From assembly GCF_039729145.1 (NCBI RefSeq), contig NZ_CP155793.1, positions 3,855,072 to 3,919,071 on the forward strand: a stretch of DNA of 64,000 nt, read 5' to 3'. The notes beneath the pieces were generated by a model, which worked only from the letters and a program-made list of their open reading frames with translations, ran no database searches and was not told where the DNA came from. Source of the stretch: Microbacterium sp. SY138. GTDB lineage: Bacteria; Actinomycetota; Actinomycetes; Actinomycetales; Microbacteriaceae. The position numbers and the translations under genes were made by a program. Shown piece by piece: positions 1 through 64,000 of the stretch (position 1 is the stretch's first letter; each line of letters opens with the position of its first letter).

Positions 1-115
1 GACCGGCCTCGAGTTCGAGCGAGACACCCTTCACGAGCGGGCGTCCGATGTCGATCGTCAGGTCGCGGATGCTGAGCGTCGATGTCTGCTGCACGGCAGC
101 GCTCTGCGCGCTCAT
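1..115 (-). CDS. ABC transporter ATP-binding protein, N-terminal fragment (DppD/OppD type)
   Basis: Only the first 38 codons lie in the window; the gene runs off the left edge. The reading begins MSAQSAAVQQTSTLSIRDLT and continues with a beta-strand pattern and 'VKGVSLELEAG', the usual lead-in to a Walker A loop in peptide-transporter ATPases. Its ATG shares four bases (ATGA) with the stop of the upstream permease, so it is the fourth gene of the binding protein-permease-permease-ATPase operon. It would supply ATP hydrolysis for the importer. The ATPase motifs themselves are outside the window, so identity rests on context and the N-terminal pattern. Confidence 0.8.
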   Translation of the reverse strand, partial: MSAQSAAVQQTSTLSIRDLTIDIGRPLVKGVSLELEAG

Positions 116-1023
116 GCGGCCACCCCCGTCGCGGAAGCCTTGTGATCGGCTGCCTTCTCGTGAGTGATCTCGGCCGTGGGGTCGAGCACGTCGCGCATCG
201 CGTCTCCGAGGAAGTTGAACGCCAGCACCACGGTCAGGATCGCGAGCCCGGGGAAGACCCCGAGCCACCAGGCGTCGAAGTTCTGCATCGCACCCGAGAT
301 CATCGAACCCCACTCCGCGGTCGGCGGCTGCGCGCCGAGACCGAGGAAGGAGAGGCCGGAGAGGAGCAGGATCGCCGCACCGATGTCGAGCGTCGCGAGC
401 ACCAGGACGGGGCCGGCGATGTTCGGGAGGATGTCGACGAACAGCGTGCGTGCCGGCGAGTGCCCGAGCAGGCGGCCCGCGATCACGTAGTTCTGACCCC
501 GGAGCCCCAGCACGATGCTGCGCGTGACGCGGGAGTACTGCGGCCACGACACCACGATGGCGGCGATCACCGCGTTGAACAGCGACGGTCCGAGCGAGGC
601 GGCGACCACCATGGCGAGGATCACGGTCGGGAAGGCCATGAACAGGTCGGTGATGCGCATCAGCGTCTCGTCGACCCAGCCACCGAAGTATCCGGCGAGC
701 GCACCGATGAGCGTGCCGATGATCATGGCGGCGATCACGAGCATGAGTGCCAGCGGGAGACTCACGGTGGCTCCGGTCATCAGACGCGAGAAGATGTCGC
801 GTCCGTTGCCGTCGGTGCCCAGGAACGTGTCGATGCCCGGCGGCTGCAGACGCGGCAGCACCTGCGCGTTCGGCGGATACGGGACCCACCACTGCGCCGT
901 GAAGGCCACGATGATCCACGCTCCGGCGATGACGGTGCCGATGATGCCCAGCGGCGTGCGCCAGGCACGGGGCCAGCGGAATCGGAAGCGCCCGGCGGGG
1001 GACGCGGCGGCGATGCGGCTCAT
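112..1023 (-). CDS. Peptide/nickel-type ABC transporter permease, DppC/OppC family
   Basis: A 303-residue integral membrane protein. The first 35 residues are cytoplasmic and basic, then a first membrane segment follows ('LGIIGTVIAGAWIIVAF'). The OppC-type extracellular stretch 'LGTDGNGRDIFSRLMTGA' is present around residues 69-86, and several further helices follow. The family's EAA cytoplasmic loop is visible near residues 182-205 ('AGRLLGHSPARTLFVDILPN'). Length is normal for the family. It overlaps the upstream permease and the downstream ATPase by ATGA at both ends, indicating translational coupling. It should pair with the DppB-type subunit to form the channel. The substrate (oligopeptide, nickel, glycoside) cannot be read from the permease. 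Confidence 0.93.
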   Translation of the reverse strand: MSRIAAASPAGRFRFRWPRAWRTPLGIIGTVIAGAWIIVAFTAQWWVPYPPNAQVLPRLQPPGIDTFLGTDGNGRDIFSRLMTGATVSLPLALMLVIAAMIIGTLIGALAGYFGGWVDETLMRITDLFMAFPTVILAMVVAASLGPSLFNAVIAAIVVSWPQYSRVTRSIVLGLRGQNYVIAGRLLGHSPARTLFVDILPNIAGPVLVLATLDIGAAILLLSGLSFLGLGAQPPTAEWGSMISGAMQNFDAWWLGVFPGLAILTVVLAFNFLGDAMRDVLDPTAEITHEKAADHKASATGVAA

Positions 1024-2081
1024 GCGATCCTCACTCTCGGGTCGAGCACGCCGTAGAGGATGTCGACGATGAAGTTGATGAGGAGGTAGATGATGCCGAC
1101 CACGAGGCCGACGCCCATGATGCCGGGCAGGTCGAGGTTGGCGGCCGAGTTGTAGGCGTAGGTGCCGAGGCCCGGCCAGGCGAACACCGACTCGACGAGC
1201 ACCGTGCCCGACAGCAGTGCCCCGAACGCCACGCCCACCACCGTGAGGATCGGCAACGAGGCGCCACGCAGCACGTAGTCGAGGATCACGCGCATGGCCG
1301 GGAGGCCCTTGGCGCGTGCGGCGCGCACATAGTCGCTGCCGAGCACCTCGAGCACCGAGGTGCGGATGAAGCGGGTCAGCAGGCCGATGGTCACGAGCGA
1401 GAGCACCATGACGGGAAGAGCCAGGTGTGCGAGGGCGTCGAAGAAGCCGACGGCGTCTCCGTTCAGGAGATAGTCGACCGTGTAGAGCCCGGTCACGCGC
1501 GGCGGCGGGGTGATCGACGGCGAGATGCGACCGGAGCCCGGTGCGATGCGCAGCTCGAGGAAGAAGACGTAGAAGCTCACGAGCGCCAGCCAGAAGGTCG
1601 GCACGCTGAGGCCCACCAGAGTCACGACCCGGATGACCTGGTCGGTGACGAGTCCACGGCGGTAGGCGGCGAGCGTGCCGAGCACGATGCTGACCGCCAG
1701 GCTGACGATGATCGCCCCGATCGCGATCTCGATGGTCGCCGGCACCGCGGTGGCGAGGTCGCTGGTGACCGGGCGTCCGGTCACCAGCGACGTGCCGAGG
1801 TCCCCGCGCAGCAGGTTCCCCATATAGATGAAGTACTGCACGAACAGCGGCTGGTCGAGACCATGCTCCTTGATGAACGCATCACGCGTCGCGGGGTTCT
1901 GCGACGCACCCTCACCGAGCGCGGCCGAGACCGGGTCTCCCGGCACCAGGTTGGTGAGCGCGAACGTGACGATCGTCACGCCCACCAACAGGAGCAGGGA
2001 GGTGCCGGCCCGCCGCAGCAGGTATCCGATCAGAGGCGACCGGCGCCGTTGCGCCTGCCTCTGCACCGCCACTGTCGTCAT
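1020..2081 (-). CDS. Peptide/nickel-type ABC transporter permease, DppB/OppB family
   Basis: A 353-residue membrane protein. The start MTTVAVQRQAQ was chosen because it lies 11 bp after the stop of the binding-protein gene; the open frame extends further upstream only into that gene. Features typical of DppB are the first helix near residues 22-42, 'NLVPGDPVSAALG' after it, and the EAA loop 'DYVRAARAKGLPAMRVILDY' late in the protein followed by 'VESVFAWPGLG'. The extracellular loop before the third helix is longer than in minimal DppB proteins, as in other actinobacterial members. It is coupled to the DppC gene by a 4-bp overlap. Confidence 0.93.
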   Translation of the reverse strand: MTTVAVQRQAQRRRSPLIGYLLRRAGTSLLLLVGVTIVTFALTNLVPGDPVSAALGEGASQNPATRDAFIKEHGLDQPLFVQYFIYMGNLLRGDLGTSLVTGRPVTSDLATAVPATIEIAIGAIIVSLAVSIVLGTLAAYRRGLVTDQVIRVVTLVGLSVPTFWLALVSFYVFFLELRIAPGSGRISPSITPPPRVTGLYTVDYLLNGDAVGFFDALAHLALPVMVLSLVTIGLLTRFIRTSVLEVLGSDYVRAARAKGLPAMRVILDYVLRGASLPILTVVGVAFGALLSGTVLVESVFAWPGLGTYAYNSAANLDLPGIMGVGLVVGIIYLLINFIVDILYGVLDPRVRIA

Positions 2082-2092
2082 GGGATGTCCGT

Positions 2093-3676
2093 TCAGCCGG
2101 CCGGCGTGATCTCGGCGATGTCCATCTCCCAGACGGAGTTGTACACCGCACCCTTCACGCTGTCCGCGGAGGAGATGTTGCGACCGGGCACGATCAGCGG
2201 GACGAACGGACCCTCGGCCTGCATCGCCTCGGCGAAGTCGGTGAAGGCGGCGGTGCGCTGGTCGGGGTCGGTCGCGGCGGCAGCACCGGCCGCGATACCG
2301 GCGATCTCCGGGTTGGCCTCGGCGGCCCAGCCGGCGCGGAGGCCGACCTTCAGGCCCGGGGCGAAAGGCAGGAAGTTCGCGGAGTCCGCGTAGTCCGGAC
2401 CCCAGAACCACAGACCGAAGCCCTCGGTGCCGTTGACGTAGGCGTCGAGCTCGGTCGCGAAGGGCGCGGGGGCGAGGTCGACCGTGATGCCGGCGTCTTC
2501 GAGCTGTGCCTGCACGCGCTCGGCGAGCGGGGTGAACTCCACGCCGCCGACCGGGTAGTCGTTCGGGAACTGCAGCTTCAGGGTCTGGCCCGTGTAGCCG
2601 GCCTCTGCGAGCGCGGCCTTCGCCTTGTCGAGGTCCTGCTCCACGCCGCTGTCGAGAGCACCCTCGAATCCGGGAGGGATGACGCCGGTCGCCTGCACGG
2701 AGCCGGCGCCGGCCAGCTCCAGCAGGGCGTCGTAGTCGAGCGCGTAGCGGATCGCCTCGGCGATCTTCACGTTCGCCAGGTCACCGGCGACGGCCGAGGA
2801 CTGGTTCAGCAGCAGGAAGATCGTCTGGCCGGACGGAACGGAGTCGACCGTGATGTCGTCGCCGAGGCCGGCGACCTGGTCGCCGTTCAGGTCCATCGCG
2901 ACCATCGAGTCGCCGCCCTTGAGGTTGGCGAGCTGGGTGGCGCTCTCCGAGACGTTGCGGACGACCACGCGCGTGTAGTCGGAGGCCTCGTCACCGTTGT
3001 ACTCGTCGTTCTTCGTCAGCACGACCTGCGAGCTGAGGTCGAGGGTGTCGAGCACGAAGGGGCCGGAGCCGGCGGATGCGCCGTCGAGGAACTTCTGTGC
3101 CGAGTCGGTGCCGTCGATCGCACCGCCGTTCTCGATCACGACGTCGGAGTTGACGATGCCGAGAGCCGGGTTCGCGAGGATCGCGGGCAGCTGCAGCAGC
3201 GGGGTGTCGGACGTGAACTGGATCGTCTTGTCGTCGACCTCGGTGATCGTGAGGCCGCCGAGGAGGAAGTTCGGCTTGGCGTCTTCCATGCCCTGGATGC
3301 GCTGCAGCGAGAACACGACGTCCTTCGCCTCGATCGGCGATCCGTCGGAGAAGACGCGGTCGCCCTCGAGCGTGAAGGTGAACTCGGTCGCCTCGTCGTT
3401 CTGCTCCCAGGATGCCAGGCCCGGCACCGGGGTCGAGACGTCGGAGCCCTCGAAGTCGACGAGGGTCTCGTACAGGGCCTTCGCGATCATGTTGCCGGTC
3501 GGGTCGTAGGTGTGACCCGGGTCGGTGGTCTCGATCGAGAACGCGGTGTCGATGACGAGGGAGTCGGAGCCGGACTGTCCGCCGCCAGTCGCCGAGTTCC
3601 CTCCCGAGCAACCTGCGAGCGCGAGGAGCGCGACGGCTCCGAGCGCGATGACCGGCGTGATACGGCGTGACGACAT
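2093..3676 (-). CDS. ABC transporter substrate-binding lipoprotein, SBP family 5 (peptide/nickel type)
   Basis: A 527-residue extracellular binding protein anchored as a lipoprotein. The signal peptide ends in the lipobox LAGC with the lipidated Cys at residue 23, followed by a Gly/Ser/Gln linker. The body has the family-5 pattern: 'ALYETLVDF' early, 'FTFTLEGDRVFSDGSPIEAKDVVFSL' and a C-terminal 'PLIVPGRN'. The ATG at 3674-3676 was preferred over a start nine codons upstream because GGAGG lies 6-7 bases before it and the signal peptide then has normal length. It is the first gene of the minus-strand transporter operon, with a divergent Lrp-type regulator across a 150-bp intergenic region. The ligand is not predictable with confidence. 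Confidence 0.93.
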   Translation of the reverse strand: MSSRRITPVIALGAVALLALAGCSGGNSATGGGQSGSDSLVIDTAFSIETTDPGHTYDPTGNMIAKALYETLVDFEGSDVSTPVPGLASWEQNDEATEFTFTLEGDRVFSDGSPIEAKDVVFSLQRIQGMEDAKPNFLLGGLTITEVDDKTIQFTSDTPLLQLPAILANPALGIVNSDVVIENGGAIDGTDSAQKFLDGASAGSGPFVLDTLDLSSQVVLTKNDEYNGDEASDYTRVVVRNVSESATQLANLKGGDSMVAMDLNGDQVAGLGDDITVDSVPSGQTIFLLLNQSSAVAGDLANVKIAEAIRYALDYDALLELAGAGSVQATGVIPPGFEGALDSGVEQDLDKAKAALAEAGYTGQTLKLQFPNDYPVGGVEFTPLAERVQAQLEDAGITVDLAPAPFATELDAYVNGTEGFGLWFWGPDYADSANFLPFAPGLKVGLRAGWAAEANPEIAGIAAGAAAATDPDQRTAAFTDFAEAMQAEGPFVPLIVPGRNISSADSVKGAVYNSVWEMDIAEITPAG

Positions 3677-3744
3677 GAGGGCCTCCAGAGGCGAGGAGTA
3701 CATTCGGGTGAGTCGCCACCGATGTGGACGACCGTGGATCAGAT

Positions 3745-3834
3745 TCGCATCATATGCGACGATGTGTCCAGCAAGAGCGGGTCACCTCGACACGCTCTGT
3801 CCAGAACCTCGGATGTGAGGAACAATATGTCCAG
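3745..3834. promoter_or_regulatory. Candidate operator array between the peptide transporter operon and its Lrp-type regulator
   Basis: A perfect 15-bp inverted repeat, TCGCAT-CAT-ATGCGA, lies at 3745-3759. It is followed by three direct copies of TGTCCAG at 3765-3771, 3798-3804 and 3828-3834, spaced 33 and 30 bp, that is about three helical turns. The last copy covers the second base onward of the regulator's ATG. An inverted CTGGAC at 3861-3866 lies just inside the coding region. Lrp-family octamers wrap DNA around regularly phased sites, so this fits autoregulation plus control of the divergent transporter. Binding is inferred, not shown. Confidence 0.6.
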
Positions 3835-4414
3835 TAAGAATGCGGAAGATCCGAAGCATTCTGGACGAAGTGCTGCCCCTTTGGACGAGACGGCGTACAG
3901 AATCCTCGAAGTCCTGCGTGATAACGGTCGTGTCTCGATCGCGGCACTCGCCGACAAGGTCGGGATCTCCCGCGCGAATGCGTACACGCGGGTCGAGTCG
4001 CTCGTGCACGACGGGGTCATCACGGGCTTCAGCGCTCGCGTCGATCAGGCGAAGGCGGGGCTCTCCATCGGCGCGCTCGTGTTCGTCACGGTGATGCCGC
4101 AGGCCTGGGCGTCGTTCCGCGAACGCGTGCTGGAGATGCCCGACGTCGAGTGGTGCGCCATCACCACCGGCGAGCACGACGCCATGCTGCTCATCCGCGC
4201 CGTCGACGTCAGCGGCGTGCACGAGTTCTCCACCGGCGTGATCGCCCAGCTGCCCGAGGTGCGCACGGTCGTGAGCGTCGTCGTGCTCGACGAGGTGATC
4301 CGCCGCCCCTACCTGCTGCCGGCGGACCTGCCGAAGCGCGACACCGAGATCCCGCTCGGGATGACGCGGTGGACGCCCGCCTCTCCCGGTCGCGACGCCC
4401 TCCCGCCGCGCTGA
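3827..4414 (+). CDS. Lrp/AsnC family transcriptional regulator
   Basis: A 195-residue regulator with a winged helix-turn-helix at about residues 20-70 ('LDETAYRILEVLRDNGRVSI', then 'KVGISRANAYTRVESLVHDGVI') and a C-terminal RAM-type ligand-binding/oligomerisation domain ('WCAITTGEHDAMLLIRAVDV'). The frame is open further upstream, but the ATG at 3827 is preceded by GTGAGG and gives a normal Lrp N-terminus. About 30 C-terminal residues extend beyond a minimal Lrp protein. It is divergent from the peptide transporter operon and most simply controls it. The effector is unknown; amino acids or small peptides are the family's usual ligands. Confidence 0.9.
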   Translation: MSSKNAEDPKHSGRSAAPLDETAYRILEVLRDNGRVSIAALADKVGISRANAYTRVESLVHDGVITGFSARVDQAKAGLSIGALVFVTVMPQAWASFRERVLEMPDVEWCAITTGEHDAMLLIRAVDVSGVHEFSTGVIAQLPEVRTVVSVVVLDEVIRRPYLLPADLPKRDTEIPLGMTRWTPASPGRDALPPR

Positions 4415-4438
4415 GGCGCCGTCACTCAGGCGCAGGCC

Positions 4439-4795
4439 TCAGGCGGAGATCTCCTCGCACACGCTGAGCTGCGGGAGTCCGTGCATCTCGTAGTGCTCCA
4501 CGAGACGGATGCCACCGTCGTCGGTCAGCTCCAGCTCGCTCTCACCATCGCCGGTGACGACCGTGCCGTCGGCCTTGAGCACGTGCACGAACGACACCCA
4601 GATCGTGTCACCCATGCGGGTGCCGACGAACTTGCCGAAGGTGACCGTGTCGCCCTCGTACCCGCCCCAGATGGCGCCGTCACGTTCGAAGTACTCGAAG
4701 ATGCTCGGGGCTTCCGGGTCGACCGCAGAGGTCGTGGACGACACCATCCGGAATCGGCGGCCGTCGAGGGAGGGAAGGGTTGCAGTCGCAGTCAC
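4439..4795 (-). CDS. Small beta-rich protein of the family often labelled 'N-acetylglutamate synthase'
   Basis: A 118-residue soluble protein with alternating strands: 'LDGRRFRMVSST', 'FEYFERDGAIWGGYEGDTVTFGKFVG', 'WVSFVHVLKADGTVVTGDGESELE', 'GGIRLVEHYEMHG'. This pattern matches a widespread family of about 110 residues whose database name, N-acetylglutamate synthase, appears to be a misannotation, because no acetyl-CoA-binding motif is visible. No signal peptide. It stands alone, divergent from the arylsulfatase gene, and shares its upstream region. I cannot assign a function; a lipocalin-like ligand-binding role is only a guess. Confidence 0.7.
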   Translation of the reverse strand: MTATATLPSLDGRRFRMVSSTTSAVDPEAPSIFEYFERDGAIWGGYEGDTVTFGKFVGTRMGDTIWVSFVHVLKADGTVVTGDGESELELTDDGGIRLVEHYEMHGLPQLSVCEEISA

Positions 4796-4830
4796 ACCCT
4801 TGATTATGCCCGCCGAAACTCACCCGCAAA

Positions 4831-4876
4831 GTCACCCGTCGCGGGTGGTGACACCCTGGACCCGCCTGCTTAGGCT
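4831..4876 (+). promoter_or_regulatory. Predicted sigma-70-type promoter with overlapping dyad, upstream of arylsulfatase
   Basis: GTGACA (4848-4853) and TAGGCT (4871-4876) are separated by 17 bp and sit about 48 bp before the arylsulfatase ATG. An imperfect inverted repeat, GTCACCCG at 4831-4838 with CGGGTGGTGAC at 4842-4852, overlaps the -35 hexamer, and another TCACCCG lies just upstream at 4820-4826. This looks like a regulated promoter; the cognate regulator is not obvious among the neighbours. Confidence 0.55.
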
Positions 4877-4923
4877 GAGCGCGAAGCGGGCTGCTCTGCT
4901 CGCCGAGAGCCGTAGGAGTCAGT

Positions 4924-7275
4924 ATGTCCGAACCCCAGCGTTCCAGTCTTCCGATCCCCGATCTGGCCTACACGGGCACGGTCACCTACGACGCGACCGA
5001 CCCGGACACGTCCTTCCCGCCGATCACGCCCGTGCGCCCGCCGAAAGATGCCCCGAACGTCCTCGTGGTACTCATCGACGACGTCGGCTTCGGCGCGTCC
5101 AGTGCCTTCGGCGGTCCGATCCACACCCCGAACTTCGAGCGTGTGGCCGCCGCAGGGCTCAAGTACACCCGCTTCCACACCACGGCCCTGTGCTCGCCGA
5201 CCCGTGCCGCTCTGCTCAGCGGACGCAATCACCACACCGTCGGCATGGGCGGCATCACCGAGATCGCGACATCGGCCCCCGGCTACAACTCCCTGCGCCC
5301 CAACAGCTGCGCGCCGCTGGCCGAGACCCTCAAGCTCAACGGCTACAACACCGCCCAGTTCGGCAAGTGCCACGAGGTGCCGGTGTGGCAGGCGAGCGCG
5401 ATCGGACCGTTCGACGGCTGGCCCACCCCGGGCAACGGCTTCGAGTACTTCTACGGCTTCATCGGCGGCGAGACCAACCAGTGGTATCCGGCGATCTACG
5501 AGAACACCACGCCCGTCGAGCCGTGGGGCACACCCGAGCAGGGCTATCACTTCATGGGCGACATGACCGACAAGGCGATCGGCTGGACGCGCGAGCAGAA
5601 GATGCTGGCCCCCGATGTGCCGTCGTTCACCTACTTCGCCCCGGGCGCGACGCACGCCCCGCATCATGTGCCCGCCGAGTGGGCGGACAAGTACAAGGGG
5701 CAGTTCGATCAGGGATGGGACGAGATCCGCAAGGAGACCTTCGCCCGTCAGCTCGAGCTCGGTGTCATCCCGGCCGACGCCGTGCTCACCGACCGCAGCC
5801 CCGGCATCCCCGCATGGGACGAGATGAGCGACCTGATCAAGCCCGCCCTGGCCCGACAGATGGAGGTGTACGCCGGCTTCCTCGCCTACGCCGACCATCA
5901 CGTCGGTCGCCTGCTCGACGCCTATGAAGAGCTCGGCATCCTCGACGACACCCTCGTCTACGTGATCATCGGCGACAACGGCGCGAGCGCCGAGGGGTCG
6001 ATGCACGGCACGACCAACGAGGGCTTCACGATCAACCACATGAACGATGTCGAGACCGAGCAGTATGTGGCCGACCACATCGACGACATCGGCACCCCGA
6101 GTTCGTACAACCACTACGCGGTGGGCTGGGCCCACGCCATGGACACCCCGTATCAGTGGACCAAGCAGGTCGCCAGCCACTGGGGCGGCACCCGCAACGG
6201 CACGATCGTCAGCTGGCCGAATGGAGGCGTGGAGAAGGGCGGCATCCGCAACCAGTTCTCGCACGTGATCGATGTCGCCCCGACGGTGCTCGAAGCCGCG
6301 GGCATCCCCGAACCGACGAGCGTGAACGGTGTGACGCAGCGCCCCTACGAGGGGACGCCGATGAACTACACATTCGCGGACGCGGAGGCCGAGGAGCGCC
6401 ACATCACGCAGTACTTCGAGATGGTCGGCAACCGCGCGATCTATCACAAGGGGTGGACGGCGGTCGCGAAGCACAAGGATCCGTGGCTCGGATCGGACCA
6501 CGGACTCGACGACGACCGATGGGAGCTCTACAACGTCGACGAGGACTGGACCCAGTCCCACGACCTCGCCGACCAGGAACCGGAGCGGCTCGCCCACCTG
6601 CAGCAGCTCTTCCTCATCCAGGCAGCGCGCTTCAACGTGCTTCCCCTCGACATCCGCACTGCCGAGCGGTTCAACCCCGACCTCGCCGGTCGTCCGGTGC
6701 TCTCGATGAGCGACACCCAGAAGTTCTACCCGGGCATGAAGCGCCTCAGCGAGAACACCACCATCAACATCAAGAACAAGTCGTGGACCGTGACCGCCCG
6801 CGTCGCGGTGCCCGAATCCGGAGTCGACGGCGTGCTCATCGCGCAGGGCGGCGCCTACGGCGGGTGGTCGTTCTACACGAAGGACAGCCGCCTCGCGTTC
6901 GCCTACAACCTGCTCGGCATCGATGTCGACATCATCCGCTCCGACGATCCGATCCCTGCCGGCGAGCAGGAGCTGCGGGCGCACTTCGCCTATGACGGCG
7001 GCGGACTCGCCAAGGGCGGCACCGTCACCCTCTACGCGGGCGACGACAAGATCGGCGAAGGGCGCGTGCACAAGACGATCCCGTTCCAGTTCACTTTCGA
7101 CGAGACCGTGGATGTCGGCTGCGACCTGGCCTCGCCGGTCTCGCCCGACTACCCGGCAGCAGGCAACGGCTTCACCGGCACGCTCGAGTGGGTGCGCATC
7201 GATCTCGGAGACGACGACCACTCCCATCTGATCGACGACTCGCACAAGCTCGCCGTCGCGATGCTCAAGCAGTAG
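4924..7275 (+). CDS. Arylsulfatase (large type I sulfatase)
   Basis: A 783-residue sulfatase that hydrolyses sulfate esters. The signature LCSPTRAALLSG has Cys90 as the residue converted to formylglycine, followed by the required C-x-P-x-R. The metal-binding 'IDDVGFG' (Asp52-Asp53) and 'IIGDNGAS' around residue 342 complete the active site. The C-terminal 250 residues form the beta-sandwich region seen in large actinobacterial arylsulfatases of about 780 residues. No Sec or Tat signal is visible, so it is probably cytoplasmic or exported by another route. No formylglycine-generating enzyme is in the window, so maturation depends on a gene elsewhere. A preceding promoter and a following strong hairpin indicate a monocistronic unit. 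Confidence 0.95.
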   Translation: MSEPQRSSLPIPDLAYTGTVTYDATDPDTSFPPITPVRPPKDAPNVLVVLIDDVGFGASSAFGGPIHTPNFERVAAAGLKYTRFHTTALCSPTRAALLSGRNHHTVGMGGITEIATSAPGYNSLRPNSCAPLAETLKLNGYNTAQFGKCHEVPVWQASAIGPFDGWPTPGNGFEYFYGFIGGETNQWYPAIYENTTPVEPWGTPEQGYHFMGDMTDKAIGWTREQKMLAPDVPSFTYFAPGATHAPHHVPAEWADKYKGQFDQGWDEIRKETFARQLELGVIPADAVLTDRSPGIPAWDEMSDLIKPALARQMEVYAGFLAYADHHVGRLLDAYEELGILDDTLVYVIIGDNGASAEGSMHGTTNEGFTINHMNDVETEQYVADHIDDIGTPSSYNHYAVGWAHAMDTPYQWTKQVASHWGGTRNGTIVSWPNGGVEKGGIRNQFSHVIDVAPTVLEAAGIPEPTSVNGVTQRPYEGTPMNYTFADAEAEERHITQYFEMVGNRAIYHKGWTAVAKHKDPWLGSDHGLDDDRWELYNVDEDWTQSHDLADQEPERLAHLQQLFLIQAARFNVLPLDIRTAERFNPDLAGRPVLSMSDTQKFYPGMKRLSENTTINIKNKSWTVTARVAVPESGVDGVLIAQGGAYGGWSFYTKDSRLAFAYNLLGIDVDIIRSDDPIPAGEQELRAHFAYDGGGLAKGGTVTLYAGDDKIGEGRVHKTIPFQFTFDETVDVGCDLASPVSPDYPAAGNGFTGTLEWVRIDLGDDDHSHLIDDSHKLAVAMLKQ

Positions 7276-7286
7276 CGGGAGGGCTT

Positions 7287-7323
7287 CGGGGCGGCGTGCG
7301 ATCAGTGATCGCACGCCGCCCCG
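7287..7323. terminator. Bidirectional terminator-type hairpin
   Basis: A 17-bp perfect GC-rich stem (7287-7303 with 7307-7323) closed by a 3-base loop lies between the convergent arylsulfatase and acetyltransferase genes. There is no long T run, as is common in high-GC actinobacteria. Confidence 0.75.
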
Positions 7324-7350
7324 GTCATCTCCGCCCACTATCTCCGACCG

Positions 7351-7965
7351 CTATCTCCGCCCGTGGCGTCCGCGCCATTCGTCGCCGAGGAGGGCGTAGA
7401 CGAGCAGGGTCGTCCACTCGTCCTTGAACCACTCGCTCTCCACGAACCGCGCCTCGCGTCGGAAGCCGAGCCTGTCGGCGACCCGCGCGGATGACGTGTT
7501 GCGCTCATCGAGCCGCGCGACGATGCGATGCAGGCCCAGGCCGTCGAAACCGAGGGCGAGGAGCGCATCGACCGCCTCGGTCGCGTAGCCCCGGCCTGTG
7601 GCCCGCGGGTCGAAGATGTATCCGACCTCGCCGGATCGGTCGTTCTCGCTGCGCCAGAACAGCACCACGTCGCCGACCAGGGCTCCGGACGCACGCTCCT
7701 CGACGGCGAGGGAGACAGCGTCGCCCTCCTTCGTGAACCGCGTGTTCGACCAGGTGGTGGCGATGCGCCGTTCGACGTCGGCCAGCTCCAGCGGTGGATA
7801 CGGCACGTATCGCACGGCATCCGGATCCGACTTGTACACGTGCATCGCGACGGCATCGGCGGTGGCGATCGGGCGCAGGAGCAGCCGCTCCGTGCGGATC
7901 GGGTACTCGGGGGCGAACCTCGCCGGCTCCTGCACCGGCACCGACCCCTGCTCCGGCGCCGTCAC
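7351..7965 (-). CDS. GNAT family N-acetyltransferase (RimJ/RimL-like)
   Basis: A 204-residue acetyltransferase. After about 20 variable residues it shows the RimJ-type opening 'YPIRTERLLLRPI', and the acetyl-CoA-binding motif appears as 'DPRATGRGYATEAVDALLALGF', followed by 'VARLDERNTSSARVADRLGFRREA'. The GTG start was chosen because it overlaps the upstream stop in GTGA, which implies translational coupling. It probably transfers acetyl from acetyl-CoA to an amine on a protein or small molecule; the substrate is unknown. Last gene of a three-gene overlapping cluster with two membrane proteins. Confidence 0.88.
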   Translation of the reverse strand: MTAPEQGSVPVQEPARFAPEYPIRTERLLLRPIATADAVAMHVYKSDPDAVRYVPYPPLELADVERRIATTWSNTRFTKEGDAVSLAVEERASGALVGDVVLFWRSENDRSGEVGYIFDPRATGRGYATEAVDALLALGFDGLGLHRIVARLDERNTSSARVADRLGFRREARFVESEWFKDEWTTLLVYALLGDEWRGRHGRR

Positions 7966-8603
7966 TCGAGATCCAGGGAGAGCAGGCCGGGCAGATGCGC
8001 CGTCCTGGCACGTACCGCCAGGAGGAGATCGCCGTAGTCCGGCGTGATGCCCACGAGCGAGGAAGCGAGCAGGTGCGTCGTGGCCTTGCCGCCGGCGCGT
8101 TCGAGGCGGAGGCGCTTGACCGGGTACGCGGGCGGAGTCAGCCAGATGCGGGTGAGCTGCGAGTAGGGGGTGTCGACGCCGTCGATGCGGATGCCCTGAC
8201 CGTCGACGGAGACGTGGGCGGGAATCGACCGCACCAGGCGTCGTCGCTGCACGGCCCCGATCCCGAACCCGATGGCGGCGAGCGCCGCGAACGGGGCGAG
8301 CAGGATGAGGGCCGAGAGCTCGCTCTCGACGAAACCGGGCACCGCCACGAGCAGCCCGACAGCGATAGCGATGACGAGCAGCCCGACAGCGGCGATGGTG
8401 ATCCGCGTCGCCAGGCGCCGCTCGCCCCCGCCGTCGATCGCGAACTGCGTCGGCAGCTGGGCCCCGGCGCGCGCGGCGGCGACGGGATCGTCGAACACCG
8501 GCTGCGCGATCGGATTGAGCGTCGCCATCAGCTCGTTGAACATCGGCCTCGAATAGCCGGGGAGCTCGATCGTGATCTCCCGGTCGCCGCTGTGAACGAT
8601 CAA
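7962..8603 (-). CDS. Hypothetical membrane protein with two transmembrane segments
   Basis: A 213-residue protein. About 65 soluble residues precede two adjacent hydrophobic helices ('ITIAAVGLLVIAIAVGLLVA' and 'LSALILLAPFAALAAIGFGI', about residues 69-118), followed by a basic linker and an approximately 90-residue cytoplasmic domain resembling a PH-like beta fold ('HVSVDGQGIRIDGVDTPYSQ'). The start is TTG, chosen because it overlaps the previous stop in TTGA. It has the general shape of actinobacterial bPH-type membrane proteins but I do not recognise a named family. Confidence 0.75.
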   Translation of the reverse strand: MIVHSGDREITIELPGYSRPMFNELMATLNPIAQPVFDDPVAAARAGAQLPTQFAIDGGGERRLATRITIAAVGLLVIAIAVGLLVAVPGFVESELSALILLAPFAALAAIGFGIGAVQRRRLVRSIPAHVSVDGQGIRIDGVDTPYSQLTRIWLTPPAYPVKRLRLERAGGKATTHLLASSLVGITPDYGDLLLAVRARTAHLPGLLSLDLE

Positions 8604-8974
8604 CGCACGCGTGGTGCCGCTGGGGAGTCCGTCGTGCGGTGCTCGGTGATCTTCGCGCGGAAGGCGGTCGTCGCCCGTGCGAACGTCTCACGACTGCCCG
8701 CCTTGCCGATCTCGACCTCCTGGGGACGCACCACGATCCGGATGTTGCGGAACCAGAAGAAGCCGGCGAACACGGCGATGGTCAGCGCGATCGCGACCAC
8801 GAGCACCACGACGCCGCGGGTCGAGATCTTCATGGTGGCGGGCAGGAACCTCGGGAGAAGGAAGAGCGTCGCCGCAGAGAGCACCACCGAGAGCATGATC
8901 GCCCCGACGGCCGAGCGGAGCGGGTGCCTGCGGAAGACCCTCTCGCCGGACACCGCTTCGGCCTGATTCAGCAT
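8600..8974 (-). CDS. Hypothetical small membrane protein
   Basis: A 124-residue protein with two hydrophobic helices at about residues 24-45 and 57-75 separated by 'PATMKISTRG', then a cytoplasmic tail with 'IRIVVRPQEVEI'. The ATG is preceded by GGGAGAG. Its stop overlaps the next gene by four bases, and the two proteins have similar architecture, so they may act together at the membrane. Function unknown. Confidence 0.72.
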   Translation of the reverse strand: MLNQAEAVSGERVFRRHPLRSAVGAIMLSVVLSAATLFLLPRFLPATMKISTRGVVVLVVAIALTIAVFAGFFWFRNIRIVVRPQEVEIGKAGSRETFARATTAFRAKITEHRTTDSPAAPRVR

Positions 8975-9059
8975 TCGGACTCTCCCCCACCACCATCGGC
9001 TCGCGTGACGCGGTTCCTACCGTAGTGCCCGGCCCGGGACAGCACAGCACCGGGTCGGA

Positions 9060-9737
9060 TCAGGTGCGGTCGATGCGACGACCGGCGCTCCACACGCCGC
9101 GGAATCGGCTGGCGGACCAGACCAGGACTCCGGCGAGCAGAACGGCGGCGAGCAGGACGACGATGTGGAGCAGCAGCGACAGCGGGCCCCGCTCCGGGAG
9201 CAGGAAACCGTACGGAACCCACCCGTCCGTCACGCCACGCAGGAGCACCACGATCAGCCACATCACGGGGTACGGCAACAGCAACCACAGCAGGCGCCAC
9301 GGCAGGCGCGGGTGATCGCCGACCAGCAGCCAGTCGAGCACGACGACCACGGGGAAGACGACGTGCAGGACGACGCTCACCCAGGGCGGCGCCGAGCCGG
9401 TGCCCGGGACGAGCACGTTGTAGATCACGCCGACGATGATCAGGTACGCGGTCACGAGGCCGCGCAGCAGGGTGAGCCAGGACGGAGACCGTCGGCCGCT
9501 CACACCGAGGAATCCGGTGCTGATCAGGACGCCCGCCGCGATCAGACTGGTCTGATTCGTGAAGTACCCGAAGTAGTCGAGCGGATTCACGTCTCCGACG
9601 GCGATGCGCAGGGCATAGGCGTACACGAGGATCCCGACGACCGCGATGCCGATCAGAATGCGGGCGAGCTCCCACGCGAGAGCGGGCCGCGGCGCGGCTG
9701 AGGACCGCGGTGCGACGGTCCCTCTCCCGGTCTCCAC
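9060..9737 (-). CDS. Pr6Pr family membrane protein
   Basis: A 225-residue polytopic membrane protein with about six hydrophobic segments. Diagnostic stretches are 'YFGYFTNQTSLIAAGVLI', 'LVTAYLIIVGVIYNVLV', 'VLHVVFPVVVVLDWLLVG' and 'LPYPVMWLIVVLLRG', which match the Pr6Pr pattern (FTNQT, VVLDW, YP..W). The biochemical role of this family in bacteria is not established. It stands alone, with an 80-bp divergent gap to the following plus-strand pair. Confidence 0.8.
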   Translation of the reverse strand: METGRGTVAPRSSAAPRPALAWELARILIGIAVVGILVYAYALRIAVGDVNPLDYFGYFTNQTSLIAAGVLISTGFLGVSGRRSPSWLTLLRGLVTAYLIIVGVIYNVLVPGTGSAPPWVSVVLHVVFPVVVVLDWLLVGDHPRLPWRLLWLLLPYPVMWLIVVLLRGVTDGWVPYGFLLPERGPLSLLLHIVVLLAAVLLAGVLVWSASRFRGVWSAGRRIDRT

Positions 9738-9817
9738 GCCGTCAGCCTAGAGCCGCTCTCTGCACGCCCGGTGTCCGCCGACACTGCGCGCCGCGATGTG
9801 CCGGGTAGCGTGGGGGC

Positions 9818-10786
9818 ATGGAGTGGATGTCCGATCCCTCGGCGGGAGCGTGGCTGCGCGAGCGGCTCGACGCAGACTACGAGACCATGCACGGGGTGGT
9901 GCCCCGTGGTTTCCCTGCGTACGCACGCATCTTCCATCCGGCGATCGCCCGGTCGCTGCCCGGCCGGACGATCCCGACGGCTGACGAGCTGGTGCGCATG
10001 CCAGAGCCCGAGCAGCGCGCGCTCATGGCCGAGTTCGTCGACGAGCCCGTCTCCTGGGCGCAGACCGCCGCGGCGTTCGGCACGGTCCTGCATCCGCTCG
10101 CGCAATGGCAGCGGATCGTGCGCACCCCGCCCGACGGCGACTGGCGCACGCGGATCGCCCCGGACGGTCGCGAGTTCACCGCCCCGATGGAGGGTGAGCT
10201 CGATCCGACCCTTCTGGCGACCATCGCCGCTCACCTCGTGGACCACACGCGGACTCCGGATTCCGGTTTCGCCGCACTCTGGGAGGGGCGAGGGGGGCTG
10301 CTGGGCTTCTTCGGTGTCACGCCTTCCCGCTCCTTCCTGACCTTCACCGACGATCCGAACCATCAGGCGATGCTCGAGCGCAGCGCGCACGACCCGTTCA
10401 ACAACGTCTTCCGTCGGCCCACCTGGCAAGAGGGCATCCTCTCGCGGGAGATCTCGGAGGGGCCTCGGCTCGATCTGCCGGGGCGCGACCACGTGCTGTT
10501 CTCCGCTCCGCCGCGCGCATTCGCCGACCCGGAGTGGGTGCTGCACGTGCCGTGGCGCGATGTCCCCGCCGAGGAGCACGGATTCCCGCCGTCGGCCCAG
10601 AGCCCGAGCATCCTCTGGGCCGAGGATCGTGCCTGGGTGATGGTGAGCGAGGTCGACTACGACTCGACGATCGTGGCCGGCTCGTCTGCCCTGATCGAGG
10701 CGCTCTGCGCGGACGAGCAGCTGGAGGCGCTCCCTCTTCCGGAGGGGGCCGCCCTCACGTGGGACGCCGATGCGGTGAACCGGTGA
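9818..10786 (+). CDS. Hypothetical protein, first of an overlapping pair
   Basis: A 322-residue soluble protein without signal peptide or membrane segment. It is rich in Trp, Pro and acidic residues; landmarks are 'GVVPRGFPAYARIFHPAI' near the start, 'NNVFRRPTWQEGILSREI' mid-protein and 'SPSILWAEDRAWVMVSEVDY' near the end. Similar unnamed proteins occur in other actinobacteria as far as I recall. The stop overlaps the next gene's GTG start (GTGA), so the two are coupled. Function unknown. Confidence 0.75.
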   Translation: MEWMSDPSAGAWLRERLDADYETMHGVVPRGFPAYARIFHPAIARSLPGRTIPTADELVRMPEPEQRALMAEFVDEPVSWAQTAAAFGTVLHPLAQWQRIVRTPPDGDWRTRIAPDGREFTAPMEGELDPTLLATIAAHLVDHTRTPDSGFAALWEGRGGLLGFFGVTPSRSFLTFTDDPNHQAMLERSAHDPFNNVFRRPTWQEGILSREISEGPRLDLPGRDHVLFSAPPRAFADPEWVLHVPWRDVPAEEHGFPPSAQSPSILWAEDRAWVMVSEVDYDSTIVAGSSALIEALCADEQLEALPLPEGAALTWDADAVNR

Positions 10787-11883
10787 CCTCCCCGCAGCCG
10801 CCCTTCGACGCGCGCCCGCTCACCGATGCGGTGGATCCCGCTGCGGTGCGCGCCTTCGCCGCCGAACTCCGTTCGCGACCGACGGGCGGCGTGACGGCGT
10901 CCACGGTGATCGGCATCGTCGCGGCAGCGATCTTCGCGGTCGTGATGCTCCCGCTCCTCGTCGGCGTCACCCTGAGTCTGGCGTCCTTCGGCGACTCGCC
11001 CGCCGCCGCGGCGATCCCCCTCGTGCTGATCGTGCTCCTCCTCGCCGCGGTGGGAGTGATGATCTGGTTGGGCGTGCGCAACGCGCAGGCCCGGCGATAT
11101 CGACTGCACAGCTTCGCCCAGGCGAACGGAATGACCTACGAGCCGAAGGTCGCCGACCCACCCCTGCCCGGCATGATCTTCCATCTCGGCCGCGCACGGC
11201 AGTCCACCGATCTGATCCGCGGCACCCGCCCGCGCTTCGTCGAGTTCGGCAACTACCAGTACACGGTGCAGTCGGGAAAGAACTCCACGACCTACCGGTG
11301 GGGATACGTGGCCGTGAAGCTCGACGTGCCGCTGCCGAACATCGTGCTCGACGCCACGGGCAACAACGGCTTCGGCTCGAACCTGCCGGCATCGTTCCAG
11401 CGAAGCCAGCGCCTGTCCCTCGAGGGCGACTTCGATCGGCACTTCACGCTCTACTGCCCTGAGGGGTACGAACGCGATGCCCTCTATCTCTTCACGCCGG
11501 ACATCATGGCGAGGTTCATCGACAACGCCGCCGAGCTCGACGTGGAGATCGTCGACGACTGGCTGTTCCTCTACACGCAACGGAAGGTCTCGACCCTCGA
11601 TCCCGCCACCTGGGCCTGGCTCTTCGGCACCGTCGGAGCCCTGCTGACGAAGTTCGATCAATGGACGCGGTGGCGCGATGAGCGGCTCGTGGCCGAGACC
11701 GGATCGCTCGCCTCGGCGCCGGCGCCGACTCGCTCATTGCCGTTCGCTCCCCCGGCCGGGCTGCTCACCCCGCCTCCCGGCGTCGCGCCGCAGGGCCGAC
11801 GGCTCAAGCGCGGCGGCACCTGGGTGCCGGTCGTCATCGTGATCGCGGTCATCGGCTTCTGGATCGTCAGCCGACTGTACTGA
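10783..11883 (+). CDS. Hypothetical membrane protein, second of an overlapping pair
   Basis: A 366-residue protein. Two hydrophobic helices lie at about residues 40-63 and 73-93, then a soluble domain of about 220 residues ('ANGMTYEPKVADPPLPGMIF', 'FVEFGNYQYTVQSGK', 'IVLDATGNNGFGSNLP', 'VEIVDDWLFLYTQRK'), and a final hydrophobic helix at the extreme C-terminus ('VPVVIVIAVIGFWIVSRLY'). The GTG start overlaps the previous stop. The soluble domain is reminiscent of DUF3137-type proteins, but I am not sure. Coupling with the preceding soluble protein suggests a shared membrane-associated role. Confidence 0.72.
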   Translation: MTSPQPPFDARPLTDAVDPAAVRAFAAELRSRPTGGVTASTVIGIVAAAIFAVVMLPLLVGVTLSLASFGDSPAAAAIPLVLIVLLLAAVGVMIWLGVRNAQARRYRLHSFAQANGMTYEPKVADPPLPGMIFHLGRARQSTDLIRGTRPRFVEFGNYQYTVQSGKNSTTYRWGYVAVKLDVPLPNIVLDATGNNGFGSNLPASFQRSQRLSLEGDFDRHFTLYCPEGYERDALYLFTPDIMARFIDNAAELDVEIVDDWLFLYTQRKVSTLDPATWAWLFGTVGALLTKFDQWTRWRDERLVAETGSLASAPAPTRSLPFAPPAGLLTPPPGVAPQGRRLKRGGTWVPVVIVIAVIGFWIVSRLY

Positions 11884-12224
11884 ACCCATTCCACGGAGCC
11901 GACCGAACGGAGGCCGACGGAACCGAGCCGACGGAACAGAGGCCGACGGAACAGAGGCCGACGGAACCGAGCCGACGGAACGAGCCGGGCTGAGCCGACG
12001 GGCGGAGAGAGGCGGAGGGCCGAGTGTGGGGGTGGGTGCCGGCTGGGGACCGAGCTCCCACCCCATCCCCCCTCGGGATCGAAAAGAGATCCACTCTCCC
12101 TCCGCATGACGGCTGAGCCGCCCCGCCCACGGTCAGCTGGGTACTGACGCTGCTGGGCGTATGGCCAAATGGTATACCGGGCGAGGTTGCAACCCGTTGC
12201 ATCCATTCGGGCGAATGCGCTTGC
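11884..12224. other. Intergenic region between convergent genes
   Basis: Gene-free stretch of 341 bp. The left third is an imperfect tandem repeat (annotated separately). The right part, from about 12150, is less GC-rich and contains the 8-bp palindrome GGTATACC (12173-12180) and a small hairpin, CATTCG-GG-CGAATG, at 12204-12217 that could end the TetR transcript. No convincing gene or RNA was found. Confidence 0.6.
11896..12003. repeat. Imperfect tandem repeat of a 14-15 bp unit
   Basis: About seven tandem units related to GAGGCCGACGGAAC(A/C), alternating between GAGGCCGACGGAAC and GAGCCGACGGAAC forms, immediately after the stop of the membrane protein gene. The array is outside any supported reading frame. 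It looks like slipped-strand expansion of a short GC-rich sequence; copy number may vary between strains. Confidence 0.85.
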
Positions 12225-12854
12225 TTACCCGCGGTCCTCGCGAGGGAGGTAGCCCGCCAAGAACAGATCGACGGCTCTGGCCACCGGTGGCTCACCTGTC
12301 TCCACACCCAAGAGGCCGGCGTTCAAAGGTGCGCCCACGACCAGCCAAGTGAACTCGCTCGCGAGTGCGTCGGCGTCGTCGACGGTCAGACCGTGCGCGT
12401 CGGAGAGATCGATCATCGCGTCTGCGAGATTGCGTATATTCGCGTCCCAGCTCTGCGCCAGGTAGTCCCTCGCGACCTCCGGATGCGCGGCCGCCTCGGC
12501 GATGACCAGTCGACGCATCGCCACCACCGGCGCGCTCAGCATCCCGGCCCGCATCGTCTCGCCGAGTGCGACGAGCCCCTCCCTCAGGTCGGGATGCGCC
12601 CTCACCGCTTCGAGAGCCGGTCTCATGGCATCACGGCCGGCGAGCGCCCAATGCCGGACGACGGCGGCATACAGCGCCGACTTCGACGCATGCTCCCGAT
12701 AGAGGGACGCCTTCGAGATGCGGGCGCGCTTGGCGACCTCGTCCATCGATGCCCCCGCGTATCCGAACTCGAGGAAGACATCACGGGCGGTATCGAGCAG
12801 CGCTTCGCCCGTGCGACCGGCCGGACGTCCAGGCGTTCGAGTCATCGCGGTCAT
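12225..12854 (-). CDS. TetR family transcriptional regulator
   Basis: About 209 residues. The N-terminal DNA-binding domain reads 'GRPAGRTGEALLDTARDVFL', then 'GYAGASMDEVAKRARISKAS' and 'LYREHASKSALYAAVV', a clear TetR helix-turn-helix. The helical ligand-binding half follows and includes 'APVVAMRRLVIAEAAAHPEVA', as in AcrR-like proteins with a C-terminal TetR_C domain. The start at 12852-12854 is a choice; an ATG three codons later is equally possible and neither has a strong ribosome site. It is divergent from the small membrane protein gene at 12931 and sits next to two operator-like inverted repeats, so it most likely represses that operon and itself. Confidence 0.9.
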   Translation of the reverse strand: MTAMTRTPGRPAGRTGEALLDTARDVFLEFGYAGASMDEVAKRARISKASLYREHASKSALYAAVVRHWALAGRDAMRPALEAVRAHPDLREGLVALGETMRAGMLSAPVVAMRRLVIAEAAAHPEVARDYLAQSWDANIRNLADAMIDLSDAHGLTVDDADALASEFTWLVVGAPLNAGLLGVETGEPPVARAVDLFLAGYLPREDRG

Positions 12855-12863
12855 GTCGTTCAG

Positions 12864-12920
12864 TTTAGTACTTGACAGTTTCCCCTGTCGGGCATACTTT
12901 GAGTACCAACAAGTACTAAA
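12864..12920 (+). promoter_or_regulatory. Promoter with paired TetR-type operators
   Basis: TTTAGTACTTG (12864-12874) and its exact reverse complement CAAGTACTAAA (12910-12920) flank a promoter TTGACA (12872-12877), 17-bp spacer, TACTTT (12895-12900). Each arm contains the palindrome AGTACT. The first arm overlaps the -35 box and the second covers the transcript start and leads directly into the GGAGG of the following gene. Binding of the TetR protein at both arms would block transcription in both directions. Confidence 0.72.
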
Positions 12921-12930
12921 GGAGGCCGAC

Positions 12931-13311
12931 ATGATCGTTCCGGCAATCGTCCTCGCCACGGTGGCATCGTTCATCGCGAGCGCTCTGCTCTACGCCGTGC
13001 CCCCGGTCTCCGCGCTCATCTCTCGGACGAGCACTCCTCGACCCGGCCTCCCCGCCGCCGCACAGATGGCATCGGTGGTCCTGCGCAGCCTCATCGTCTC
13101 CTGCCTCGTGGCCGGGCTGATGATCGCAGCCGGCTGGCACGGCGCCGGTTCCGGGTCGCTCCTCGGACTGGCGCTGTGCACACTCCCTCTCGTCCTGCTC
13201 ATGGGCGGCGTCGTGCACGAGAACACCGCGCTGCCGGCAGCGGGCGTGCACCTGCTCGACTGGATCCTCAAGCTCGTCATCATCGGAGCGATCGTCGGAT
13301 CGTTCGTCTGA
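12931..13311 (+). CDS. Small polytopic membrane protein, DUF1761-like
   Basis: A 126-residue protein with about four hydrophobic helices: residues 1-25, 46-67 ('VVLRSLIVSCLVAGLMIAAG'), 73-92 ('LLGLALCTLPLVLLMGGVV') and 105-125. A strong AAAGGAGG site lies 7 bases before the ATG. Size and topology match DUF1761 membrane proteins, but the signature residues are not strong enough to be sure. It is the first gene after the TetR-controlled promoter and is followed 16 bp later by a DUF1905 gene. Confidence 0.75.
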   Translation: MIVPAIVLATVASFIASALLYAVPPVSALISRTSTPRPGLPAAAQMASVVLRSLIVSCLVAGLMIAAGWHGAGSGSLLGLALCTLPLVLLMGGVVHENTALPAAGVHLLDWILKLVIIGAIVGSFV

Positions 13312-13327
13312 CCGAAAGGAGAGGCAC

Positions 13328-13609
13328 ATGAGCAGCCCCCTCGACATCACATTCACGGCCACCCTCGGAAAGGTTCGCGAAGGCGACACCTGGACCTGCG
13401 TGCAGCTGGACGACTCCGCGACCATCTTCGGCACACGAGGACTCGTCAAGGTCGCGGGCACCATCGACGGCGAGCCCTTCCGCGGCGCCTTCATGGCGCT
13501 CGGCGACGGCACCCACAAGCTCCCGGTCGCCGCCCCCATCCGCACGCGCATCGGAAAGGGCGACGGCGACGAGGTGACCGTGCATCTCACCGAGCGCCTC
13601 AACGGCTGA
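13328..13609 (+). CDS. DUF1905 domain protein
   Basis: A 93-residue soluble beta-barrel-like protein. It shows the DUF1905 pattern 'FTATLGKVREGDTWTCVQLD', 'FGTRGLVKVAGTIDGEPFRG', 'GDGTHKLPVAAPIRTRIGKG' and 'VTVHLTER'. The domain is often found alone or fused to YdeI-type domains, with no established activity. It is preceded by AAAGGAG and is probably co-transcribed with the upstream membrane protein under the TetR regulator. Confidence 0.88.
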   Translation: MSSPLDITFTATLGKVREGDTWTCVQLDDSATIFGTRGLVKVAGTIDGEPFRGAFMALGDGTHKLPVAAPIRTRIGKGDGDEVTVHLTERLNG

Positions 13610-13618
13610 AGCACGCCC

Positions 13619-14365
13619 TCAGCGGGCCGACCAGCCGCCGTCGATCGTGTAGCTGGCCCCGGTGACCATCCCCGCGGAGTCACCGGCGAGCCACAGCGCG
13701 AGCGAGGCGACCTCGCTCGGCTCGACGAGCCTCTTGATGGCGGACTCGGTGAGCATCACGGTCGCGAGGACCTCTTCCTCGGGGATCCCGTGCACGCGGG
13801 CCTGATCGGCGATCTGCTTCTCGACGAGGGGCGTGCGCACGTAGCCCGGGTCGATGCAGTTGCTCGTCACACCTCGGGGCCCGCCCTCCAGCGCCGTCAC
13901 CTTCGACAGCCCCTCCAAGCCGTGCTTCGCTGCGACGTACGCCGCTTTGTAGGCGGAGGCGCGCAAGCCGTGCACGCTCGACACGTTGATCACCCGTCCG
14001 AAGCCCCGGTCGTACATTCCGGGGAGGGCGGCCCGGATGAGCAGGAACGGCGCCTCGAGCATGAGCCGCAGGATGAAGGAGAACCGCTCCGGCGCGAAGT
14101 CCTCGATCGGGCTCACGTGCTGCACTCCCGCATTGTTGACGAGGATGTCGACGTCGATGCGGGCATCGGCCAGCGCCCCGAGGTCGGAGAGGTCAACGTG
14201 CCACGCCTCTCCGCCGATCTCCGCCGCGAGCGCCTCCGCGGACGCACGGTCGACATCGGCGACCGTGACCCGGGCGCCCGCCGAAGCGAGCTCACGGGCG
14301 CAGGCCGCCCCGATCCCGCTCGCCCCACCCGTGACGAGCGCCCTGCGTCCGTGCAGATCGGTCAT
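13619..14365 (-). CDS. Short-chain dehydrogenase, 3-hydroxybutyrate dehydrogenase-like
   Basis: A 248-residue classical SDR. It has the NAD-binding TGGASGIG (residues 12-19), NNAG (77-80) and the catalytic Ser130, Tyr143, Lys147 in YxxxK. The stretch 'NCIDPGYVRTPLVEKQIADQ' and the length are characteristic of D-3-hydroxybutyrate dehydrogenase, which interconverts 3-hydroxybutyrate and acetoacetate with NAD. Eighteen bases separate it from the upstream MFS transporter gene on the same strand, so uptake of a short hydroxy or keto acid and its oxidation form one unit. It could act on a related 3-hydroxy acid instead. Confidence 0.88.
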   Translation of the reverse strand: MTDLHGRRALVTGGASGIGAACARELASAGARVTVADVDRASAEALAAEIGGEAWHVDLSDLGALADARIDVDILVNNAGVQHVSPIEDFAPERFSFILRLMLEAPFLLIRAALPGMYDRGFGRVINVSSVHGLRASAYKAAYVAAKHGLEGLSKVTALEGGPRGVTSNCIDPGYVRTPLVEKQIADQARVHGIPEEEVLATVMLTESAIKRLVEPSEVASLALWLAGDSAGMVTGASYTIDGGWSAR

Positions 14366-14383
14366 GTCGTACTCCTTCGCATG

Positions 14384-15745
14384 TCAGGCCGCGGCCGCAC
14401 GGGCGGCATCGGCGTCATCGATGGCCTGCAGCGAGATGCCCTTCGTCTCGCGCAACGACACCACGGCGATGGCGGTCACGACGCAGGCGATGACGATGTA
14501 GATCGCGATCGGCAACCAGGATCCGAAGTCGCGCAGCCACTGGATCGCGAGGATCGGGGCGAGCGAGCCGGCGAGGATCGCGGTGACCTGGGAGCCGAGG
14601 GAGACGCCCGAGTACCGCATCCGCGTGGGGAACAGTTCCGCCATCACCGCCGGCTGCGGGGCGTACATGAAGGCGTGGAAGCAGAGCCCGATGGTCACGG
14701 CCAGCACGATGAGGACCGGGTTGAGGGTGTCGAACATCGGGAAGGCGAAGAACGCCCAGGTCGCGCTGAGGATCGCGCCGGTGAGGTAGACGGGCTTACG
14801 CCCCCACCGGTCGGCGAGACGCCCCAGCTGCGGGATGATCGCGAAGTGCACGACGTGCGCGATGAGCAACGCGAGCAGCAACTGACTCGTGTCGTATTCG
14901 TGCACCGTCTTCAGGTAGACGATCGTGAAGCTGACGACGATGTAGTAGACGATGTTCTCGGCGAAGCGGATGCCCATCGCCTGCAGGATGCCCTTCGGAT
15001 AGCGGCGCAGCACCTCGACGACACCGTACGACGTGGCCTTCTCCGCCTCGACCTGCGCCTTGGCCTCGAGGAAGATCGGCGCCTCTTCGACGTGACGGCG
15101 GATGTAGAAGCCGACCAGCACGATCACCGCCGACAACCAGAAGGCGATGCGCCAGCCCCATTCGAGGAAGGCGGCCGAGCTCATCACCCATGAGCTCACG
15201 AGCAGCACGAGGGTGGCGAGCAGGTTGCCCACGGGCACGGCGGCCTGCGGCCAGCTCGACCAGAACGAACGCGAGCGGTCGGGGCTCTGCTCGGCGACCA
15301 GCAGCACGGCGCCGCCCCACTCCCCGCCCACGGCGAAGCCCTGGAGGAAGCGCAGCGCCACCAGCAGGGCGGGCGCCCAGTAGCCGATGCTCTGGAACCC
15401 GGGGAGGCACCCCATCAGGAACGTCGCTGCGCCGACGATGATGATCGTCGCCTGCAGGGTGGGCTTGCGGCCGAACCGGTCGCCGATCTGCCCGAAGACG
15501 ATGCCGCCGAGCGGACGCGCGATGAATCCGATCGCGTAGGTGACGAAGGCCGCGATGATCCCGTCGAGGGGAGAACCGGTTGCGGGGAAGAAGTAGGTGC
15601 CGAACACCAGGCTGGCCGCGGTGGCGTAGAGGAAGAACTCGTACCACTCCACGACCGTGCCGGCCATGGAGGCCGCGACGACCCGCTTCAGCTTCGAGTT
15701 CGGGGCGGAGGGGGCGGTGGGGGCCGCGCTCACTGAGGATGTCAT
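14384..15745 (-). CDS. MFS transporter, metabolite:H+ symporter (MHS) family
   Basis: A 453-residue, 12-helix transporter. The opening 'RVVAASMAGTVVEWYEFFLY', followed by 'GQIGDRFGRKPTLQATI' and 'RFLQGFAVGGEWGGAVLLVA', is diagnostic of the MHS subfamily (ProP, ShiA, KgtP), proton symporters of small organic acids or zwitterions. The ATG at 15743-15745 is preceded by GAAGGAGA and gives a normal N-terminus; the frame extends upstream without support. Paired with the hydroxybutyrate dehydrogenase-like gene, the substrate may be 3-hydroxybutyrate or acetoacetate, which is an inference. A LysR gene diverges from it. Confidence 0.92.
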   Translation of the reverse strand: MTSSVSAAPTAPSAPNSKLKRVVAASMAGTVVEWYEFFLYATAASLVFGTYFFPATGSPLDGIIAAFVTYAIGFIARPLGGIVFGQIGDRFGRKPTLQATIIIVGAATFLMGCLPGFQSIGYWAPALLVALRFLQGFAVGGEWGGAVLLVAEQSPDRSRSFWSSWPQAAVPVGNLLATLVLLVSSWVMSSAAFLEWGWRIAFWLSAVIVLVGFYIRRHVEEAPIFLEAKAQVEAEKATSYGVVEVLRRYPKGILQAMGIRFAENIVYYIVVSFTIVYLKTVHEYDTSQLLLALLIAHVVHFAIIPQLGRLADRWGRKPVYLTGAILSATWAFFAFPMFDTLNPVLIVLAVTIGLCFHAFMYAPQPAVMAELFPTRMRYSGVSLGSQVTAILAGSLAPILAIQWLRDFGSWLPIAIYIVIACVVTAIAVVSLRETKGISLQAIDDADAARAAAA

Positions 15746-15758
15746 GTCTGTCTCCTTC

Positions 15759-15845
15759 GGGTGTCGCCGGTGACACCCGCGTCCCAGTGTCGAGCACGGC
15801 GGTCTCTGCAACAACGCCCAGTGCTGCACATCGACTGTGCATAAT
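15759..15845. promoter_or_regulatory. Divergent control region of the MHS transporter and LysR genes
   Basis: Two dyads are visible. GGGTGTC-N6-GACACCC (15759-15778) sits in the transporter leader. TGCACA-N5-TGTGCA (15825-15841) has the T-N11-A spacing of LysR sites and lies at the regulator's own promoter. CATAAT (15840-15845) resembles a -10 box 7 bp upstream of the LysR ATG, which would make that mRNA nearly leaderless and place the dyad over the promoter. Confidence 0.55.
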
Positions 15846-15851
15846 TGCAGA

Positions 15852-16763
15852 ATGGATGCTGTCAAGCGGCCTCGCGCCGACGACCTTCTCGTGCTCCTCG
15901 CGGTCGCGCGCACCGGACGTTACACGAGTGCCGCCGCGCATCTGGGACTCGATCACACGACTGTCGCCCGCCGTATCGCCGCCCTCGAGGACGTGCTCGG
16001 CGGGCGCGTGGTCGCACAGTCGGCGACGGGGTGGGAGTTGACCGACCTCGGCCGGTCCGCCGCAGAGACGGGAGGCCGGATCGAAGCGGCGCTGTCGCAG
16101 CTCGACGGCGGCACCGAACCGCCGGATCCGATCTCCGGCGTCGTCCGCATGTCGGCGACAGACGGATTCAGCGCCTACATCGCGGCCCCCGCGGTCGCCG
16201 CGCTGCGCAGGGACCATCCGCGACTCACGGTCGAGATCGTCGCGGCGACCCGGCGCGCCGCCGAGCATCGCGCCGGTCTCGATCTCGAGGTCGTGGTGGG
16301 GGTGCCGCAGACGCGTCGTGCGCACGCCGTGAAGCTCGGCACCTACACGCTGGGAATGTACGCGTCCCGCGACTACCTCGATCGGGTCGGAACGCCGAGC
16401 ACCGCTGCCGAGTTGGAGCAGCACCAGCTGGTGTACTTCGTCGATTCGATGCTGCAGGTCGATGCCCTCGACCTGCCTCGCCGACTCGTGCCGCGCATGC
16501 AGGACGGCCTGACCTCCACCAACGTCTTCGTGCATGTCGAGGCCACGCGAGCAGGCGCCGGCATCGGCCTCCTCCCCTGTTTCGCGGCAGACCGCCACCA
16601 CGACCTCGTGCGGCTGCTGCCCTCGGTGTTCGCCGAGAAGCTCCCCTACTACCTGGTCGCTCGTCCCGAGTCGCTGCGCCTGCCCGCCGTCTCCGCTCTG
16701 GCCGCAGCTCTGCGCGCGCAGACGCGCGCGTCGAGAACGATGCTCGACGGCGCGAGCGACTGA
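15852..16763 (+). CDS. LysR family transcriptional regulator
   Basis: About 303 residues. The N-terminal winged helix reads 'ADDLLVLLAVARTGRYTSAA' and 'HTTVARRIAALEDVLGGRVV', typical of LysR, followed by the periplasmic-binding-like effector domain from about residue 90. A GTG five codons upstream is also in frame, but it lies inside the TGCACA-TGTGCA dyad, so the ATG at 15852 is preferred; no Shine-Dalgarno sequence precedes it. The likely target is the divergent MFS transporter-dehydrogenase pair. Confidence 0.9.
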   Translation: MDAVKRPRADDLLVLLAVARTGRYTSAAAHLGLDHTTVARRIAALEDVLGGRVVAQSATGWELTDLGRSAAETGGRIEAALSQLDGGTEPPDPISGVVRMSATDGFSAYIAAPAVAALRRDHPRLTVEIVAATRRAAEHRAGLDLEVVVGVPQTRRAHAVKLGTYTLGMYASRDYLDRVGTPSTAAELEQHQLVYFVDSMLQVDALDLPRRLVPRMQDGLTSTNVFVHVEATRAGAGIGLLPCFAADRHHDLVRLLPSVFAEKLPYYLVARPESLRLPAVSALAAALRAQTRASRTMLDGASD

Positions 16764-16834
16764 GCACCGCCCTGTGTGACCCCGGGTGACGAACCCGACC
16801 CCGCCCCCTTCTGCATGCAAGAGAATTGAAAGCG

Positions 16835-17530
16835 ATGTCTGAACGAGAAGAACACACCCACTGGCAGACCGAGCGCCGCGCCGCCGTCACGTCGCCGACC
16901 GGCAACCTCGCCCTGGTCGAGACCCGCTGGACCGGTGAGCGCCCCGATGTCGAGGCAGAACAGCGCGCCGCGGCCGGCACAGTGACCGTGACGCCGATCG
17001 AGCGCACGAACATCGAGACGGGTCAGGCGGAGCACGGGCTGCGCGTCTGGGATGCCGACGCCCCCGCCATCCGCGCCTTCGACCGCATCGACACCTATGA
17101 TTACGACCCGGCGTGGGTGCTCGAGGGACACTTCACCCCGGTCTCCGGTGATCGACGCGTGTCGTTCGAGCACATCCGCGACAACGGCGGCACCCGTGAT
17201 CTGGTCGTCCCGGGCGACATCCGCCTCGAGCTCGACGGCCAGGAGTACACCCTCGCCGCGTTCGACGACGGCGGCACGCTGTTGCTCGTGTTCGGCGACG
17301 AGACGAACGGCTCGGAGACCTACGGATCCGGTCGCTTCCTGTTCGTGCAGCTGCGCGACGACGAGGGCTCCGTCGTCCTCGACTTCAACCGCGCCTTCGT
17401 GCCGCCGTGCGGATTCAGCGCCCAGTACAACTGCCCGCTGCCGCCGGCATCCAACCGCTTCCCCCTGCCTATCCGAGCAGGCGAGAAGAACGTCGTGTTC
17501 CGCGACGGCTTCGACATCTACGCGGCGTGA
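16835..17530 (+). CDS. DUF1684 domain protein
   Basis: A 231-residue soluble protein without a signal peptide. The C-terminal half carries the hallmark of DUF1684: 'LDFNRAFVPPCGFSAQYNCP' followed by 'LPPASNRFPLPIRAGEK', with two cysteines in PPC and YNCP that could bind metal or form a disulfide. The N-terminus is charged ('MSEREEHTHWQTERRAAVTS'), as in other family members. The ATG at 16835 is favoured over one three codons upstream. No activity is established for the family. It lies 28 bp upstream of a peptide-type ABC operon on the same strand and is probably its first gene, hinting at a role in processing what the transporter imports. Confidence 0.88.
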   Translation: MSEREEHTHWQTERRAAVTSPTGNLALVETRWTGERPDVEAEQRAAAGTVTVTPIERTNIETGQAEHGLRVWDADAPAIRAFDRIDTYDYDPAWVLEGHFTPVSGDRRVSFEHIRDNGGTRDLVVPGDIRLELDGQEYTLAAFDDGGTLLLVFGDETNGSETYGSGRFLFVQLRDDEGSVVLDFNRAFVPPCGFSAQYNCPLPPASNRFPLPIRAGEKNVVFRDGFDIYAA

Positions 17531-17558
17531 CGCCGCACTCGCTCACCCTGGAGTACTC

Positions 17559-19055
17559 ATGAGAAGAACCCGCATCCTCGGCGCGCTCGGCGCCGTCGCC
17601 ACGCTCGCCCTCGTGGCCGGCTGCGCGTCGGGCACGAGCAACGACGCCACCGCGAGTGAAGACGCCACGATCCTCATCGGGTCGCTGTACGAGCCCACCA
17701 ACCTCAGCAACACGCAGGGCGGCGGCCAGGGTGTGACCGAGGCGCTGACCGGCAACGTCTACGAGGGCCTGTACCGGCTCACGGACGACGGCGAGGTCGA
17801 ACCGCTCCTCGCCGAAGACGCCCAGGTGTCCGACGACGGCCTGACCTACACGATCACGCTGCGCGACGACGTGACCTTCCACTCGGGCGACCCGCTCACC
17901 TCCGCCGACGTGAAGTCGAGCATCGAGGCCGTCACCGCCGAAGACTCCGTGTCCGCCCGCAAGTCGAGCTTCAAGACCATCGCCGACATCGCCACCCCCG
18001 ATGACAAGACGGTCGTGTTCACGCTGTCGGAGCGCTCGATCTCGTTCCTGTACAACCTCAGCTACGTCTGGATCGTGAACGACGAGGCCGGCGACATCAC
18101 GTCGTCCGAAGACGGCACCGGCCCGTACACGCTGGACGAGTGGAAGAAGGGCTCGACCCTCACCCTCCAGCGCTGGGACGACTACTGGGGCGAGCCTGCC
18201 AAGAACGGCGAGGTCGTCTACACGTACTTCACCGACGCGACGGCGGAGAACAACGCCCTCCTCACGGGTGAGATCGACGTCATCACCAGTGTGCAGAACC
18301 CCGACTCGCTCACGCAGTTCGACTCCGACGACTACGTCGTGAGCGAGGGCACCTCGACCACGAAGGAGCTGCTCGCCTTCAACGACCGCGTCGCCCCCTT
18401 CGACAACACGCTCGTGCGCAAGGCGGTCTACTCCGCGATCGACACGAAGAAGCTCCTCGAGTCGATCTGGGGCGACTACGGCACGCTGATCGGGTCGATG
18501 GTGCCGCCGACCGACCCCTGGTACGAGGACCTCACCTCCGTGAATCCCTACGACGTCGAGCTCTCGAAGGATCTGCTCGCGCAGGCCGGCTACGCCGACG
18601 GCTTCACGTTCACGCTCGACACCCCGAGCTACGACCCGCACCCCGCCGTGGCGGAGTTCCTGCAGTCGCAGCTCGCCGAGGTCGGCATCACGGTCGAGAT
18701 CAACACGATCAGCGCCGACGAGTGGTACACGAAGGTGTTCAAGGAGCAGGACTTCGAGGCCACTCTGCAGGAGCACGTGAACGACCGCGACGTGGTCTGG
18801 TACGGCAACCCCGACTTCTACTGGGGCTACAACGACACCGACGTGCAGCAGTGGGTCGCCCAGGCCGAGCAGGCCGCAACGACCGACGAGCAGACGGCCC
18901 TGCTGAAGCAGGTCAACGAGAAGATCGCCGCGGATGCCGCGAGCGTATGGTTGTACCTGTACCCGCAGATCGTGGTCGCCTCCAGCGATCTCAGCGGGTA
19001 CCCGGTCAACGGCCTGAACTCGCAGTTCTTCGCCTACGACATCGTCAAGTCCTGA
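17559..19055 (+). CDS. ABC transporter substrate-binding lipoprotein, SBP family 5
   Basis: A 498-residue binding lipoprotein. The signal peptide ends with LVAGC, the lipidated Cys being residue 22, followed by a Ser/Thr/Asp-rich linker. The mature protein has 'VYEGLYRLTDDGEVEPLLAEDA' early and 'VTFHSGDPLTSADVKSSIEAV' near residues 105-126, the SBP family 5 signatures. A CTGGAG site precedes the ATG. A strong hairpin follows the stop before the permease genes, which would favour higher expression of the binding protein than the membrane subunits. It shares little sequence with the binding protein at 2093-3676, so the two systems probably differ in ligand. Confidence 0.93.
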   Translation: MRRTRILGALGAVATLALVAGCASGTSNDATASEDATILIGSLYEPTNLSNTQGGGQGVTEALTGNVYEGLYRLTDDGEVEPLLAEDAQVSDDGLTYTITLRDDVTFHSGDPLTSADVKSSIEAVTAEDSVSARKSSFKTIADIATPDDKTVVFTLSERSISFLYNLSYVWIVNDEAGDITSSEDGTGPYTLDEWKKGSTLTLQRWDDYWGEPAKNGEVVYTYFTDATAENNALLTGEIDVITSVQNPDSLTQFDSDDYVVSEGTSTTKELLAFNDRVAPFDNTLVRKAVYSAIDTKKLLESIWGDYGTLIGSMVPPTDPWYEDLTSVNPYDVELSKDLLAQAGYADGFTFTLDTPSYDPHPAVAEFLQSQLAEVGITVEINTISADEWYTKVFKEQDFEATLQEHVNDRDVVWYGNPDFYWGYNDTDVQQWVAQAEQAATTDEQTALLKQVNEKIAADAASVWLYLYPQIVVASSDLSGYPVNGLNSQFFAYDIVKS

Positions 19056-19060
19056 CGTTC

Positions 19061-19091
19061 GTGGGGGATGCCGCGCGTCGGCATCCCCCAC
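19061..19091 (+). terminator. Intercistronic hairpin between binding protein and permease genes
   Basis: A perfect 13-bp stem, GTGGGGGATGCCG paired with CGGCATCCCCCAC around a 5-base loop, fills most of the 52-bp gap. It has no T tract, so it probably acts as partial terminator or 3' stabiliser, setting the ratio of binding protein to transporter. Confidence 0.7.
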
Positions 19092-19107
19092 GTCATCCTG
19101 AGAAGCC

Positions 19108-20070
19108 ATGCTCGCCTACCTCCTGCGCCGCCTCGCGTTCCTCGCGGTATCGCTCGTCGTCGCGATGGTCGCGATCTTCGTTCTGCTGCGCCTGCTTCCC
19201 GGCGACCCGGCCAACGCCCTGCTCTCGGTGAACGCCACCCCGGAGCAGATCGATGCCGCGCGCGCTCAGGTCGGCTCCGACCAGCCGCTGCTGCAGCAGT
19301 TCACGACGTGGGCGAGCCAGGTGCTCCGCTTCGATCTGGGTGAATCGTTCCTGAGCTCGCGCCCCGTCGGGCCCGACATCGCCGACCGTCTCGCCGTGAC
19401 GCTCCCGCTCACCCTCATCGCCTTCACGATCGCGCTGCTCGTCTCCCTCGTCATCGGCATCACCGCCGCCGTGAAATCCGACCGCTGGTACGGCATCGCC
19501 CTCTCGGGCTTCGCGCAGCTCGGTGTCGCGGTCCCCGTGTTCTGGGTCGGCGTGGTGCTCGTCTGGGTGTTCGCGCTCGGCCTCGGTGCTCTGCCGTCCG
19601 GCGGATTCCCCCGCAAGGACTGGGAAGATCCGACGGATGCACTGCGCTCGCTCGCGCTGCCCATCCTCACCATCGTGATCGTCATGAGCGCCTCCCTGAG
19701 CCGATACGTGCGCTCGGCGACGCTCGACGTGCTCGGCAGCGACTATCTGCGCACCGCCCGCGCCGGTGGTTCCGGCATGGGTGAGGCTCTGCTCCGGCAT
19801 GGGGTGCGCAACGGCGCGGTGCCCGTCGTCGCGGTGCTCGGCATCGAACTGTCGACGACGCTTCTCGGCGCGGTGGTCGTCGAGAGCGTCTTCACGCTTC
19901 CGGGACTCGGCAGCGTGCTGCTGTCGGCCATCGAACAGCATGACTTCCAGGTCATCCAGGGCGTCCTCGTCGTCAGCACCCTGTTCGTGCTGCTGGTCGG
20001 GTTCGCCGCCGACATCGTGCAGCGCCTGATCGACCCGCGCCTGCGCACGAGCGTCTCGGGGAACCGATGA
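19108..20070 (+). CDS. Peptide-type ABC transporter permease, DppB family
   Basis: A 320-residue membrane protein with the DppB N-terminus 'MLAYLLRRLAFLAVSLVVAM', followed by 'RLLPGDPANALLSVNATPEQ' and the EAA loop 'DYLRTARAGGSGMGEALLRH' with 'VESVFTLPGLG' after it. Six helices are expected and the length is normal. The stop overlaps the next permease by ATGA. It forms half of the channel of the second peptide-type importer in the window. Confidence 0.93.
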   Translation: MLAYLLRRLAFLAVSLVVAMVAIFVLLRLLPGDPANALLSVNATPEQIDAARAQVGSDQPLLQQFTTWASQVLRFDLGESFLSSRPVGPDIADRLAVTLPLTLIAFTIALLVSLVIGITAAVKSDRWYGIALSGFAQLGVAVPVFWVGVVLVWVFALGLGALPSGGFPRKDWEDPTDALRSLALPILTIVIVMSASLSRYVRSATLDVLGSDYLRTARAGGSGMGEALLRHGVRNGAVPVVAVLGIELSTTLLGAVVVESVFTLPGLGSVLLSAIEQHDFQVIQGVLVVSTLFVLLVGFAADIVQRLIDPRLRTSVSGNR

Positions 20071-20927
20071 GCCGCGTCGCCGAACAGCTGATCACCGCGT
20101 CCGTGCCCGTGCGCCGGCGGCCGAAGGCGACCCTGCTGATCGGGATCGTCCTCACCGGCATCATCGTGCTGATCGCCCTGGTCTCCCTGTTCTGGCTCCC
20201 CTACCCGCTGGCCGACACCAGCGGCGGCCGTCTCGAGGGGCCCAGCACCCTGCACCTGCTCGGCACCGACCGACTCGGACGCGACCTGTTCTCGCAGCTG
20301 ATGTGGGGCGCACGTATCGCCCTCATCGTCGGCACCTGCGCCGTCGCGATCGCGGCGATCCTCGGCACCGTCGTCGGGCTTCTCGCCGCATTCGCGCGCC
20401 CCTGGGTCGACGACACCCTCTCCGCCGGACTGGATGTCGTGATCGCGTTCCCCGTCCTCCTGCTCGCGATGCTGGTCGTCGCCGTACAGGGAGCGTCGCT
20501 GTGGTCGGCGGTGCTCGCGATCGGACTCGCGATGTCGGCGGTCGTCGCCTGTCTCACGCGCATCCTCGCGCGTCGCGTGCTGCAGGAGCAGTACATCACC
20601 GCCGCGCGCACGAGCGGCACCGGTGTGCTCGGAATCGTGTTCCAGCATGTGCTGCCGAACATCGCACCCACGCTCGCCGTGAGCCTGGCGCTGCAGTTCG
20701 GCGCAGCCGTGCTGGCCGAGGCGAGCCTGTCGTACCTCGGGTTGGGGGCACCGCCGCCCAACGCCTCCTGGGGGCGGATGCTGCAGGAGGCGCAGGGCAC
20801 CGTGCTCACCGCCCCCGTCGGCGCCATCGCTCCCGGTGTCGCGATCATCGCGCTCGTGCTCGGCGTGAACTTCCTCGCCGACGGTCTGCGTGACCTGGCT
20901 GACCCGACCCGCAGGAGGAGCCGATGA
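20067..20927 (+). CDS. Peptide-type ABC transporter permease, DppC family
   Basis: A 286-residue membrane protein. The family's extracellular motif appears as 'LLGTDRLGRDLFSQLMWGAR', and the EAA-type loop as 'ARTSGTGVLGIVFQHVLPNI'. 'SYLGLGAPPPNASWGRML' near the C-terminus is a standard DppC stretch. It overlaps both neighbours by four bases, so translation is coupled through the operon. Confidence 0.93.
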   Translation: MSRVAEQLITASVPVRRRPKATLLIGIVLTGIIVLIALVSLFWLPYPLADTSGGRLEGPSTLHLLGTDRLGRDLFSQLMWGARIALIVGTCAVAIAAILGTVVGLLAAFARPWVDDTLSAGLDVVIAFPVLLLAMLVVAVQGASLWSAVLAIGLAMSAVVACLTRILARRVLQEQYITAARTSGTGVLGIVFQHVLPNIAPTLAVSLALQFGAAVLAEASLSYLGLGAPPPNASWGRMLQEAQGTVLTAPVGAIAPGVAIIALVLGVNFLADGLRDLADPTRRRSR

Positions 20928-21721
20928 GCATCCTCGACGTCTCCGGCCTCACCGTCCGCTCCGGCGCGGGCACCCTCGTGCGCGATGTCGCCTTCTCCCT
21001 CGCGCCCGGTGAGCGCCTGGGCCTGATCGGTGAGTCCGGCTCGGGCAAATCGCTGACGTCCCTGGCCGTGACCGGGCTGCTACCGGATGCCCTCAGCGCG
21101 TCGGGCTCGGTGCTGCTCGACGGCCACCAGGTGATCGACGCCCGCGACGCCGATCTGCGCCCCCTGCGCGGACCCGTCGCGCAGATCGTGTTCCAGGAGC
21201 CCCTCACCGCGCTCGATCCGCTGATGAAGGTCGGTCGCCAGATCGCCGAACCGCTGCGTCGCCACCTCGGGCTGCGCGGGGCAGAGCTGAAGAGCGCCGT
21301 CGCCGCGGCCCTCGACGAGGTCTCCCTGTCCGACGCCCGCATCGCACGCGCCTACCCGCATGAGCTCTCGGGTGGCCAGCGTCAGCGGGTGGCGATCGCC
21401 GTCGCCCTCGCGGCTCGCCCGCAACTGCTCATCGCCGACGAACCGACGACTGCACTGGACGTGACCGTGCAGGACGGGGTGCTCGCGCTGATGGAACGCC
21501 TGGTCGACGAACGAGGCATGGCGCTGCTGTTCATCAGCCACGATCTGGCCGTCGTCTCGCGCATGGTCGATCGCATCGTCGTGCTGCGCGACGGACTCGT
21601 GGTCGAAGCAGGCACGGTCGCGCAGGTGCTGCAGGAGCCCGCCGAGCCGTACACGAGGATGCTGGTCGACAGCGCCCGTGCACTCGACGCCTTCCTCGAC
21701 GCCGGGGAGGTCGGCGCATGA
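20924..21721 (+). CDS. ABC transporter ATP-binding protein, DppD type
   Basis: A 265-residue ATPase. Walker A is GESGSGKS near residues 35-42, the Q-loop appears in 'QIVFQEPLTALDPLMKVGRQ', the ABC signature is 'LSGGQRQRVAIAVAL' and Walker B 'LLIADEPTTALDVTVQ' with the following H-loop 'FISHDLAVV'. It is shorter than many DppD proteins and lacks a long C-terminal oligopeptide-transporter extension, though 'EPAEPYTRMLVDSARALD' is present. It works as a heterodimer with the next gene product. Confidence 0.94.
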   Translation: MSILDVSGLTVRSGAGTLVRDVAFSLAPGERLGLIGESGSGKSLTSLAVTGLLPDALSASGSVLLDGHQVIDARDADLRPLRGPVAQIVFQEPLTALDPLMKVGRQIAEPLRRHLGLRGAELKSAVAAALDEVSLSDARIARAYPHELSGGQRQRVAIAVALAARPQLLIADEPTTALDVTVQDGVLALMERLVDERGMALLFISHDLAVVSRMVDRIVVLRDGLVVEAGTVAQVLQEPAEPYTRMLVDSARALDAFLDAGEVGA

Positions 21722-22473
21722 GCCTGCTCGAACTGCGTGGTGCCGGCTTCGCCTACGGGTCCCGCCGCGTGCTCGACGACGTGTCGCTGCGCATCGACGA
21801 AGGCGACTCCCTCGGCCTGGTCGGCGAATCGGGTGCGGGCAAGTCGACGATCCTGCGACTGCTGCTCGGACTCGCCGCCCCGCGCGATGGACAGGTGCTG
21901 TTCGAGGATGCCCCGCTCGCACTGCGCGACCGGGCGCAGATGCGTCGCTTCCGCGCGAGCGTGCAGCCGGTGTTCCAGGACCCGTACTCGTCTCTCGACC
22001 CGCGCCAACGCATCGACCGGATCATCGGCGAACCGCTCCGTTCGCTGGGTCTGGCATCCGGCGCCGATGCACAACGCCGCATCGCCGAGGCGCTCGACTC
22101 CGTCGGACTTCCCGCCGATACCGCGCGCCGCTATCCGCACGAGTTCTCCGGTGGGCAGCGCCAGCGCATCGCGATCGCGCGCGCCGTGGTCTCACGCCCC
22201 CGGGTGCTGCTCGCCGACGAACCCGTCAGCGCCCTCGACGTGACGACGCGCGTGCAGGTGCTCGAGCTGCTCGACCGGCTGCGCCGCGAGAACGGCCTGT
22301 CGCTCGTGATGGTGTCGCACGACCTGACCGCGATCGCCTCGGCCTGTGATCGCACGCTCGTGCTGCAGAACGGCCGCGTGGTCGAGCAGGGGGCCACCCC
22401 GGCCGTGCTGCACAAACCGCAGGACCCGTACACGCGGGCTCTGGTCGATGCCGTGCCGCGGCTGCCGCGCTGA
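21718..22473 (+). CDS. ABC transporter ATP-binding protein, DppF type
   Basis: A 251-residue ATPase. Walker A is GESGAGKST, the Q-loop 'VQPVFQDPYSSLDPRQRIDR' contains the DPYSSLDPR stretch typical of DppF, the signature is 'FSGGQRQRIAIARAV' and Walker B 'VLLADEPVSALDVTTR'. It completes the importer: DUF1684 gene, binding protein, two permeases, two ATPases. It overlaps the DppD-type gene by ATGA and is the last gene of the operon; a convergent HIT gene ends 13 bp beyond. Confidence 0.94.
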   Translation: MSLLELRGAGFAYGSRRVLDDVSLRIDEGDSLGLVGESGAGKSTILRLLLGLAAPRDGQVLFEDAPLALRDRAQMRRFRASVQPVFQDPYSSLDPRQRIDRIIGEPLRSLGLASGADAQRRIAEALDSVGLPADTARRYPHEFSGGQRQRIAIARAVVSRPRVLLADEPVSALDVTTRVQVLELLDRLRRENGLSLVMVSHDLTAIASACDRTLVLQNGRVVEQGATPAVLHKPQDPYTRALVDAVPRLPR

Positions 22474-22486
22474 GCACCGGGCGGGG

Positions 22487-22951
22487 TCAGGCGAAGTCCC
22501 GCCACGTCTCGCGAAGAGCGGCGACGGAACCATCCAATTCGGACGCCGACAGGTACACAGGCCCCTCCGCGATATCCACATTCCGAAGCGGGTCATCGTC
22601 TCGATGCTGCGGGAACACATGGCAGTGCAGGTGCGGTGCGCGATGCCCCATCACGAGGTAGTCGATCTTTCGGGGCGTGAACGCCGCGCCGACCGCCTTC
22701 CCCGCGCGCTGCACGTCGTGCCAGAAAGCATTGAGCTGGAGCGCATCGAGCCGATCGAGGTCGGTGACGTGTTCACGAAGAATCACCACGGAATAACCGG
22801 CGTGAGCTTGATTTCGCACGAGACGAAAGTACGTGGCCTCGGTGGAACCCACCAGGATGCTGTGTTCGTTCTCCTCCAGGTGAGCGTCGCCGCACATGCC
22901 ACACCGCGCGGGATCGATGAGCTCCGACCACTGCTCGTCCGTCCACCACAT
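22487..22951 (-). CDS. HIT family protein
   Basis: A 154-residue nucleotide-binding protein. The histidine triad is 'HLHCHVFPQH' near the C-terminus (H-x-H-x-H pattern), and a CxxC pair in 'ARCGMCGDAHLEE' near residue 16 could bind zinc as in other bacterial HIT proteins. 'HAGYSVVILREHVTDLDRLD' is the usual central strand-helix. Members hydrolyse or transfer nucleotides from phosphoramidates and dinucleotides. The ATG of MWWTDEQW was chosen as the first residue of recognisable sequence; a GTG start further upstream is possible. It may be co-transcribed with the DUF779 gene 35 bp upstream, though a functional link is not evident. Confidence 0.9.
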   Translation of the reverse strand: MWWTDEQWSELIDPARCGMCGDAHLEENEHSILVGSTEATYFRLVRNQAHAGYSVVILREHVTDLDRLDALQLNAFWHDVQRAGKAVGAAFTPRKIDYLVMGHRAPHLHCHVFPQHRDDDPLRNVDIAEGPVYLSASELDGSVAALRETWRDFA

Positions 22952-22986
22952 CGGCTCATCGTAACCAGAAGCCTCCGTCGCGCCGT

Positions 22987-23388
22987 TCACACCGCTCGCG
23001 TCGACAAGCCGAAGTACTCCAGCTCCGCATCGTTCAGCATCCGGGACCGGATCAGGAATCGCATCCCGGTCGGGCCTTCGACCGAGAAACCCGCACCGCG
23101 CCCCGGCACCACGTCGATGGTCAGGTGCGTGTACTTCCAGTACTCGAACTGCGACTCCGACATGAACACCTCCACCGTCTGCGGCAGCCCGACGTCGAGG
23201 GCACCGAGCAGCACGTCGCCCGGCCCCGTGATGAACATCCCGATCGGATAGCACATGGGTGAAGAGCCGTCGCAGCAGCCGCCGGACTGGTGGAACATGA
23301 GCGGCCCGTGCTGTGCGGTCAGCTCACGCACGAGTGCGGCCGCCGCCTCCGTCACGTCCACGCGCTGATAGGTGCCGATGCTGACCAT
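22987..23388 (-). CDS. DUF779 domain protein linked to aldehyde dehydrogenase
   Basis: A 133-residue soluble protein. The DUF779 signature is clear: 'GPLMFHQSGGCCDGSSPMCY' with three cysteines in a CC-x5-C pattern, then 'VLLGALDVGLPQTVEVFMSE' and 'YWKYTHLTIDVVPGRGAGFS'. Family members are commonly encoded next to ExaC/AcoD-type aldehyde dehydrogenases, as here. The biochemical role is unknown; the cysteine cluster suggests metal binding or an accessory function for the dehydrogenase. Start supported by GGAAGG upstream. A hairpin separates it from the dehydrogenase gene. Confidence 0.92.
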   Translation of the reverse strand: MVSIGTYQRVDVTEAAAALVRELTAQHGPLMFHQSGGCCDGSSPMCYPIGMFITGPGDVLLGALDVGLPQTVEVFMSESQFEYWKYTHLTIDVVPGRGAGFSVEGPTGMRFLIRSRMLNDAELEYFGLSTRAV

Positions 23389-23412
23389 GACTGCCGCCTT
23401 CCGGGGAGGGAG

Positions 23413-23446
23413 CCGGGCGGACGCTGAGGGAGCAGCGCCCGCCCGG
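23413..23446 (-). terminator. Intercistronic hairpin between aldehyde dehydrogenase and DUF779 genes
   Basis: CCGGGCGG and CGCTG pair with CAGCG and CCGCCCGG around a 6-base loop, 13 bp in all with one bulge on each side. It lies 10 bp past the dehydrogenase stop and just before the DUF779 ribosome site, so it may attenuate read-through. Confidence 0.6.
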
Positions 23447-23455
23447 GGATCGAGC

Positions 23456-25006
<1,551 letters not shown>

Positions 25007-25071
25007 GGGGTCTCCTTCGACGGGGCCGCGCGTCGGTGCAGCGGCTCTTCTCCGAAGGTAGGTCGCCCGGG

Positions 25072-25107
25072 GTTGCGCCCCGATGCGCAACGTTGCGCCC
25101 GGTTGCA
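25072..25107. promoter_or_regulatory. Repeated GTTGC operator region upstream of aldehyde dehydrogenase
   Basis: A perfect 14-bp palindrome, GCGCAACGTTGCGC, lies at 25085-25098. GTTGCGCCC occurs at 25072 and again at 25092, and GTTGCA at 25102, so GTTGC half-sites are spaced 20 and 10 bp on the same helix face. The 109-bp gap separates the GAF regulator gene from the dehydrogenase it likely activates. Probable binding site of that regulator. Confidence 0.62.
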
Positions 25108-25115
25108 GGCCGCGG

Positions 25116-26444
25116 TCAGGCCTCGAGGCGCTCGATCCTCGCGACGAGCCCTGCGCGCTTCGGCGACCGGGCGGGGAGCATCTCCAGCGCGAGACGGAGT
25201 GCCTCGGCATCTCCCTGCCCCTCGGGGATCTCTGCGTAGGAGAGCAGCACGTCGAGACTCGCCTCGGACAGCATCGCTTCGCGGAGCGCTCCCCTCACCG
25301 ACTCCCGGAACTCCTCGACGCCGGGCGAGGTCGATTCGGGGAGCACCGGACCCCGATAGGCGGTGAGCGCCACCCGGTGCGCGCCGCGATCGAGCAGTGA
25401 CAGCACGTCATGTGCGTCGGTATCGAGGGCGACGGGAAGGCGGTACGGGCGCGACTCGGGCACCAGATCGGGGGCCGTGCGCTCGAGCACCTTGCGCAGG
25501 CGAACCATCTCCGGGCGGAGCGTGTCGGGCGAGACGCCCGGGCCGTAGACGAGCTCGCAGAGGCGCTCGGCCGAGAGACCCTGGCGGTGCACGGCCAGCA
25601 TCAGCAGGATCGCCGCGTGGCGTGCGCTGAGCTCGATCATGGACTCGTCGTGTGCGGACTCGGTCTCCAGGCGGGCTCGATCCCGGCCGAGCACATGCAG
25701 CGTCGCGCGCGCGGTCGCCGGCATGCGTCCCTTCGTCACGCTGGTTCGCGGCCGGGACTCCTCGCTCCGTCGGCGCAGACGAGCCACCATCAACTCCGAC
25801 TCGACCGCGCGGGCCGTCGCATCGACCAGCAGTCGCGCCTGCAGCGAGACCACCTCGGGGCCTCCGGTGATGTCGATGACTCCGAGCACACGCTGCGTCT
25901 CGGGGTCGCGGACGGGTGCAGCCGTGCATGACCACGGATGCACGAGGCGGTTGTAGTGCTCCGCGCCGCGGATCTGCACCGACTGGCCGAGGGCGAGCGC
26001 GGTTCCGGGGGCGCTCGTGCCGACGGCATCCTCCGACCAGTTCGCACCGGCGACGAAGCCCATGCCGTCGGTGAGCGAGCGCAGCTGATCATCCCCCTCG
26101 ATCCAGAGCAGGCGTCCGGCCTGGTCGCCGACGGCGATGATCACTCCGGTGTCCTCCGCCTCGCCGGGCAGCAGCAGCGCACGGATCATGTCCATCACCG
26201 AGGCGAGAGGGTGGGCGAGGCGGTAGGCCTCGAGCTCGTCGCTGACCAGTTCGAGCGGAGGAGCGCCTTCGGGTCCGACCCGACCGCGCCACGACCTCTC
26301 CCACGACTCGCGGACGAGGGGGCGCACCTCTTGCAGGCGCCGGTCGTCGAGATTGCCGGCGAGCAGCTCTTCGTGCGCACGCTCGATGAGCAGTCGCGAT
26401 GTCGGGGGGAGGGACTCGCGGGATACCTGCCACGGCGCAGACAC
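25116..26444 (-). CDS. GAF domain transcriptional regulator (AcoR-like, without AAA+ domain)
   Basis: A 442-residue regulator. Residues 20-60 hold the AcoR-type opening '[13 protein letters not shown]' and '[17 protein letters not shown]'; a GAF sensor domain follows at about 85-215, with '[20 protein letters not shown]', '[20 protein letters not shown]' and '[20 protein letters not shown]'. The C-terminal part is a helical and winged DNA-binding-like region from about residue 265 ('[20 protein letters not shown]'). There is no sigma-54 interaction domain (no GAFTGA), as expected in actinobacteria. It lies directly upstream of the aldehyde dehydrogenase on the same strand and probably activates it in response to an alcohol or aldehyde. 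Confidence 0.88.
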
Positions 26445-26520
26445 AGCGGTCTCCGATCGTCGAGAGCGTGCGTTGCCTCAGTGTACGAGCAGCGCGGCCC
26501 CGAGGGAACACCTCACCGCG

Positions 26521-27087
26521 TCAACGGAGGAGGCCGGCGACGAGGTCGTCGATCACCTCGTCCGTCGAGGTGTCCGGATCGATCGGAGTGGTGAGCCGGT
26601 CGAGCAGCAGTCCGTCGATCGCGTAGTGGAAAAGCGCGATCTCGCGCCGTCCGCCCGGGAGCCCTGCCGAGGTGTTGAAGGCGATGTCGCCGTCGAAGCC
26701 GGCACGTTGCCAGGCGCCCAGCACGGCGGCGACCTCGGGGCGTCGGCCGCCTTCGAGTCGCAGCTCGAACAGGGCGAGCGTCACGTCTCGATCCTCGGTC
26801 AGCCTTCGCACGATGTCGCGGATGTAGTCGGCGAACAGCGCGGGGCCGGGTGGCACGTTCGCGCGGCGCTCGAGATCCTCGGTCGTAGGAGCGAGTCGCT
26901 CTCCGATTCGCTCGACGAGTCCCTCGATCAGGGCGTTCCGACTGCGGAAGTAGTTCGATGTGGTGCCGGTCGGAACCCGCGCGGCGACGTCGACCGCGCG
27001 GTGCGTGAGACCTCTCGACCCTTCCCGTGCGAGCACCGTGAGTCCCGCATCCGCGATCGCCCGCCGCCGGGAGTCGTTCTTGACCAT
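26521..27087 (-). CDS. TetR family transcriptional regulator
   Basis: A 188-residue regulator with the helix-turn-helix 'RRRAIADAGLTVLAREGSRG', 'LTHRAVDVAARVPTGTTSNY', 'FRSRNALIEGLVERI'. The C-terminal helical domain binds an unknown effector. The ATG at 27085-27087 (MVKNDSRRR) was chosen because it is the last sensible start before the domain; longer frames run into the operator region. It diverges from a reductase-like gene, and the 70-bp gap carries a perfect inverted repeat, so it probably represses both genes. Confidence 0.9.
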   Translation of the reverse strand: MVKNDSRRRAIADAGLTVLAREGSRGLTHRAVDVAARVPTGTTSNYFRSRNALIEGLVERIGERLAPTTEDLERRANVPPGPALFADYIRDIVRRLTEDRDVTLALFELRLEGGRRPEVAAVLGAWQRAGFDGDIAFNTSAGLPGGRREIALFHYAIDGLLLDRLTTPIDPDTSTDEVIDDLVAGLLR

Positions 27088-27103
27088 GGGAAGAAGACTA
27101 GCG

Positions 27104-27150
27104 CAATCACTACGCCTGTTGTACTGTAACCGCGACAAGTGTAGTGATTG
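27104..27150. promoter_or_regulatory. Paired TetR-type operator arms between regulator and reductase-like gene
   Basis: CAATCACTAC (27104-27113) and its exact reverse complement GTAGTGATTG (27141-27150) are separated by 27 bp. The right arm ends in the weak ribosome-site region of the plus-strand gene, 7 bp before its ATG. The arrangement is like the paired arms at 12864-12920 but with an unrelated sequence, as expected for a different TetR protein. Confidence 0.68.
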
Positions 27151-27157
27151 GAGCATC

Positions 27158-27727
27158 ATGCGAGAACTCGTGTACTACGCCGCCGTCACCCTCGACGGCT
27201 ACATCGCCGGCCCGAACGGCGAGTTCGACGCGTTCCTCGTCGAGGGCGACCACATGGACGGCATCAATCGGCGCTTCGCCGACACCCTCCCGACCGCCGC
27301 GGCCGCAGCGCTCGGGATCGCACAGAACCTCGACGTCTTCGACACGGTGCTGATGGGGTGGAACACCTACGCCGTCGGCGGGGTCTCCAGCCCCTACCGT
27401 CACCTGCGACAGATCGTCTTCAGTCGTTCGAAGACGGCCGAGGGCGAGAGCCTCGTCGTCACGGCCGAGGATCCGATCGACGTCGTGCGGCGACTGAAAC
27501 AGGAAGATGGCGCCGCCATCTGGCTTTGCGGCGGGGGCGCCCTGGCGGCGACACTCGCCGACGAGATCGACCGACTCGTCCTCAAACGACAGCCCTTGCT
27601 GTTCGGCTCGGGCATTCCCCTGTTCGGTGAGCGCCCGTATCGCCCCGAGAGGTTCGATGCCGTGCAGACGGTCGCCTACGAAAGCGGCGTGGTGTTCACC
27701 GAGCTGGAGCGTCGGCGCGAGGGGTGA
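27158..27727 (+). CDS. Dihydrofolate reductase family protein (RibD C-terminal-like)
   Basis: A 189-residue NADPH-dependent reductase-like protein: 'MRELVYYAAVTLDGYIAGPN' at the N-terminus, 'DTVLMGWNTYAVGG' and 'IWLCGGGALAATLADEIDRL' as the nucleotide-binding region, then 'LFGSGIPLF'. This matches the RibD_C/DHFR-like proteins abundant in actinobacteria, most of unknown substrate. The TetR gene diverges from it and the paired inverted repeat lies at its promoter, so it is probably induced by a small molecule. A second family member occurs at 45597-46247. Confidence 0.9.
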   Translation: MRELVYYAAVTLDGYIAGPNGEFDAFLVEGDHMDGINRRFADTLPTAAAAALGIAQNLDVFDTVLMGWNTYAVGGVSSPYRHLRQIVFSRSKTAEGESLVVTAEDPIDVVRRLKQEDGAAIWLCGGGALAATLADEIDRLVLKRQPLLFGSGIPLFGERPYRPERFDAVQTVAYESGVVFTELERRREG

Positions 27728-27744
27728 TGCGAGAGAGATCTTCC

Positions 27745-27752
27745 TGCTAGCA
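27745..27752 (+). promoter_or_regulatory. Short palindrome at the toxin-antitoxin promoter
   Basis: TGCTAGCA is a perfect 8-bp palindrome 22 bp upstream of the antitoxin start; TAGCAT within it resembles a -10 box. Antitoxins of this family autoregulate through short palindromes at the promoter. A weak but well-placed signal. Confidence 0.4.
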
Positions 27753-27774
27753 TTCTGCTGTCAGGAGGCGGGAT

Positions 27775-28122
27775 ATGGCGACCGTGACCATCCGGAATCT
27801 CAGCGACGATGTCGTCGACGCGCTGAAGGAGCGTGCCCGACAGAACTCCCGCTCGATGGAGGCCGAGGTGCGCGACGTGCTCACGCGATTGGCGAAGAAC
27901 AGCGCGAGCGGGCTCGAAGCCGACCTGGCGCAGCGGATGGCCCGTCCGCGCCGGTGGTCGGTCCCATCAAGCGAGATCATGGCGAGGGTGGATGCGAACC
28001 CGTCGACCCCGGAACATGACAGGATGCGTCGGGACTGGGCGGCGGAGCTGGAGGCGGACAGGCAGAATCCCTTCTTCCTCGAACCGCTCCGGGACCCGTG
28101 GGAGAGTCGTGATTCTTCTTGA
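27775..28122 (+). CDS. FitA-like ribbon-helix-helix antitoxin
   Basis: A 115-residue protein. The N-terminal 40 residues, 'MATVTIRNLSDDVVDALKER' and 'ARQNSRSMEAEVRDVLTRLA', are a FitA/Arc-type ribbon-helix-helix DNA-binding domain. The remainder is longer than in minimal antitoxins and is hydrophilic, with 'EHDRMRRDWAAELEADRQNP' probably wrapping around the toxin. Preceded by AGGAGG. It overlaps the toxin gene by 14 bases and should neutralise it and repress the operon. Confidence 0.88.
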   Translation: MATVTIRNLSDDVVDALKERARQNSRSMEAEVRDVLTRLAKNSASGLEADLAQRMARPRRWSVPSSEIMARVDANPSTPEHDRMRRDWAAELEADRQNPFFLEPLRDPWESRDSS

Positions 28123-28501
28123 CACGAACGTGCTGATCCAGCTCGACAGCGTGCAGTTGCCCCCGGACGACGTGGCTCTGAGCGCCATCGTCTACGCCGA
28201 ACTTCAGCTCGGAGTCGAGCGTGCGACGGATCCTGTTCTTCGCCGCAGCCGCCGCAACGAACTGATGCGCCTCTCCTCACTCCTCGAAGCCGACTGGCTC
28301 CCGTTCGATCGGGCAGCCGCGGAGGGATACGCCCGCCTTGCGTCGGAGGTGATCCTGACCCGTCCCGTACATGCCCGGAGCAAGGACCTCATGCTGGCCG
28401 GGCACGCCTACGCACTCGGCGCCGCCCTCCTTACCTTCAACCCGAAGGACTTCGAGCTCGTGTCCGGCGACGTCGAGATCATCGTCCCCGAACTGCGCTG
28501 A
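28109..28501 (+). CDS. VapC/FitB-like PIN domain toxin
   Basis: A 130-residue PIN-domain ribonuclease. Acidic metal-binding residues are visible at Asp5 ('VILLDTNVLIQLD'), Glu31 ('LSAIVYAELQLGVE'), Asp93 ('SKDLMLAGHAYALGAALLTF') and Asp114 ('NPKDFELV'). All active-site positions look intact. The GTG start is set by the 14-bp overlap with the antitoxin. VapC toxins cut specific tRNAs or rRNA; the target here is unknown. It is convergent with the CCA-adding enzyme gene, only 6 bp apart. Confidence 0.9.
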   Translation: MILLDTNVLIQLDSVQLPPDDVALSAIVYAELQLGVERATDPVLRRSRRNELMRLSSLLEADWLPFDRAAAEGYARLASEVILTRPVHARSKDLMLAGHAYALGAALLTFNPKDFELVSGDVEIIVPELR

Positions 28502-28507
28502 GACAGG

Positions 28508-29935
28508 TCAGCCGCGCGCGGCCCACCACTCCCGAAGCCGCTGCTCGGCGACATCGGGCCCGAGCACGCCCTCGTCCAGGCGCAGGTCGAGGAGGAACCG
28601 GTACGCCTCGCCGACCTCGCGTCCGGGGCTGATGCCGAGCACCTGCTGGATGCGGTTGCCGTCGAGCTCCGGACGGATCGCGTCGAGCTCCTCCTGCTCG
28701 CGGAGTGCGGCGATGCGCGACTCGATGTCGTCGTAGGCGCTCGCGAGACGACCGGCCTTGCGCTTGTTCCGCGTGGTCACGTCGGCGCGGGTGAGGATGT
28801 GCAGGCGCTCCAGCAGATCGCCGGCATCGCGCACGTAGCGACGCACGGCCGCATCCGTCCAGGCGCCCTCGGCGTAGCCGAAGAAGCGCAGGTGCAGCTC
28901 GATGAGCGTGGCGACGGCGTTCGTGGTCTCGGTGTCGAAGCGCAGCGCCTGCAGCCGCTTGCGCGCCATGCGCGCCCCGACCACATCGTGGTGGTGGAAC
29001 GTGACCACTCCCCCGGCCTCGAGCTTGCGGGTGCGCGGCTTGCCGATGTCGTGCAGGAGTGCCGCGATGCGCAGCGGCACGTCGGGCGCGGCGCCGGGGT
29101 GCCGGGAGTGCTCGAGCTCGATCGCCTGGGCGAGCACGGTGAGCGAGTGCTCGTAGACGTCCTTGTGGTGGTGGTGCTCGTCGACCTCGAGGCGCAGCTC
29201 GGTGACCTCGGGCAGGAACTCGTCGATCAGCCCGGTGTCGACCAGCACGCGGATCCCGCGCACCGGGTCTTCGGTCTGCATGAGGCGCACGAGCTCGGAC
29301 TGGATGCGCTCCGGACTCACGATCTTCAGCGTCTCGCGGAGCTCGGCGATCGCCTCGGCCGTGGCCTCTTCGACGCGGAAGCCGAGCTGGGCGCTGAAGC
29401 GCGCGGCGCGCAGCATGCGCAGGGGGTCGTCGCCGAACGAGATCCGGGGGTCCGCCGGGGTGCGCAGAACACCAGCGATCAGATCTTCCACCCCACCGGT
29501 CGGGTCGACGAGCTTGACCGACGGCACCTGCAGGGCCATGGAGTTGACGGTGAAGTCGCGGCGCACGAGGTCGCCGTCGATCGTGTCGCCGAACTCCACC
29601 GTGGGCTTGCGGGTCACACCGTCGTAGCTGTCGGCACGATACGTCGTGATCTCGACCTGTTCGCGCTGCACGCGCGCGCCGATCGTGCCGAACGCCCGGC
29701 CGATGTCCCACTGGGCGGTCGAGATCGGCGTGACGATGGTCAGGATCTCGTCGGGCGAGGCGTTGGTCGTGAAGTCGAGGTCATGGGTCACGCGTCCGAG
29801 CAGCGCATCGCGCACCGGACCACCGACGACGGCCAGATCGAAGCCGGCCTCCTCGAACGCCGTCGCGAGGGTGCGGACGACCGGATTCTCGGCGAGCGCA
29901 CCGAGACGGGCGAGGCCGTCAGCCATATTGAGCAT
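28508..29935 (-). CDS. CCA tRNA nucleotidyltransferase
   Basis: A 475-residue enzyme that adds or repairs the 3' CCA of tRNAs using CTP and ATP. The nucleotidyltransferase head has 'VVGGPVRDALLGR' (residues 36-48) and the catalytic DLDF at 52-55; 'RRDFTVNSMAL' follows. A C-terminal HD domain appears as 'LRIAALLHDIGKPRTRKLEA', typical of the actinobacterial PcnA-like form. The ATG of MLNMADGL was chosen at the conserved start. In M. tuberculosis the equivalent gene (pcnA, Rv3907c) diverges from the DUF6049-murJ genes close by; here that divergent partner is 19 kb away. Confidence 0.96.
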   Translation of the reverse strand: MLNMADGLARLGALAENPVVRTLATAFEEAGFDLAVVGGPVRDALLGRVTHDLDFTTNASPDEILTIVTPISTAQWDIGRAFGTIGARVQREQVEITTYRADSYDGVTRKPTVEFGDTIDGDLVRRDFTVNSMALQVPSVKLVDPTGGVEDLIAGVLRTPADPRISFGDDPLRMLRAARFSAQLGFRVEEATAEAIAELRETLKIVSPERIQSELVRLMQTEDPVRGIRVLVDTGLIDEFLPEVTELRLEVDEHHHHKDVYEHSLTVLAQAIELEHSRHPGAAPDVPLRIAALLHDIGKPRTRKLEAGGVVTFHHHDVVGARMARKRLQALRFDTETTNAVATLIELHLRFFGYAEGAWTDAAVRRYVRDAGDLLERLHILTRADVTTRNKRKAGRLASAYDDIESRIAALREQEELDAIRPELDGNRIQQVLGISPGREVGEAYRFLLDLRLDEGVLGPDVAEQRLREWWAARG

Positions 29936-30113
29936 GGGTTCCAGCGTACCGGGGTGAGCCGTTCGTGCCGGGGCAGTCTGCTGCCCCTGCCTCTTCTCCG
30001 AGCCCTTCTGCGAAAACCCAGACCGTCCGCCCGCGCGCCGGCGCGCCACCCCTCGACACGCCGGTCCCCGCGACGTCGGTCTCCGTTTCGGCCGAAGGAG
30101 CGTCGGTCGCGGA

Positions 30114-30157
30114 GTTCACCCACCCTTCCCTTCGGGGTCAGACGCCGGTCATCCGTC
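30114..30157 (+). promoter_or_regulatory. PHO-box-like direct repeats upstream of the acid phosphatase
   Basis: Four consecutive 11-bp units begin at 30114, 30125, 30136 and 30147: GTTCACCCACC, CTTCCCTTCGG, GGTCAGACGCC, GGTCATCCGTC. The first and fourth closely match the actinobacterial PhoP direct-repeat unit G(G/T)TCAYYYR(G/C)G described in Streptomyces; the inner two are degenerate. The array ends 61 bp before the phosphatase ATG. Confidence 0.62.
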
Positions 30158-30218
30158 TTCGATGGGGTGGAGGGGCCTCGTGCGGCTGAGCACGGAAACC
30201 CCACCTCGAAGGACTGAC

Positions 30219-32765
30219 ATGAGCTCCCCCACCCCTGCGGTGCGGTGGCGGCGTCGCGGACTGACGTCCGTCGCGCTCCTCGCCCTGCTCGGCGGCGCCG
30301 TCGTCGCCCCCGCGGCTCTCGCCGCACCCGACCCCGAGGTGCCGACGGGATCGCTGATCACCGGCGACACCTCCTGGCACTACCTCGACGACGGCTCCGA
30401 CCCGTCTCCCGCACCGGCGGCGCTCCGTGACTGGACGCTGCCCGCCTATGACGACAGTGCATGGAAGACCGCTGCCGGCTCGTTCGGCGCGAAGGGCGGG
30501 AAGCTCGCACCGGTCGGTCCGCAGACGCCGAAGACCCTTCTGAACCACTACCTCGACGGCACGGCGGCCCCCACCGTCCCGACCTACTTCTTCCGCACGA
30601 CCTTCGAGCTCGAAGCGGGCGTCGCCGAGCAGGTCGCGGCCCTCCAGAGCACTATCACGTACGACGACGCGATCATCGTCTGGATCAACGGCGAAGAGGT
30701 CGCCCGCTACGTCGACGGCCGCATCACCGACACCACCAACGTCGAGTACGCGGGAGACGGCAACGGCGACCCGCTCACCAGCACGTTCAGCGCCGAAGGC
30801 GACCTGCTGCACGACGGCACCAACACGATCGCCGTCTCGCTGTTCCAGGACCGGGAGACCAGCTCCGACATCTTCTTCGACATGTCGTCGCTGACCCTGG
30901 TCAAGGCATCCGCCCCCGGCACCCCGGTCGTCGCCCCGCCGACCCGCGTCATCCTCACCCCGACCGAGCAGCCTGCCGTCTCGCAGTCGTTCTCCTGGCT
31001 CGCCGGCGACTCCTCGCACACGGTCGGACAGGTCGAGATCGCGCCCTCGGCGGGCGGCGAGACCCGCACCGTCGACGCATATGACGCGGGTGTCGTGAAC
31101 GGCAACCCGAACAAGCACTTCTCGGCCACCGTGACCGGCCTCACCGCCGCCACCGAGTACCGCTATCGCGTCGGCCTCCCGGGCAGCTGGAGCGACTGGT
31201 TCACCTTCCGCACCGCGGATCCGTCCGCGACCGACTTCCAGTTCATCTACTACGGCGACGCGCAGATCGGCCTGGACACCACGTGGCCGAGCGTCGTGAA
31301 GCAGGCGGAAGCCGCCGCGCCCCGGTCGATCGGCTCGGTGCACGCGGGTGACCTCATCAACACGTCGAGCAACGAGAACGAGTGGGTCAACTGGTTCAAG
31401 GGCATGAAGGACTCGGCCGTCCGCACCAACGTGATGGCCGCCCCTGGCAACCACGAATACTCGGGCGACAAGCTGCTCACGGCGTGGAAGGCCGCGTTCG
31501 AATACCCGCGCAACAACCCGTCGACGAGCTCGATCGGCGAGCTGGCCGACCTCGCCAAGGGCGACTCCGCCGTGGCGCAGCAGTACCGCGCGTTCTTCGA
31601 CCACTGGAGCTCGTTCGCCGCCGAGACCGCGTACTACACCGACTACCAGGGCGTGCGTTTCATCACGCTGAACGCCACCCGCGACACGACCTTCCTCACC
31701 CCGGCCGGACTCCCGTCCTGCACGGGCACGGAGTGCCCGTCGTCCCAGATCGGCACGCTGTGGACCCGCTTCCAGGGCGCCTGGCTCGACCTGCTGCTGC
31801 AGAACAGCCCGTCGAAGTGGAACGTCGTCACGTTCCACCAGCCGGTGTTCTCGGCATCCGAGGGTCGCGACGAGCCGGTGTTGCGCGCCGAGTGGCTCCC
31901 GGTCTTCCAGCGCAACGACATCGACCTGGTGCTCATGGGCCACGACCACACCTACGCTCGCGGCTACGTGAACACCGATGCCACCGAGACCACCGGCCTC
32001 ACCACCGGCCCGGTCTACGTCGTGTCGAACTCGGGCGCGAAGCACTACGACCTCGAGATCCCCGAGAAGAACGTCTGGACCAACAACGGCGCCACCCAGG
32101 TGCTGCGTGGCCAGGGTGTCACCACGTACCAGGTCATCGACGTGTCGAAGAATCAGCTGGTCTACCGTTCGTACCTCGCCGAGAAGCAGCCGGGCGCGAC
32201 CACCGACCTCCCCGTCGGCGCCGTCTACGACACGTTCACCGTGACGAAGTCGAATGCCGGGGAGAAGTGGGTCACCGAGGCCGGCGTCACGCCTCCGGTC
32301 ACGCCGGAGCCCGAAGTTCCGGCCAAGGTCGAGCTCGGCGCGGCATCCGTGAAGGCCGGCGGCACGGTCACGGTATCGGGCAGCGGCTTCGCGGAGGGCG
32401 CGCAGCTGCGACTCGAGCTGCGGTCCGACCCGGTGCAGCTGGGCACCGCCACCGCCGGTGCGGACGGATCCTTCCAGCGCACGGTCACGATCCCGGCGAA
32501 CACCCCGGCCGGCGGGCACACGCTCGCGGTGATCCTGCCCGACGGCACCGAAGTCACCGCGGCCCTCACCGTCGCAGCGGCAGCCGGTGGCGGAGCGGTG
32601 GCACCGGGCAACGGCGGCTCGACAGGCGGCGACCTCGCCACCACAGGTGCCGACAGCGCGCCGTACATCGTCGCAGCCGTCGTGCTCCTCGCCGCCGGCC
32701 TCGGCCTGTTCGCGATGCGCCGTCGTCGCCGTCACGCCGCGGTGGAGACGACCGAGGCGGAGTAG
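30219..32765 (+). CDS. Secreted purple acid phosphatase-like metallophosphoesterase with cell-wall sorting signal
   Basis: An 848-residue exported enzyme. A Sec signal peptide ends near residue 36 (ALAA). Next come a jelly-roll-like domain to about residue 230, the purple acid phosphatase N-terminal fibronectin-like domain, and a calcineurin-like phosphoesterase with 'YYGDAQIG', 'VHAGDLINT', 'APGNHEYSG' and 'MGHDHTYARG', which together supply the two-metal site. A C-terminal immunoglobulin-like domain precedes the sorting signal: LATTG, a hydrophobic helix and a basic tail. The ATG at 30219 was chosen because GAAGGA precedes it and the signal peptide then has normal length. It would release phosphate from extracellular esters, and a PHO-box-like array lies upstream. 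Confidence 0.92.
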   Translation: MSSPTPAVRWRRRGLTSVALLALLGGAVVAPAALAAPDPEVPTGSLITGDTSWHYLDDGSDPSPAPAALRDWTLPAYDDSAWKTAAGSFGAKGGKLAPVGPQTPKTLLNHYLDGTAAPTVPTYFFRTTFELEAGVAEQVAALQSTITYDDAIIVWINGEEVARYVDGRITDTTNVEYAGDGNGDPLTSTFSAEGDLLHDGTNTIAVSLFQDRETSSDIFFDMSSLTLVKASAPGTPVVAPPTRVILTPTEQPAVSQSFSWLAGDSSHTVGQVEIAPSAGGETRTVDAYDAGVVNGNPNKHFSATVTGLTAATEYRYRVGLPGSWSDWFTFRTADPSATDFQFIYYGDAQIGLDTTWPSVVKQAEAAAPRSIGSVHAGDLINTSSNENEWVNWFKGMKDSAVRTNVMAAPGNHEYSGDKLLTAWKAAFEYPRNNPSTSSIGELADLAKGDSAVAQQYRAFFDHWSSFAAETAYYTDYQGVRFITLNATRDTTFLTPAGLPSCTGTECPSSQIGTLWTRFQGAWLDLLLQNSPSKWNVVTFHQPVFSASEGRDEPVLRAEWLPVFQRNDIDLVLMGHDHTYARGYVNTDATETTGLTTGPVYVVSNSGAKHYDLEIPEKNVWTNNGATQVLRGQGVTTYQVIDVSKNQLVYRSYLAEKQPGATTDLPVGAVYDTFTVTKSNAGEKWVTEAGVTPPVTPEPEVPAKVELGAASVKAGGTVTVSGSGFAEGAQLRLELRSDPVQLGTATAGADGSFQRTVTIPANTPAGGHTLAVILPDGTEVTAALTVAAAAGGGAVAPGNGGSTGGDLATTGADSAPYIVAAVVLLAAGLGLFAMRRRRRHAAVETTEAE

Positions 32766-32773
32766 TCCGCACG

Positions 32774-32815
32774 AGAGGGTGCCGTGCCGTCTTCGGACAG
32801 GCCGGCACCCTCTTT
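32774..32815 (+). terminator. Rho-independent-type terminator after the acid phosphatase
   Basis: AGAGGGTGCCG (32774-32784) pairs with CGGCACCCTCT (32803-32813), followed by TT. It lies 9 bp after the phosphatase stop. Confidence 0.8.
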
Positions 32816-32903
32816 CCCTGCACAGATATCCCATCGATAACGATGCGGATTCCGCTGCTCACGGGGAGCCATCCCCTCCTCCACACACCCCTACGCTTTG
32901 GAC

Positions 32904-33545
32904 ATGCGCCCTCACTCTCGCCTCATCCTCGCTTCGGCCACAGCCGCACTCCTGGGCCTCTCGCTCACCGCCTGCGCCCCGGCGAGCACAGACGGCTCGG
33001 TGACGCCGTCATCGTCATCGTCGCCGGTCGCCTCTCCGTCCCCCACGCCTGCGGACCGGGTCGTCGAGATCTCGGTCGACGGCCTCTCGGTCGACGACGG
33101 CGCCGTGATCGCGTACGACGACCCTGACGGCGCTGTCGCCGCCCTCACCGACGCCTTCGGATCGGCTCCGACGGAAGGAACCGTCGAGGGCCCCTACGGC
33201 GCCGTGTACTCCGGATACGACTGGCAGGGCACGGAGGCGACGGTCCGCGAGACCCGTATCGACCTGGTCGTGTCGGCGGATGCCCCCGGTGTGATATTCC
33301 GCACCCCGGAGGGCATCGGCATCGGTTCCACGCGCGCCGAGGCGATGGCCGCAGGAGCGGTGGACGGCTGGGATGAAGACGGCGACGGCGTCGCCGACTA
33401 CCTGAGCATCGACGTGCGAGAGGTTCCCGGCACATCGTCCCTCGTGAATCCCGGAGAAGTCGGCGTGGAGTACATCGACCTCAAGATCACCGGCGATGTC
33501 GTGACCCGCCTCAGCACCGGAGGCAACGACTTCAGCGACATCTGA
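32904..33545 (+). CDS. Hypothetical lipoprotein with calcium-binding-like loop
   Basis: A 213-residue exported protein. The signal peptide ends in LTAC with lipidated Cys24, followed by a Ser/Thr/Pro-rich linker to about residue 50. The body is acidic. 'GWDEDGDGVADYLS' near residue 155 has the DxDGDGxxD spacing of calcium-binding loops in thrombospondin type 3 and dockerin-like repeats. No named family recognised. It lies 138 bp after the acid phosphatase and before the Lrp regulator, with no obvious operon partner. Confidence 0.82.
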   Translation: MRPHSRLILASATAALLGLSLTACAPASTDGSVTPSSSSSPVASPSPTPADRVVEISVDGLSVDDGAVIAYDDPDGAVAALTDAFGSAPTEGTVEGPYGAVYSGYDWQGTEATVRETRIDLVVSADAPGVIFRTPEGIGIGSTRAEAMAAGAVDGWDEDGDGVADYLSIDVREVPGTSSLVNPGEVGVEYIDLKITGDVVTRLSTGGNDFSDI

Positions 33546-33607
33546 AGCGAATCCGGACGCTGTCGACAAGACTCCCCATCGCCTGACGGAACCGCCGACT
33601 GAGATAG

Positions 33608-33636
33608 CCTTCACCCGAGTCCGTCCCCGGTGAAGG
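33608..33636 (+). promoter_or_regulatory. Inverted repeat covering the ribosome site of the Lrp regulator
   Basis: CCTTCACC (33608-33615) pairs with GGTGAAGG (33629-33636), 8 bp around a 13-base loop. The right arm is part of the ribosome-binding sequence GGTGAAGGAGAG just before the GTG start at 33644. It may be an RNA fold that limits translation or a DNA operator for autoregulation. Confidence 0.5.
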
Positions 33637-33643
33637 AGAGCAA

Positions 33644-34669
33644 GTGTCCGCGAATGATGTGATCGCCGACGAGACCGATCGGATCGTCGCCGCGGCCCTG
33701 CAGGTGAACGGCCGCGCGTCGTGGGGCGAGATCGCTCGCGTGGTCGATCTGCCCGAGCGCACGGTCGCCCGTCGAGGCCAACGGCTGCTGGATCGAGGAC
33801 TGGTCCGCGTCTCCACCTACGTCGACCCGGCCCGCGTCCTACACGCCCGCGCGGTGCTGTTCCGCATCACGACCGAGCCCCATGCCCTGTGGCACGTGGC
33901 ACGCACGCTCGCGCGGCGGGCGGACGCGTCCTCGGTCTCGGTGCTCGAGGGCAGCAGCGACATCGCCGGAATGCTGCTCCCCCACGATGACGCCTCCATC
34001 CGCGAGCTGCTCTTCACCGACTTCCCCGAGCTCGACGGCATTGACTCGATCAATGTCACGACAGTGCTGAAGTTCTTCCGCTCGGGGCACGACTGGCGCG
34101 CGGGAGTGCTCACCGACGAGCAGGCGCGCATGCTCGACGAGTCGTCCGGATCCGAGGTCGACCCCGCCGATTCTCTGAGCACGGACGAAGAGGCGCTCAT
34201 CCGGCTGCTGCTGAAGGACGGACGGATGCCGGTCGCTCAGCTTGCCCGATCGCTGGGACTGAACGTCACGACCACCCGGCGCCGGATGGAGTCCCTGAGC
34301 CGTCGCGGTCTGATGCATCCGCGGACCGAGGTCGTGCCGAGTCTGTTCGGGTTGGGACTGGAGGCGCTCGTCTGGCTCCGGGTGCCGATGGCGCGCCTCG
34401 AGAGAGTGGGAACCGCCCTGGCGGCAGCGCCCGAGGTGAAGTTCATCGCCGCGACCACCGGCACCTCGCAACTGCTCGCCAACGTGCTCGTGAAAGACGC
34501 CGACGAGTTCTACGAGTTCCTCACCGGGCCGGCCGTGGCGGGCCACGAAGGCCTCGAGGTCGTGGAGTCGCTGGTCGTCATCACGCCGGTGCTGCGTGGG
34601 TCGCTGATCGTGGATGAGGCACCCGAAGCACTGGCGAACGACATGCCCACCGGCGCCATCCGCCTATAG
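33644..34669 (+). CDS. Double-length Lrp/AsnC family regulator
   Basis: A 341-residue regulator made of two Lrp modules. Module one has a helix-turn-helix at about residues 8-55 ('DRIVAAALQVNGRASWGEIA', 'LPERTVARRGQRLLDRGLVR') and a RAM-like domain. Module two starts near residue 180 with 'DEEALIRLLLKDGRMPVAQL' and 'LNVTTTRRRMESLSRRGLMH', followed by a second sensor part. The GTG start has AAGGAGAG upstream. Such tandem proteins are common in actinobacteria. It is immediately upstream of, and co-oriented with, the PuuC/PuuD/DUF3830/ABC transporter genes and probably controls them; a dyad GTTAC-N6-GTAAC lies in the next gap. Confidence 0.9.
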   Translation: MSANDVIADETDRIVAAALQVNGRASWGEIARVVDLPERTVARRGQRLLDRGLVRVSTYVDPARVLHARAVLFRITTEPHALWHVARTLARRADASSVSVLEGSSDIAGMLLPHDDASIRELLFTDFPELDGIDSINVTTVLKFFRSGHDWRAGVLTDEQARMLDESSGSEVDPADSLSTDEEALIRLLLKDGRMPVAQLARSLGLNVTTTRRRMESLSRRGLMHPRTEVVPSLFGLGLEALVWLRVPMARLERVGTALAAAPEVKFIAATTGTSQLLANVLVKDADEFYEFLTGPAVAGHEGLEVVESLVVITPVLRGSLIVDEAPEALANDMPTGAIRL

Positions 34670-34678
34670 TCTGATTCT

Positions 34679-34749
34679 GTTACTGACATGTAACGAAATG
34701 GCGAGATCGTTCTTCAGCGCTTGACCTAGTGGCGAAATAGGGCAAGTAT
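34679..34749 (+). promoter_or_regulatory. Predicted promoter and operator of the PuuC/PuuD/ABC transporter operon
   Basis: TTGACC (34721-34726), a 17-bp spacer and AAGTAT (34744-34749) form a good promoter. A 16-bp dyad, GTTAC-N6-GTAAC (34679-34694), and two copies of TGGCGA around the -35 box are candidate regulator sites. The predicted transcript would begin inside the hairpin at 34750-34778. Confidence 0.6.
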
Positions 34750-34778
34750 CCTCTCCAGGGCCATCACCCCTGGAGAGG
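34750..34778 (+). promoter_or_regulatory. Leader hairpin sequestering the ribosome site of the aldehyde dehydrogenase
   Basis: CCTCTCCAGGG (34750-34760) pairs perfectly with CCCTGGAGAGG (34768-34778) around a 7-base loop. The right arm contains the Shine-Dalgarno sequence GGAGAGG, six bases before the GTG start. The predicted transcription start falls near the left arm, so transcripts beginning at its first bases would fold and hide the ribosome site. Confidence 0.58.
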
Positions 34779-34784
34779 ACGACC

Positions 34785-36275
34785 GTGTTCACGGCAACGG
34801 GAGACAACTGGGCGGATCGCGCGGCGACGCTGCCCCTGCGCACGCGCTTGTTCATCGACGGTGCGTGGGAGGAGGGCTCGGCCGAGCCACTGACGCCGGT
34901 GAGCCCGCGCGACGGACGGACGCTCCCGCCGATCAGCGCAGCCTCGGTGGGCGATGTGGACCGTGCTGTGCGCTCGGCGCGCGCGGCATTCGACTCCGGG
35001 ATCTGGTCGCGGATCGCTCCCCGCGAGCGTGGACAGCTGCTGATCGCGTTCGCCCAGAGGATCCACGACAACGCCGAAGAGCTCGCCCTCACCATCTCGC
35101 TCGAGATGGGCAAGCCCCTGCGCGAGGCGCTGCAGACCGAGCTCCGCGCCGTCGTGAACTGCTTCCGCTGGTACGGCGAGGCTGCGGACAAGGTCCTCGA
35201 CGAGATGCCCGTCACCGCCCCGGGCAGCCTCGCGCTCGTCACCCGCGAACCGGCGGGAGTGGTCGCGGCCGTCGTGCCCTGGAACTTCCCCCTGACCATG
35301 ACCGCCTGGAAGCTCGCCCCCGCTCTCGCGGTCGGCAACAGCGTGGTGCTCAAGCCCGCCGAGCACACCACCTTCTCGGCGCTCCGTCTGGCCGAGCTCG
35401 CACACGAGGCCGGGATCCCCTCCGGCGTCCTGAACGTCACACCCGGCACCGGCCAGGTCGCCGGCCGTGCTCTCGGCGAGCACCATGACGTCGACGTCGT
35501 CACCTTCACGGGCTCGCCCGAGGTCGGCCGCAAGTTCCTCGGCTATTCGGCGGCGTCGAACGGCAAGCGCGTCTGGCCCGAGCTCGGTGGCAAGACCGCG
35601 AGCCTGGTGCTGCCGGATGCCGACCTCGAGCGCGCGGTGCGGGCCACCGCCGACGGCTGCTTCTACAACCAGGGCCAGATGTGCACGGCCTCGTCGCGTC
35701 TGCTGGTTCCCCGCGCCCAGCGGGACCGTGCCCTCGAGATCGCCGCCGACGTCGCACGCACGACCCTTCCCGCCGACCCCTTCGAGGTCACGACCTCGAT
35801 GGGCGCGATCGTCAGCGAGAGGCAGCTCGCGGGCATCGCCGGCTTCGTCGAGCGCGCCCAGGCGGAAGGCGGCGAACTCGCGGCCGGCAGCCCCGAGCGG
35901 TTCCACGCCGTCGATGGTGGCAGCTACTTCGCCCCGGTCGTGCTCGGCGTCACTCCCCAGCACGAGGTCGCGCAGCGCGAGGTGTTCGGCCCCGTGCTCT
36001 CGGTCATCGCCTACGACGACGTCGAAGACGCCCTCGAGATAGCGAACGGCACCGAGTTCGGACTCGCCGCCGCGCTCTGGAGCACCGACCTCAACGCCGT
36101 GCACACCCTGTCTCGGCGCCTGCGCGCCGGCGTCGTGTGGGTCAACTGCTTCGAAGAGGGCGACATGACGATCCCGTTCGGCGGCGTCAAGGGATCCGGA
36201 TTCGGTCGCGACAAGAGCCTGCACGCGCTCGAGAAGTTCACCGATCTGAAGACCACCTGGATCGAGCTCTCATGA
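34785..36275 (+). CDS. Aldehyde dehydrogenase, PuuC/aminobutyraldehyde dehydrogenase-like
   Basis: A 496-residue NAD(P)-dependent dehydrogenase. Catalytic Glu266 lies in 'WPELGGKTASLVLPD' and nucleophile Cys300 in 'NQGQMCTASSRLLVP'; '[20 protein letters not shown]' is the substrate/cofactor-site region. Similarity in general character is to gamma-glutamyl-gamma-aminobutyraldehyde and betaine aldehyde dehydrogenases. The GTG start follows GGAGAGG by six bases. It overlaps the PuuD-like gene by ATGA. With a polyamine-type importer downstream, an aminoaldehyde substrate is likely, but neither oxidase nor ligase is encoded here. Confidence 0.92.
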   Translation: MFTATGDNWADRAATLPLRTRLFIDGAWEEGSAEPLTPVSPRDGRTLPPISAASVGDVDRAVRSARAAFDSGIWSRIAPRERGQLLIAFAQRIHDNAEELALTISLEMGKPLREALQTELRAVVNCFRWYGEAADKVLDEMPVTAPGSLALVTREPAGVVAAVVPWNFPLTMTAWKLAPALAVGNSVVLKPAEHTTFSALRLAELAHEAGIPSGVLNVTPGTGQVAGRALGEHHDVDVVTFTGSPEVGRKFLGYSAASNGKRVWPELGGKTASLVLPDADLERAVRATADGCFYNQGQMCTASSRLLVPRAQRDRALEIAADVARTTLPADPFEVTTSMGAIVSERQLAGIAGFVERAQAEGGELAAGSPERFHAVDGGSYFAPVVLGVTPQHEVAQREVFGPVLSVIAYDDVEDALEIANGTEFGLAAALWSTDLNAVHTLSRRLRAGVVWVNCFEEGDMTIPFGGVKGSGFGRDKSLHALEKFTDLKTTWIELS

Positions 36276-37030
36276 CGCGCCCGTTCATCGGCATCACCAC
36301 CTGGCGCCGGTTCATCGACACCGATCTCGGGGCCGGCCGCGCGGCGCACACCCTGGGAACGGAGTACGCCGCCCCCATCGAAGCGGCCGGCGGTGCCGTC
36401 GTTCTCCTCCCTCCGACGGCGAGCGTGGACGAGGTGCTCGACCGCCTCGACGGGCTGGTGCTCTCCGGCGGCGAAGACGTGCACCCCTCGCGCTATGGTG
36501 CCGAACCGCAGGAGGGGAAGAACTACGACCCCTCGCGCGACGGCTTCGAGATCGAACTCGCCCTCGGGGCACGCCGGCGCGGTATCCCCGTACTCGCGAT
36601 CTGTCGCGGACTGCAGGTGAGCAACATCGCCTTCGGCGGGTCCCTCGTGATCGATATCCCGACCACGGAACACCACCAGCCGGTGCGCGCCGCCGACCAG
36701 CAGCTCGCCGCCCGGCATCCGATCGTCCTCGCGGACGGGAGCCGGCTCGCCGCCCTCTACGGCACGCGGGAGCGGATCGTGAACACCATCCATCACCAGT
36801 CGATCGACATTCCCGCCCCCGGTGTCCACTCCGTCGCCTGGGCGCCGGACGGGATCGTCGAAGCCGTCGAGTCCGACGACGACTGGCCCTTCTGGGCAGT
36901 GCAGTGGCACCCCGAGAAGATGATCGACCCCGATGAGGCCGCAGAGGAGATGCCGCTGTTCACGGCGTTCGTCTCGGCCGCCCGCGAACGAGCAGCGGAA
37001 CACCCCGCTGCGGAGAAAGGAACACGATGA
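36272..37030 (+). CDS. Gamma-glutamyl-gamma-aminobutyrate hydrolase-like (PuuD family)
   Basis: A 252-residue class I glutamine amidotransferase-like hydrolase. Nucleophile Cys111 is in 'PVLAICRGLQVSNIAFGG', and His213 with Glu215 in 'WAVQWHPEKM' complete the triad. 'LDGLVLSGGEDVHPSRYG' is the family's oxyanion region. In the E. coli Puu pathway the homologue releases GABA from gamma-glutamyl-GABA. It is coupled by 4-bp overlaps to the dehydrogenase and the DUF3830 gene, so it acts in the same pathway; whether the substrate is exactly gamma-glutamyl-GABA is not shown. Confidence 0.92.
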   Translation: MTRPFIGITTWRRFIDTDLGAGRAAHTLGTEYAAPIEAAGGAVVLLPPTASVDEVLDRLDGLVLSGGEDVHPSRYGAEPQEGKNYDPSRDGFEIELALGARRRGIPVLAICRGLQVSNIAFGGSLVIDIPTTEHHQPVRAADQQLAARHPIVLADGSRLAALYGTRERIVNTIHHQSIDIPAPGVHSVAWAPDGIVEAVESDDDWPFWAVQWHPEKMIDPDEAAEEMPLFTAFVSAARERAAEHPAAEKGTR

Positions 37031-37497
37031 CCAAGCAGGTCTTCCTCGAGTACGAGAACGGCGTCCGCGCCGTCGCCACCCTGTTCGAGGACCTCGCCCC
37101 TCGCACGTGCGAGGCCATGTGGGGTGCGCTGGAGAAGCCGGTCACCATGCAGGCGATGCACGCGATGTATGCCGGACCGGAGGTCATGGTCGGGCTCCCC
37201 GAAGAGGCTCAGAACTTCGACCCCGAGAAGGTGCCGTTCGAGAACCAGCAGGTCGTGCCCGCACCGGGTGATCTGCAGTGGTACTGGCAGCGACCCATGC
37301 AGATGGGTGGGCTGCCGTTCGAGTGGTACGAGATCGGCGTCTTCTACGATCGTGGTGCCCGTACTCTCGGCCCGCTCGGATGGACACCCGTCAACATCTG
37401 GGGCGGCATCACCGAAGGACTCGCGGAGTTCGCCAAGGAGAGCGCGGCGATCCGCATCGACGGAGCCAAGCAGCTCACCATCGGACGCCTGGTCTAA
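37027..37497 (+). CDS. DUF3830 family protein, cyclophilin-like fold
   Basis: A 156-residue soluble protein with 'NGVRAVATLFEDLAPRTCEA' and 'WQRPMQMGGLPFEWYEIGVF' and 'LGPLGWTPVNIWGGITEGLA', the pattern of DUF3830 proteins, which are reported to have a cyclophilin-like fold. The family has no established reaction. It overlaps the PuuD-like gene by ATGA and precedes the binding protein by 41 bp, so it belongs to the polyamine-like catabolic module. It may be a binding or isomerising step on the imported compound; this is a guess. Confidence 0.82.
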   Translation: MTKQVFLEYENGVRAVATLFEDLAPRTCEAMWGALEKPVTMQAMHAMYAGPEVMVGLPEEAQNFDPEKVPFENQQVVPAPGDLQWYWQRPMQMGGLPFEWYEIGVFYDRGARTLGPLGWTPVNIWGGITEGLAEFAKESAAIRIDGAKQLTIGRLV

Positions 37498-37538
37498 GGC
37501 GTCTACTCAGTGCTGGACCCATCCCGAAGGAGCAGTGC

Positions 37539-38618
37539 ATGAATACCCGAAGAATCCTCACCACCGGAGCGCTCGTCGCCACCGGAGCCCTCGTCCTCGC
37601 CGGCTGTGCTGCCGGTGACGACAGCGCATCGTCCGGCGACAAGGAGTTCGCCGGCGAGACCATCGTCGTCACGTCGTTCGGCGGCGACTGGGAGAAGGCC
37701 TTCATCGAGGCCGTCGTCGATCCCTTCGAGGAGGAGACCGGGGCGAAGGTCGAGCTGATCACGCTGTACAGCGCCGACGCCCTCGCGCAGGTCACCGCCC
37801 AGAAGGCGAGCCCGCAGATCGACGTCGTGCATTTCTCCGGAGGGCAGGAGTTCACCGCGGCCGCAGACGGTCTCATCGCGCCGATCGCCGCCGACGAACT
37901 CTCCGAGACCGGCGACCTGATCGACCTGGCCACGGCCGGACTCGAACGGGGCGAAGGCCCGGTCATCCAGCTCGCGCCGATCGGGCTCGTGTACAACACC
38001 GAGGCGGATGCGCCGGCACCCACCTCGTGGTTGGATCTGTTCGACGAGGCCTACGCAGGGCACGTCGCCCTCACGGACTTCTCGAACACGTACGGCGTGC
38101 TCTCGATGCTCCGGGTCGCCGACGCGCTCGGTGGTGGCATCGACGACCCGTCGCAGGCGATCAGCGATCTCGGGGCCCTGGCTTCCTCGGGCGACGCGAT
38201 CGTCGTCCCGACCTCGCCCGATCTGCAGACCGCCTTCGCCCAGCGCGACACGTGGCTCGCACCGTACGCGATGGACTACGCCGGCACGCTGCAGGACGCC
38301 GGCCTTCCGGTAGAGTTCATCGTCCCGGAAGAAGGCGTCACCGCCTCCCTCATCACGGCGAACGTGGTCGAGGGCCGGGACAACCCCGACCTCGCGAAGC
38401 TCTTCATCGATTTCGAACTGCGCCCCGAAGCACAGGCCGTCTTCGCGGAGAACATGCGGTACTCGCCGGTCAACACCAAGACCGAGCTCTCCGACGAGGC
38501 TGCGGACGCGGTGCTGACGGGTGACGAGCTCGAGACGGTCGTCGTCTACGCTCCGGGCGATGTCGCGGCTTCGCGACCGGCCTGGACCGATGAGTGGAAT
38601 GCGCTGATCACCAAATGA
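37539..38618 (+). CDS. Spermidine/putrescine-type ABC transporter substrate-binding lipoprotein
   Basis: A 359-residue binding protein with signal peptide and lipobox LAGC (lipidated Cys23). The mature start 'TIVVTSFGGDWEKAFIEAVV' followed by 'PFEEETGAKVELITLYSADA' is typical of PotD/PotF-type proteins, as is 'FIVPEEGVTASLITANVVEG'. GAAGGAGCAG precedes the ATG. It overlaps the first permease gene by ATGA. The ligand is probably a polyamine or a related amine; residues contacting ligand cannot be assigned with certainty. Confidence 0.92.
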   Translation: MNTRRILTTGALVATGALVLAGCAAGDDSASSGDKEFAGETIVVTSFGGDWEKAFIEAVVDPFEEETGAKVELITLYSADALAQVTAQKASPQIDVVHFSGGQEFTAAADGLIAPIAADELSETGDLIDLATAGLERGEGPVIQLAPIGLVYNTEADAPAPTSWLDLFDEAYAGHVALTDFSNTYGVLSMLRVADALGGGIDDPSQAISDLGALASSGDAIVVPTSPDLQTAFAQRDTWLAPYAMDYAGTLQDAGLPVEFIVPEEGVTASLITANVVEGRDNPDLAKLFIDFELRPEAQAVFAENMRYSPVNTKTELSDEAADAVLTGDELETVVVYAPGDVAASRPAWTDEWNALITK

Positions 38619-39442
38619 GTGTGCGAACCCGTAGGGAGCCCTGGCTCCTGCTCCTGCCGGCGATCGTGCTGCTCGCGCTCGCCTTCATCACCCCGGTGGC
38701 TGGCATGCTCCTCATGAGCGTGCAATCGTCGGCAGGCGGGTTCACCCTCGACAACTTCACCCGGTTGTTCACGAGTGAGTATCACCTCCAGGCGGCGCTG
38801 CGCTCGCTCCGCCTGGGGGTGATCCAGACGGTGATCACCCTACTCATCGCCATCCCGCTGTCCTACGTGATGGCGCGCGCCGGATCCAAGGTGCGCTCGT
38901 TCCTGCTGATCGTCGTGATCCTCCCGCTCATGACGAGCGTCGTCGTCCGCACGTTCGGGTGGGTGGTCCTGATGGGACCGTCAGGGCTCCTCATGAAGAT
39001 CCCCGGTGCCGAGTTCCTCGTGAGCGGCACCCAAGGCTTCCTCGGAACCGAGACCGGTGTCGTGATCGCGATGGTGCAGGTTCTCCTCCCGTTCGCGGTG
39101 CTGAGCATCCTCGGCGTGATCTCGGGCATCCGGCCGCAACTGGAGGAGGCCGCACGCACCCTCGGCGCCGGATTCTGGCGCACACTGGGGCACGTCGTCC
39201 TCCCCCTCGCGATCCCCGGCATCGTCGCCGGCGCCTCGCTCGTCTTCGTCCTGTCGGTGAGCTCGTTCATCACCCCGCGCTTCATCGGCGGCGCGCAGAT
39301 CCCGGTGTTCGCGCAGACGATCTACATCGATGCGACCACCAACCTCGACTGGTCGTTCGCGGCCGCGCAGGCCGTGCTGCTGTTCGCCGGGGTCATGCTC
39401 GTGCTCGCAGCGACGTCCCGACTCGGGAAGCAGAAGGTGTGA
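38615..39442 (+). CDS. Spermidine/putrescine-type ABC permease, PotB/PotH family
   Basis: A 275-residue membrane protein with about six helices; the first is 'WLLLLPAIVLLALAFITPVA'. The EAA loop reads 'EEAARTLGAGFWRTLGHVVL' and is followed by 'PLAIPGIVAGASLVF'. The start was set at 38615, where ATGA overlaps the binding protein stop; an upstream start in the same frame would lie inside that gene. It pairs with the PotC-type permease. Confidence 0.92.
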   Translation: MSVRTRREPWLLLLPAIVLLALAFITPVAGMLLMSVQSSAGGFTLDNFTRLFTSEYHLQAALRSLRLGVIQTVITLLIAIPLSYVMARAGSKVRSFLLIVVILPLMTSVVVRTFGWVVLMGPSGLLMKIPGAEFLVSGTQGFLGTETGVVIAMVQVLLPFAVLSILGVISGIRPQLEEAARTLGAGFWRTLGHVVLPLAIPGIVAGASLVFVLSVSSFITPRFIGGAQIPVFAQTIYIDATTNLDWSFAAAQAVLLFAGVMLVLAATSRLGKQKV

Positions 39443-39444
39443 CC

Positions 39445-40245
39445 ATGGTCCGTTCCGTTCCGATCCTCGGCAGGGTCCTCGCCATCGTCCTCGGCGTCGT
39501 GGTGACGCTCTACATGCTCGTGCCGCTCATGGTCGTCGCCGGAGCCTCGATCGGCGAGAACCGCTTCCTGACCTTTCCCGGTCAGGGCTTCACGCTCGAG
39601 TGGTACGTCGAGGCGCTCACCTCCGACACGTATCTCGAGCCGTTTCGGCTGAGTCTGCTGGTCGGCATCACGGTCGCGATCGTCGCCGCAGCCATCGGCA
39701 CCGCAGCCGCTCTCGCCCTCACCCGCTTCAAGGTCCCCGGCGGTGCCGCCATCCAGGGGCTGCTGATGTCGCCGCTGACGATCCCCACGATCATCCTCGC
39801 CATCGGCGCACTGTCCATCTCCTCACTCACGATCGGGTCGCCGAATGTGGGTGTCCTGATCGCGATCCACGTCGTGATCGCGATCCCCTATGTCATGCGC
39901 ACCGTCACAGGTGTCATGACCAGGGCCGACCACTTCACGGAAGAGGCGGCACGCACCCTGGGCGCCAGCACCTGGAACCGCTACCGCCTGGTGGTGCTCC
40001 CCATCGCCCGCCCCGGCATCGCCGCCGGCGCGTTCTTCGCCTTCAACATCTCGTTCGACGATGCGGTCATCGCCCTCTTCCTGCGTACTCCGCAGCTCGA
40101 GACCCTGCCCATCGCCATCTACGGCCAGCTGGAGTTCAGCACGTCGCCCACCGTGGCCGCCGTCTCGACTCTCATGGTCCTGCTCACCGTCGTCCTCATG
40201 ATCGTGCTCGAACGCATCATCGGCCTGGGAAGGTTGTTCGTCTGA
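39445..40245 (+). CDS. Spermidine/putrescine-type ABC permease, PotC/PotI family
   Basis: A 266-residue membrane protein. The first helix is 'ILGRVLAIVLGVVVTLYMLV' and the EAA loop 'EEAARTLGASTWNRYRLVVL' is followed by 'PIARPGIAAGAFFAFNISFD' as in PotC. It begins two bases after the PotB-type stop and shares TGATG with the ATPase gene, so the transporter genes are tightly coupled. Confidence 0.92.
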   Translation: MVRSVPILGRVLAIVLGVVVTLYMLVPLMVVAGASIGENRFLTFPGQGFTLEWYVEALTSDTYLEPFRLSLLVGITVAIVAAAIGTAAALALTRFKVPGGAAIQGLLMSPLTIPTIILAIGALSISSLTIGSPNVGVLIAIHVVIAIPYVMRTVTGVMTRADHFTEEAARTLGASTWNRYRLVVLPIARPGIAAGAFFAFNISFDDAVIALFLRTPQLETLPIAIYGQLEFSTSPTVAAVSTLMVLLTVVLMIVLERIIGLGRLFV

Positions 40246-41288
40246 TGACAACACTCACCATCACTGCTCTCACCAAGGACTTCAAAGGGACGAAGGTGCT
40301 CAAGGGCATCGACATCTCGATGCGTTCGGGGGAGTTCGTCTCCTTGCTCGGGCCCTCGGGGTGCGGCAAGACCACGCTCCTGCGCTGCATCGCGGGCCTC
40401 GAGTCGCCCAGCGGCGGCACGATCGAGATCGCAGGCCAGGATGTGACCGGGCTCCCGCCCGAGAAGCGCCACCTCGGCATGATGTTCCAGAGCTATGCGC
40501 TGTTCCCGCACATGAGCGTCGTCGAGAACGTGCGCTTCGGTCTGCGCATGTCGGGCGAGAAGACCAAGGCCGAGCAGAAGGAACTCGCCGTCCGTGCGCT
40601 CGAGCGCGTGCAGATGGGCCACCTGGCCGATCGGATGCCGGCGCAGCTGTCGGGCGGACAACAGCAGCGCGTCGCCCTGGCCCGTGCCATCGCGTTCGAG
40701 CCGCGCGTACTGCTGCTCGACGAGCCGCTGTCGAACCTCGATGCCCGCCTACGGGAGGACATGCAGGTCGAGCTGAAGGAACTGCACCGCACGCTCGGCC
40801 TGACCACCGTGTTCGTCACCCACGACCAGGAGGAGGCGATGAGCCTCTCGGACCGCATCGTCCTCATGAACGCGGGTGTGATCGAGCAGGAGGGCGCACC
40901 GGCCGAGCTCTACGGAGCACCGCGCACTCCCTTCGCCGCCGACTTCATCGGTGCCGCGAACCTGCTGCCTGCGACCCGTTCCGGCGCCGTGGCGACATTG
41001 AATGGCACCACGATCCAGGTGCCGATGACCGGCGCGGGCCCCGATGGCGCCGGCGAGGTGGTGCTCCGCCAGGAAGATCTGCGGCTCTCCCCGACGATCG
41101 GAGGCGACGCTCCGGTACGTGTCGAGGTCGTCACCCATGTCTACCGAGGCGCCGACGTCGTCTACATCGTCGAGCTCGCGGGAAAGCGGATGCGCGTCGT
41201 GCGTCCGCGGCACGAGGCGCCGATCCCCGAGGGTGCGGCCGGTCTCGGCTGGCGAGAGGGTGCCGTGCTCTGGATCGCCGCGGCCTGA
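40245..41288 (+). CDS. Spermidine/putrescine-type ABC transporter ATP-binding protein, PotA family
   Basis: A 347-residue ATPase. Walker A is GPSGCGKTT near residues 36-44, Q-loop 'GMMFQSYALFPHMSVVENV', signature 'LSGGQQQRVALARAI', Walker B 'VLLLDEPLSNLD' and H-loop 'VFVTHDQEEAM'. A C-terminal TOBE-type domain (from about residue 240) contains 'VEVVTHVYRGADVVYIVELA', typical of PotA/FbpC-like subunits. It shares TGATG with the preceding permease and ends the operon at a 38-bp perfect palindrome. Confidence 0.94.
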   Translation: MTTLTITALTKDFKGTKVLKGIDISMRSGEFVSLLGPSGCGKTTLLRCIAGLESPSGGTIEIAGQDVTGLPPEKRHLGMMFQSYALFPHMSVVENVRFGLRMSGEKTKAEQKELAVRALERVQMGHLADRMPAQLSGGQQQRVALARAIAFEPRVLLLDEPLSNLDARLREDMQVELKELHRTLGLTTVFVTHDQEEAMSLSDRIVLMNAGVIEQEGAPAELYGAPRTPFAADFIGAANLLPATRSGAVATLNGTTIQVPMTGAGPDGAGEVVLRQEDLRLSPTIGGDAPVRVEVVTHVYRGADVVYIVELAGKRMRVVRPRHEAPIPEGAAGLGWREGAVLWIAAA

Positions 41289-41297
41289 CGAACAGAT

Positions 41298-41335
41298 CCG
41301 CTCCTCGTCGGAGGGCGCCCTCCGACGAGGAGCGG
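41298..41335 (+). terminator. Perfect 38-bp palindrome ending the transporter operon
   Basis: Two 19-bp arms (41298-41316 and 41317-41335) are exact reverse complements with no spacer; the left arm is CCGCTCCTCGTCGGAGGGC. It lies 9 bp after the ATPase stop and 20 bp before the next gene. No T run follows. Long enough to act as terminator and to be prone to cruciform extrusion. Confidence 0.8.
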
Positions 41336-41355
41336 CACCGTCGTAGGATCGCGGC

Positions 41356-43122
41356 ATGGCCGACGAAGATTCCCCCTCCCCCGACGCCCCCCGCGATGCC
41401 TCCCGCCGAGGCTTCTTCAAGGTGGGCGGCGCCGCCCTCGCCGGCGCGGTGGTCGGCGGTGTCGGCGGCGCGGCCATCGGAGCCTCCATCGCCGGTAACG
41501 GTCGCGACGGTTTCGCGGCGGATCCCGATCCGTTCGCCGCCCTCACGCCGCGCAGCGAACCCGGTTTCGATCACCTCGTCGTCGTGATGGGCGAGAACCG
41601 CTCCTTCGACAACCTGCTCGGGTACCTGTACTCGAAGGAGAACCTCCCGGCGGGCGAGACGTTCGAGGGTCTGGAATTCGGCTCCTACAGCAACACCGCC
41701 TCCGACGGCACGGTCGTCGACGCGCACGTGTACGAGGGCGACACCGACCGGATCATGAGTCTTCCCGACCCGGACCCGGGCGAGGAGTACCCGCACGTCA
41801 ACACGCAGATCTTCGGCACGGTCGATCCTCCGACGAACGCCGACCTCTTCGTCGACGAGATGACCGCGCCCTTCAACGCCCCGACGCGCGGCGAGAAGGC
41901 CACGATGTCGGGTTTCCTCGAGGACTACATCATCAACTTCCGACGCCTGCGCAAGGGTGTGGATCCCCGGCCCGACGAAGCCGCGCACATCATGGGCTCG
42001 TTCTCTCCCGAGATGCTGCCGGTGCTGTCGACGCTCGCCTCGGAATTCGCGGTGTTCGACCACTGGTACGCCGGAGTGCCCTCGCAGACCTTCTGCAACC
42101 GTTCGTTCTTCCATGCCTCCACGTCTCACGGTTTCGTGACCAACCAGGCCGGAGGCGGCTACCGGAAGTGGTTGGATGCGCCGGCAGCGCCCACGGTGTT
42201 CAACCGGCTCGAAGACAAGAAGGTGAGCTGGAAGATCTACATCGACAAGCTCCAGCTCGTCTCGTTTACCGGCATGCTGCATGCGGCGGTGCTGGAGAAG
42301 TACTGGCGCACCGATCATTTCGGAACGATGGAGGACTTCTACGCCGAGGCGAAGGACGGCACGCTCCCCGCATACGCCTTCATCGAGCCGCGGATGGTTT
42401 ACGACCACAACGACTTCCACCCTCCTTTCGGTTCCCCCCGCGAGAGCGAGGTCGACGGTGAGGCCGTGTTCGACAGTGCGATCTCTGACGTGCGTGCCGG
42501 AGACCGCCTCATCCACGACATCTACGAGGCGGTGCGCACGAGCGCTTCCCAGAAGGGCTCCAACGCCGTCAACACCCTGCTGCTCATCACCTTCGACGAG
42601 CACGGCGGGTGCTACGACCACGTGCCGCCGCCCGCCGTGACGAAGCCGACGCCCGAGACCGGCCCGGGTGAGATGGGCTTCACCTTCGATCGGCTCGGGT
42701 GCCGGGTGCCGGCCATCGCCGTCTCGGCCTATACCAAGCGCGGCAGCATCATCCATGACGAGATGCATCACGGATCCGTGACCGCGACCCTCTCTCGCCT
42801 GCACGGCCTGACGCCCCTCAACGACCGGGATGAGTCGGCGAACACGCTCCTGAACGTCGTCAACCTCGACAAGCCGCGGCATCCGTCCGACTGGCCGGTG
42901 ACCACCCCGGCCTACACGCCGCCCAACCCGGAGGACACGGCACCACAGCCCGGAGAGAAGGATCAGCTGAAGCCTCTCACGCCGCCCGCACGCGGTCTGC
43001 TCGGCCTACTCCTCGCGCGATACGGCAAGCCCGGTGAGCAGGAGCCGGAGACCTTCGCCGACGCGTACAAGCTGCTGCACGAGCACGGCGAGGAGCTGTT
43101 CGGTCCGCCGAGCGGCAGTTGA
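41356..43122 (+). CDS. Tat-exported phospholipase C/acid phosphatase superfamily protein
   Basis: A 588-residue secreted enzyme. The Tat signal has twin arginines at 17-18 in 'SRRGFFKVGG', followed by a Gly/Ala-rich hydrophobic stretch. The catalytic domain opens with 'FDHLVVVMGENRSFDNLLGY' (Glu80-Asn81 as metal ligands) and shows 'TFDEHGGCYDHVPPP' around residue 414 as the second metal-site motif; this is the bacterial phospholipase C/AcpA fold. It cleaves phosphoester bonds of phospholipids or other organic phosphates outside the cell. A domain boundary near residue 500 leads to a Pro-rich tail. No PHO box was seen in its very short upstream gap. Confidence 0.93.
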   Translation: MADEDSPSPDAPRDASRRGFFKVGGAALAGAVVGGVGGAAIGASIAGNGRDGFAADPDPFAALTPRSEPGFDHLVVVMGENRSFDNLLGYLYSKENLPAGETFEGLEFGSYSNTASDGTVVDAHVYEGDTDRIMSLPDPDPGEEYPHVNTQIFGTVDPPTNADLFVDEMTAPFNAPTRGEKATMSGFLEDYIINFRRLRKGVDPRPDEAAHIMGSFSPEMLPVLSTLASEFAVFDHWYAGVPSQTFCNRSFFHASTSHGFVTNQAGGGYRKWLDAPAAPTVFNRLEDKKVSWKIYIDKLQLVSFTGMLHAAVLEKYWRTDHFGTMEDFYAEAKDGTLPAYAFIEPRMVYDHNDFHPPFGSPRESEVDGEAVFDSAISDVRAGDRLIHDIYEAVRTSASQKGSNAVNTLLLITFDEHGGCYDHVPPPAVTKPTPETGPGEMGFTFDRLGCRVPAIAVSAYTKRGSIIHDEMHHGSVTATLSRLHGLTPLNDRDESANTLLNVVNLDKPRHPSDWPVTTPAYTPPNPEDTAPQPGEKDQLKPLTPPARGLLGLLLARYGKPGEQEPETFADAYKLLHEHGEELFGPPSGS

Positions 43123-43143
43123 CCGCGACTTGCGGCCACCGGG

Positions 43144-45087
43144 CTACTGCCGCCCTGAGCGCCGGCGGGAGACGATCAGGAGAGTCGCGCCGAGGATGAT
43201 CACGACCGCACCGCCCGCCGCCCAGGCGAACGTCTCGGGTCCGAGTCCGGTTGCAGGCAGTCGTCCGCTGCCGCTGCTGTTCCCGTTTCCGGTCGAAGGA
43301 CCGGGCGACGGCGATGGTGGGCCGACGACCGCCGCGAGAGTGAAGTCCTGCCCCTCGATGGACTCGCCGGCAGCGGAGATCACGACGGTGCGGGTCGCCG
43401 CGCCGACCACACTGCTGCCGTTCGGCGTGCGCACGCTCAGCTCGTAGGTTCCAGGAGCGAGGCTGCCGAGACCGTAGGTGCCGTCGGCGCCAGTCGTGTA
43501 CTGCTGGGGACCCCCGGGTCCATTCACGTCGATCACCACACCCCCGATGGGAGTGCCGCCGTCGGTGCGCACCGTGCCGTCGATGGCCCCCAACCGCGCC
43601 AGGTCGAAGTCCACACCCGTGACGTCCGTTCCCGCGACTGGTGCGGTGCGGCTGACAGGAGATGTGGCGATATACCCCTCGGGCGTCGTCATCGTCACCG
43701 TGTAGCTGCCGGCGGGCAGGCGCGGGAACGCATATCCGCCGTCCGCTCCGGTCACGGCCGTGAGCGTGTCCCCACCCTGCAGCACAGCGGTGACCGTGAC
43801 GCCGGGCACCCCGCTTCCATTCCACCGTACGGCGCCGCTCAGACTCGGATCCGCCTTGATGACGAAGTCGGCGAGGGTGATCAGATCCTCGTTGTCTGCG
43901 GGAACCACGAACCCCGGCGGGGCGCTGACGACGGTGTATCCGGTCGGACGGGCGATGCTCGCTTCCTGCGGCCCGTCCAGGACCATGTCGAACAGATACC
44001 GTCCATCAGCGTCGGTCATCATGGTCTGTCCGCCGATCGTGACCGCGATACCCGCCATCGGGTTGCCGTCCACGTCGACAACCAGACCGGTGACGGGCGA
44101 GGGGATGATGTCTCGCACCGTGAAGTCGACCCCCTCGGCGTTGCCGCCGCTGAGGTTGACCGGGGTCGTGGTCTGTCCGACCGCGATCTTGTCCTCGGGT
44201 GGCGTCACGCTCACGCGGTATCCGTCGGTGGCGATGAAACCGGGGAACGAATAGGTGCCGTCCGATGCAGTGGTCGTCCTGTCGACGATCGAGCCGTTGC
44301 CGTCTGTCAGCGTCAGGGCGACACCACCCAGAGGACCGGTGACCGCGTCTGTGACGGTGCCTCGGATGTCGTTCGCTGCCGAGACGAACCAGGTCTGGTA
44401 GACGGGAAGACCGGCCCGGCGGGTGAAGATGAAGCTGAGAGAGCGGATGGGGGTCGAGGGCTCGAACCAGGCCGCGGAGCCGTTGGTGTCGGCGGCCGCG
44501 GGGTTTCCGGTCAGGGTGAGGGTCGTGGCATCCCATGCCGGGACGTCGTCCGCCGCACCGTTGCACGCCGGCTTTCCGGCGACACCCGGGGCGCAGTAGT
44601 TGAAGCGGTCTCGGAGGCCGAGCTCGGCGGCACTCAGCACGTGCCCGTCGGGCGCGACGGCGTGGATGCGCACGCTGTCGGAGTCGATGTCGCCGAGCGC
44701 GAAGGCCCATCCCGAGGTCGGAGTGGGTGCGGCGAATGAGTAGGTCGTCGTCGAGGGACTCATCGCGTTGTCGGCTTTGGGCCGCAGATTCAGGTACGGC
44801 TGGTCCCTGCTCGATCCGTACTTCGCCCCGATGGGTGTGCCCTCGGACAGCCAGATCGACGTCCCGGAGATGACCCCGACCTGCCCGGCGCGAGAGTCGC
44901 TGGTCATGGTGGCGGTGAGCGCAGGATCGGGCGCCACCTGCACCGTCGTCGTGTAGGCACCGCTCGTGCCGGCGAGCGGGCCCCACGTAGCCCACGACGT
45001 CACCGCCGCCGCGGCAGGAAGGGCGCCGACGAGCACGGCGATGAGGACGATCGATCCGGCGATGATCCCGTTGCGGCGAAAACGCAT
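43144..45087 (-). CDS. LPXTG-anchored surface protein with SpaA/Cna-B-like repeats
   Basis: A 647-residue exported protein. A basic N-terminus and hydrophobic segment ending ALPAAAA form the signal peptide. An N-terminal adhesin-like beta domain (to about residue 255) is followed by four carboxypeptidase-regulatory/SpaA-type repeats, each opening like 'IRGTVTDAVTGPLGGVALTL' or 'GAIDGTVRTDGGTPIGGVVI' and closing with 'DGTYSF' or 'DGTYGL'. A Ser/Gly/Pro linker leads to the LPATG sorting motif, a membrane helix and the tail RRRSGRQ. The start at 45085-45087 is supported by the signal peptide; the open frame continues upstream over other genes without meaning. Probably a sortase-linked adhesin or pilin-like surface protein. 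Confidence 0.9.
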   Translation of the reverse strand: MRFRRNGIIAGSIVLIAVLVGALPAAAAVTSWATWGPLAGTSGAYTTTVQVAPDPALTATMTSDSRAGQVGVISGTSIWLSEGTPIGAKYGSSRDQPYLNLRPKADNAMSPSTTTYSFAAPTPTSGWAFALGDIDSDSVRIHAVAPDGHVLSAAELGLRDRFNYCAPGVAGKPACNGAADDVPAWDATTLTLTGNPAAADTNGSAAWFEPSTPIRSLSFIFTRRAGLPVYQTWFVSAANDIRGTVTDAVTGPLGGVALTLTDGNGSIVDRTTTASDGTYSFPGFIATDGYRVSVTPPEDKIAVGQTTTPVNLSGGNAEGVDFTVRDIIPSPVTGLVVDVDGNPMAGIAVTIGGQTMMTDADGRYLFDMVLDGPQEASIARPTGYTVVSAPPGFVVPADNEDLITLADFVIKADPSLSGAVRWNGSGVPGVTVTAVLQGGDTLTAVTGADGGYAFPRLPAGSYTVTMTTPEGYIATSPVSRTAPVAGTDVTGVDFDLARLGAIDGTVRTDGGTPIGGVVIDVNGPGGPQQYTTGADGTYGLGSLAPGTYELSVRTPNGSSVVGAATRTVVISAAGESIEGQDFTLAAVVGPPSPSPGPSTGNGNSSGSGRLPATGLGPETFAWAAGGAVVIILGATLLIVSRRRSGRQ

Positions 45088-45137
45088 GGCGTCAGCGTAC
45101 TGATATACCGGATCGCTGAGAAGTGGATTCCTCCCGA

Positions 45138-45560
45138 CTACACGTCGGCGATGAGCCTCTTGCCCAGGTCGACCGTGTCGTCGATCTCGTAGCCGAGGCG
45201 TCGGTAGAACTCGACGACCTGGGCGTTCCCCGTCCGCACCTGCAGGTTCACCTTGGGGCAGCCCAGATCGCGCAGACCGGCCTCGACGTGGGCGACGAGT
45301 GCCCTGCCCACCCCGAGCCCTCGTGCATCGAGATTCGTGGCGAGATAGTTCATCCACCCGCGATGTCCGTCGTAGCCGGCCATGACCGAACCGAGGATCC
45401 GCCCTGTCTCGTCCTCCGCCACCACGAAGAGATGCGGCTGCACTGTCGCCTTGCGGGCGATGTCCTGAAGCGGGTCGTTCCACGGTCTCGTGAGACCTGC
45501 GGTCTCCCACAGGGCCACGACGGCATCGGTGTCTTCGGGCTGGAACGGTCGGATGCGCAC
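45138..45560 (-). CDS. GNAT family acetyltransferase, YpeA-like
   Basis: A 140-residue acetyltransferase with 'MRIRPFQPEDTDAVVALWET', 'GWMNYLATNLDARGLGVGRA' carrying the acetyl-CoA-binding R-G-L-G-V-G-R-A loop, and 'VNLQVRTGNAQVVEFYRRLG' at the C-terminal helix. This closely fits the YpeA subfamily, which is named from E. coli but of unknown substrate. Located between the surface protein and a reductase-like gene on the same strand; no obvious operon role. Confidence 0.9.
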   Translation of the reverse strand: MRIRPFQPEDTDAVVALWETAGLTRPWNDPLQDIARKATVQPHLFVVAEDETGRILGSVMAGYDGHRGWMNYLATNLDARGLGVGRALVAHVEAGLRDLGCPKVNLQVRTGNAQVVEFYRRLGYEIDDTVDLGKRLIADV

Positions 45561-45596
45561 CGGTCCAGCTTTCCAGATCGACCCCGCCTGCCCGGG

Positions 45597-46247
45597 TCAG
45601 CCCTCGCGGGAGAACGTGATGTGCGTGACACCGGACTCGGCGACCTCCGAGGTCACGCGGTAGCCCGACTCGAACCCGCGCAGGTCGTCCCACAGGCGGA
45701 TCCCGCTGCCGATCAGGATCGGCGTGATCCCCACATGCAGGTCGTCGACGAGTCCGGCGCGAAGGTACTCGCGCACGGTCGTCGCCCCGCCTCCGACGCG
45801 CACGTCGCGTCCATCCGCAGCGGCGACCGCCTTCCGGAGCGCCTCCTCGGGCTCGGCAGACAGGAAGTGGAAGCTCGTGCCGTTGGCGAACTCGATCGAC
45901 GGACGCGGGGTGTGCGTGAGCACGAACACCGGAGCCTGGAACGGCGGCTCCTCTCCCCACCATCCGCGCCAGTCGGGGTCGTCCTGGTTCGCGTGGAGCC
46001 CGAACATCCCGGCCCCCATGATCTCGGCGCCGATGTTCTCGAAGTAGTGCGAGGCGTACTTCTCGTCCACGCCGGTGGTGCCCGCCCCGCTGGTGTCATG
46101 GAAGACGCGTTCGTGGAACGTGCGGGTTGCCGTATATGCCGCCGTCAACCGCCCCCAGTCCTCGCCGAACGGGTTCTCGGGAGTCTGATCCGTCGTCGTG
46201 GCGAAGCCGTCGAGCGAGATGTTGAGATCGACGCGAACACGGGTCAT
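45597..46247 (-). CDS. Dihydrofolate reductase family protein (RibD C-terminal-like)
   Basis: A 216-residue protein with 'MTRVRVDLNISLDGFATTTD', 'MGAGMFGLHANQDDPDWRGW' and the nucleotide-binding 'DVRVGGGATTVREYLRAGLV', then 'ILIGSGIRLW'. It belongs to the same broad family as the protein at 27158-27727 but to a different subgroup, slightly longer. NADPH-dependent reductase activity on an unknown pterin- or lactone-like substrate is the family expectation. The start was taken at the conserved 'MTRVRVDLN', which follows TCCGGAGGCAGTC. Confidence 0.9.
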   Translation of the reverse strand: MTRVRVDLNISLDGFATTTDQTPENPFGEDWGRLTAAYTATRTFHERVFHDTSGAGTTGVDEKYASHYFENIGAEIMGAGMFGLHANQDDPDWRGWWGEEPPFQAPVFVLTHTPRPSIEFANGTSFHFLSAEPEEALRKAVAAADGRDVRVGGGATTVREYLRAGLVDDLHVGITPILIGSGIRLWDDLRGFESGYRVTSEVAESGVTHITFSREG

Positions 46248-46268
46248 GACTGCCTCCGGAACTGCACG

Positions 46269-46302
46269 GGGTGACGACGCGTCCATCGACGCGCCGTCAC
46301 CC
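46269..46302 (-). terminator. Hairpin downstream of the LLM oxidoreductase gene
   Basis: GGGTGACG (46269-46276) pairs with CGTCACCC (46295-46302), with further inner pairing ACGCGTC/GACGCG around CATC. It lies 45 bp past the stop of the minus-strand oxidoreductase gene and before the reductase-like gene. Confidence 0.6.
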
Positions 46303-46346
46303 AGCGTCAGCGTTCAGCGACGCCTTGTCAAGGACGAGGGTCTTGA

Positions 46347-47402
46347 TCAGATGGCGTCGCCCTGAACGGGCCCTTCCGTGTTCGGCTTCCATCCGAGTGC
46401 GGGTGCCACATGTTTCGCGAACGACTCCAGCACATGCAGGTTGTACTCCGGTCCGAGCTGGTTCGGGATCGTCAGCATCAGGGTGTCAGCGGCCATCACC
46501 GCCTCGTCCTGCTTCAGCTGTTCGATCAGCACGTCGGGCTCCGCCGCATAGGTCTTGCCGAACGTGGAACGGAAGCCGTCGATGATGCCGATCTGGTCGG
46601 CGTTCTCCTCGCTGCGAAGGCCGAAGTAGGCCCGGTCCATATCGGACACCAGCGGGAACACGCTGCGACTGACCGAGACGCGCGGTGTGCCGGTGTGACC
46701 GGCCTCCTTGTACGCCGAGCGGAAGAGGTCGATCTGCTCACGCTGCAACTCGTGGAACGGCTGCCCTGTGGCCTCGGTGACGAGCGTCGAGCTCATCATG
46801 TTCAGGCCCTTGCGACCCGTCTCGATCGCGGTGGGACGCGAGCCCGATCCCCACCAGACGTGATCGCGAAGCGTCGGCGACTGCGGCTCGATCGCGAGGT
46901 AGCGTCCGGCGCCCACCATGCGGGGATCACCGGGGGCGATTCCCTCGCCGTCGATCGCGCGCAGGAACAGGTCGAACTTCTCCCGGGCGATGACGCTCCC
47001 GCGCTCGGTGTCCTCCTCATCGACGTAGCCGAAGGTCTCATAGCCGCGCAGAGCCGTCTCGGGTGAACCGCGGCTCACCCCGAGCGCGATGCGTCCGTCG
47101 GAGATCAGATCCAGCGCGGCCGCTTCTTCCGCGAACTGGAACGGGTTCTCGTAGCGCATGTCGATCACCCCGGTGCCGACCTCGATGCGCTTCGTGCGCG
47201 CCGCCATGGCCGTCAACAGGGGCATCGGCGAAGCCGCCTGACGCGCCCAATGGTGCACACGAACGTATGCGCCGTTCACACCGATCTCGTCTGCGCCCTC
47301 GGCGATCGCGATGGTCTGCTTCAGCATGTCCCCCGCGGTGCGGGTCACTGAGCCGGGCACATCCGCATAGTGCCCGAAGGAGAGGAATCCGAAAGCCTTC
47401 AT
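46347..47402 (-). CDS. LLM-class flavin-dependent oxidoreductase
   Basis: A 351-residue luciferase-like monooxygenase. The N-terminus 'MKAFGFLSFGHYADVPG' and 'ADEIGVNGAYVRVHHWARQA', then 'KRIEVGTGVIDMRYENPFQF' and 'LDLISDGRIALGVSRGSPET' are the standard TIM-barrel features of the FMN- or F420-dependent LLM family. A reduced flavin cofactor oxidises an unknown small substrate. It stands as a single gene between the methyltransferase and the reductase-like gene. Confidence 0.92.
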   Translation of the reverse strand: MKAFGFLSFGHYADVPGSVTRTAGDMLKQTIAIAEGADEIGVNGAYVRVHHWARQAASPMPLLTAMAARTKRIEVGTGVIDMRYENPFQFAEEAAALDLISDGRIALGVSRGSPETALRGYETFGYVDEEDTERGSVIAREKFDLFLRAIDGEGIAPGDPRMVGAGRYLAIEPQSPTLRDHVWWGSGSRPTAIETGRKGLNMMSSTLVTEATGQPFHELQREQIDLFRSAYKEAGHTGTPRVSVSRSVFPLVSDMDRAYFGLRSEENADQIGIIDGFRSTFGKTYAAEPDVLIEQLKQDEAVMAADTLMLTIPNQLGPEYNLHVLESFAKHVAPALGWKPNTEGPVQGDAI

Positions 47403-47430
47403 GATCTATTCCAACGCATGGAAACGCCGT

Positions 47431-48939
47431 CTATTCCCCCGGTACCAGGATGCCGTCGAGCACGAGTGACCGGATGCGTGGCTCGATCTCGGCCCACAGA
47501 TCCGGGAGCGGAACCTCGAAGAGGTCGGCCAGCGCCGAGACGATCTGCACCACGGTGAGCTCGCCGTCGCACGCGCCCACGAACCCGGCGAGCGCGGGAT
47601 CCACGTTCACCGTCCGGGCGAAGCCGCCGCCCTGTCGCAGCTCGATGACGCTCGGGTCGTCGTTGCCCGGAAGCAGGTGCCGGGCCTCGGTGACATCGGG
47701 TGCCGTCACCAGCGTTGCAGGAAGCCCGTCGGCGAGGGCGTCGTGCGCGGCCAGCCCGGTACCGAGAGCGGCACCGACGTTGGAGACCGGCTGGGCGATG
47801 CGCTCCGTACGGCGAAGCGGAGGCGTCGAGCCTCGCCGCATCAGTACGTAGCCGAATCCGACCGACGTCACCCCTCGCGCGGCGAAGTCGTCAAGCCAGG
47901 CGGTCAGCAACGGGGTGAATGCAGGGTCGCGGGGTGTGGTGCCGCCGTCACGGATCCACAACTCCGCGTAGCCGAGCGGCGACAGCTCCTCGCGTTCGAT
48001 CACCCAGAGGTCGATGTCGCTCGGCACCCACGCGTCGAGACGTGCGAGGCCCGTGATCCCGGCCCGCGACTCCCAATTGCCGAGCAGCTGGGCGATGCCG
48101 TGCTGCGTCAGATACGCGGGTGCGCTCCGCACGAACTGCTCGACGAGCGCGTCTCCCTCCAGTCCGCCGTCGCGGTATTCGTACGCCGGGACGCCGTCCA
48201 TCCGGGGGGTGATGACGAACGGCGGGTTGGAGACGATCAGGTCGAAGGCCTCGCCCGCGACGGGCTCGAACATGCTGCCGTGTCGGAACTCGATGTTGGC
48301 CACGCCGTTGAGGCGGGCGTTGAGTTCCGCGAAGGCCAGGGCGCGCTCCGAGATGTCGGTCGCGATCACGGTGCCGGCCCGACGGGCGACGAGGAGCGCC
48401 TGGATCCCGCACCCGGTCCCCAGATCGAGCGCGCGATCGACCTGGATGGGAACGATCGTCTCGGCGAGAGTGCGCGACGCCCCGCCGACCCCGAGCACGT
48501 GGTCGAGAGGAAGAGGGCCGTCGAGCGCGACCTCATCGAGGTCGCTGGCGATCCACCACTCCCCGACGCCGTCGGCGTCTACGAACGACTGTGGACGCAG
48601 CAGGACGGTCGGGGTCACGGTATCGGCATCGGCTTTCGCGAGTGCGAGCGCCACGAGCCCGTCCACGCCGAGCTGCGGCAATGCGGCGGCGACCGCCACC
48701 CGCGGCTGCGGCATGCCGAGCACCAGGAGGCGTCCCAGGGTCGCCAGCACGCCCCCGTCACCGGCGATCGCGCGCAGGATAGGCTCTCTCATCCCGCGGG
48801 CGAGGGCATCGTCGGCCTCCTCGCCCCACAGTCGGCGAAGGGGCGCGGAACGCAGGTCGGCGGCGTCGAGATCAGAAGCGAGTGCGGCGACGAGAAGCGG
48901 GTCGGTGTGGGGTGCGGGGGTGTCGGACACGGCCGTCAC
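47431..48939 (-). CDS. SAM-dependent methyltransferase (HemK-like, N-terminal DUF7059-type region)
   Basis: A 502-residue protein. About 150 helical residues precede a Rossmann methyltransferase domain with SAM site 'ALDLGTGCGIQALLVARRAG' and the catalytic motif 'FDLIVSNPPFVIT' (NPPF, as in HemK/PrmC-type N-methyltransferases of Gln or adenine). A further 200-residue C-terminal region ends with a winged-helix-like 'GELTVVQIVSALADLFEVPL'. The layout matches actinobacterial proteins annotated as class I methyltransferases with DUF7059. The target (protein glutamine, rRNA or DNA adenine) is not known. Confidence 0.88.
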   Translation of the reverse strand: MTAVSDTPAPHTDPLLVAALASDLDAADLRSAPLRRLWGEEADDALARGMREPILRAIAGDGGVLATLGRLLVLGMPQPRVAVAAALPQLGVDGLVALALAKADADTVTPTVLLRPQSFVDADGVGEWWIASDLDEVALDGPLPLDHVLGVGGASRTLAETIVPIQVDRALDLGTGCGIQALLVARRAGTVIATDISERALAFAELNARLNGVANIEFRHGSMFEPVAGEAFDLIVSNPPFVITPRMDGVPAYEYRDGGLEGDALVEQFVRSAPAYLTQHGIAQLLGNWESRAGITGLARLDAWVPSDIDLWVIEREELSPLGYAELWIRDGGTTPRDPAFTPLLTAWLDDFAARGVTSVGFGYVLMRRGSTPPLRRTERIAQPVSNVGAALGTGLAAHDALADGLPATLVTAPDVTEARHLLPGNDDPSVIELRQGGGFARTVNVDPALAGFVGACDGELTVVQIVSALADLFEVPLPDLWAEIEPRIRSLVLDGILVPGE

Positions 48940-49036
48940 TCTACGCGTCTTCAGGGTTCTCCTTCCCCAGGCCTCCTAGAATCAGGGGGTCAGTACTCAC
49001 GATCAGCCCTTTTCCGGGCGTTCGAGGAAGACCTTC

Positions 49037-51283
49037 ATGACCGCGATCACCCCCGAGCACGGCTTCCGTGCGCGCCTGCGAAGGCTCGCAGGCGGGACCG
49101 CTGTACTCGCGATCGCTTTGGGCGCCTACACGGTCGCTCTCCCGAGCACCGCCATCGCCGCCGGCGGATCCTCCTCAGACGACGAGCAGAGCATCGGGTT
49201 CCATGTCTCCGCAGGTCTGCGGGGGCTCGTCGCCCCCGGTTCCGCGACCACGGCGATGATTACGCTGCAGAACGACACGGATTCGAAGCTCTCCGGCGGT
49301 CAGGTGCAGGTGGAGCTCAGCAAGACTCCCCTGACGGATGAGGCGTCGGTCACGAGCTGGCTCGACGAGGGTGAGGCTCCTGGCGACTTCGCGACGATCG
49401 GTTCCGAGACGACGGCGCCACTCGAGGCCGACACGTCGGCCACGGCGACGGTCTTCGTGCCCGCCGACACCCTCTCCGATCTCACCCCTGGTGTGTACCC
49501 GCTGCGCGCAGAGCTCACCGGCGCGAAGACGGCGAGCGCCACCGACGATCGCGCGACAGCCGTCGCGGCCGCCGCCACGAGCGTGCTGGTCGTGGCGGAC
49601 TCCCAGACGACGCAGGTCGGTGTCCTGGTCCCGGTCACCGCGACGCCGGAGGGTGGGGCGCTGCTCAGTTCCGACGAACTCGCCGCGCTCACCGCGCCGG
49701 ACGGTGCTCTCACCGCTCAGCTCGACGGTGTCGCAGGAACCACCGCGGTGCTCGCGATCGACCCGTCGATCCTCACGGCCATCCGCGTGCTCGGCTCCTC
49801 AGCGCCGCGGTCGGCCCAGGACTGGCTCACCCGTCTCGAAGCTCTGCCCAACGCACGGTTCGCACTGCAGTTCGGTGATGCGGATGCCACCGCTCAGGCA
49901 CAGGCGGGGCTACCCGCACTCCTGCAGCCGACGACGCTGGCTCCGTTCCTCGATCCCGCGAACTTCCCGCAGGCACCTGCCAGCGTCTCCTCGACGGACG
50001 GACCGAGCGCGACGCCGGGCCCGTCCCCCAGCCCGACCAACACGCCGCAGCTTCCTGACGACCAGGAGCTCACGGCCGTCGAGGGTGCCCTTCCTCGAAT
50101 CCTGTGGCCGGACGACGACCTCGGACCCGACGACCTCTCCTCGTTCACGCGCTACCTCGGCGAGGGCACGACCACGGTCGTCTCCTCGGCAGCGCTCGGC
50201 GGACAGAGTGCGGCGCACGCCACGCTCGGCGGAAACGACCTCCTGGTCACAGACACGGGCCTGTCCGAGTCCTTGTCCGACGTCGCGGCCGAAGCGGACC
50301 CGCTCGATCGCCAGCGCCTCCTCGCCGAGGCCGCTGCTCTGCTCCTGCTCGCCGAGGATCGCGTCGCCGGTGCCCCCCTGCTCGTCGGACTCGACCGCGA
50401 CGAGAACCGCGACGCCGACGCGTTGCGCGACGCGATCTCGGCCGCCGATTCGATCGGATTCGAGCTGTCCGCGCTCCGCGCGACACCGCCGGTTCCGGCC
50501 GCCCTCACCTCCCAGGCCGATCCCGCTCGCGCCACCGCGGTCAACGAGCTCCTCGCCGATGAGGGCACTCTCACCGCCTTCGCCTCGATCCTCACCGACC
50601 CCCAGGTGCTGCTGAGCCCCGAGCGCATCAGGATCCTCCGCACGCTGGCCGTCGGATCGTCGGCGAAGTCCTTCGCCGACGGTGTCGAGAAGCACCGGAA
50701 GCGCACCACGGAGACGCTCGCGGCCGTGAGCATCCCGCCGTCCAGCACCATCCAGCTGCTCACGGCCAACGCCGACCTGCCGATCGCCGTGCGCAATGAC
50801 CTTCCGTGGCCGGTGACGGTGCAGCTGTTCGTCTCGCCGACCGACCCGCGCCTCGAAGTCACCCCGATGACCGAGACCGTCGTCGAGGCGAACTCGACGA
50901 AGCGCGTCAAGGTCCCGGTGTCGGCACGCGTCGGCAGCGGTGAGGTCGACCTGCGGCTCAGCCTCTACAGCCCCACCGGCGTGCAGATCCAGGGTCAGCA
51001 GGAGATCCGAGTCGCCGTTCGCGCCGAGTGGGAGACCATCGGTCTGGTCATCTTCGGAGGTCTCGCCGTCCTCCTGATCACCCTCGGTGTGATCCGGACG
51101 GTCCGCCGCAAGCGCCACGAGGCTGCTGAGGAGGCCGAGGCGGAGGCCGAGCTCGAGAAACTCGACGAGGTGGCCGCGGAGGCGGAGGTGTCCACGGAAG
51201 ACGAGGTGGTCGTGGAAGCCGAATCCGATGCTCCTGCACCGACGACTGGAGACAAGACCGGCGACGGGAGACAGATTGAGTAG
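49037..51283 (+). CDS. DUF6049 family membrane-anchored extracellular protein
   Basis: A 748-residue protein with a signal peptide ('TAVLAIALGAYTVALPSTAI'), a large extracytoplasmic region of mixed beta and alpha/beta character, one C-terminal transmembrane helix ('TIGLVIFGGLAVLLITLGVI', near residue 680) and an acidic cytoplasmic tail of repeated Glu/Ala. This is the DUF6049 protein encoded immediately before murJ in most actinobacteria (Rv3909 in M. tuberculosis). It overlaps murJ by 8 bp. A role in lipid II export or envelope assembly with MurJ is inferred from that conserved pairing. A TAGAAT -10-like hexamer is at 48977-48982. Confidence 0.9.
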   Translation: MTAITPEHGFRARLRRLAGGTAVLAIALGAYTVALPSTAIAAGGSSSDDEQSIGFHVSAGLRGLVAPGSATTAMITLQNDTDSKLSGGQVQVELSKTPLTDEASVTSWLDEGEAPGDFATIGSETTAPLEADTSATATVFVPADTLSDLTPGVYPLRAELTGAKTASATDDRATAVAAAATSVLVVADSQTTQVGVLVPVTATPEGGALLSSDELAALTAPDGALTAQLDGVAGTTAVLAIDPSILTAIRVLGSSAPRSAQDWLTRLEALPNARFALQFGDADATAQAQAGLPALLQPTTLAPFLDPANFPQAPASVSSTDGPSATPGPSPSPTNTPQLPDDQELTAVEGALPRILWPDDDLGPDDLSSFTRYLGEGTTTVVSSAALGGQSAAHATLGGNDLLVTDTGLSESLSDVAAEADPLDRQRLLAEAAALLLLAEDRVAGAPLLVGLDRDENRDADALRDAISAADSIGFELSALRATPPVPAALTSQADPARATAVNELLADEGTLTAFASILTDPQVLLSPERIRILRTLAVGSSAKSFADGVEKHRKRTTETLAAVSIPPSSTIQLLTANADLPIAVRNDLPWPVTVQLFVSPTDPRLEVTPMTETVVEANSTKRVKVPVSARVGSGEVDLRLSLYSPTGVQIQGQQEIRVAVRAEWETIGLVIFGGLAVLLITLGVIRTVRRKRHEAAEEAEAEAELEKLDEVAAEAEVSTEDEVVVEAESDAPAPTTGDKTGDGRQIE

Positions 51284-52892
51284 TCTCGGCCGCGCGAGCG
51301 CCATCATCGGCGCCGGCACCCTCGTCTCTCGACTGACCGGCCTGCTCCGCAGCATCGTGCTCGTCGGAGTGATCGGCTCGTACAAGTCGGGTCCTGCTGA
51401 TGCTTTCGCCGCTGCCAACACATTGCCGAACAGCGTGTTCTCGCTCATCTCCGTGGGAATCCTCACGGCGGTCATCGTGCCCCAGATCGTCAAGGCAGCT
51501 GCGGATGCCGACGGCGGAAACGCCTTCATCTCGAAGCTCTTCACGCTCGGCACCGTCGTACTCGTCGCCGTCACTGCCATTGCGACGATCGCGGCCCCGT
51601 GGCTGATCCAGCTCGTGGCTGGCGGCCTCTCTCCCACCACCCAAGCCTTGGCGACTGCATTGGCCTACTGGTGCCTCCCACAGATCCTGTTTTACGGCCT
51701 CTACGCGCTCCTCGGCGAAGCGCTCAACGCCCGTCGCATTTTCGGCCCGTTCACGTGGGCGCCCGTCGTCAACAACATCGTCTCCATCATCGGGTTCCTC
51801 GTGCTGGGCTGGGTGTTCTCGCCGGTCTCCCGGGTGTCGGCGGACTGGACCCCCGACATGATCGCAACGCTCGGCGGTACCGCGACGCTGGGCATCGCTA
51901 TCCAAGCGCTCGTTCTTCTGCTGTTCTGGCGGCGCACCGGACTCTCTCTACGGCCTGACTTCCGCTGGCGCGGCGTCGGACTGGGAGGGGTCGGCAAGCT
52001 GGCAGGCTGGACTTTCTTGATGGCTTTTGCGTCGCTGGCGGCTGGCATCCTGCAGGGTCGGATCGTGAGCGCCGCCTCTGGGACTGGAGCCTCCCTCGCC
52101 GTCACGGGCAACGCATGGCTAATCTTCATGTTGCCGTACTCGGTCATCGTTCTCTCCATAGGTACGCCGTACTTCACGCAGATCAGCGAGCATGCTGCGG
52201 CCGGTCGTCACGACGAGGTACGTGCGGACATCTCCCGCAGCATCCGAACTCTCCTCTTCTTCATCGTCGCCGCGGTCGCTGCCGTCGCAGCGGCGGCGAT
52301 CCCGGCCTCTCGTGTTTTCACCGAGAGCGCCCCGGACGCTCAGGGCGCGGCGCTGGTGCTGCTCTGTTACCTGCTCAGTCTGATTCCGTTGACCATCCTC
52401 TTCATTGTCCAGCGCACGTTCTACGCTTACGACGACACGCGCACGCCGTTCTGGTTCACGATCTTCCAGTGTGTGCTGATCGTCGTCACCGCGCTCGCAG
52501 CCGCAGCGCTCCTCTCGGCAGACGTCATTCCCCTGACTCAGCTCGCCGCGGCCGTCGCCCTCGGGCAGTCGATTGCCAGCACCCTCCAGACGATCGTTGC
52601 CACCTGGTTGCTCCACCGCAAGATCGGCGGGCTGGGCGTCGCATCCTGGATGATCGCGATCCTTCGTTTCGCGATCGCCGGGCTACCGGCAGGACTCGCG
52701 GGTTGGGGAGTGTTCCAGCTTCTCGGTGGCACCACCGGATGGGCCACCTCCGGTGTGATCCCCGCCACCCTCGGCACCGCGATCATCGGGCTCATCGTGG
52801 TGATCGTCTACATCGCCATCCTCGCCGCCCTGCGTGCCCCTGAGCTCAAGGCCGGCAGCGCCCTCATCCGTCGCTTCCTGCCCGGTCGCTGA
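51276..52892 (+). CDS. murJ: Lipid II flippase MurJ (MviN family)
   Basis: A 538-residue integral membrane protein with about 14-15 helices. The MurJ opening 'ASAIIGAGTLVSRLTGLLRS' and 'ADAFAAANTLPNSVFSLISV' followed by 'GILTAVIVPQIVKAAADAD' are diagnostic. It moves lipid-linked peptidoglycan precursor to the outer face. The TTG start at 51276 was selected because GGGAG lies seven bases before it and 'SSLGRAS' begins the conserved region; it lies inside the end of the DUF6049 gene. It lacks the long cytoplasmic pseudokinase domain of mycobacterial MurJ. No sigM gene follows it, unlike in M. tuberculosis. Confidence 0.94.
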   Translation: MSSLGRASAIIGAGTLVSRLTGLLRSIVLVGVIGSYKSGPADAFAAANTLPNSVFSLISVGILTAVIVPQIVKAAADADGGNAFISKLFTLGTVVLVAVTAIATIAAPWLIQLVAGGLSPTTQALATALAYWCLPQILFYGLYALLGEALNARRIFGPFTWAPVVNNIVSIIGFLVLGWVFSPVSRVSADWTPDMIATLGGTATLGIAIQALVLLLFWRRTGLSLRPDFRWRGVGLGGVGKLAGWTFLMAFASLAAGILQGRIVSAASGTGASLAVTGNAWLIFMLPYSVIVLSIGTPYFTQISEHAAAGRHDEVRADISRSIRTLLFFIVAAVAAVAAAAIPASRVFTESAPDAQGAALVLLCYLLSLIPLTILFIVQRTFYAYDDTRTPFWFTIFQCVLIVVTALAAAALLSADVIPLTQLAAAVALGQSIASTLQTIVATWLLHRKIGGLGVASWMIAILRFAIAGLPAGLAGWGVFQLLGGTTGWATSGVIPATLGTAIIGLIVVIVYIAILAALRAPELKAGSALIRRFLPGR

Positions 52893-52938
52893 TCCCACCC
52901 CAAAGGCTTCTCCCAGCGCAGCGGCGCAGACTGTGCGG

Positions 52939-52964
52939 GGAATGCCTCGCGGTTACCATGGGTT
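52939..52964 (+). promoter_or_regulatory. Predicted SigR/SigH-type promoter of trxBA
   Basis: GGAAT (52939-52943), exactly 18 bp, then GTT (52962-52964). This matches the -35 GGAAT and -10 GTT consensus of the thiol-stress sigma factors SigR of Streptomyces and SigH of Mycobacterium, which control thioredoxin systems. It is 47 bp upstream of the trxB start. Confidence 0.75.
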
Positions 52965-53011
52965 GAAGCATTCGAAGGTCATTCGACTGCAGTTTCTAAG
53001 ACGGAGAGCAC

Positions 53012-53992
53012 ATGCGTCAGGTCATCATCATCGGCTCCGGCCCCGCCGGATTCACGGCTGCCATCTACGCGGCCAGGGCGAACCTCAAGCCGCTGCTCAT
53101 CGCGAGCTCCGTCGAGGTCGGCGGCGAGCTGATGAACACCACCGAGGTCGAGAACTACCCGGGCTTCCCCGAAGGCATCCAGGGCCCCGAACTCATGGCC
53201 AAGTTCCAGGAGCAGGCGGAGAAGTTCGGCACCGAGGTCGTCTACGACGACGTCACCGAGCTGCAGCTCGACGGTCCCGTCAAGAAGGTTATCCTCGGCA
53301 GCGGTGCGGAGCACGAGACGCAGTCCCTGATCTACGCGACCGGTTCCGCCTACCGCAAGCTCGGCATCGAAGGTGAAGAGCGCCTCTCGGGCTACGGCGT
53401 CTCCTGGTGTGCCACGTGCGACGGGTTCTTCTTCCGCGAGAAGACGATCGCGGTCGTCGGAGGCGGCGATTCCGCGATGGAAGAGGCCACGTTCCTCACC
53501 CGTTTCGCCGACAAGGTCTACGTCATCCACCGCAAGGACACCCTGCGAGCGTCGAAGATCATGCAGGAGCGCGCCTTCGCGAACGAGAAGATCGAGTTCG
53601 TCTGGAACAGTGAGGTCGCCGAGGTGCTCGGTGGTGACTCCGTGACCGGCGTGCAGCTGCGCTCGACCGTTGACGGCACCCTCAGCGACCTCCCGCTCGA
53701 CGGACTCTTCATCGCCATCGGCAACGACCCGCGCACGCACCTCGTGCACGACAAGCTCGAGCTGACGTCGGAAGGCACCATCTGGGTCGACGGCCGTTCG
53801 TCGAAGACCTCGGTTCCCGGAGTCTTCGCTGCCGGCGACGTCATCGACCCCACCTATCGTCAGGCCATCACGGCTGCCGGCACGGGGACGGTCGCCGCTC
53901 TCGACGCGGAGCACTTCCTCGCAGACTTCGAAGACGCCTCCGTCGAGGTCCCGGCAGCCGAGGCCGCTGAGATCCTCACCGCCTCGGCATAG
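53012..53992 (+). CDS. trxB: Thioredoxin reductase
   Basis: A 326-residue flavoenzyme that reduces thioredoxin with NADPH. FAD site GSGPAG at residues 8-13, NADPH site GGGDSA at 150-155 and the redox-active pair Cys133-Cys136 in 'SWCATCDGFFF'. The C-terminal FAD contact 'GVFAAGDVIDPTYRQAITAA' is intact. ACGGAGAG precedes the ATG. Located 64 bp before trxA and behind a SigR-type promoter, so both should rise under disulfide stress. Confidence 0.98.
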   Translation: MRQVIIIGSGPAGFTAAIYAARANLKPLLIASSVEVGGELMNTTEVENYPGFPEGIQGPELMAKFQEQAEKFGTEVVYDDVTELQLDGPVKKVILGSGAEHETQSLIYATGSAYRKLGIEGEERLSGYGVSWCATCDGFFFREKTIAVVGGGDSAMEEATFLTRFADKVYVIHRKDTLRASKIMQERAFANEKIEFVWNSEVAEVLGGDSVTGVQLRSTVDGTLSDLPLDGLFIAIGNDPRTHLVHDKLELTSEGTIWVDGRSSKTSVPGVFAAGDVIDPTYRQAITAAGTGTVAALDAEHFLADFEDASVEVPAAEAAEILTASA

Positions 53993-54056
53993 CCCGGGAA
54001 CACTTTCCCCTCGTCGGCTGTTGTAGCAGACGAACCTCGAATCAAGGAGAACTCTG

Positions 54057-54380
54057 ATGAGTGCAAAGGCTACGAGCCAGGCGACCTGGGAGCAGGACGT
54101 TCTGCAGGCCGACGGTCCGGTGCTGGTGGACTTCTGGGCTGAGTGGTGCGGTCCGTGTCGTATGGTCGCGCCGGTTCTGGACGAGATCCAGGCCGACAAC
54201 CCCGACAAGATCACCATCCTCAAGCTCAACGTCGACGAGAACCCCGAGCTGGCGATGAAGTATCAGATCACGTCGATCCCGGCGATGAAGGTCTTCCACG
54301 GTGGTGAGGTCAAGACGACCATCATCGGCGCCAAGCCCAAGTTCGCGCTCGAGAAGGACCTTGCCGCATTCATCGGCTGA
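54057..54380 (+). CDS. trxA: Thioredoxin
   Basis: A 107-residue thioredoxin with the active site WCGPC at Cys31 and Cys34 ('VDFWAEWCGPCRMVAPVLDE') and the cis-proline region 'ITSIPAMKVFHGG'. It receives electrons from TrxB and reduces protein disulfides. CAAGGAGA precedes the ATG. The gene ends at a strong terminator. Confidence 0.98.
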   Translation: MSAKATSQATWEQDVLQADGPVLVDFWAEWCGPCRMVAPVLDEIQADNPDKITILKLNVDENPELAMKYQITSIPAMKVFHGGEVKTTIIGAKPKFALEKDLAAFIG

Positions 54381-54389
54381 TCCTCTGAC

Positions 54390-54430
54390 AAGAAGGGGCC
54401 GTACCTCCCGGGGAGGTACGGCCCCTTCTT
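54390..54430 (+). terminator. Rho-independent-type terminator of trxBA
   Basis: A 19-bp perfect stem with a 3-base loop: AAGAAGGGGCCGTACCTCC at 54390-54408 pairs with 54412-54430, ending in TTCTT. It lies nine bases after the trxA stop. Confidence 0.88.
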
Positions 54431-54468
54431 CGTCTCCGCGTCGCATCGCGTCCGCGACGCCGTCCTTC

Positions 54469-54999
54469 TCAGTGCTTGTCGTGCACCGAGACGGACGGCA
54501 GTCCGCGCGCGGCGCGAGCCCGATCGAGGATGTTCTGGATCACGGCCGTCTTCCCGTCGTTGTACGAGCCCTCTCCCCGAAGGGCGGTGCCCACGGCGGC
54601 ATGCTTCGCACGTGCGTAGAGCTCGACGTCGTCCGGATGCTGCAACAGCCAGTCCCGAAGTATCCGCTGGTTCACATCAGCCCACTCGTCCGCGCCGAAG
54701 AAGTGGGCAATTCGCGTGCGGACGCCGTCCTGCTCGAAGATCATCACCCGGTGGCTGCGCACTCCGCTCCCGAGCCTCCACCCCACGGCTTCGAGACCGG
54801 CTCGGTGCCGCCCGAAGTCATCCTCGTCTGCGATTCGCACGGCGAGGTCGATGATCGGTTTGGCATCCATGCCCGGGATGGCGGTGGATCCGATGTGCTC
54901 GACGAGCCAGTGCGGATTCCCGCACTCCCTCAGCTCCACCGCGATGTTCTCGAAGACCGCTGCCCAGCTCGGATCGTGGGGAACGAGAACCACGCCCAC
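54469..54999 (-). CDS. GrpB family protein (UPF0157)
   Basis: A 176-residue protein of the nucleotidyltransferase-like GrpB family: 'MGVVLVPHDPSWAAVFENIA', 'LVEHIGSTAIPGMDAKPIID' and 'RIAHFFGADEWADVNQRILR'. The family often shows the GS-x10-D pattern of a degenerate nucleotidyltransferase, present here as 'GSTAIPGMDAKPIIDL'. Activity unknown. The GTG start is one base after the previous stop, indicating coupling with the small upstream gene. Confidence 0.9.
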   Translation of the reverse strand: MGVVLVPHDPSWAAVFENIAVELRECGNPHWLVEHIGSTAIPGMDAKPIIDLAVRIADEDDFGRHRAGLEAVGWRLGSGVRSHRVMIFEQDGVRTRIAHFFGADEWADVNQRILRDWLLQHPDDVELYARAKHAAVGTALRGEGSYNDGKTAVIQNILDRARAARGLPSVSVHDKH

Positions 55000-55000
55000 C

Positions 55001-55336
55001 TCAGGAGGCGTCGGCGACGGTCGGATCCCAGCGCCGGTGGCGCTGCTTCTCGTCCAGCAGGCCCCAGACGGCCGATGTCAGCTCCGGGTACTCCAGGGCG
55101 ATCTGCCGGAGCACGCGATAGTGTCGGGCCGCATTGGGACGCACGCCGTCGTTCGCATTGATGTTGTCCGCGCGCAGCAGGTAGACGACGAGCTCATCGA
55201 CGCTGGGGAGCTCTTCCATGAACTCCCAGGGGTCCTCTCCCCCGAGAAGGCGCTCCTGGATGAGGACCGCGAGTTCGTCCGCCGCTTCGGCACGCAGCAC
55301 TTCCAGGCTGGCGCGACGCTGTACGGACTCGGTCAT
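55001..55336 (-). CDS. Hypothetical small protein
   Basis: A 111-residue helical, charged protein with no signal peptide: 'RRASLEVLRAEAADELAVLI' and 'GGEDPWEFMEELPSVDELVV', then 'RVLRQIALEYPELTSAVWGL'. I do not recognise a family with confidence. It is followed with one base between by the GrpB gene and preceded 9 bp upstream by the sugar porter gene, so it probably sits in a three-gene transcript. Confidence 0.72.
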   Translation of the reverse strand: MTESVQRRASLEVLRAEAADELAVLIQERLLGGEDPWEFMEELPSVDELVVYLLRADNINANDGVRPNAARHYRVLRQIALEYPELTSAVWGLLDEKQRHRRWDPTVADAS

Positions 55337-55345
55337 ACTTCCAGC

Positions 55346-56794
55346 CTACGTCGGCTGCGGGCCCCTCCGGCGCTCCACCTTCATGTTCTCGGTCATGTCT
55401 TCGAGCTCCCTGCCCTTGGTCTCCGGCACCTTGAAGAACACGAAGAAGAACGACAGGAGCGCGAAGAACGCGTAGAACCCGTAGGCGAATGTGAGGCCGA
55501 TCTCAGCGAACGCCGGGAACGTCGTGGAGATGAAGAAGTTCGCGACCCACTGCGCTGCAGCCGCGACGGCGAGAGCACCGGCTCTGATCGAGTTCGGGAA
55601 GATCTCGCCCAGCAGGACCCACACCAGCGGACCCCAGCTCGCGCCGAAGAACACGACGAAACCGTTCGCGCAGATCAGGGCGATGGTGGCCCACGGGTCG
55701 GGAAGCGTCGCCGTCCCCTGCGCGTCCAGCGTGCCGAACGAGAATGCCACCGCCATGAGGCCCAGCGTCACGGTCATCCCGACGGAACCCACCAGCAGCA
55801 TGATCCGGCGACCGATCTTGTCCACCAGCAGAATCGCCACGATCGTGACGACGATGTTCGTGACCGAGGTGATGACGGAGGTGAGCAGAGCGCTGGATTC
55901 GTCGAAGCCCACCGACTGCCAGAGGGTCGTCGAGTAGTAGAAGATCACGTTGATGCCGACGAACTGCTGGAACACCGACAGCAGGATGCCGATCCAGACG
56001 ATCGGCTTCAGGCCGAGACGGTTGCCGCGCAGGTCACGCAGCGACTCCGAGCGCTCCGTGTCGATGGTTCCGGTGATCTCGTCGATCTTCCCCTGCACAT
56101 CGACGGTCCCGGTGACGGTCTCGAGAACGTCGGCAGCTCTCTTCAGCTCACCCTTGCGCACCAGATATCGCGGAGATTCCGGCAGCCGAAGCGACATGAG
56201 CCCGTAGACCAGGGCAGGGATCGCGGCCACCATGAACATCCAGCGCCACGCGGTGAGACCCCACAGCGGCTGGTCCGCGGCACCGGCGATACCGGCGAGC
56301 AGTGCGTCGGAGAGCAGTGCCGCGAAGATACCGGTGACGATGGCGAGCTGCTGCAGGGAGCCGAGGCGCCCGCGGATGGCGGCCGGCGACACCTCGGCGA
56401 TGTAGGCCGGTGCGATCACCGAGGCAGCACCGACGCCGAGGCCCCCGATGACTCGCCAGATGATGAGATCGACGACGCTGAAGGCGAGACCGGAACCGAT
56501 GGCGGAGATGAAGAACATCGCGGCGGCGCCGACCATGACCGGGATGCGGCCGTATTTGTTGGAGACCGGACCCGCGAACCAGGCACCGACGGCGCAGCCG
56601 ATGAGGGCCGAAGACACGGCGAAGCCCTTCAGGGCAGTCCCGAGATCGAACCCCGAGACGTCGCCCGCCAGCGCGTCGACGGCACCGTTGATCACGGCGG
56701 TGTCGAATCCGAAGAGGAAACCACCCAACGCGGCCGCGATACTGACGGCGATCACGCGGCGCTTGATGGCTGCTGGACCGGCTGTTCTCGACAT
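55346..56794 (-). CDS. MFS sugar porter (SP family, XylE/GLUT-like)
   Basis: A 482-residue, 12-helix transporter. The sugar-porter signatures are present: 'GGFLFGFDTAVINGA', 'GGLGVGAASVIAPAYIAEVS', 'RGRLGSLQQLAIVTGI', 'PESPRYLVRKG' and the C-terminal 'KVPETKGRELEDM'. The QQ-x2-G-IN region 'FQQFVGINVIFYY' indicates a hexose- or pentose-proton symporter. The specific sugar is not predictable. It lies between the trx and par genes, where M. tuberculosis has other genes, and may be a lineage-specific insertion. Confidence 0.94.
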   Translation of the reverse strand: MSRTAGPAAIKRRVIAVSIAAALGGFLFGFDTAVINGAVDALAGDVSGFDLGTALKGFAVSSALIGCAVGAWFAGPVSNKYGRIPVMVGAAAMFFISAIGSGLAFSVVDLIIWRVIGGLGVGAASVIAPAYIAEVSPAAIRGRLGSLQQLAIVTGIFAALLSDALLAGIAGAADQPLWGLTAWRWMFMVAAIPALVYGLMSLRLPESPRYLVRKGELKRAADVLETVTGTVDVQGKIDEITGTIDTERSESLRDLRGNRLGLKPIVWIGILLSVFQQFVGINVIFYYSTTLWQSVGFDESSALLTSVITSVTNIVVTIVAILLVDKIGRRIMLLVGSVGMTVTLGLMAVAFSFGTLDAQGTATLPDPWATIALICANGFVVFFGASWGPLVWVLLGEIFPNSIRAGALAVAAAAQWVANFFISTTFPAFAEIGLTFAYGFYAFFALLSFFFVFFKVPETKGRELEDMTENMKVERRRGPQPT

Positions 56795-56854
56795 GACATC
56801 CCCCTCGTCGTCACGATGACGCGAGTCTAGGCTAGCGCTGCTCCTGTCGGGAGA

Positions 56855-57829
56855 TCACTTCGACGAGCCGTAGCCGCCCTCTCCCAGTTCTTCGAGAATG
56901 CGGTTGAGATCCTGGATCGAAGCGAAGTCGATCGTGACCTGGCCTTTTCGTGCACCTAGAGCGATCTTCACCCGGGTGTTCAACCGGTCACCGAGCTTGC
57001 CGGCGACCTCATCGAGGTACGCACGTCGTGCACCGGGAGTCGGCTTCACGGACTTGCCGGCGCTGGGCTGCGACTTGGCCGCTTCCTCCGTGGCGCGCAC
57101 CGACAGGTCTTCGTTCACGACCTTGTCCGCGAGGCGCTGCATGGACTCGGGATTGTCGAGGCTGAGGATCGCGCGTGCGTGGCCCGCGGTCAGGACTCCC
57201 GCCGCCACCCGCTGCTGCACCGGCACCGGCAGTTTCAGCAGACGGATCGTGTTGCTGATCTGCGGACGAGAGCGTCCGATACGAGTGGCCAGCTCTTCCT
57301 GGGTGATACCGAAGTCTTCGAGCAGCTGCTGATAGGCCGAGGCCTCTTCCAGCGGGTTCAGCTCGGAGCGGTGAAGGTTCTCGAGTAGCGCGTCCCGCAG
57401 GAGATCTTCGTCGGCGGTGTCGCGGACGATCGCGGGGATGACGTCGAGACCTGCCTCGCGAGCGGCACGAGTGCGCCGCTCGCCCATGATGAGCTCGTAC
57501 TGTCCCTCGGTGTTCTTGCGAACCACGACGGGCTGCAGCACACCGAACTCACGCACGCTGTGCACCAGTTCTGCCAGATCTTCGGGGTTGAAGTGTGTTC
57601 GAGGCTGGCGGGGGTTGGCGACGATCGTGTTCGGGTCGACCTGGATCAGGTGGATGCCGGGGACGATCTCGAGATCGGGTGCGTCGGCCTCCACCTCCGG
57701 CGCGGTCTCCGCGTTCGCCTGTCGCAGGCTCGCACCAGGGAAGAACACGTCGACGGGACGTTCCGACTGATCAGCTGTGGGGATGAGGGCGCCGATACCC
57801 CGACCCAGCCCAGTGCGCTTCGCCATCAT
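56855..57829 (-). CDS. parB: Chromosome partitioning protein ParB
   Basis: A 324-residue centromere-binding CTPase. The conserved start 'AKRTGLGRGIGALIP', the CTP-binding motifs 'ANPRQPRTHFNPEDL' and 'GERRTRAAREAGL' with 'ENLHRSELNPLEEA', and the helix-turn-helix 'GITQEELATRIGRSRPQISN' are all present; a C-terminal dimerisation domain follows a linker. ParB loads at parS and spreads by sliding. Two adjacent ATGs overlap the parA stop in AAATGATGG, so the exact start is uncertain by one codon. Eight parS sites lie within 3.5 kb. Confidence 0.97.
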   Translation of the reverse strand: MMAKRTGLGRGIGALIPTADQSERPVDVFFPGASLRQANAETAPEVEADAPDLEIVPGIHLIQVDPNTIVANPRQPRTHFNPEDLAELVHSVREFGVLQPVVVRKNTEGQYELIMGERRTRAAREAGLDVIPAIVRDTADEDLLRDALLENLHRSELNPLEEASAYQQLLEDFGITQEELATRIGRSRPQISNTIRLLKLPVPVQQRVAAGVLTAGHARAILSLDNPESMQRLADKVVNEDLSVRATEEAAKSQPSAGKSVKPTPGARRAYLDEVAGKLGDRLNTRVKIALGARKGQVTIDFASIQDLNRILEELGEGGYGSSK

Positions 57830-58752
57830 TTCTCCTTGCTCTGCGTCGCTGTGCGCGACGCGATTTCAACAGCGGCCTCACGGTACGCGATCGCGCCGGC
57901 GGACTGACCGTCGTATGCGATCACGGTCTGACCGAAGCTGGGGGCCTCCGATACCCGGACGGAACGCGGGATGACCGTCTCGAGTACCTGCTCCGGGAAG
58001 TGCGTACGCACCTCTTCGGCGACCTGCTGCGCCAGGCGCGTACGACCATCGAACATCGTGAGCAGGATCGTGGAGAGGTGAAGGACCGGATTCAGGTGCT
58101 TCTGGATCATCTGAATGCTCCCGAGCAGTTGACTCAATCCCTCGAGGGCGTAGTACTCGCACTGGATCGGGATGAAGACCTCGGTCGCGGCCGTGAAGGC
58201 GTTGATCGTGAGCAGCCCCAACGAAGGGGGGCAGTCGATGATGACGAAATCCATAGGGTGGTCGGCCAGGTACGCCTCGAGCGCGCGACGCAGGCGATGC
58301 TCTCGGGCGACCTGTGCAACGAGTTCGATCTCTGCACCCGCGAGATGGATGGTGCTCGGCGCACAGAAGAGGTTCGAATCCTCGGGGCTCTCCTGCACGA
58401 TGTCCGCCAGTGGGAGCTCATCGATCAGTACGTCGTAGACGCTGGGAATCTCAGCGCTGTGCGGCACACCCAAGGCCGTGGACGCATTGCCTTGGGGGTC
58501 GAGGTCGATGACCAGAACCTTCGCCCCCATTCCCGCCAGGGCGGAGGCGATGTTCACGGCGGTAGTGGTCTTACCCACACCGCCCTTCTGATTCGACACC
58601 GTCAGCACACGGGTTTCCCCGGTGAACTCCACGGTGGTGGCCTCGAGTGCGCGCCGGCGCGCGGAGAGGTCAGCGAGTTCCCGCGCGAGCGGCGTATCCA
58701 TCCCGAACGATCCGTTCGATGACGTCTTCTCGGACTGTTTCACGTGAAACAT
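57826..58752 (-). CDS. parA: Chromosome partitioning ATPase ParA
   Basis: A 308-residue ParA/Soj ATPase. The deviant Walker A is NQKGGVGKTTTAVNIASAL near residues 53-71; 'VIDLDPQGNASTALG' and 'DFVIIDCPPSLGLLTINAF' are the Walker A-prime and B motifs. The frame begins MFHVKQ, whose codons are the parS sequence itself; AAAGGAG lies only three bases before this ATG. A second ATG at 58701 (MDTPLAREL) marks the start of clearly conserved sequence. I keep the longer form because of the ribosome site. It overlaps parB by ATGA. Confidence 0.95.
   Translation of the reverse strand: MFHVKQSEKTSSNGSFGMDTPLARELADLSARRRALEATTVEFTGETRVLTVSNQKGGVGKTTTAVNIASALAGMGAKVLVIDLDPQGNASTALGVPHSAEIPSVYDVLIDELPLADIVQESPEDSNLFCAPSTIHLAGAEIELVAQVAREHRLRRALEAYLADHPMDFVIIDCPPSLGLLTINAFTAATEVFIPIQCEYYALEGLSQLLGSIQMIQKHLNPVLHLSTILLTMFDGRTRLAQQVAEEVRTHFPEQVLETVIPRSVRVSEAPSFGQTVIAYDGQSAGAIAYREAAVEIASRTATQSKEK
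58736..58751. other. parS site 1, overlapping the parA start
   Basis: Perfect 16-bp parS, TGTTTCACGTGAAACA. Its right end contributes the A and T bases of the parA ATG on the minus strand (58750-58752), so the site is also codons for residues 1-6. Confidence 0.97.
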
Positions 58753-58903
58753 CCACTCCTTTCGGGGCCGCGTTCCACTCTAATCGCTGGGACTGACCTT
58801 CGATGACGGAGCGTACGCCGTGGGCCCTTCGAGGGTACGTTGCGGGCGGAAAGGGATCCGAGATCTCAGGAGGTCTGAGGGCCCCTTTGGCGGTCGAGGC
58901 CGT

Positions 58904-58919
58904 TGTTTCACGTGAAACG
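58904..58919. other. parS site 2, one mismatch
   Basis: TGTTTCACGTGAAACG; the last base departs from the consensus. It lies 168 bp from site 1. Confidence 0.9.
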
Positions 58920-59111
58920 GGGGTCGTTCGCGAGGCGCGTGCACCCTGGGAACCGCTTCCTCCCCGGCAGAACGACAGCGGGGCACAGCCTGGGTATGTC
59001 AGTTTCGGGGCGCCATGGACTTTCGTGCCGAGCCGCGTCTCCTGAAATGTGTTCCCGAGCCCGTGCACCCCAACCGAAGCGCACTCCCGGAACTACATTC
59101 CCTTGACCAGA

Positions 59112-59178
59112 CTCCCTAGCCGCACCCCCTGCCGCACCCCCTAGCCGCAATACCTGAGCCGCACTCTCCTAGCCGCGC
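59112..59178. repeat. Short tandem repeat in the centromere region
   Basis: Five tandem units of 12-14 bp related to CCCCTAGCCGCAC: CTCCCTAGCCGCAC, CCCCTGCCGCAC, CCCCTAGCCGCAA, TACCTGAGCCGCAC, TCTCCTAGCCGCGC. It lies between parS sites 2 and 3 and is outside any supported gene. Confidence 0.8.
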
Positions 59179-59393
59179 TGACCCAGCTACGCGCTTGAAC
59201 CGAAGGTTTACATGGCCTGGCGCAGAGCGGCGTTCTTCCTCACATCAACTCGTCCGTACTGCGCTCACGGACAAGGCCGCTTGCGCCGGAGGGCGGGACT
59301 CGCGCGCACCGCGCGAGCCCCGATGCTGCCGATAAGCCTCGCAAGGACGTACCTCGAGATGACCGCCCGCGGCGCGACCACGGTACCTCGAGC

Positions 59394-59409
59394 CGTTTCA
59401 CGTGAAACA
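59394..59409. other. parS site 3, one mismatch
   Basis: CGTTTCACGTGAAACA; the first base departs from the consensus. The inner 14-bp palindrome is intact. Confidence 0.9.
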
Positions 59410-59845
59410 TGAGTGAAGAAGGGCTGCACGGACGAGAGCGGACACCAATACCAGCGCAGTGATTCCTGGAGGAAGTGCATCCACACCTGACCATGCGTTG
59501 GGACGACAACCATGCGGATCCCCGCACCCCCGAGTGGGAAGCAGCGACAGATCGCGCTCCCCCGCGAAGACCACTCTCCACAGGAAGTCCCAGTTTTACG
59601 GCGAGTCGCAGGCCTACAGGGAGTCCCTCTTCACAAGAGGTGCCGCAATCCGCAACACCGGCGATCGGTGGCCAAAGGTCAGGCGCAGATAAATGGGGCG
59701 CACATGGAAGACGTCGACCCTTGCAAAAGACAGTAGCCACCTCCCTCCCCCACCCCACTATCCGCGCCTCTCCAGATCGATGTCGTTCGCGCGGTTCTGG
59801 CGGCAGAACGGTCTTCACGCGGGATAGCGGACGAACAGGCGGTCA

Positions 59846-59861
59846 TGTTTCACGTGAAACA
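59846..59861. other. parS site 4
   Basis: Perfect TGTTTCACGTGAAACA, 452 bp from site 3. Confidence 0.96.
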
Positions 59862-59997
59862 CGCCTCAAAAGTCATCGAGAACCGTGACTGTGGCAGACG
59901 GGCCTCTACGAAGGTGGGGTCGGCATAGTGCCCGCTTCGTCAAGGGGGACTTGGCGGAGCTATTGAGCCGTCGATCTCACGCCTGTACGCACGTCAG

Positions 59998-60013
59998 TGT
60001 TTCACGTGAAACC
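59998..60013. other. parS site 5, one mismatch
   Basis: TGTTTCACGTGAAACC; last base differs from consensus. 152 bp from site 4. Confidence 0.9.
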
Positions 60014-60265
60014 AGGCAGCAAGCGTCTTCGGCATCACCAGGTCCCTGCCGGCAGCAAGCCTGCACACCTCATTTCTGGGAGCGCATCCGCCACGCCCAC
60101 ACGCACACCGACACCCACAAGCCATCACGCTGGCAGCCCGCGACAACTCCACCGACGACAATCCGAGATGGCTATTCCCCACAACGTCGTCATTGCGTCG
60201 ATTCGAGCACCCAGAGACACAGGACCACTACGAGAGGCTGCGCCACGAGGTGCTTCTATCCACCA

Positions 60266-60281
60266 TGTTTCACGTGAAACA
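60266..60281. other. parS site 6
   Basis: Perfect TGTTTCACGTGAAACA, 268 bp from site 5. Confidence 0.96.
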
Positions 60282-60567
60282 CCTCCTCTAGTCTGCTCGA
60301 CGAAGAAGTGCGCCGCGTAATGGGCGGCACTTCAGCGATCTCCGCGTCGAGCGGCGCCCAAGCCCCGCTTTCCCCCAGACAGACATAGCGAGGACGGAGC
60401 ACCGGCATGCTTGGCCCGCTCCCACCAGGATCCTCCGTCGGGAGCCCCACCCGCATCCCCGGGTCGTCCGGCCTCTACGGAAAACAGGCGCCCGACAGTT
60501 CATCACGTCCAAAGCCGACATCACTCCGGCGCGAGGCAAACTGGCCCCGACAGCACTACACAGAAAA

Positions 60568-60595
60568 GCGGGGTGTTTCACGTGAAACACCCCGC
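60568..60595 (-). terminator. rsmG terminator built around parS site 7
   Basis: A 28-bp perfect palindrome: GCGGGG and CCCCGC flank parS site 7. On the minus strand it is followed by TTTTCT, giving the form of a Rho-independent terminator 22 bp after the rsmG stop. Confidence 0.75.
60574..60589. other. parS site 7, inside the rsmG terminator
   Basis: Perfect TGTTTCACGTGAAACA forming the inner part of the 28-bp palindrome downstream of rsmG. Confidence 0.96.
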
Positions 60596-60617
60596 CTATC
60601 TGTGGAACTGGACGGCC

Positions 60618-61241
60618 CTAGCGAACGCGCGCGCGAACCACCCGGGTGGTTTCGGGAAGGATACCCTCCCCCAAGACCTCGACCCTCACATCCGTCAGAC
60701 GGAACTTCTTGATCTGCTTCTGGGCCGCCTCGATCTCATTCGGCGCGTTCATTCCCTTGAGGAGAGCGAGTTCGCCGCCATCTCGAACCAGCGGAGCAGT
60801 CAACGGAACCAGGGTGCGCAGTGCGCTGACGGCGCGAGCAGTCACGACATCAAAGCCTTCCGCAGGACGTACATCCTCCGCACGCGATCGAAGAACGGTC
60901 ACGTTCGAGAGCTCCAGTCCATCGACCTGCTCGTTGAGCCAGGTGACGCGTCGCTCCATCGGTTCAACAAGAGTCCATTGCACGTCCGGGCGCGCGATCG
61001 CGAGCACCAGGCCAGGAAGTCCGGCACCAGAGCCGATATCAGCGACGGAACCATGAAAGAGGGGAGCAGCAATCACGCTGTTGAGGATGTGACGCGTCCA
61101 TAGCCGTGGGAGCTCGAGTGGACCGATGAGGCCCCGCTCTTCCCCCTCGCGAGCGAGAGCAGAGGTGAACGAACGTGCCACATCGATGCGGTCTCCGAAG
61201 AGATCGGAAGCGACCGAGGGTTCCTGCTCAAGCTCACTCAT
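60618..61241 (-). CDS. rsmG: 16S rRNA (guanine527-N7)-methyltransferase RsmG
   Basis: A 207-residue methyltransferase (formerly GidB). SAM-binding 'VADIGSGAGLPGLVLAIARP' and 'LVEPMERRVTWLNEQVDGLE', with 'FDVVTARAVSALRTLVPLTA' further on, are the RsmG signatures. 'RLWTRHILNSV' near residue 46 is the conserved N-terminal region. It modifies G527 of 16S rRNA using SAM; loss confers low-level streptomycin resistance in other bacteria. Last gene of the rpmH-to-rsmG operon, ending at a parS-containing terminator. Confidence 0.96.
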   Translation of the reverse strand: MSELEQEPSVASDLFGDRIDVARSFTSALAREGEERGLIGPLELPRLWTRHILNSVIAAPLFHGSVADIGSGAGLPGLVLAIARPDVQWTLVEPMERRVTWLNEQVDGLELSNVTVLRSRAEDVRPAEGFDVVTARAVSALRTLVPLTAPLVRDGGELALLKGMNAPNEIEAAQKQIKKFRLTDVRVEVLGEGILPETTRVVRARVR

Positions 61242-61258
61242 ACCTGCCCCCGGAACGA

Positions 61259-61274
61259 TGTTTCACGTGAAACA
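61259..61274. other. parS site 8, between jag and rsmG
   Basis: Perfect TGTTTCACGTGAAACA filling half of the 33-bp gap between jag and rsmG and directly touching the jag stop codon (61275-61277). It is isolated from the others by the rsmG gene. Confidence 0.96.
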
Positions 61275-61766
61275 TCAACGACGGCGAAGAACCGTGTGGC
61301 GGTCGGCACCCTCACCGTAGGACTCGGAGACCAGACCCCGTTCGGCAGCAATGTCATGCACGAGCTTGCGCTCGTAACTCGACATCGAAGGCAGGGACGC
61401 CTGGGACGAGCCCTCGTCGAGCTTCGCGGCGGCGGCATCGACCAACGTCTCCAACTGACGGCGACGGGTGTCGCGGGAGCCGGCGATGTCGAGGATCAGT
61501 CGAGAGAACGACCCGGTCTTGCTCTGCACCGCGAGACGCGTCAGTTCCTGCAGCGCCTGCACCGTATCCGGGGCGGAGAGCAACGCCAATGCATCTCCCT
61601 CGGCCTCGACCGAGACATAAGCGCGGCCCTGACGAACGTCGAGATTCAAGTCGCCATCGATGTCCGCGATGTCGAGGAGTTCCTCGAGATAGTCCGCGGC
61701 GACGTCGCCTTCGTTCTCGAGCTGAGCCACGGTGGGCTCGGTGCTGTCGGTCATGGTCTCGCTCAT
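61275..61766 (-). CDS. jag: RNA-binding protein Jag (KhpB/EloR family, KH and R3H domains)
   Basis: A 163-residue protein. The middle KH-like part reads 'DLNLDVRQGRAYVSVEAEGD' and 'ALLSAPDTVQALQELTRLAV', and the C-terminal R3H domain 'SSYERKLVHDIAAERGLVSE' followed by 'SYGEGADRHTVLRRR'. The N-terminal Jag-N domain of firmicute proteins is absent, as usual in actinobacteria. It binds RNA and affects cell elongation in other bacteria. The start overlaps yidC by ATGA. Confidence 0.95.
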   Translation of the reverse strand: MSETMTDSTEPTVAQLENEGDVAADYLEELLDIADIDGDLNLDVRQGRAYVSVEAEGDALALLSAPDTVQALQELTRLAVQSKTGSFSRLILDIAGSRDTRRRQLETLVDAAAAKLDEGSSQASLPSMSSYERKLVHDIAAERGLVSESYGEGADRHTVLRRR

Positions 61767-62833
61767 GAACCGCTCCCCTTCTTCTTCGCGCGCTTCTTGC
61801 CGACCGGCTGCTGACGCTTCGGTGCTTCCGCCTTGGCCTTCTCGGCCTCTTCGAGCAGACGCTGCTGCTCCGCCTCATAAGCGGCCATCGGGACGACCTT
61901 GCCCGAGGAATCGATGGCCTTACCCTTGCGGGCGAGGCGCTCCTCGCGAGCCTTGGCGGCTTCTGAACCGGGTGTCGGCATCTCGCGGATGACGAGGAAC
62001 TGCTGGCCCATGGTCCAGAGGTTCGAGATGAACCAGTACACGACGACGCCCAGCGGGAAGAAGACACCGGAGAAGATGAAGCCCAGCGGCAGCACGTAGA
62101 GCATGATCTTCTGCATCTGGTACGCCTGGCCGGTCTTGGCCTCGGGCGACAGGTTCTTCGAGATGATCTGCAGCTGTGTGAAGAACTGCGAAGCGATCAT
62201 GAGGACGACGAGCGTGACCAGGATGACGATCGCCGTGGTGTTCTTCGCATCGATCGCATTGCCGAGGTTCTCGTGCAGCGAGGCGACGCCGAACAGCTTG
62301 GCGTCGTAGAACTCCTTCGTCAGCTCCGGGCTCAGGAGTCCGACGCCACCACCACCTGCCTTCGCATGCTTGCTCACATCGCTCAGCACCTTGTACAGCG
62401 AGAAGAAGATCGGCATCTGCACCAGCAGAGGCAGACAGCTCGACATCGGTGTCGTGCCGTGCTTCTTGTACAGCGCCATGGTCTCGCGGCTCATGGCCTC
62501 GCGAGAGAGCTGATCCTTCTTGCCGCGGTACTTCTCCTGAACTTTTCGCAGTTCAGGAGCAATTTCCATCATCTTTCGCTGACTCTTGATCTGCTTCACG
62601 AAAAGCGGGATCAGAGCGGCACGGACCACGACGACGAGTCCGACGATCGACAGCACCCAGGTGATGCCGGATGCCGCAGGAAGCCCGACGGCGGTGAACA
62701 GCCAGTGCCAGGCGACGAGGATGAGCTCGACGACCCACTTGAGCGGCCACAGGATGGTGCCGATCAGATCGAACCCACCTGCCGCGGGTTCGGGGCTGGG
62801 AGTCGCACTGGCGAGCAGAAGGTCAAGACCCAC
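61763..62833 (-). CDS. yidC: Membrane protein insertase YidC
   Basis: A 356-residue insertase with about five helices. Landmarks are 'WPLKWVVELILVAWHWLFTA', 'TPMSSCLPLLVQMPIFFSLY' and 'LSPEAKTGQAYQMQKIMLYV' with 'LPLGFIFSGVFFPLGVVVYW', then a basic C-terminal tail for ribosome contact ('KRQQPVGKKRAKKKGS'). It inserts and folds membrane proteins with or without SecYEG. The GTG start lies three bases after the yidD stop, with AAAGGAC upstream. Confidence 0.96.
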   Translation of the reverse strand: MGLDLLLASATPSPEPAAGGFDLIGTILWPLKWVVELILVAWHWLFTAVGLPAASGITWVLSIVGLVVVVRAALIPLFVKQIKSQRKMMEIAPELRKVQEKYRGKKDQLSREAMSRETMALYKKHGTTPMSSCLPLLVQMPIFFSLYKVLSDVSKHAKAGGGGVGLLSPELTKEFYDAKLFGVASLHENLGNAIDAKNTTAIVILVTLVVLMIASQFFTQLQIISKNLSPEAKTGQAYQMQKIMLYVLPLGFIFSGVFFPLGVVVYWFISNLWTMGQQFLVIREMPTPGSEAAKAREERLARKGKAIDSSGKVVPMAAYEAEQQRLLEEAEKAKAEAPKRQQPVGKKRAKKKGSGS

Positions 62834-62836
62834 CGA

Positions 62837-63187
62837 TCAGTCCTTTCGGGAAGGGACGACGAAACCGTGTGCAGTCAGGTCGTAACGGAAGTGGTCGTGC
62901 GGACGGACATCATCGACGCCGCCGGTAGTCCAGGGGTTGCAGCGGAGGATGCGCCATGCCGAGAGCGCTGCTCCCTTCACTGCACCGTGCTGCTGCACCG
63001 CACCTACAGCGTAGGCGGAACAGCTGGGATAGTACGCACAGACATCTCCGTACATCGGGGAGATGACCTTGCGATACGCGGTGAGGAATCCCAGCACGAG
63101 ATTGCGCGGGATCACCGGGATGCTGCGGATCAGGTCCTGCGCGTGCAACTGCGCGGTCCCGACAGACGAGGCTGGAAGCGCGGTCAT
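62837..63187 (-). CDS. yidD: Membrane protein insertion efficiency factor YidD
   Basis: A 116-residue protein with the YidD core 'LVLGFLTAYRKVISPMYGDV', 'CAYYPSCSAYAVGAVQQHGA' and 'WRILRCNPWTTGGVDDV', including the conserved cysteines. It has about 30 variable N-terminal residues. It assists YidC-dependent insertion. The ATG overlaps the rnpA stop in ATGA. A longer open frame upstream is a shadow of rnpA. Confidence 0.94.
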   Translation of the reverse strand: MTALPASSVGTAQLHAQDLIRSIPVIPRNLVLGFLTAYRKVISPMYGDVCAYYPSCSAYAVGAVQQHGAVKGAALSAWRILRCNPWTTGGVDDVRPHDHFRYDLTAHGFVVPSRKD

Positions 63188-63540
63188 GCCGACACCGCGG
63201 CAGGAGCCGGCGTCAGTCTGCCCAAGCAGCGTTCGACATCGGCTCGAAGCTCCGCGAAGGAGGCCGTGGCAGACGCAGGAAGGGCACGGATGACGACATC
63301 CGTGCCCTCGGGAACACCCGGGAGCGCCTCCGCGCACACGGCTTTGAGCCGACGACGCACGGTGTTGCGCACCACAGCGGTGCCTACCTGCTTGCTGATG
63401 ATGAATCCGAACCTTGCGGCTCTGCTCTCGCCCGTCGTCAGCATCGAGGTGATGACGCGCGCCCCGCCACAACGGGAACCGCGACGAACGACCAGACGAT
63501 AGTCGCTCCCGCGGGTCAGCCGATACGGGCGGGCGAGCAC
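63184..63540 (-). CDS. rnpA: Ribonuclease P protein component
   Basis: A 118-residue protein cofactor of RNase P, which matures the 5' ends of tRNAs. The N-terminal 'LARPYRLTRGSDYRLVVRRG' and the RNR motif 'VGTAVVRNTVRRRLKAVCAE' are conserved. The start is GTG, six bases after the rpmH stop. The RNA component rnpB is not in the window. Confidence 0.95.
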   Translation of the reverse strand: MLARPYRLTRGSDYRLVVRRGSRCGGARVITSMLTTGESRAARFGFIISKQVGTAVVRNTVRRRLKAVCAEALPGVPEGTDVVIRALPASATASFAELRADVERCLGRLTPAPAAVSA

Positions 63541-63546
63541 AGCGGA

Positions 63547-63684
63547 CTACGCAGAGAGCTCGGTGCGGCCCTTCGCGCGGCGTGCAGCGAGGATGCCGCG
63601 GCCTGCACGCGTACGCATGCGGGCACGGAAGCCGTGCTTCTTGGCGCGACGACGGTTGTTGGGCTGGAAGGTGCGCTTGCTCAT
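63547..63684 (-). CDS. rpmH: 50S ribosomal protein L34
   Basis: A 45-residue basic ribosomal protein reading [20 protein letters not shown] then [20 protein letters not shown] and TELSA, a full match to L34. CCGGAGTG precedes the ATG. It is the first gene of the operon rpmH-rnpA-yidD-yidC-jag-rsmG pointing away from the origin. Confidence 0.98.
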
Positions 63685-63733
63685 GGAATCACTCCGGGAA
63701 TGCTGCCACCGGGTTCACTTCGACCGGAGACAT

Positions 63734-63762
63734 GGGGTACTGCCAAAAATGGCATAAGTCAA
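63734..63762 (-). promoter_or_regulatory. Predicted promoter of rpmH
   Basis: On the minus strand TTGACT (63757-63762), a 17-bp spacer and TACCCC (63734-63739). The -35 is good and the -10 weak. About 50 bp remain to the rpmH ATG. Confidence 0.45.
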
Positions 63763-63844
63763 CCAAGTAAGGGTACGTCTTACCGGCGCGCAGAGCAAAT
63801 CTGCGCGCTCCTCTGGTGGTCTTCCGGTACGAACCGCACAGCCA

Positions 63845-63853
63845 TTATCCACA
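63845..63853 (+). other. DnaA box 1
   Basis: Perfect TTATCCACA, the high-affinity DnaA site. Confidence 0.85.
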
Positions 63854-63944
63854 ACCCCGGGTCGGCCGGCAGCTGCAACACGCACGCGTGTTTTCAAGGG
63901 CAGGTTGCCGTTCACAGCCGGGATGACTACCGTGGCATCCTAAG

Positions 63945-63953
63945 TTATCCACA
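63945..63953 (+). other. DnaA box 2
   Basis: Perfect TTATCCACA exactly 100 bp from box 1 in the same orientation. Confidence 0.85.
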
Positions 63954-64000
63954 GGGGACACGGCACGTCGACCCCGCCTCGATCACTCGTCCGGAGCGTC

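Follow-up and report, generated by a model that had tools for sequence, protein, structure and literature searches.

How might an amine-catabolic gene cluster with PuuC-like and PuuD-like enzymes operate without a PuuA-type ligase or a PuuB-type oxidase, and could the DUF3830 protein encoded in its midst supply the missing step? This question is raised by a locus in the window, the 64,000-nucleotide stretch of the Microbacterium sp. SY138 genome analysed here. Gene calls, Pfam matches and gene junctions confirmed that 33644-41288 holds eight co-directional, mostly overlapping genes on the forward strand, located as first annotated (Table 1). Overlaps occur at five of the seven junctions (three ATGA, one GTGA, one TGATG), while gaps of 115 nt and 41 nt separate Lrp from ALDH and DUF3830 from the solute-binding protein gene, respectively.

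Table 1. Genes and candidate signals of the DUF3830 unit (positions in the window)
Feature	Position	Strand	Evidence
Lrp/AsnC regulator	33644..34669	+	Pfam HTH_AsnC-type 63 bits, AsnC_trans_reg 44 bits
TGGCGARAT direct repeat 1, putative Lrp operator half-site	34699..34707	+	sequence
TGGCGARAT direct repeat 2, 31 bp downstream of repeat 1	34730..34738	+	sequence
Leader stem-loop; 3' arm contains the ALDH Shine-Dalgarno GGAGAGG	34750..34778	+	ViennaRNA -23.6 kcal/mol
ALDH, PuuC/KauB-like	34785..36275	+	Pfam Aldedh 493 bits
C26 class-I glutamine-amidotransferase-like hydrolase, PuuD-like	36272..37030	+	Pfam Peptidase_C26 197 bits
DUF3830, candidate adduct-cleaving enzyme, cyclophilin-fold relative of Pictet-Spenglerases	37027..37497	+	Pfam DUF3830
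ABC importer solute-binding protein	37539..38618	+	Pfam SBP_bac_8 89 bits
ABC importer permease 1	38615..39442	+	BPD_transp_1; start consistent with overlap
ABC importer permease 2	39439..40245	+	BPD_transp_1; PotC model 154.6 vs 326 cutoff
ABC importer ATPase	40245..41288	+	ABC_tran 130.6 bits and TOBE_2
Long inverted repeat 3' of the last gene, possible transcript end	41298..41335	.	read from sequence

The preliminary description spoke of a tandem Lrp. Two AsnC-type helix-turn-helix domains were indeed detected, together with one ligand-binding domain (Pfam), but they belong to a single 341-aa Lrp/AsnC regulator and not to two proteins. In the leader between Lrp and ALDH, the first of the two direct repeats was recognised by eye in most of 14 aligned rows and was degenerate in L072 and two Leucobacter rows. 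The leader stem-loop was assigned to no Rfam family and had no Rfam match of note; leader hairpins of different sequence were found in L072 and L073, with GGAGAGG lying within an arm in L072 and not in L073. In the Leucobacter locus L041, genes for a MatC-type carrier, a CoA-transferase and an enoyl-CoA hydratase are inserted between Lrp and ALDH; they were rejected as unit members and do not lie between these genes in L040 or L075.

A survey of DUF3830 neighbourhoods, as the preliminary description had proposed, bore out the grouping of these genes. Clades A, B and C of DUF3830 were delimited by visual inspection of sequence motifs and not from a tree; an outlier (L045), the plasmid-borne loci L096-L100 and DUF3830 matches without fetched surroundings do not enter the clade counts. 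Profile searches of the 36 clade A loci found ALDH in 35, Lrp in 34, C26 in 33 and a Pot-like importer in 22, compared with 2/20, 0/20 and 0/20 control regions for ALDH, Lrp and C26, respectively. This association is not chance, and the 36 loci are to be read as non-independent trials, because DUF3830 served to find them and they are related by descent; units that lost DUF3830 would therefore go unseen. The locus counts come from profile searches; simple gene calling picked the wrong strand at L072 and L081 and missed DUF3830 in L071 and L086, and the shared-gene survey, being based on gene calls, can miss genes. The fetched stretches of L092 and L095 contained no C26 gene. Among the eight proteins, DUF3830 was the most conserved, with a mean identity of 96.6% over 13 Microbacterium loci (83.2-94.8% for the other seven).

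The ALDH scored 506 bits against the PuuC model, under the equivalog cutoff of 850, and its nearest solved chains were KauB (504.6 bits) and gamma-glutamyl-aminobutyraldehyde dehydrogenase 4lih (500.5 bits). Similarly, the C26 hydrolase reached 105 bits on the PuuD model (equivalog cutoff, 266), and its Cys-His-Glu triad was intact (Cys111 in 32/32, His213 and Glu215 in 31/32 called sequences). The label "Pot-type importer" proved loose: the binding protein scored 28.5 bits for PotD (cutoff, 582) and 50.4 bits for PhnS, also below cutoff, and the ATPase scored 325.2 against the potA subfamily cutoff of 355.6. Most clade A loci without the Pot-like importer carry an SBP_bac_3-type system; two unrelated ABC importers alternate across the loci of the unit. 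As in the Puu pathway (PuuABCD), a PuuC-like ALDH adjoins a triad-intact C26 hydrolase and an ABC importer. Unlike that pathway, the unit has its ALDH and C26 under the PuuC and PuuD cutoffs, includes DUF3830, and shows neither a ligase homologue nor a PuuB-type oxidase across the 36 loci; a simple Puu operon was rejected on the lack of ligase and oxidase and on the two scores under cutoff.

Specifically, Pfam detected among the eight genes neither a PuuA-type ligase nor a DAO-family gene (the family looked for as PuuB); across the 36 fetched loci, the genome's ligase had no homologue, and a homologue of the L119-type oxidase, the genome's own amine oxidase, occurred in 0/36. Three DAO queries over these loci returned one gene, in L078; its counterpart in L043 was identified as an L-2-hydroxyglutarate oxidase. 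The DAO gene adjoining the Ruicaihuangia unit, the sole such gene in the 36 loci, was rejected as an amine oxidase, since it is an L-2-hydroxyglutarate oxidase (558 against a cutoff of 299).

The genome beyond the operon, by contrast, holds three glutamine-synthetase homologues, one of them adjoining a second C26 gene, and 33 DAO-family matches. A PuuA-like ligase is present (186 against 650 on the GGputSyn model); a ligase set lies at 2.86 Mb, and an FAD amine oxidase, with ALDH and Lrp neighbours of its own, lies at 3.34 Mb. The notion that PuuA and PuuB are missing from the genome was consequently rejected for the ligase; FAD amine oxidases are encoded as well, with identity as PuuB established for none. 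"Absent" is therefore valid only for the operon. The preliminary description had named PuuA and PuuB encoded elsewhere and co-induced with the operon as what would speak against a new module; of this, the genome search found the first half, in the form of the PuuA-like ligase and the FAD amine oxidases. Three nearly complete relatives carry the unit without a ligase ortholog, which argues against dependence of the unit on the genome's ligase.

An ortholog of the 3.34 Mb FAD amine oxidase (at least 62% identity) was found in 12 of the 14 genomes with this DUF3830, the two negative genomes being 83% and 88% complete, and within Microbacterium it occurred in 9/10 genomes with this DUF3830 versus 73/139 others (p = 0.02). 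The oxidation step may therefore lie elsewhere. This co-occurrence, the affinity of the ALDH to KauB and gamma-glutamyl-aminobutyraldehyde dehydrogenase, and the intact C26 triad would suit a route in which a ready-made gamma-glutamyl-type amide is imported, the 3.34 Mb oxidase generates the aldehyde, the remaining steps fall to ALDH and C26 as in Puu and DUF3830 is accessory; however, this oxidase is neighboured by an ALDH and an Lrp gene of its own, occurs in many genomes that lack the unit and has no homologue in the 36 loci, and the top conservation of DUF3830 fits an accessory role poorly. We regard this route as possible but rather unlikely.

With 156 aa, the DUF3830 (PF12903) protein consists of one domain and matches Pfam at 132.9 bits (gathering cutoff, 26). 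Both by profile and by AlphaFold model (pLDDT 93), it matches the cyclophilin-fold domain of the Pictet-Spenglerases (KslB and McbB), enzymes that couple an amine with a carbonyl; the comparison set of Pictet-Spenglerases contained no DUF3830 proteins, and an earlier structure model built from 5 sequences (pLDDT 65.6) was set aside. DUF3830 was thereby shown to be homologous to this domain. Among the 64 DUF3830 members, near-duplicates included, His45 and Glu72 never vary, and position 102 is always acidic (Glu or Asp, 64/64). The conserved Glu of the Pictet-Spenglerase type, which we take to be McbB Glu97 and which is reportedly catalytic in McbB, was present in 17/17 domains; it aligns to DUF3830 Gly118 beside a gap, with no acidic partner. 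Glu102 had been expected to be its counterpart, which was rejected, as Glu102 aligns with the McbB His87 column (numbering derived from our alignment). In addition, the helical Cucumopine_C domain (PF18631) had no match in this genome, fused or separate. Compared with the Pictet-Spenglerases and cucumopine synthase, DUF3830 thus shares the cyclophilin-like fold, the profile family and an invariant His, and differs in its single 156-aa domain, the missing helical domain and conserved Glu, and its catabolic setting.

A solved DUF3830 member, PDB 3kop from Arthrobacter sp. FB24, is about 32-33% identical to this protein and was deposited as uncharacterised; no paper on DUF3830, 3KOP or PF12903 was found in the paper library searched. 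The cyclophilin-like fold, the uncharacterised status of 3kop and the missing Pictet-Spenglerase Glu would all be compatible with a non-catalytic protein that binds the imported small molecule or acts as its chaperone, whereas the invariant His45 and Glu72 and the acidic position 102 look more like an active site; such a role is in our view improbable.

DUF3830 occurred in 33/296 sampled genomes of the phylum, and its partners vary. ALDH was found in 6/16 clade B and 1/18 clade C loci (p = 0.058), and as a DUF3830 partner also in Rhizobium and Novosphingobium; DUF3830 as a general ALDH partner is thus only partly true. The amide- or peptide-hydrolysing neighbours differ between DUF3830 groups: C26 in clade A, amidase in 12/16 clade B loci, M20 in 8/18 clade C loci, an M24-type hydrolase on three Deinococcus plasmids, a DMF-amidase-type subunit in Novosphingobium and hydantoinase/oxoprolinase on opine plasmids. 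Such a series might be expected if the substrate opened or isomerised by DUF3830 were a ring of the cyclic-amide, lactam or hydantoin type instead of an amine-carbonyl adduct, with the product passed to the respective hydrolase, but this leaves the ALDH partners in clade A, Rhizobium and Novosphingobium unexplained and sits poorly with the C26-free stretches of L092 and L095 and the 10/18 clade C loci without M20; we consider it improbable.

On the opine plasmids pAtAg67 and pRi2659 (Agrobacterium/Rhizobium), a full-length DUF3830-annotated homologue adjoins a four-gene ABC importer and amino-acid degradation genes, with hydantoinase/oxoprolinase genes also nearby. The arrangement resembles the unit described here, except that the enzyme is full-length and synthase-like and that histidine-degradation genes stand in place of ALDH and C26. 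According to passages of PMC10745273, pAtAg67 has a named cucumopine-catabolic region. The synthase-like enzyme of these plasmids would act in the cleaving direction. Among the annotated neighbours of Agrobacterium and Shinella plasmid relatives of the Rhizobium binding protein, no DUF3830 was found.

Because the unit is conserved and contains no ligase or L119-type oxidase homologue in the 36 loci, DUF3830 is a credible candidate for the missing step. We tentatively favour a scheme, somewhat short of an even chance, for which we infer the substrate, the order of steps, catalysis by DUF3830 and its cleaving direction. The ABC importer would bring in a small amine-containing adduct, DUF3830 would likely cleave it and free an aldehyde, the PuuC/KauB-like ALDH would oxidise this product, and a remaining amide bond would be hydrolysed by C26; the Lrp-type protein may sense the compound or its product. 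This would make the unit the genome's third amine-handling set, one not dependent on the 2.86 Mb ligase set. Several findings speak against this scheme: the conserved Glu and the helical domain are missing, ALDH is less frequent in other clades, and the oxidase ortholog occurs in 12/14 genomes. The proposal that DUF3830 supplies the missing step of a new amine module is partly supported: the conserved unit, free of ligase and L119-type oxidase homologues, speaks for it, and the ligase and FAD oxidases encoded elsewhere confine the absence to the operon.

More specifically, DUF3830 could be a compact, single-domain retro-Pictet-Spengler-type lyase, with which actinobacteria would import opine- or alkaloid-like adducts and pass the freed aldehyde to the operon ALDH, although we hold this to be doubtful. 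The new element is that DUF3830 is tied to an amine-carbonyl fold family and to a small conserved unit, which allows direct tests. If the lyase proposal is true, a retro-Pictet-Spengler route to aldehydes would need neither ligase nor amine oxidase, and the same question would apply to the remaining DUF3830 clades. Condensed amines would then be degraded by cleavage instead of oxidation, and the DUF3830 family would gain a function.

All eight co-oriented, tightly spaced genes that the preliminary description placed at 33644-41288 are present. A locus of Microbacterium maritypicum MF109 (L067) gave 100% matches to all eight proteins of the unit, indicating that the window belongs to the M. maritypicum group. 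A profile built on five close DUF3830 sequences yielded 35 named genome loci, to which a separately found Rhizobium plasmid locus (L095) was added. Among these 36 loci, whose counts should be read in light of their recovery via DUF3830 and common ancestry, profile searches (E <= 1e-20) detected the ALDH at 35 loci, Lrp at 34 and C26 at 33; the Pot-like binding protein was present, together with both permeases, at 22. The control regions (20 kb each, away from DUF3830 in DUF3830-bearing genomes, four from genomes of the window's clade, A) contained ALDH in 2/20 and Lrp, C26 and the binding protein in 0/20. ALDH and C26 were not found in L091, nor Lrp in L084, both on short contigs; the profile search of the locus did not find C26 in L092 or Lrp and C26 in L095. 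An 18-locus subset, which left out further Microbacterium and Leifsonia loci as well as a fragment and a locus broken by a frameshift, and which took L041 in place of L074, retained ALDH in 17, Lrp in 16 and C26 in 15 (controls: 2/20, 1/20 and 0/20). The direct search of all 36 loci strengthens the case for a conserved unit. The C26 matches of L060 and most module genes of L081 are split in two pieces, likely by frameshifts or assembly errors.

In a survey of 23 loci under 16 lineage labels, whose simple gene calls overlooked even DUF3830 at 2/23 loci, the clusters found under at least three labels were DUF3830, ALDH, Lrp, ATPase, C26 and parts of one of two importers. The Pot-like set occurs in Microbacterium, Leucobacter, Arthrobacter, Rhodococcus, Ruicaihuangia, Cryobacterium and Rhizobium, and an SBP_bac_3 set in Leifsonia, Pimelobacter and others (Pfam checked on L083 and L092). 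Just 3' of the module, and outside it, 41356-43122 encodes a phosphoesterase-family protein weakly resembling phospholipase C or acid phosphatase.

The reported absence of PuuA held for the unit and the 36 loci, where direct search turned up nothing homologous to the genome's ligase, but not for the genome: a third glutamine-synthetase homologue adjoins a second C26 at 2.86 Mb (L117, genome 2.851-2.871 Mb). The surrounding genes encode an ALDH, an SDR, a GntR-like protein (so labelled from sequence alone), a Pot-like importer of four genes and a protein resembling ethanolamine permease. The cluster probably serves a gamma-glutamyl amine route that uses a ligase; it looks like the gamma-glutamyl-ethanolamide type. 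Window-clade DUF3830 is known from 15 genomes, and orthologs were sought in 14 of them (all but G971), presence in Microbacterium genomes other than the window's own referring to DUF3830 alone rather than the whole unit. A ligase ortholog (at least 64% identity) was found in 6/14, with one partial match in G177 (67%) and more distant matches in G969 (37%, 269 bits) and G1005 (35%, 259 bits). G1015 had no ligase match above 33%, and G1052 (83% complete) a single one of 32%. G051, G152 and G236 (93-100% complete) each had one or two matches, all at most 35%, which were taken for housekeeping glutamine synthetases. Since several genomes with window-clade DUF3830 lack the ligase ortholog, the unit does not need the 2.86 Mb ligase.

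PuuB was likewise correctly described as missing from the unit, but a FAD amine oxidase (DAO) lies elsewhere, at 3.34 Mb, near an Lrp-like gene and an aminobutyraldehyde dehydrogenase (score 674, above the cutoff of 615); the three genes occupy L119:4962-8433. The oxidase might make the aldehyde while the unit imports a ready-made gamma-glutamyl-type amide and DUF3830 is accessory, an explanation that we regard as somewhat less likely than aldehyde release by DUF3830. Oxidase orthologs (at least 62% identity) were found in 12/14 genomes with window-clade DUF3830, the exceptions, G1052 and G177, being incomplete. Within Microbacterium the oxidase occurs in 9/10 genomes with window-clade DUF3830 versus 73/139 others (E <= 1e-150; Fisher p = 0.02, both searches taken as covering the same 149 genomes), a co-occurrence that favours this explanation and may also stem from shared ancestry. 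Within the 36 stretches, direct search detected nothing homologous to the L119-type oxidase, and a single DAO gene was present, in L078; picking loci via DUF3830 weakens one argument against the oxidase explanation.

The import genes, the PuuC/KauB-type ALDH, the intact C26 triad, the lack of a recruited ligase or oxidase and the DUF3830 fold together suggest that DUF3830 frees an aldehyde from an adduct that the import genes would bring in; substrate, direction and order of steps are all inferred.

On the plasmids pAtAg67 and pRi2659, hutH and an ABC importer of four genes flank a full-length homologue of cucumopine synthase that is annotated DUF3830, and the same regions hold hydantoinase/oxoprolinase genes; a second, divergent homologue annotated hypothetical adjoins the DUF3830-annotated one on both. 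A cucumopine-catabolic region of pAtAg67 is named in PMC10745273. The corresponding enzyme of pRi1724, Sodalis and Sinorhizobium is encoded in two parts, a DUF3830 gene plus one further gene. Of two adjacent cucumopine-synthase-like genes in the opine-catabolic regions L135 and L136, one has the cyclophilin-like domain first and the other last, and the two parts of a split enzyme of this kind are adjacent in L137, L138 and L139.

Two elements were noted upstream of the ALDH gene (table below). Hairpins made of other letters occur in L072 and L073, with GGAGAGG within the arm again only in L072; together with the position of the Shine-Dalgarno, this makes leader RNA control of the ALDH gene possible. 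The repeat pair is a candidate Lrp operator.

Elements upstream of the ALDH gene
Feature	Window position	Remark
Stem-loop covering the Shine-Dalgarno of the ALDH gene	34750-34778	
Two TGGCGARAT repeats, 31 bp apart, 5' of ALDH	34699-34738	Echoed in related loci

The survey of DUF3830 neighbourhoods proposed in the preliminary description showed that family contexts differ by clade and plasmid. With partner families labelled by Pfam names, clade B loci carried an arylmalonate-decarboxylase/racemase-like protein (14/16), 2-hydroxyacid dehydrogenase (13/16), amidase (12/16), aminotransferase III (11/16) and ALDH (6/16), and clade C loci an M20 peptidase (8/18), each at most 2/20 in controls. In L054 and other clade B loci, the recurrent set of amidase, arylmalonate-decarboxylase-like protein, 2-hydroxyacid dehydrogenase, aminotransferase III and DUF3830 reads as another catabolic cluster. 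Plasmid neighbours included FAD oxidoreductase, aminotransferase V and, in Deinococcus only, M24-type genes; other plasmid copies lie near branched-chain-type importers with GntR. In the plasmid locus of Novosphingobium, DUF3830 has a DMF-amidase-type subunit with an MBL hydrolase on one side and a succinate-semialdehyde dehydrogenase on the other.

The window's genome has one DUF3830 copy. The window's clade was found in 10/149 Microbacterium genomes, and any DUF3830 (E <= 0.001) in 10/299 genomes of the family, six of them with the window's clade, and in 33/296 across the phylum. These low counts at all three levels show that DUF3830 is a patchy, accessory trait.
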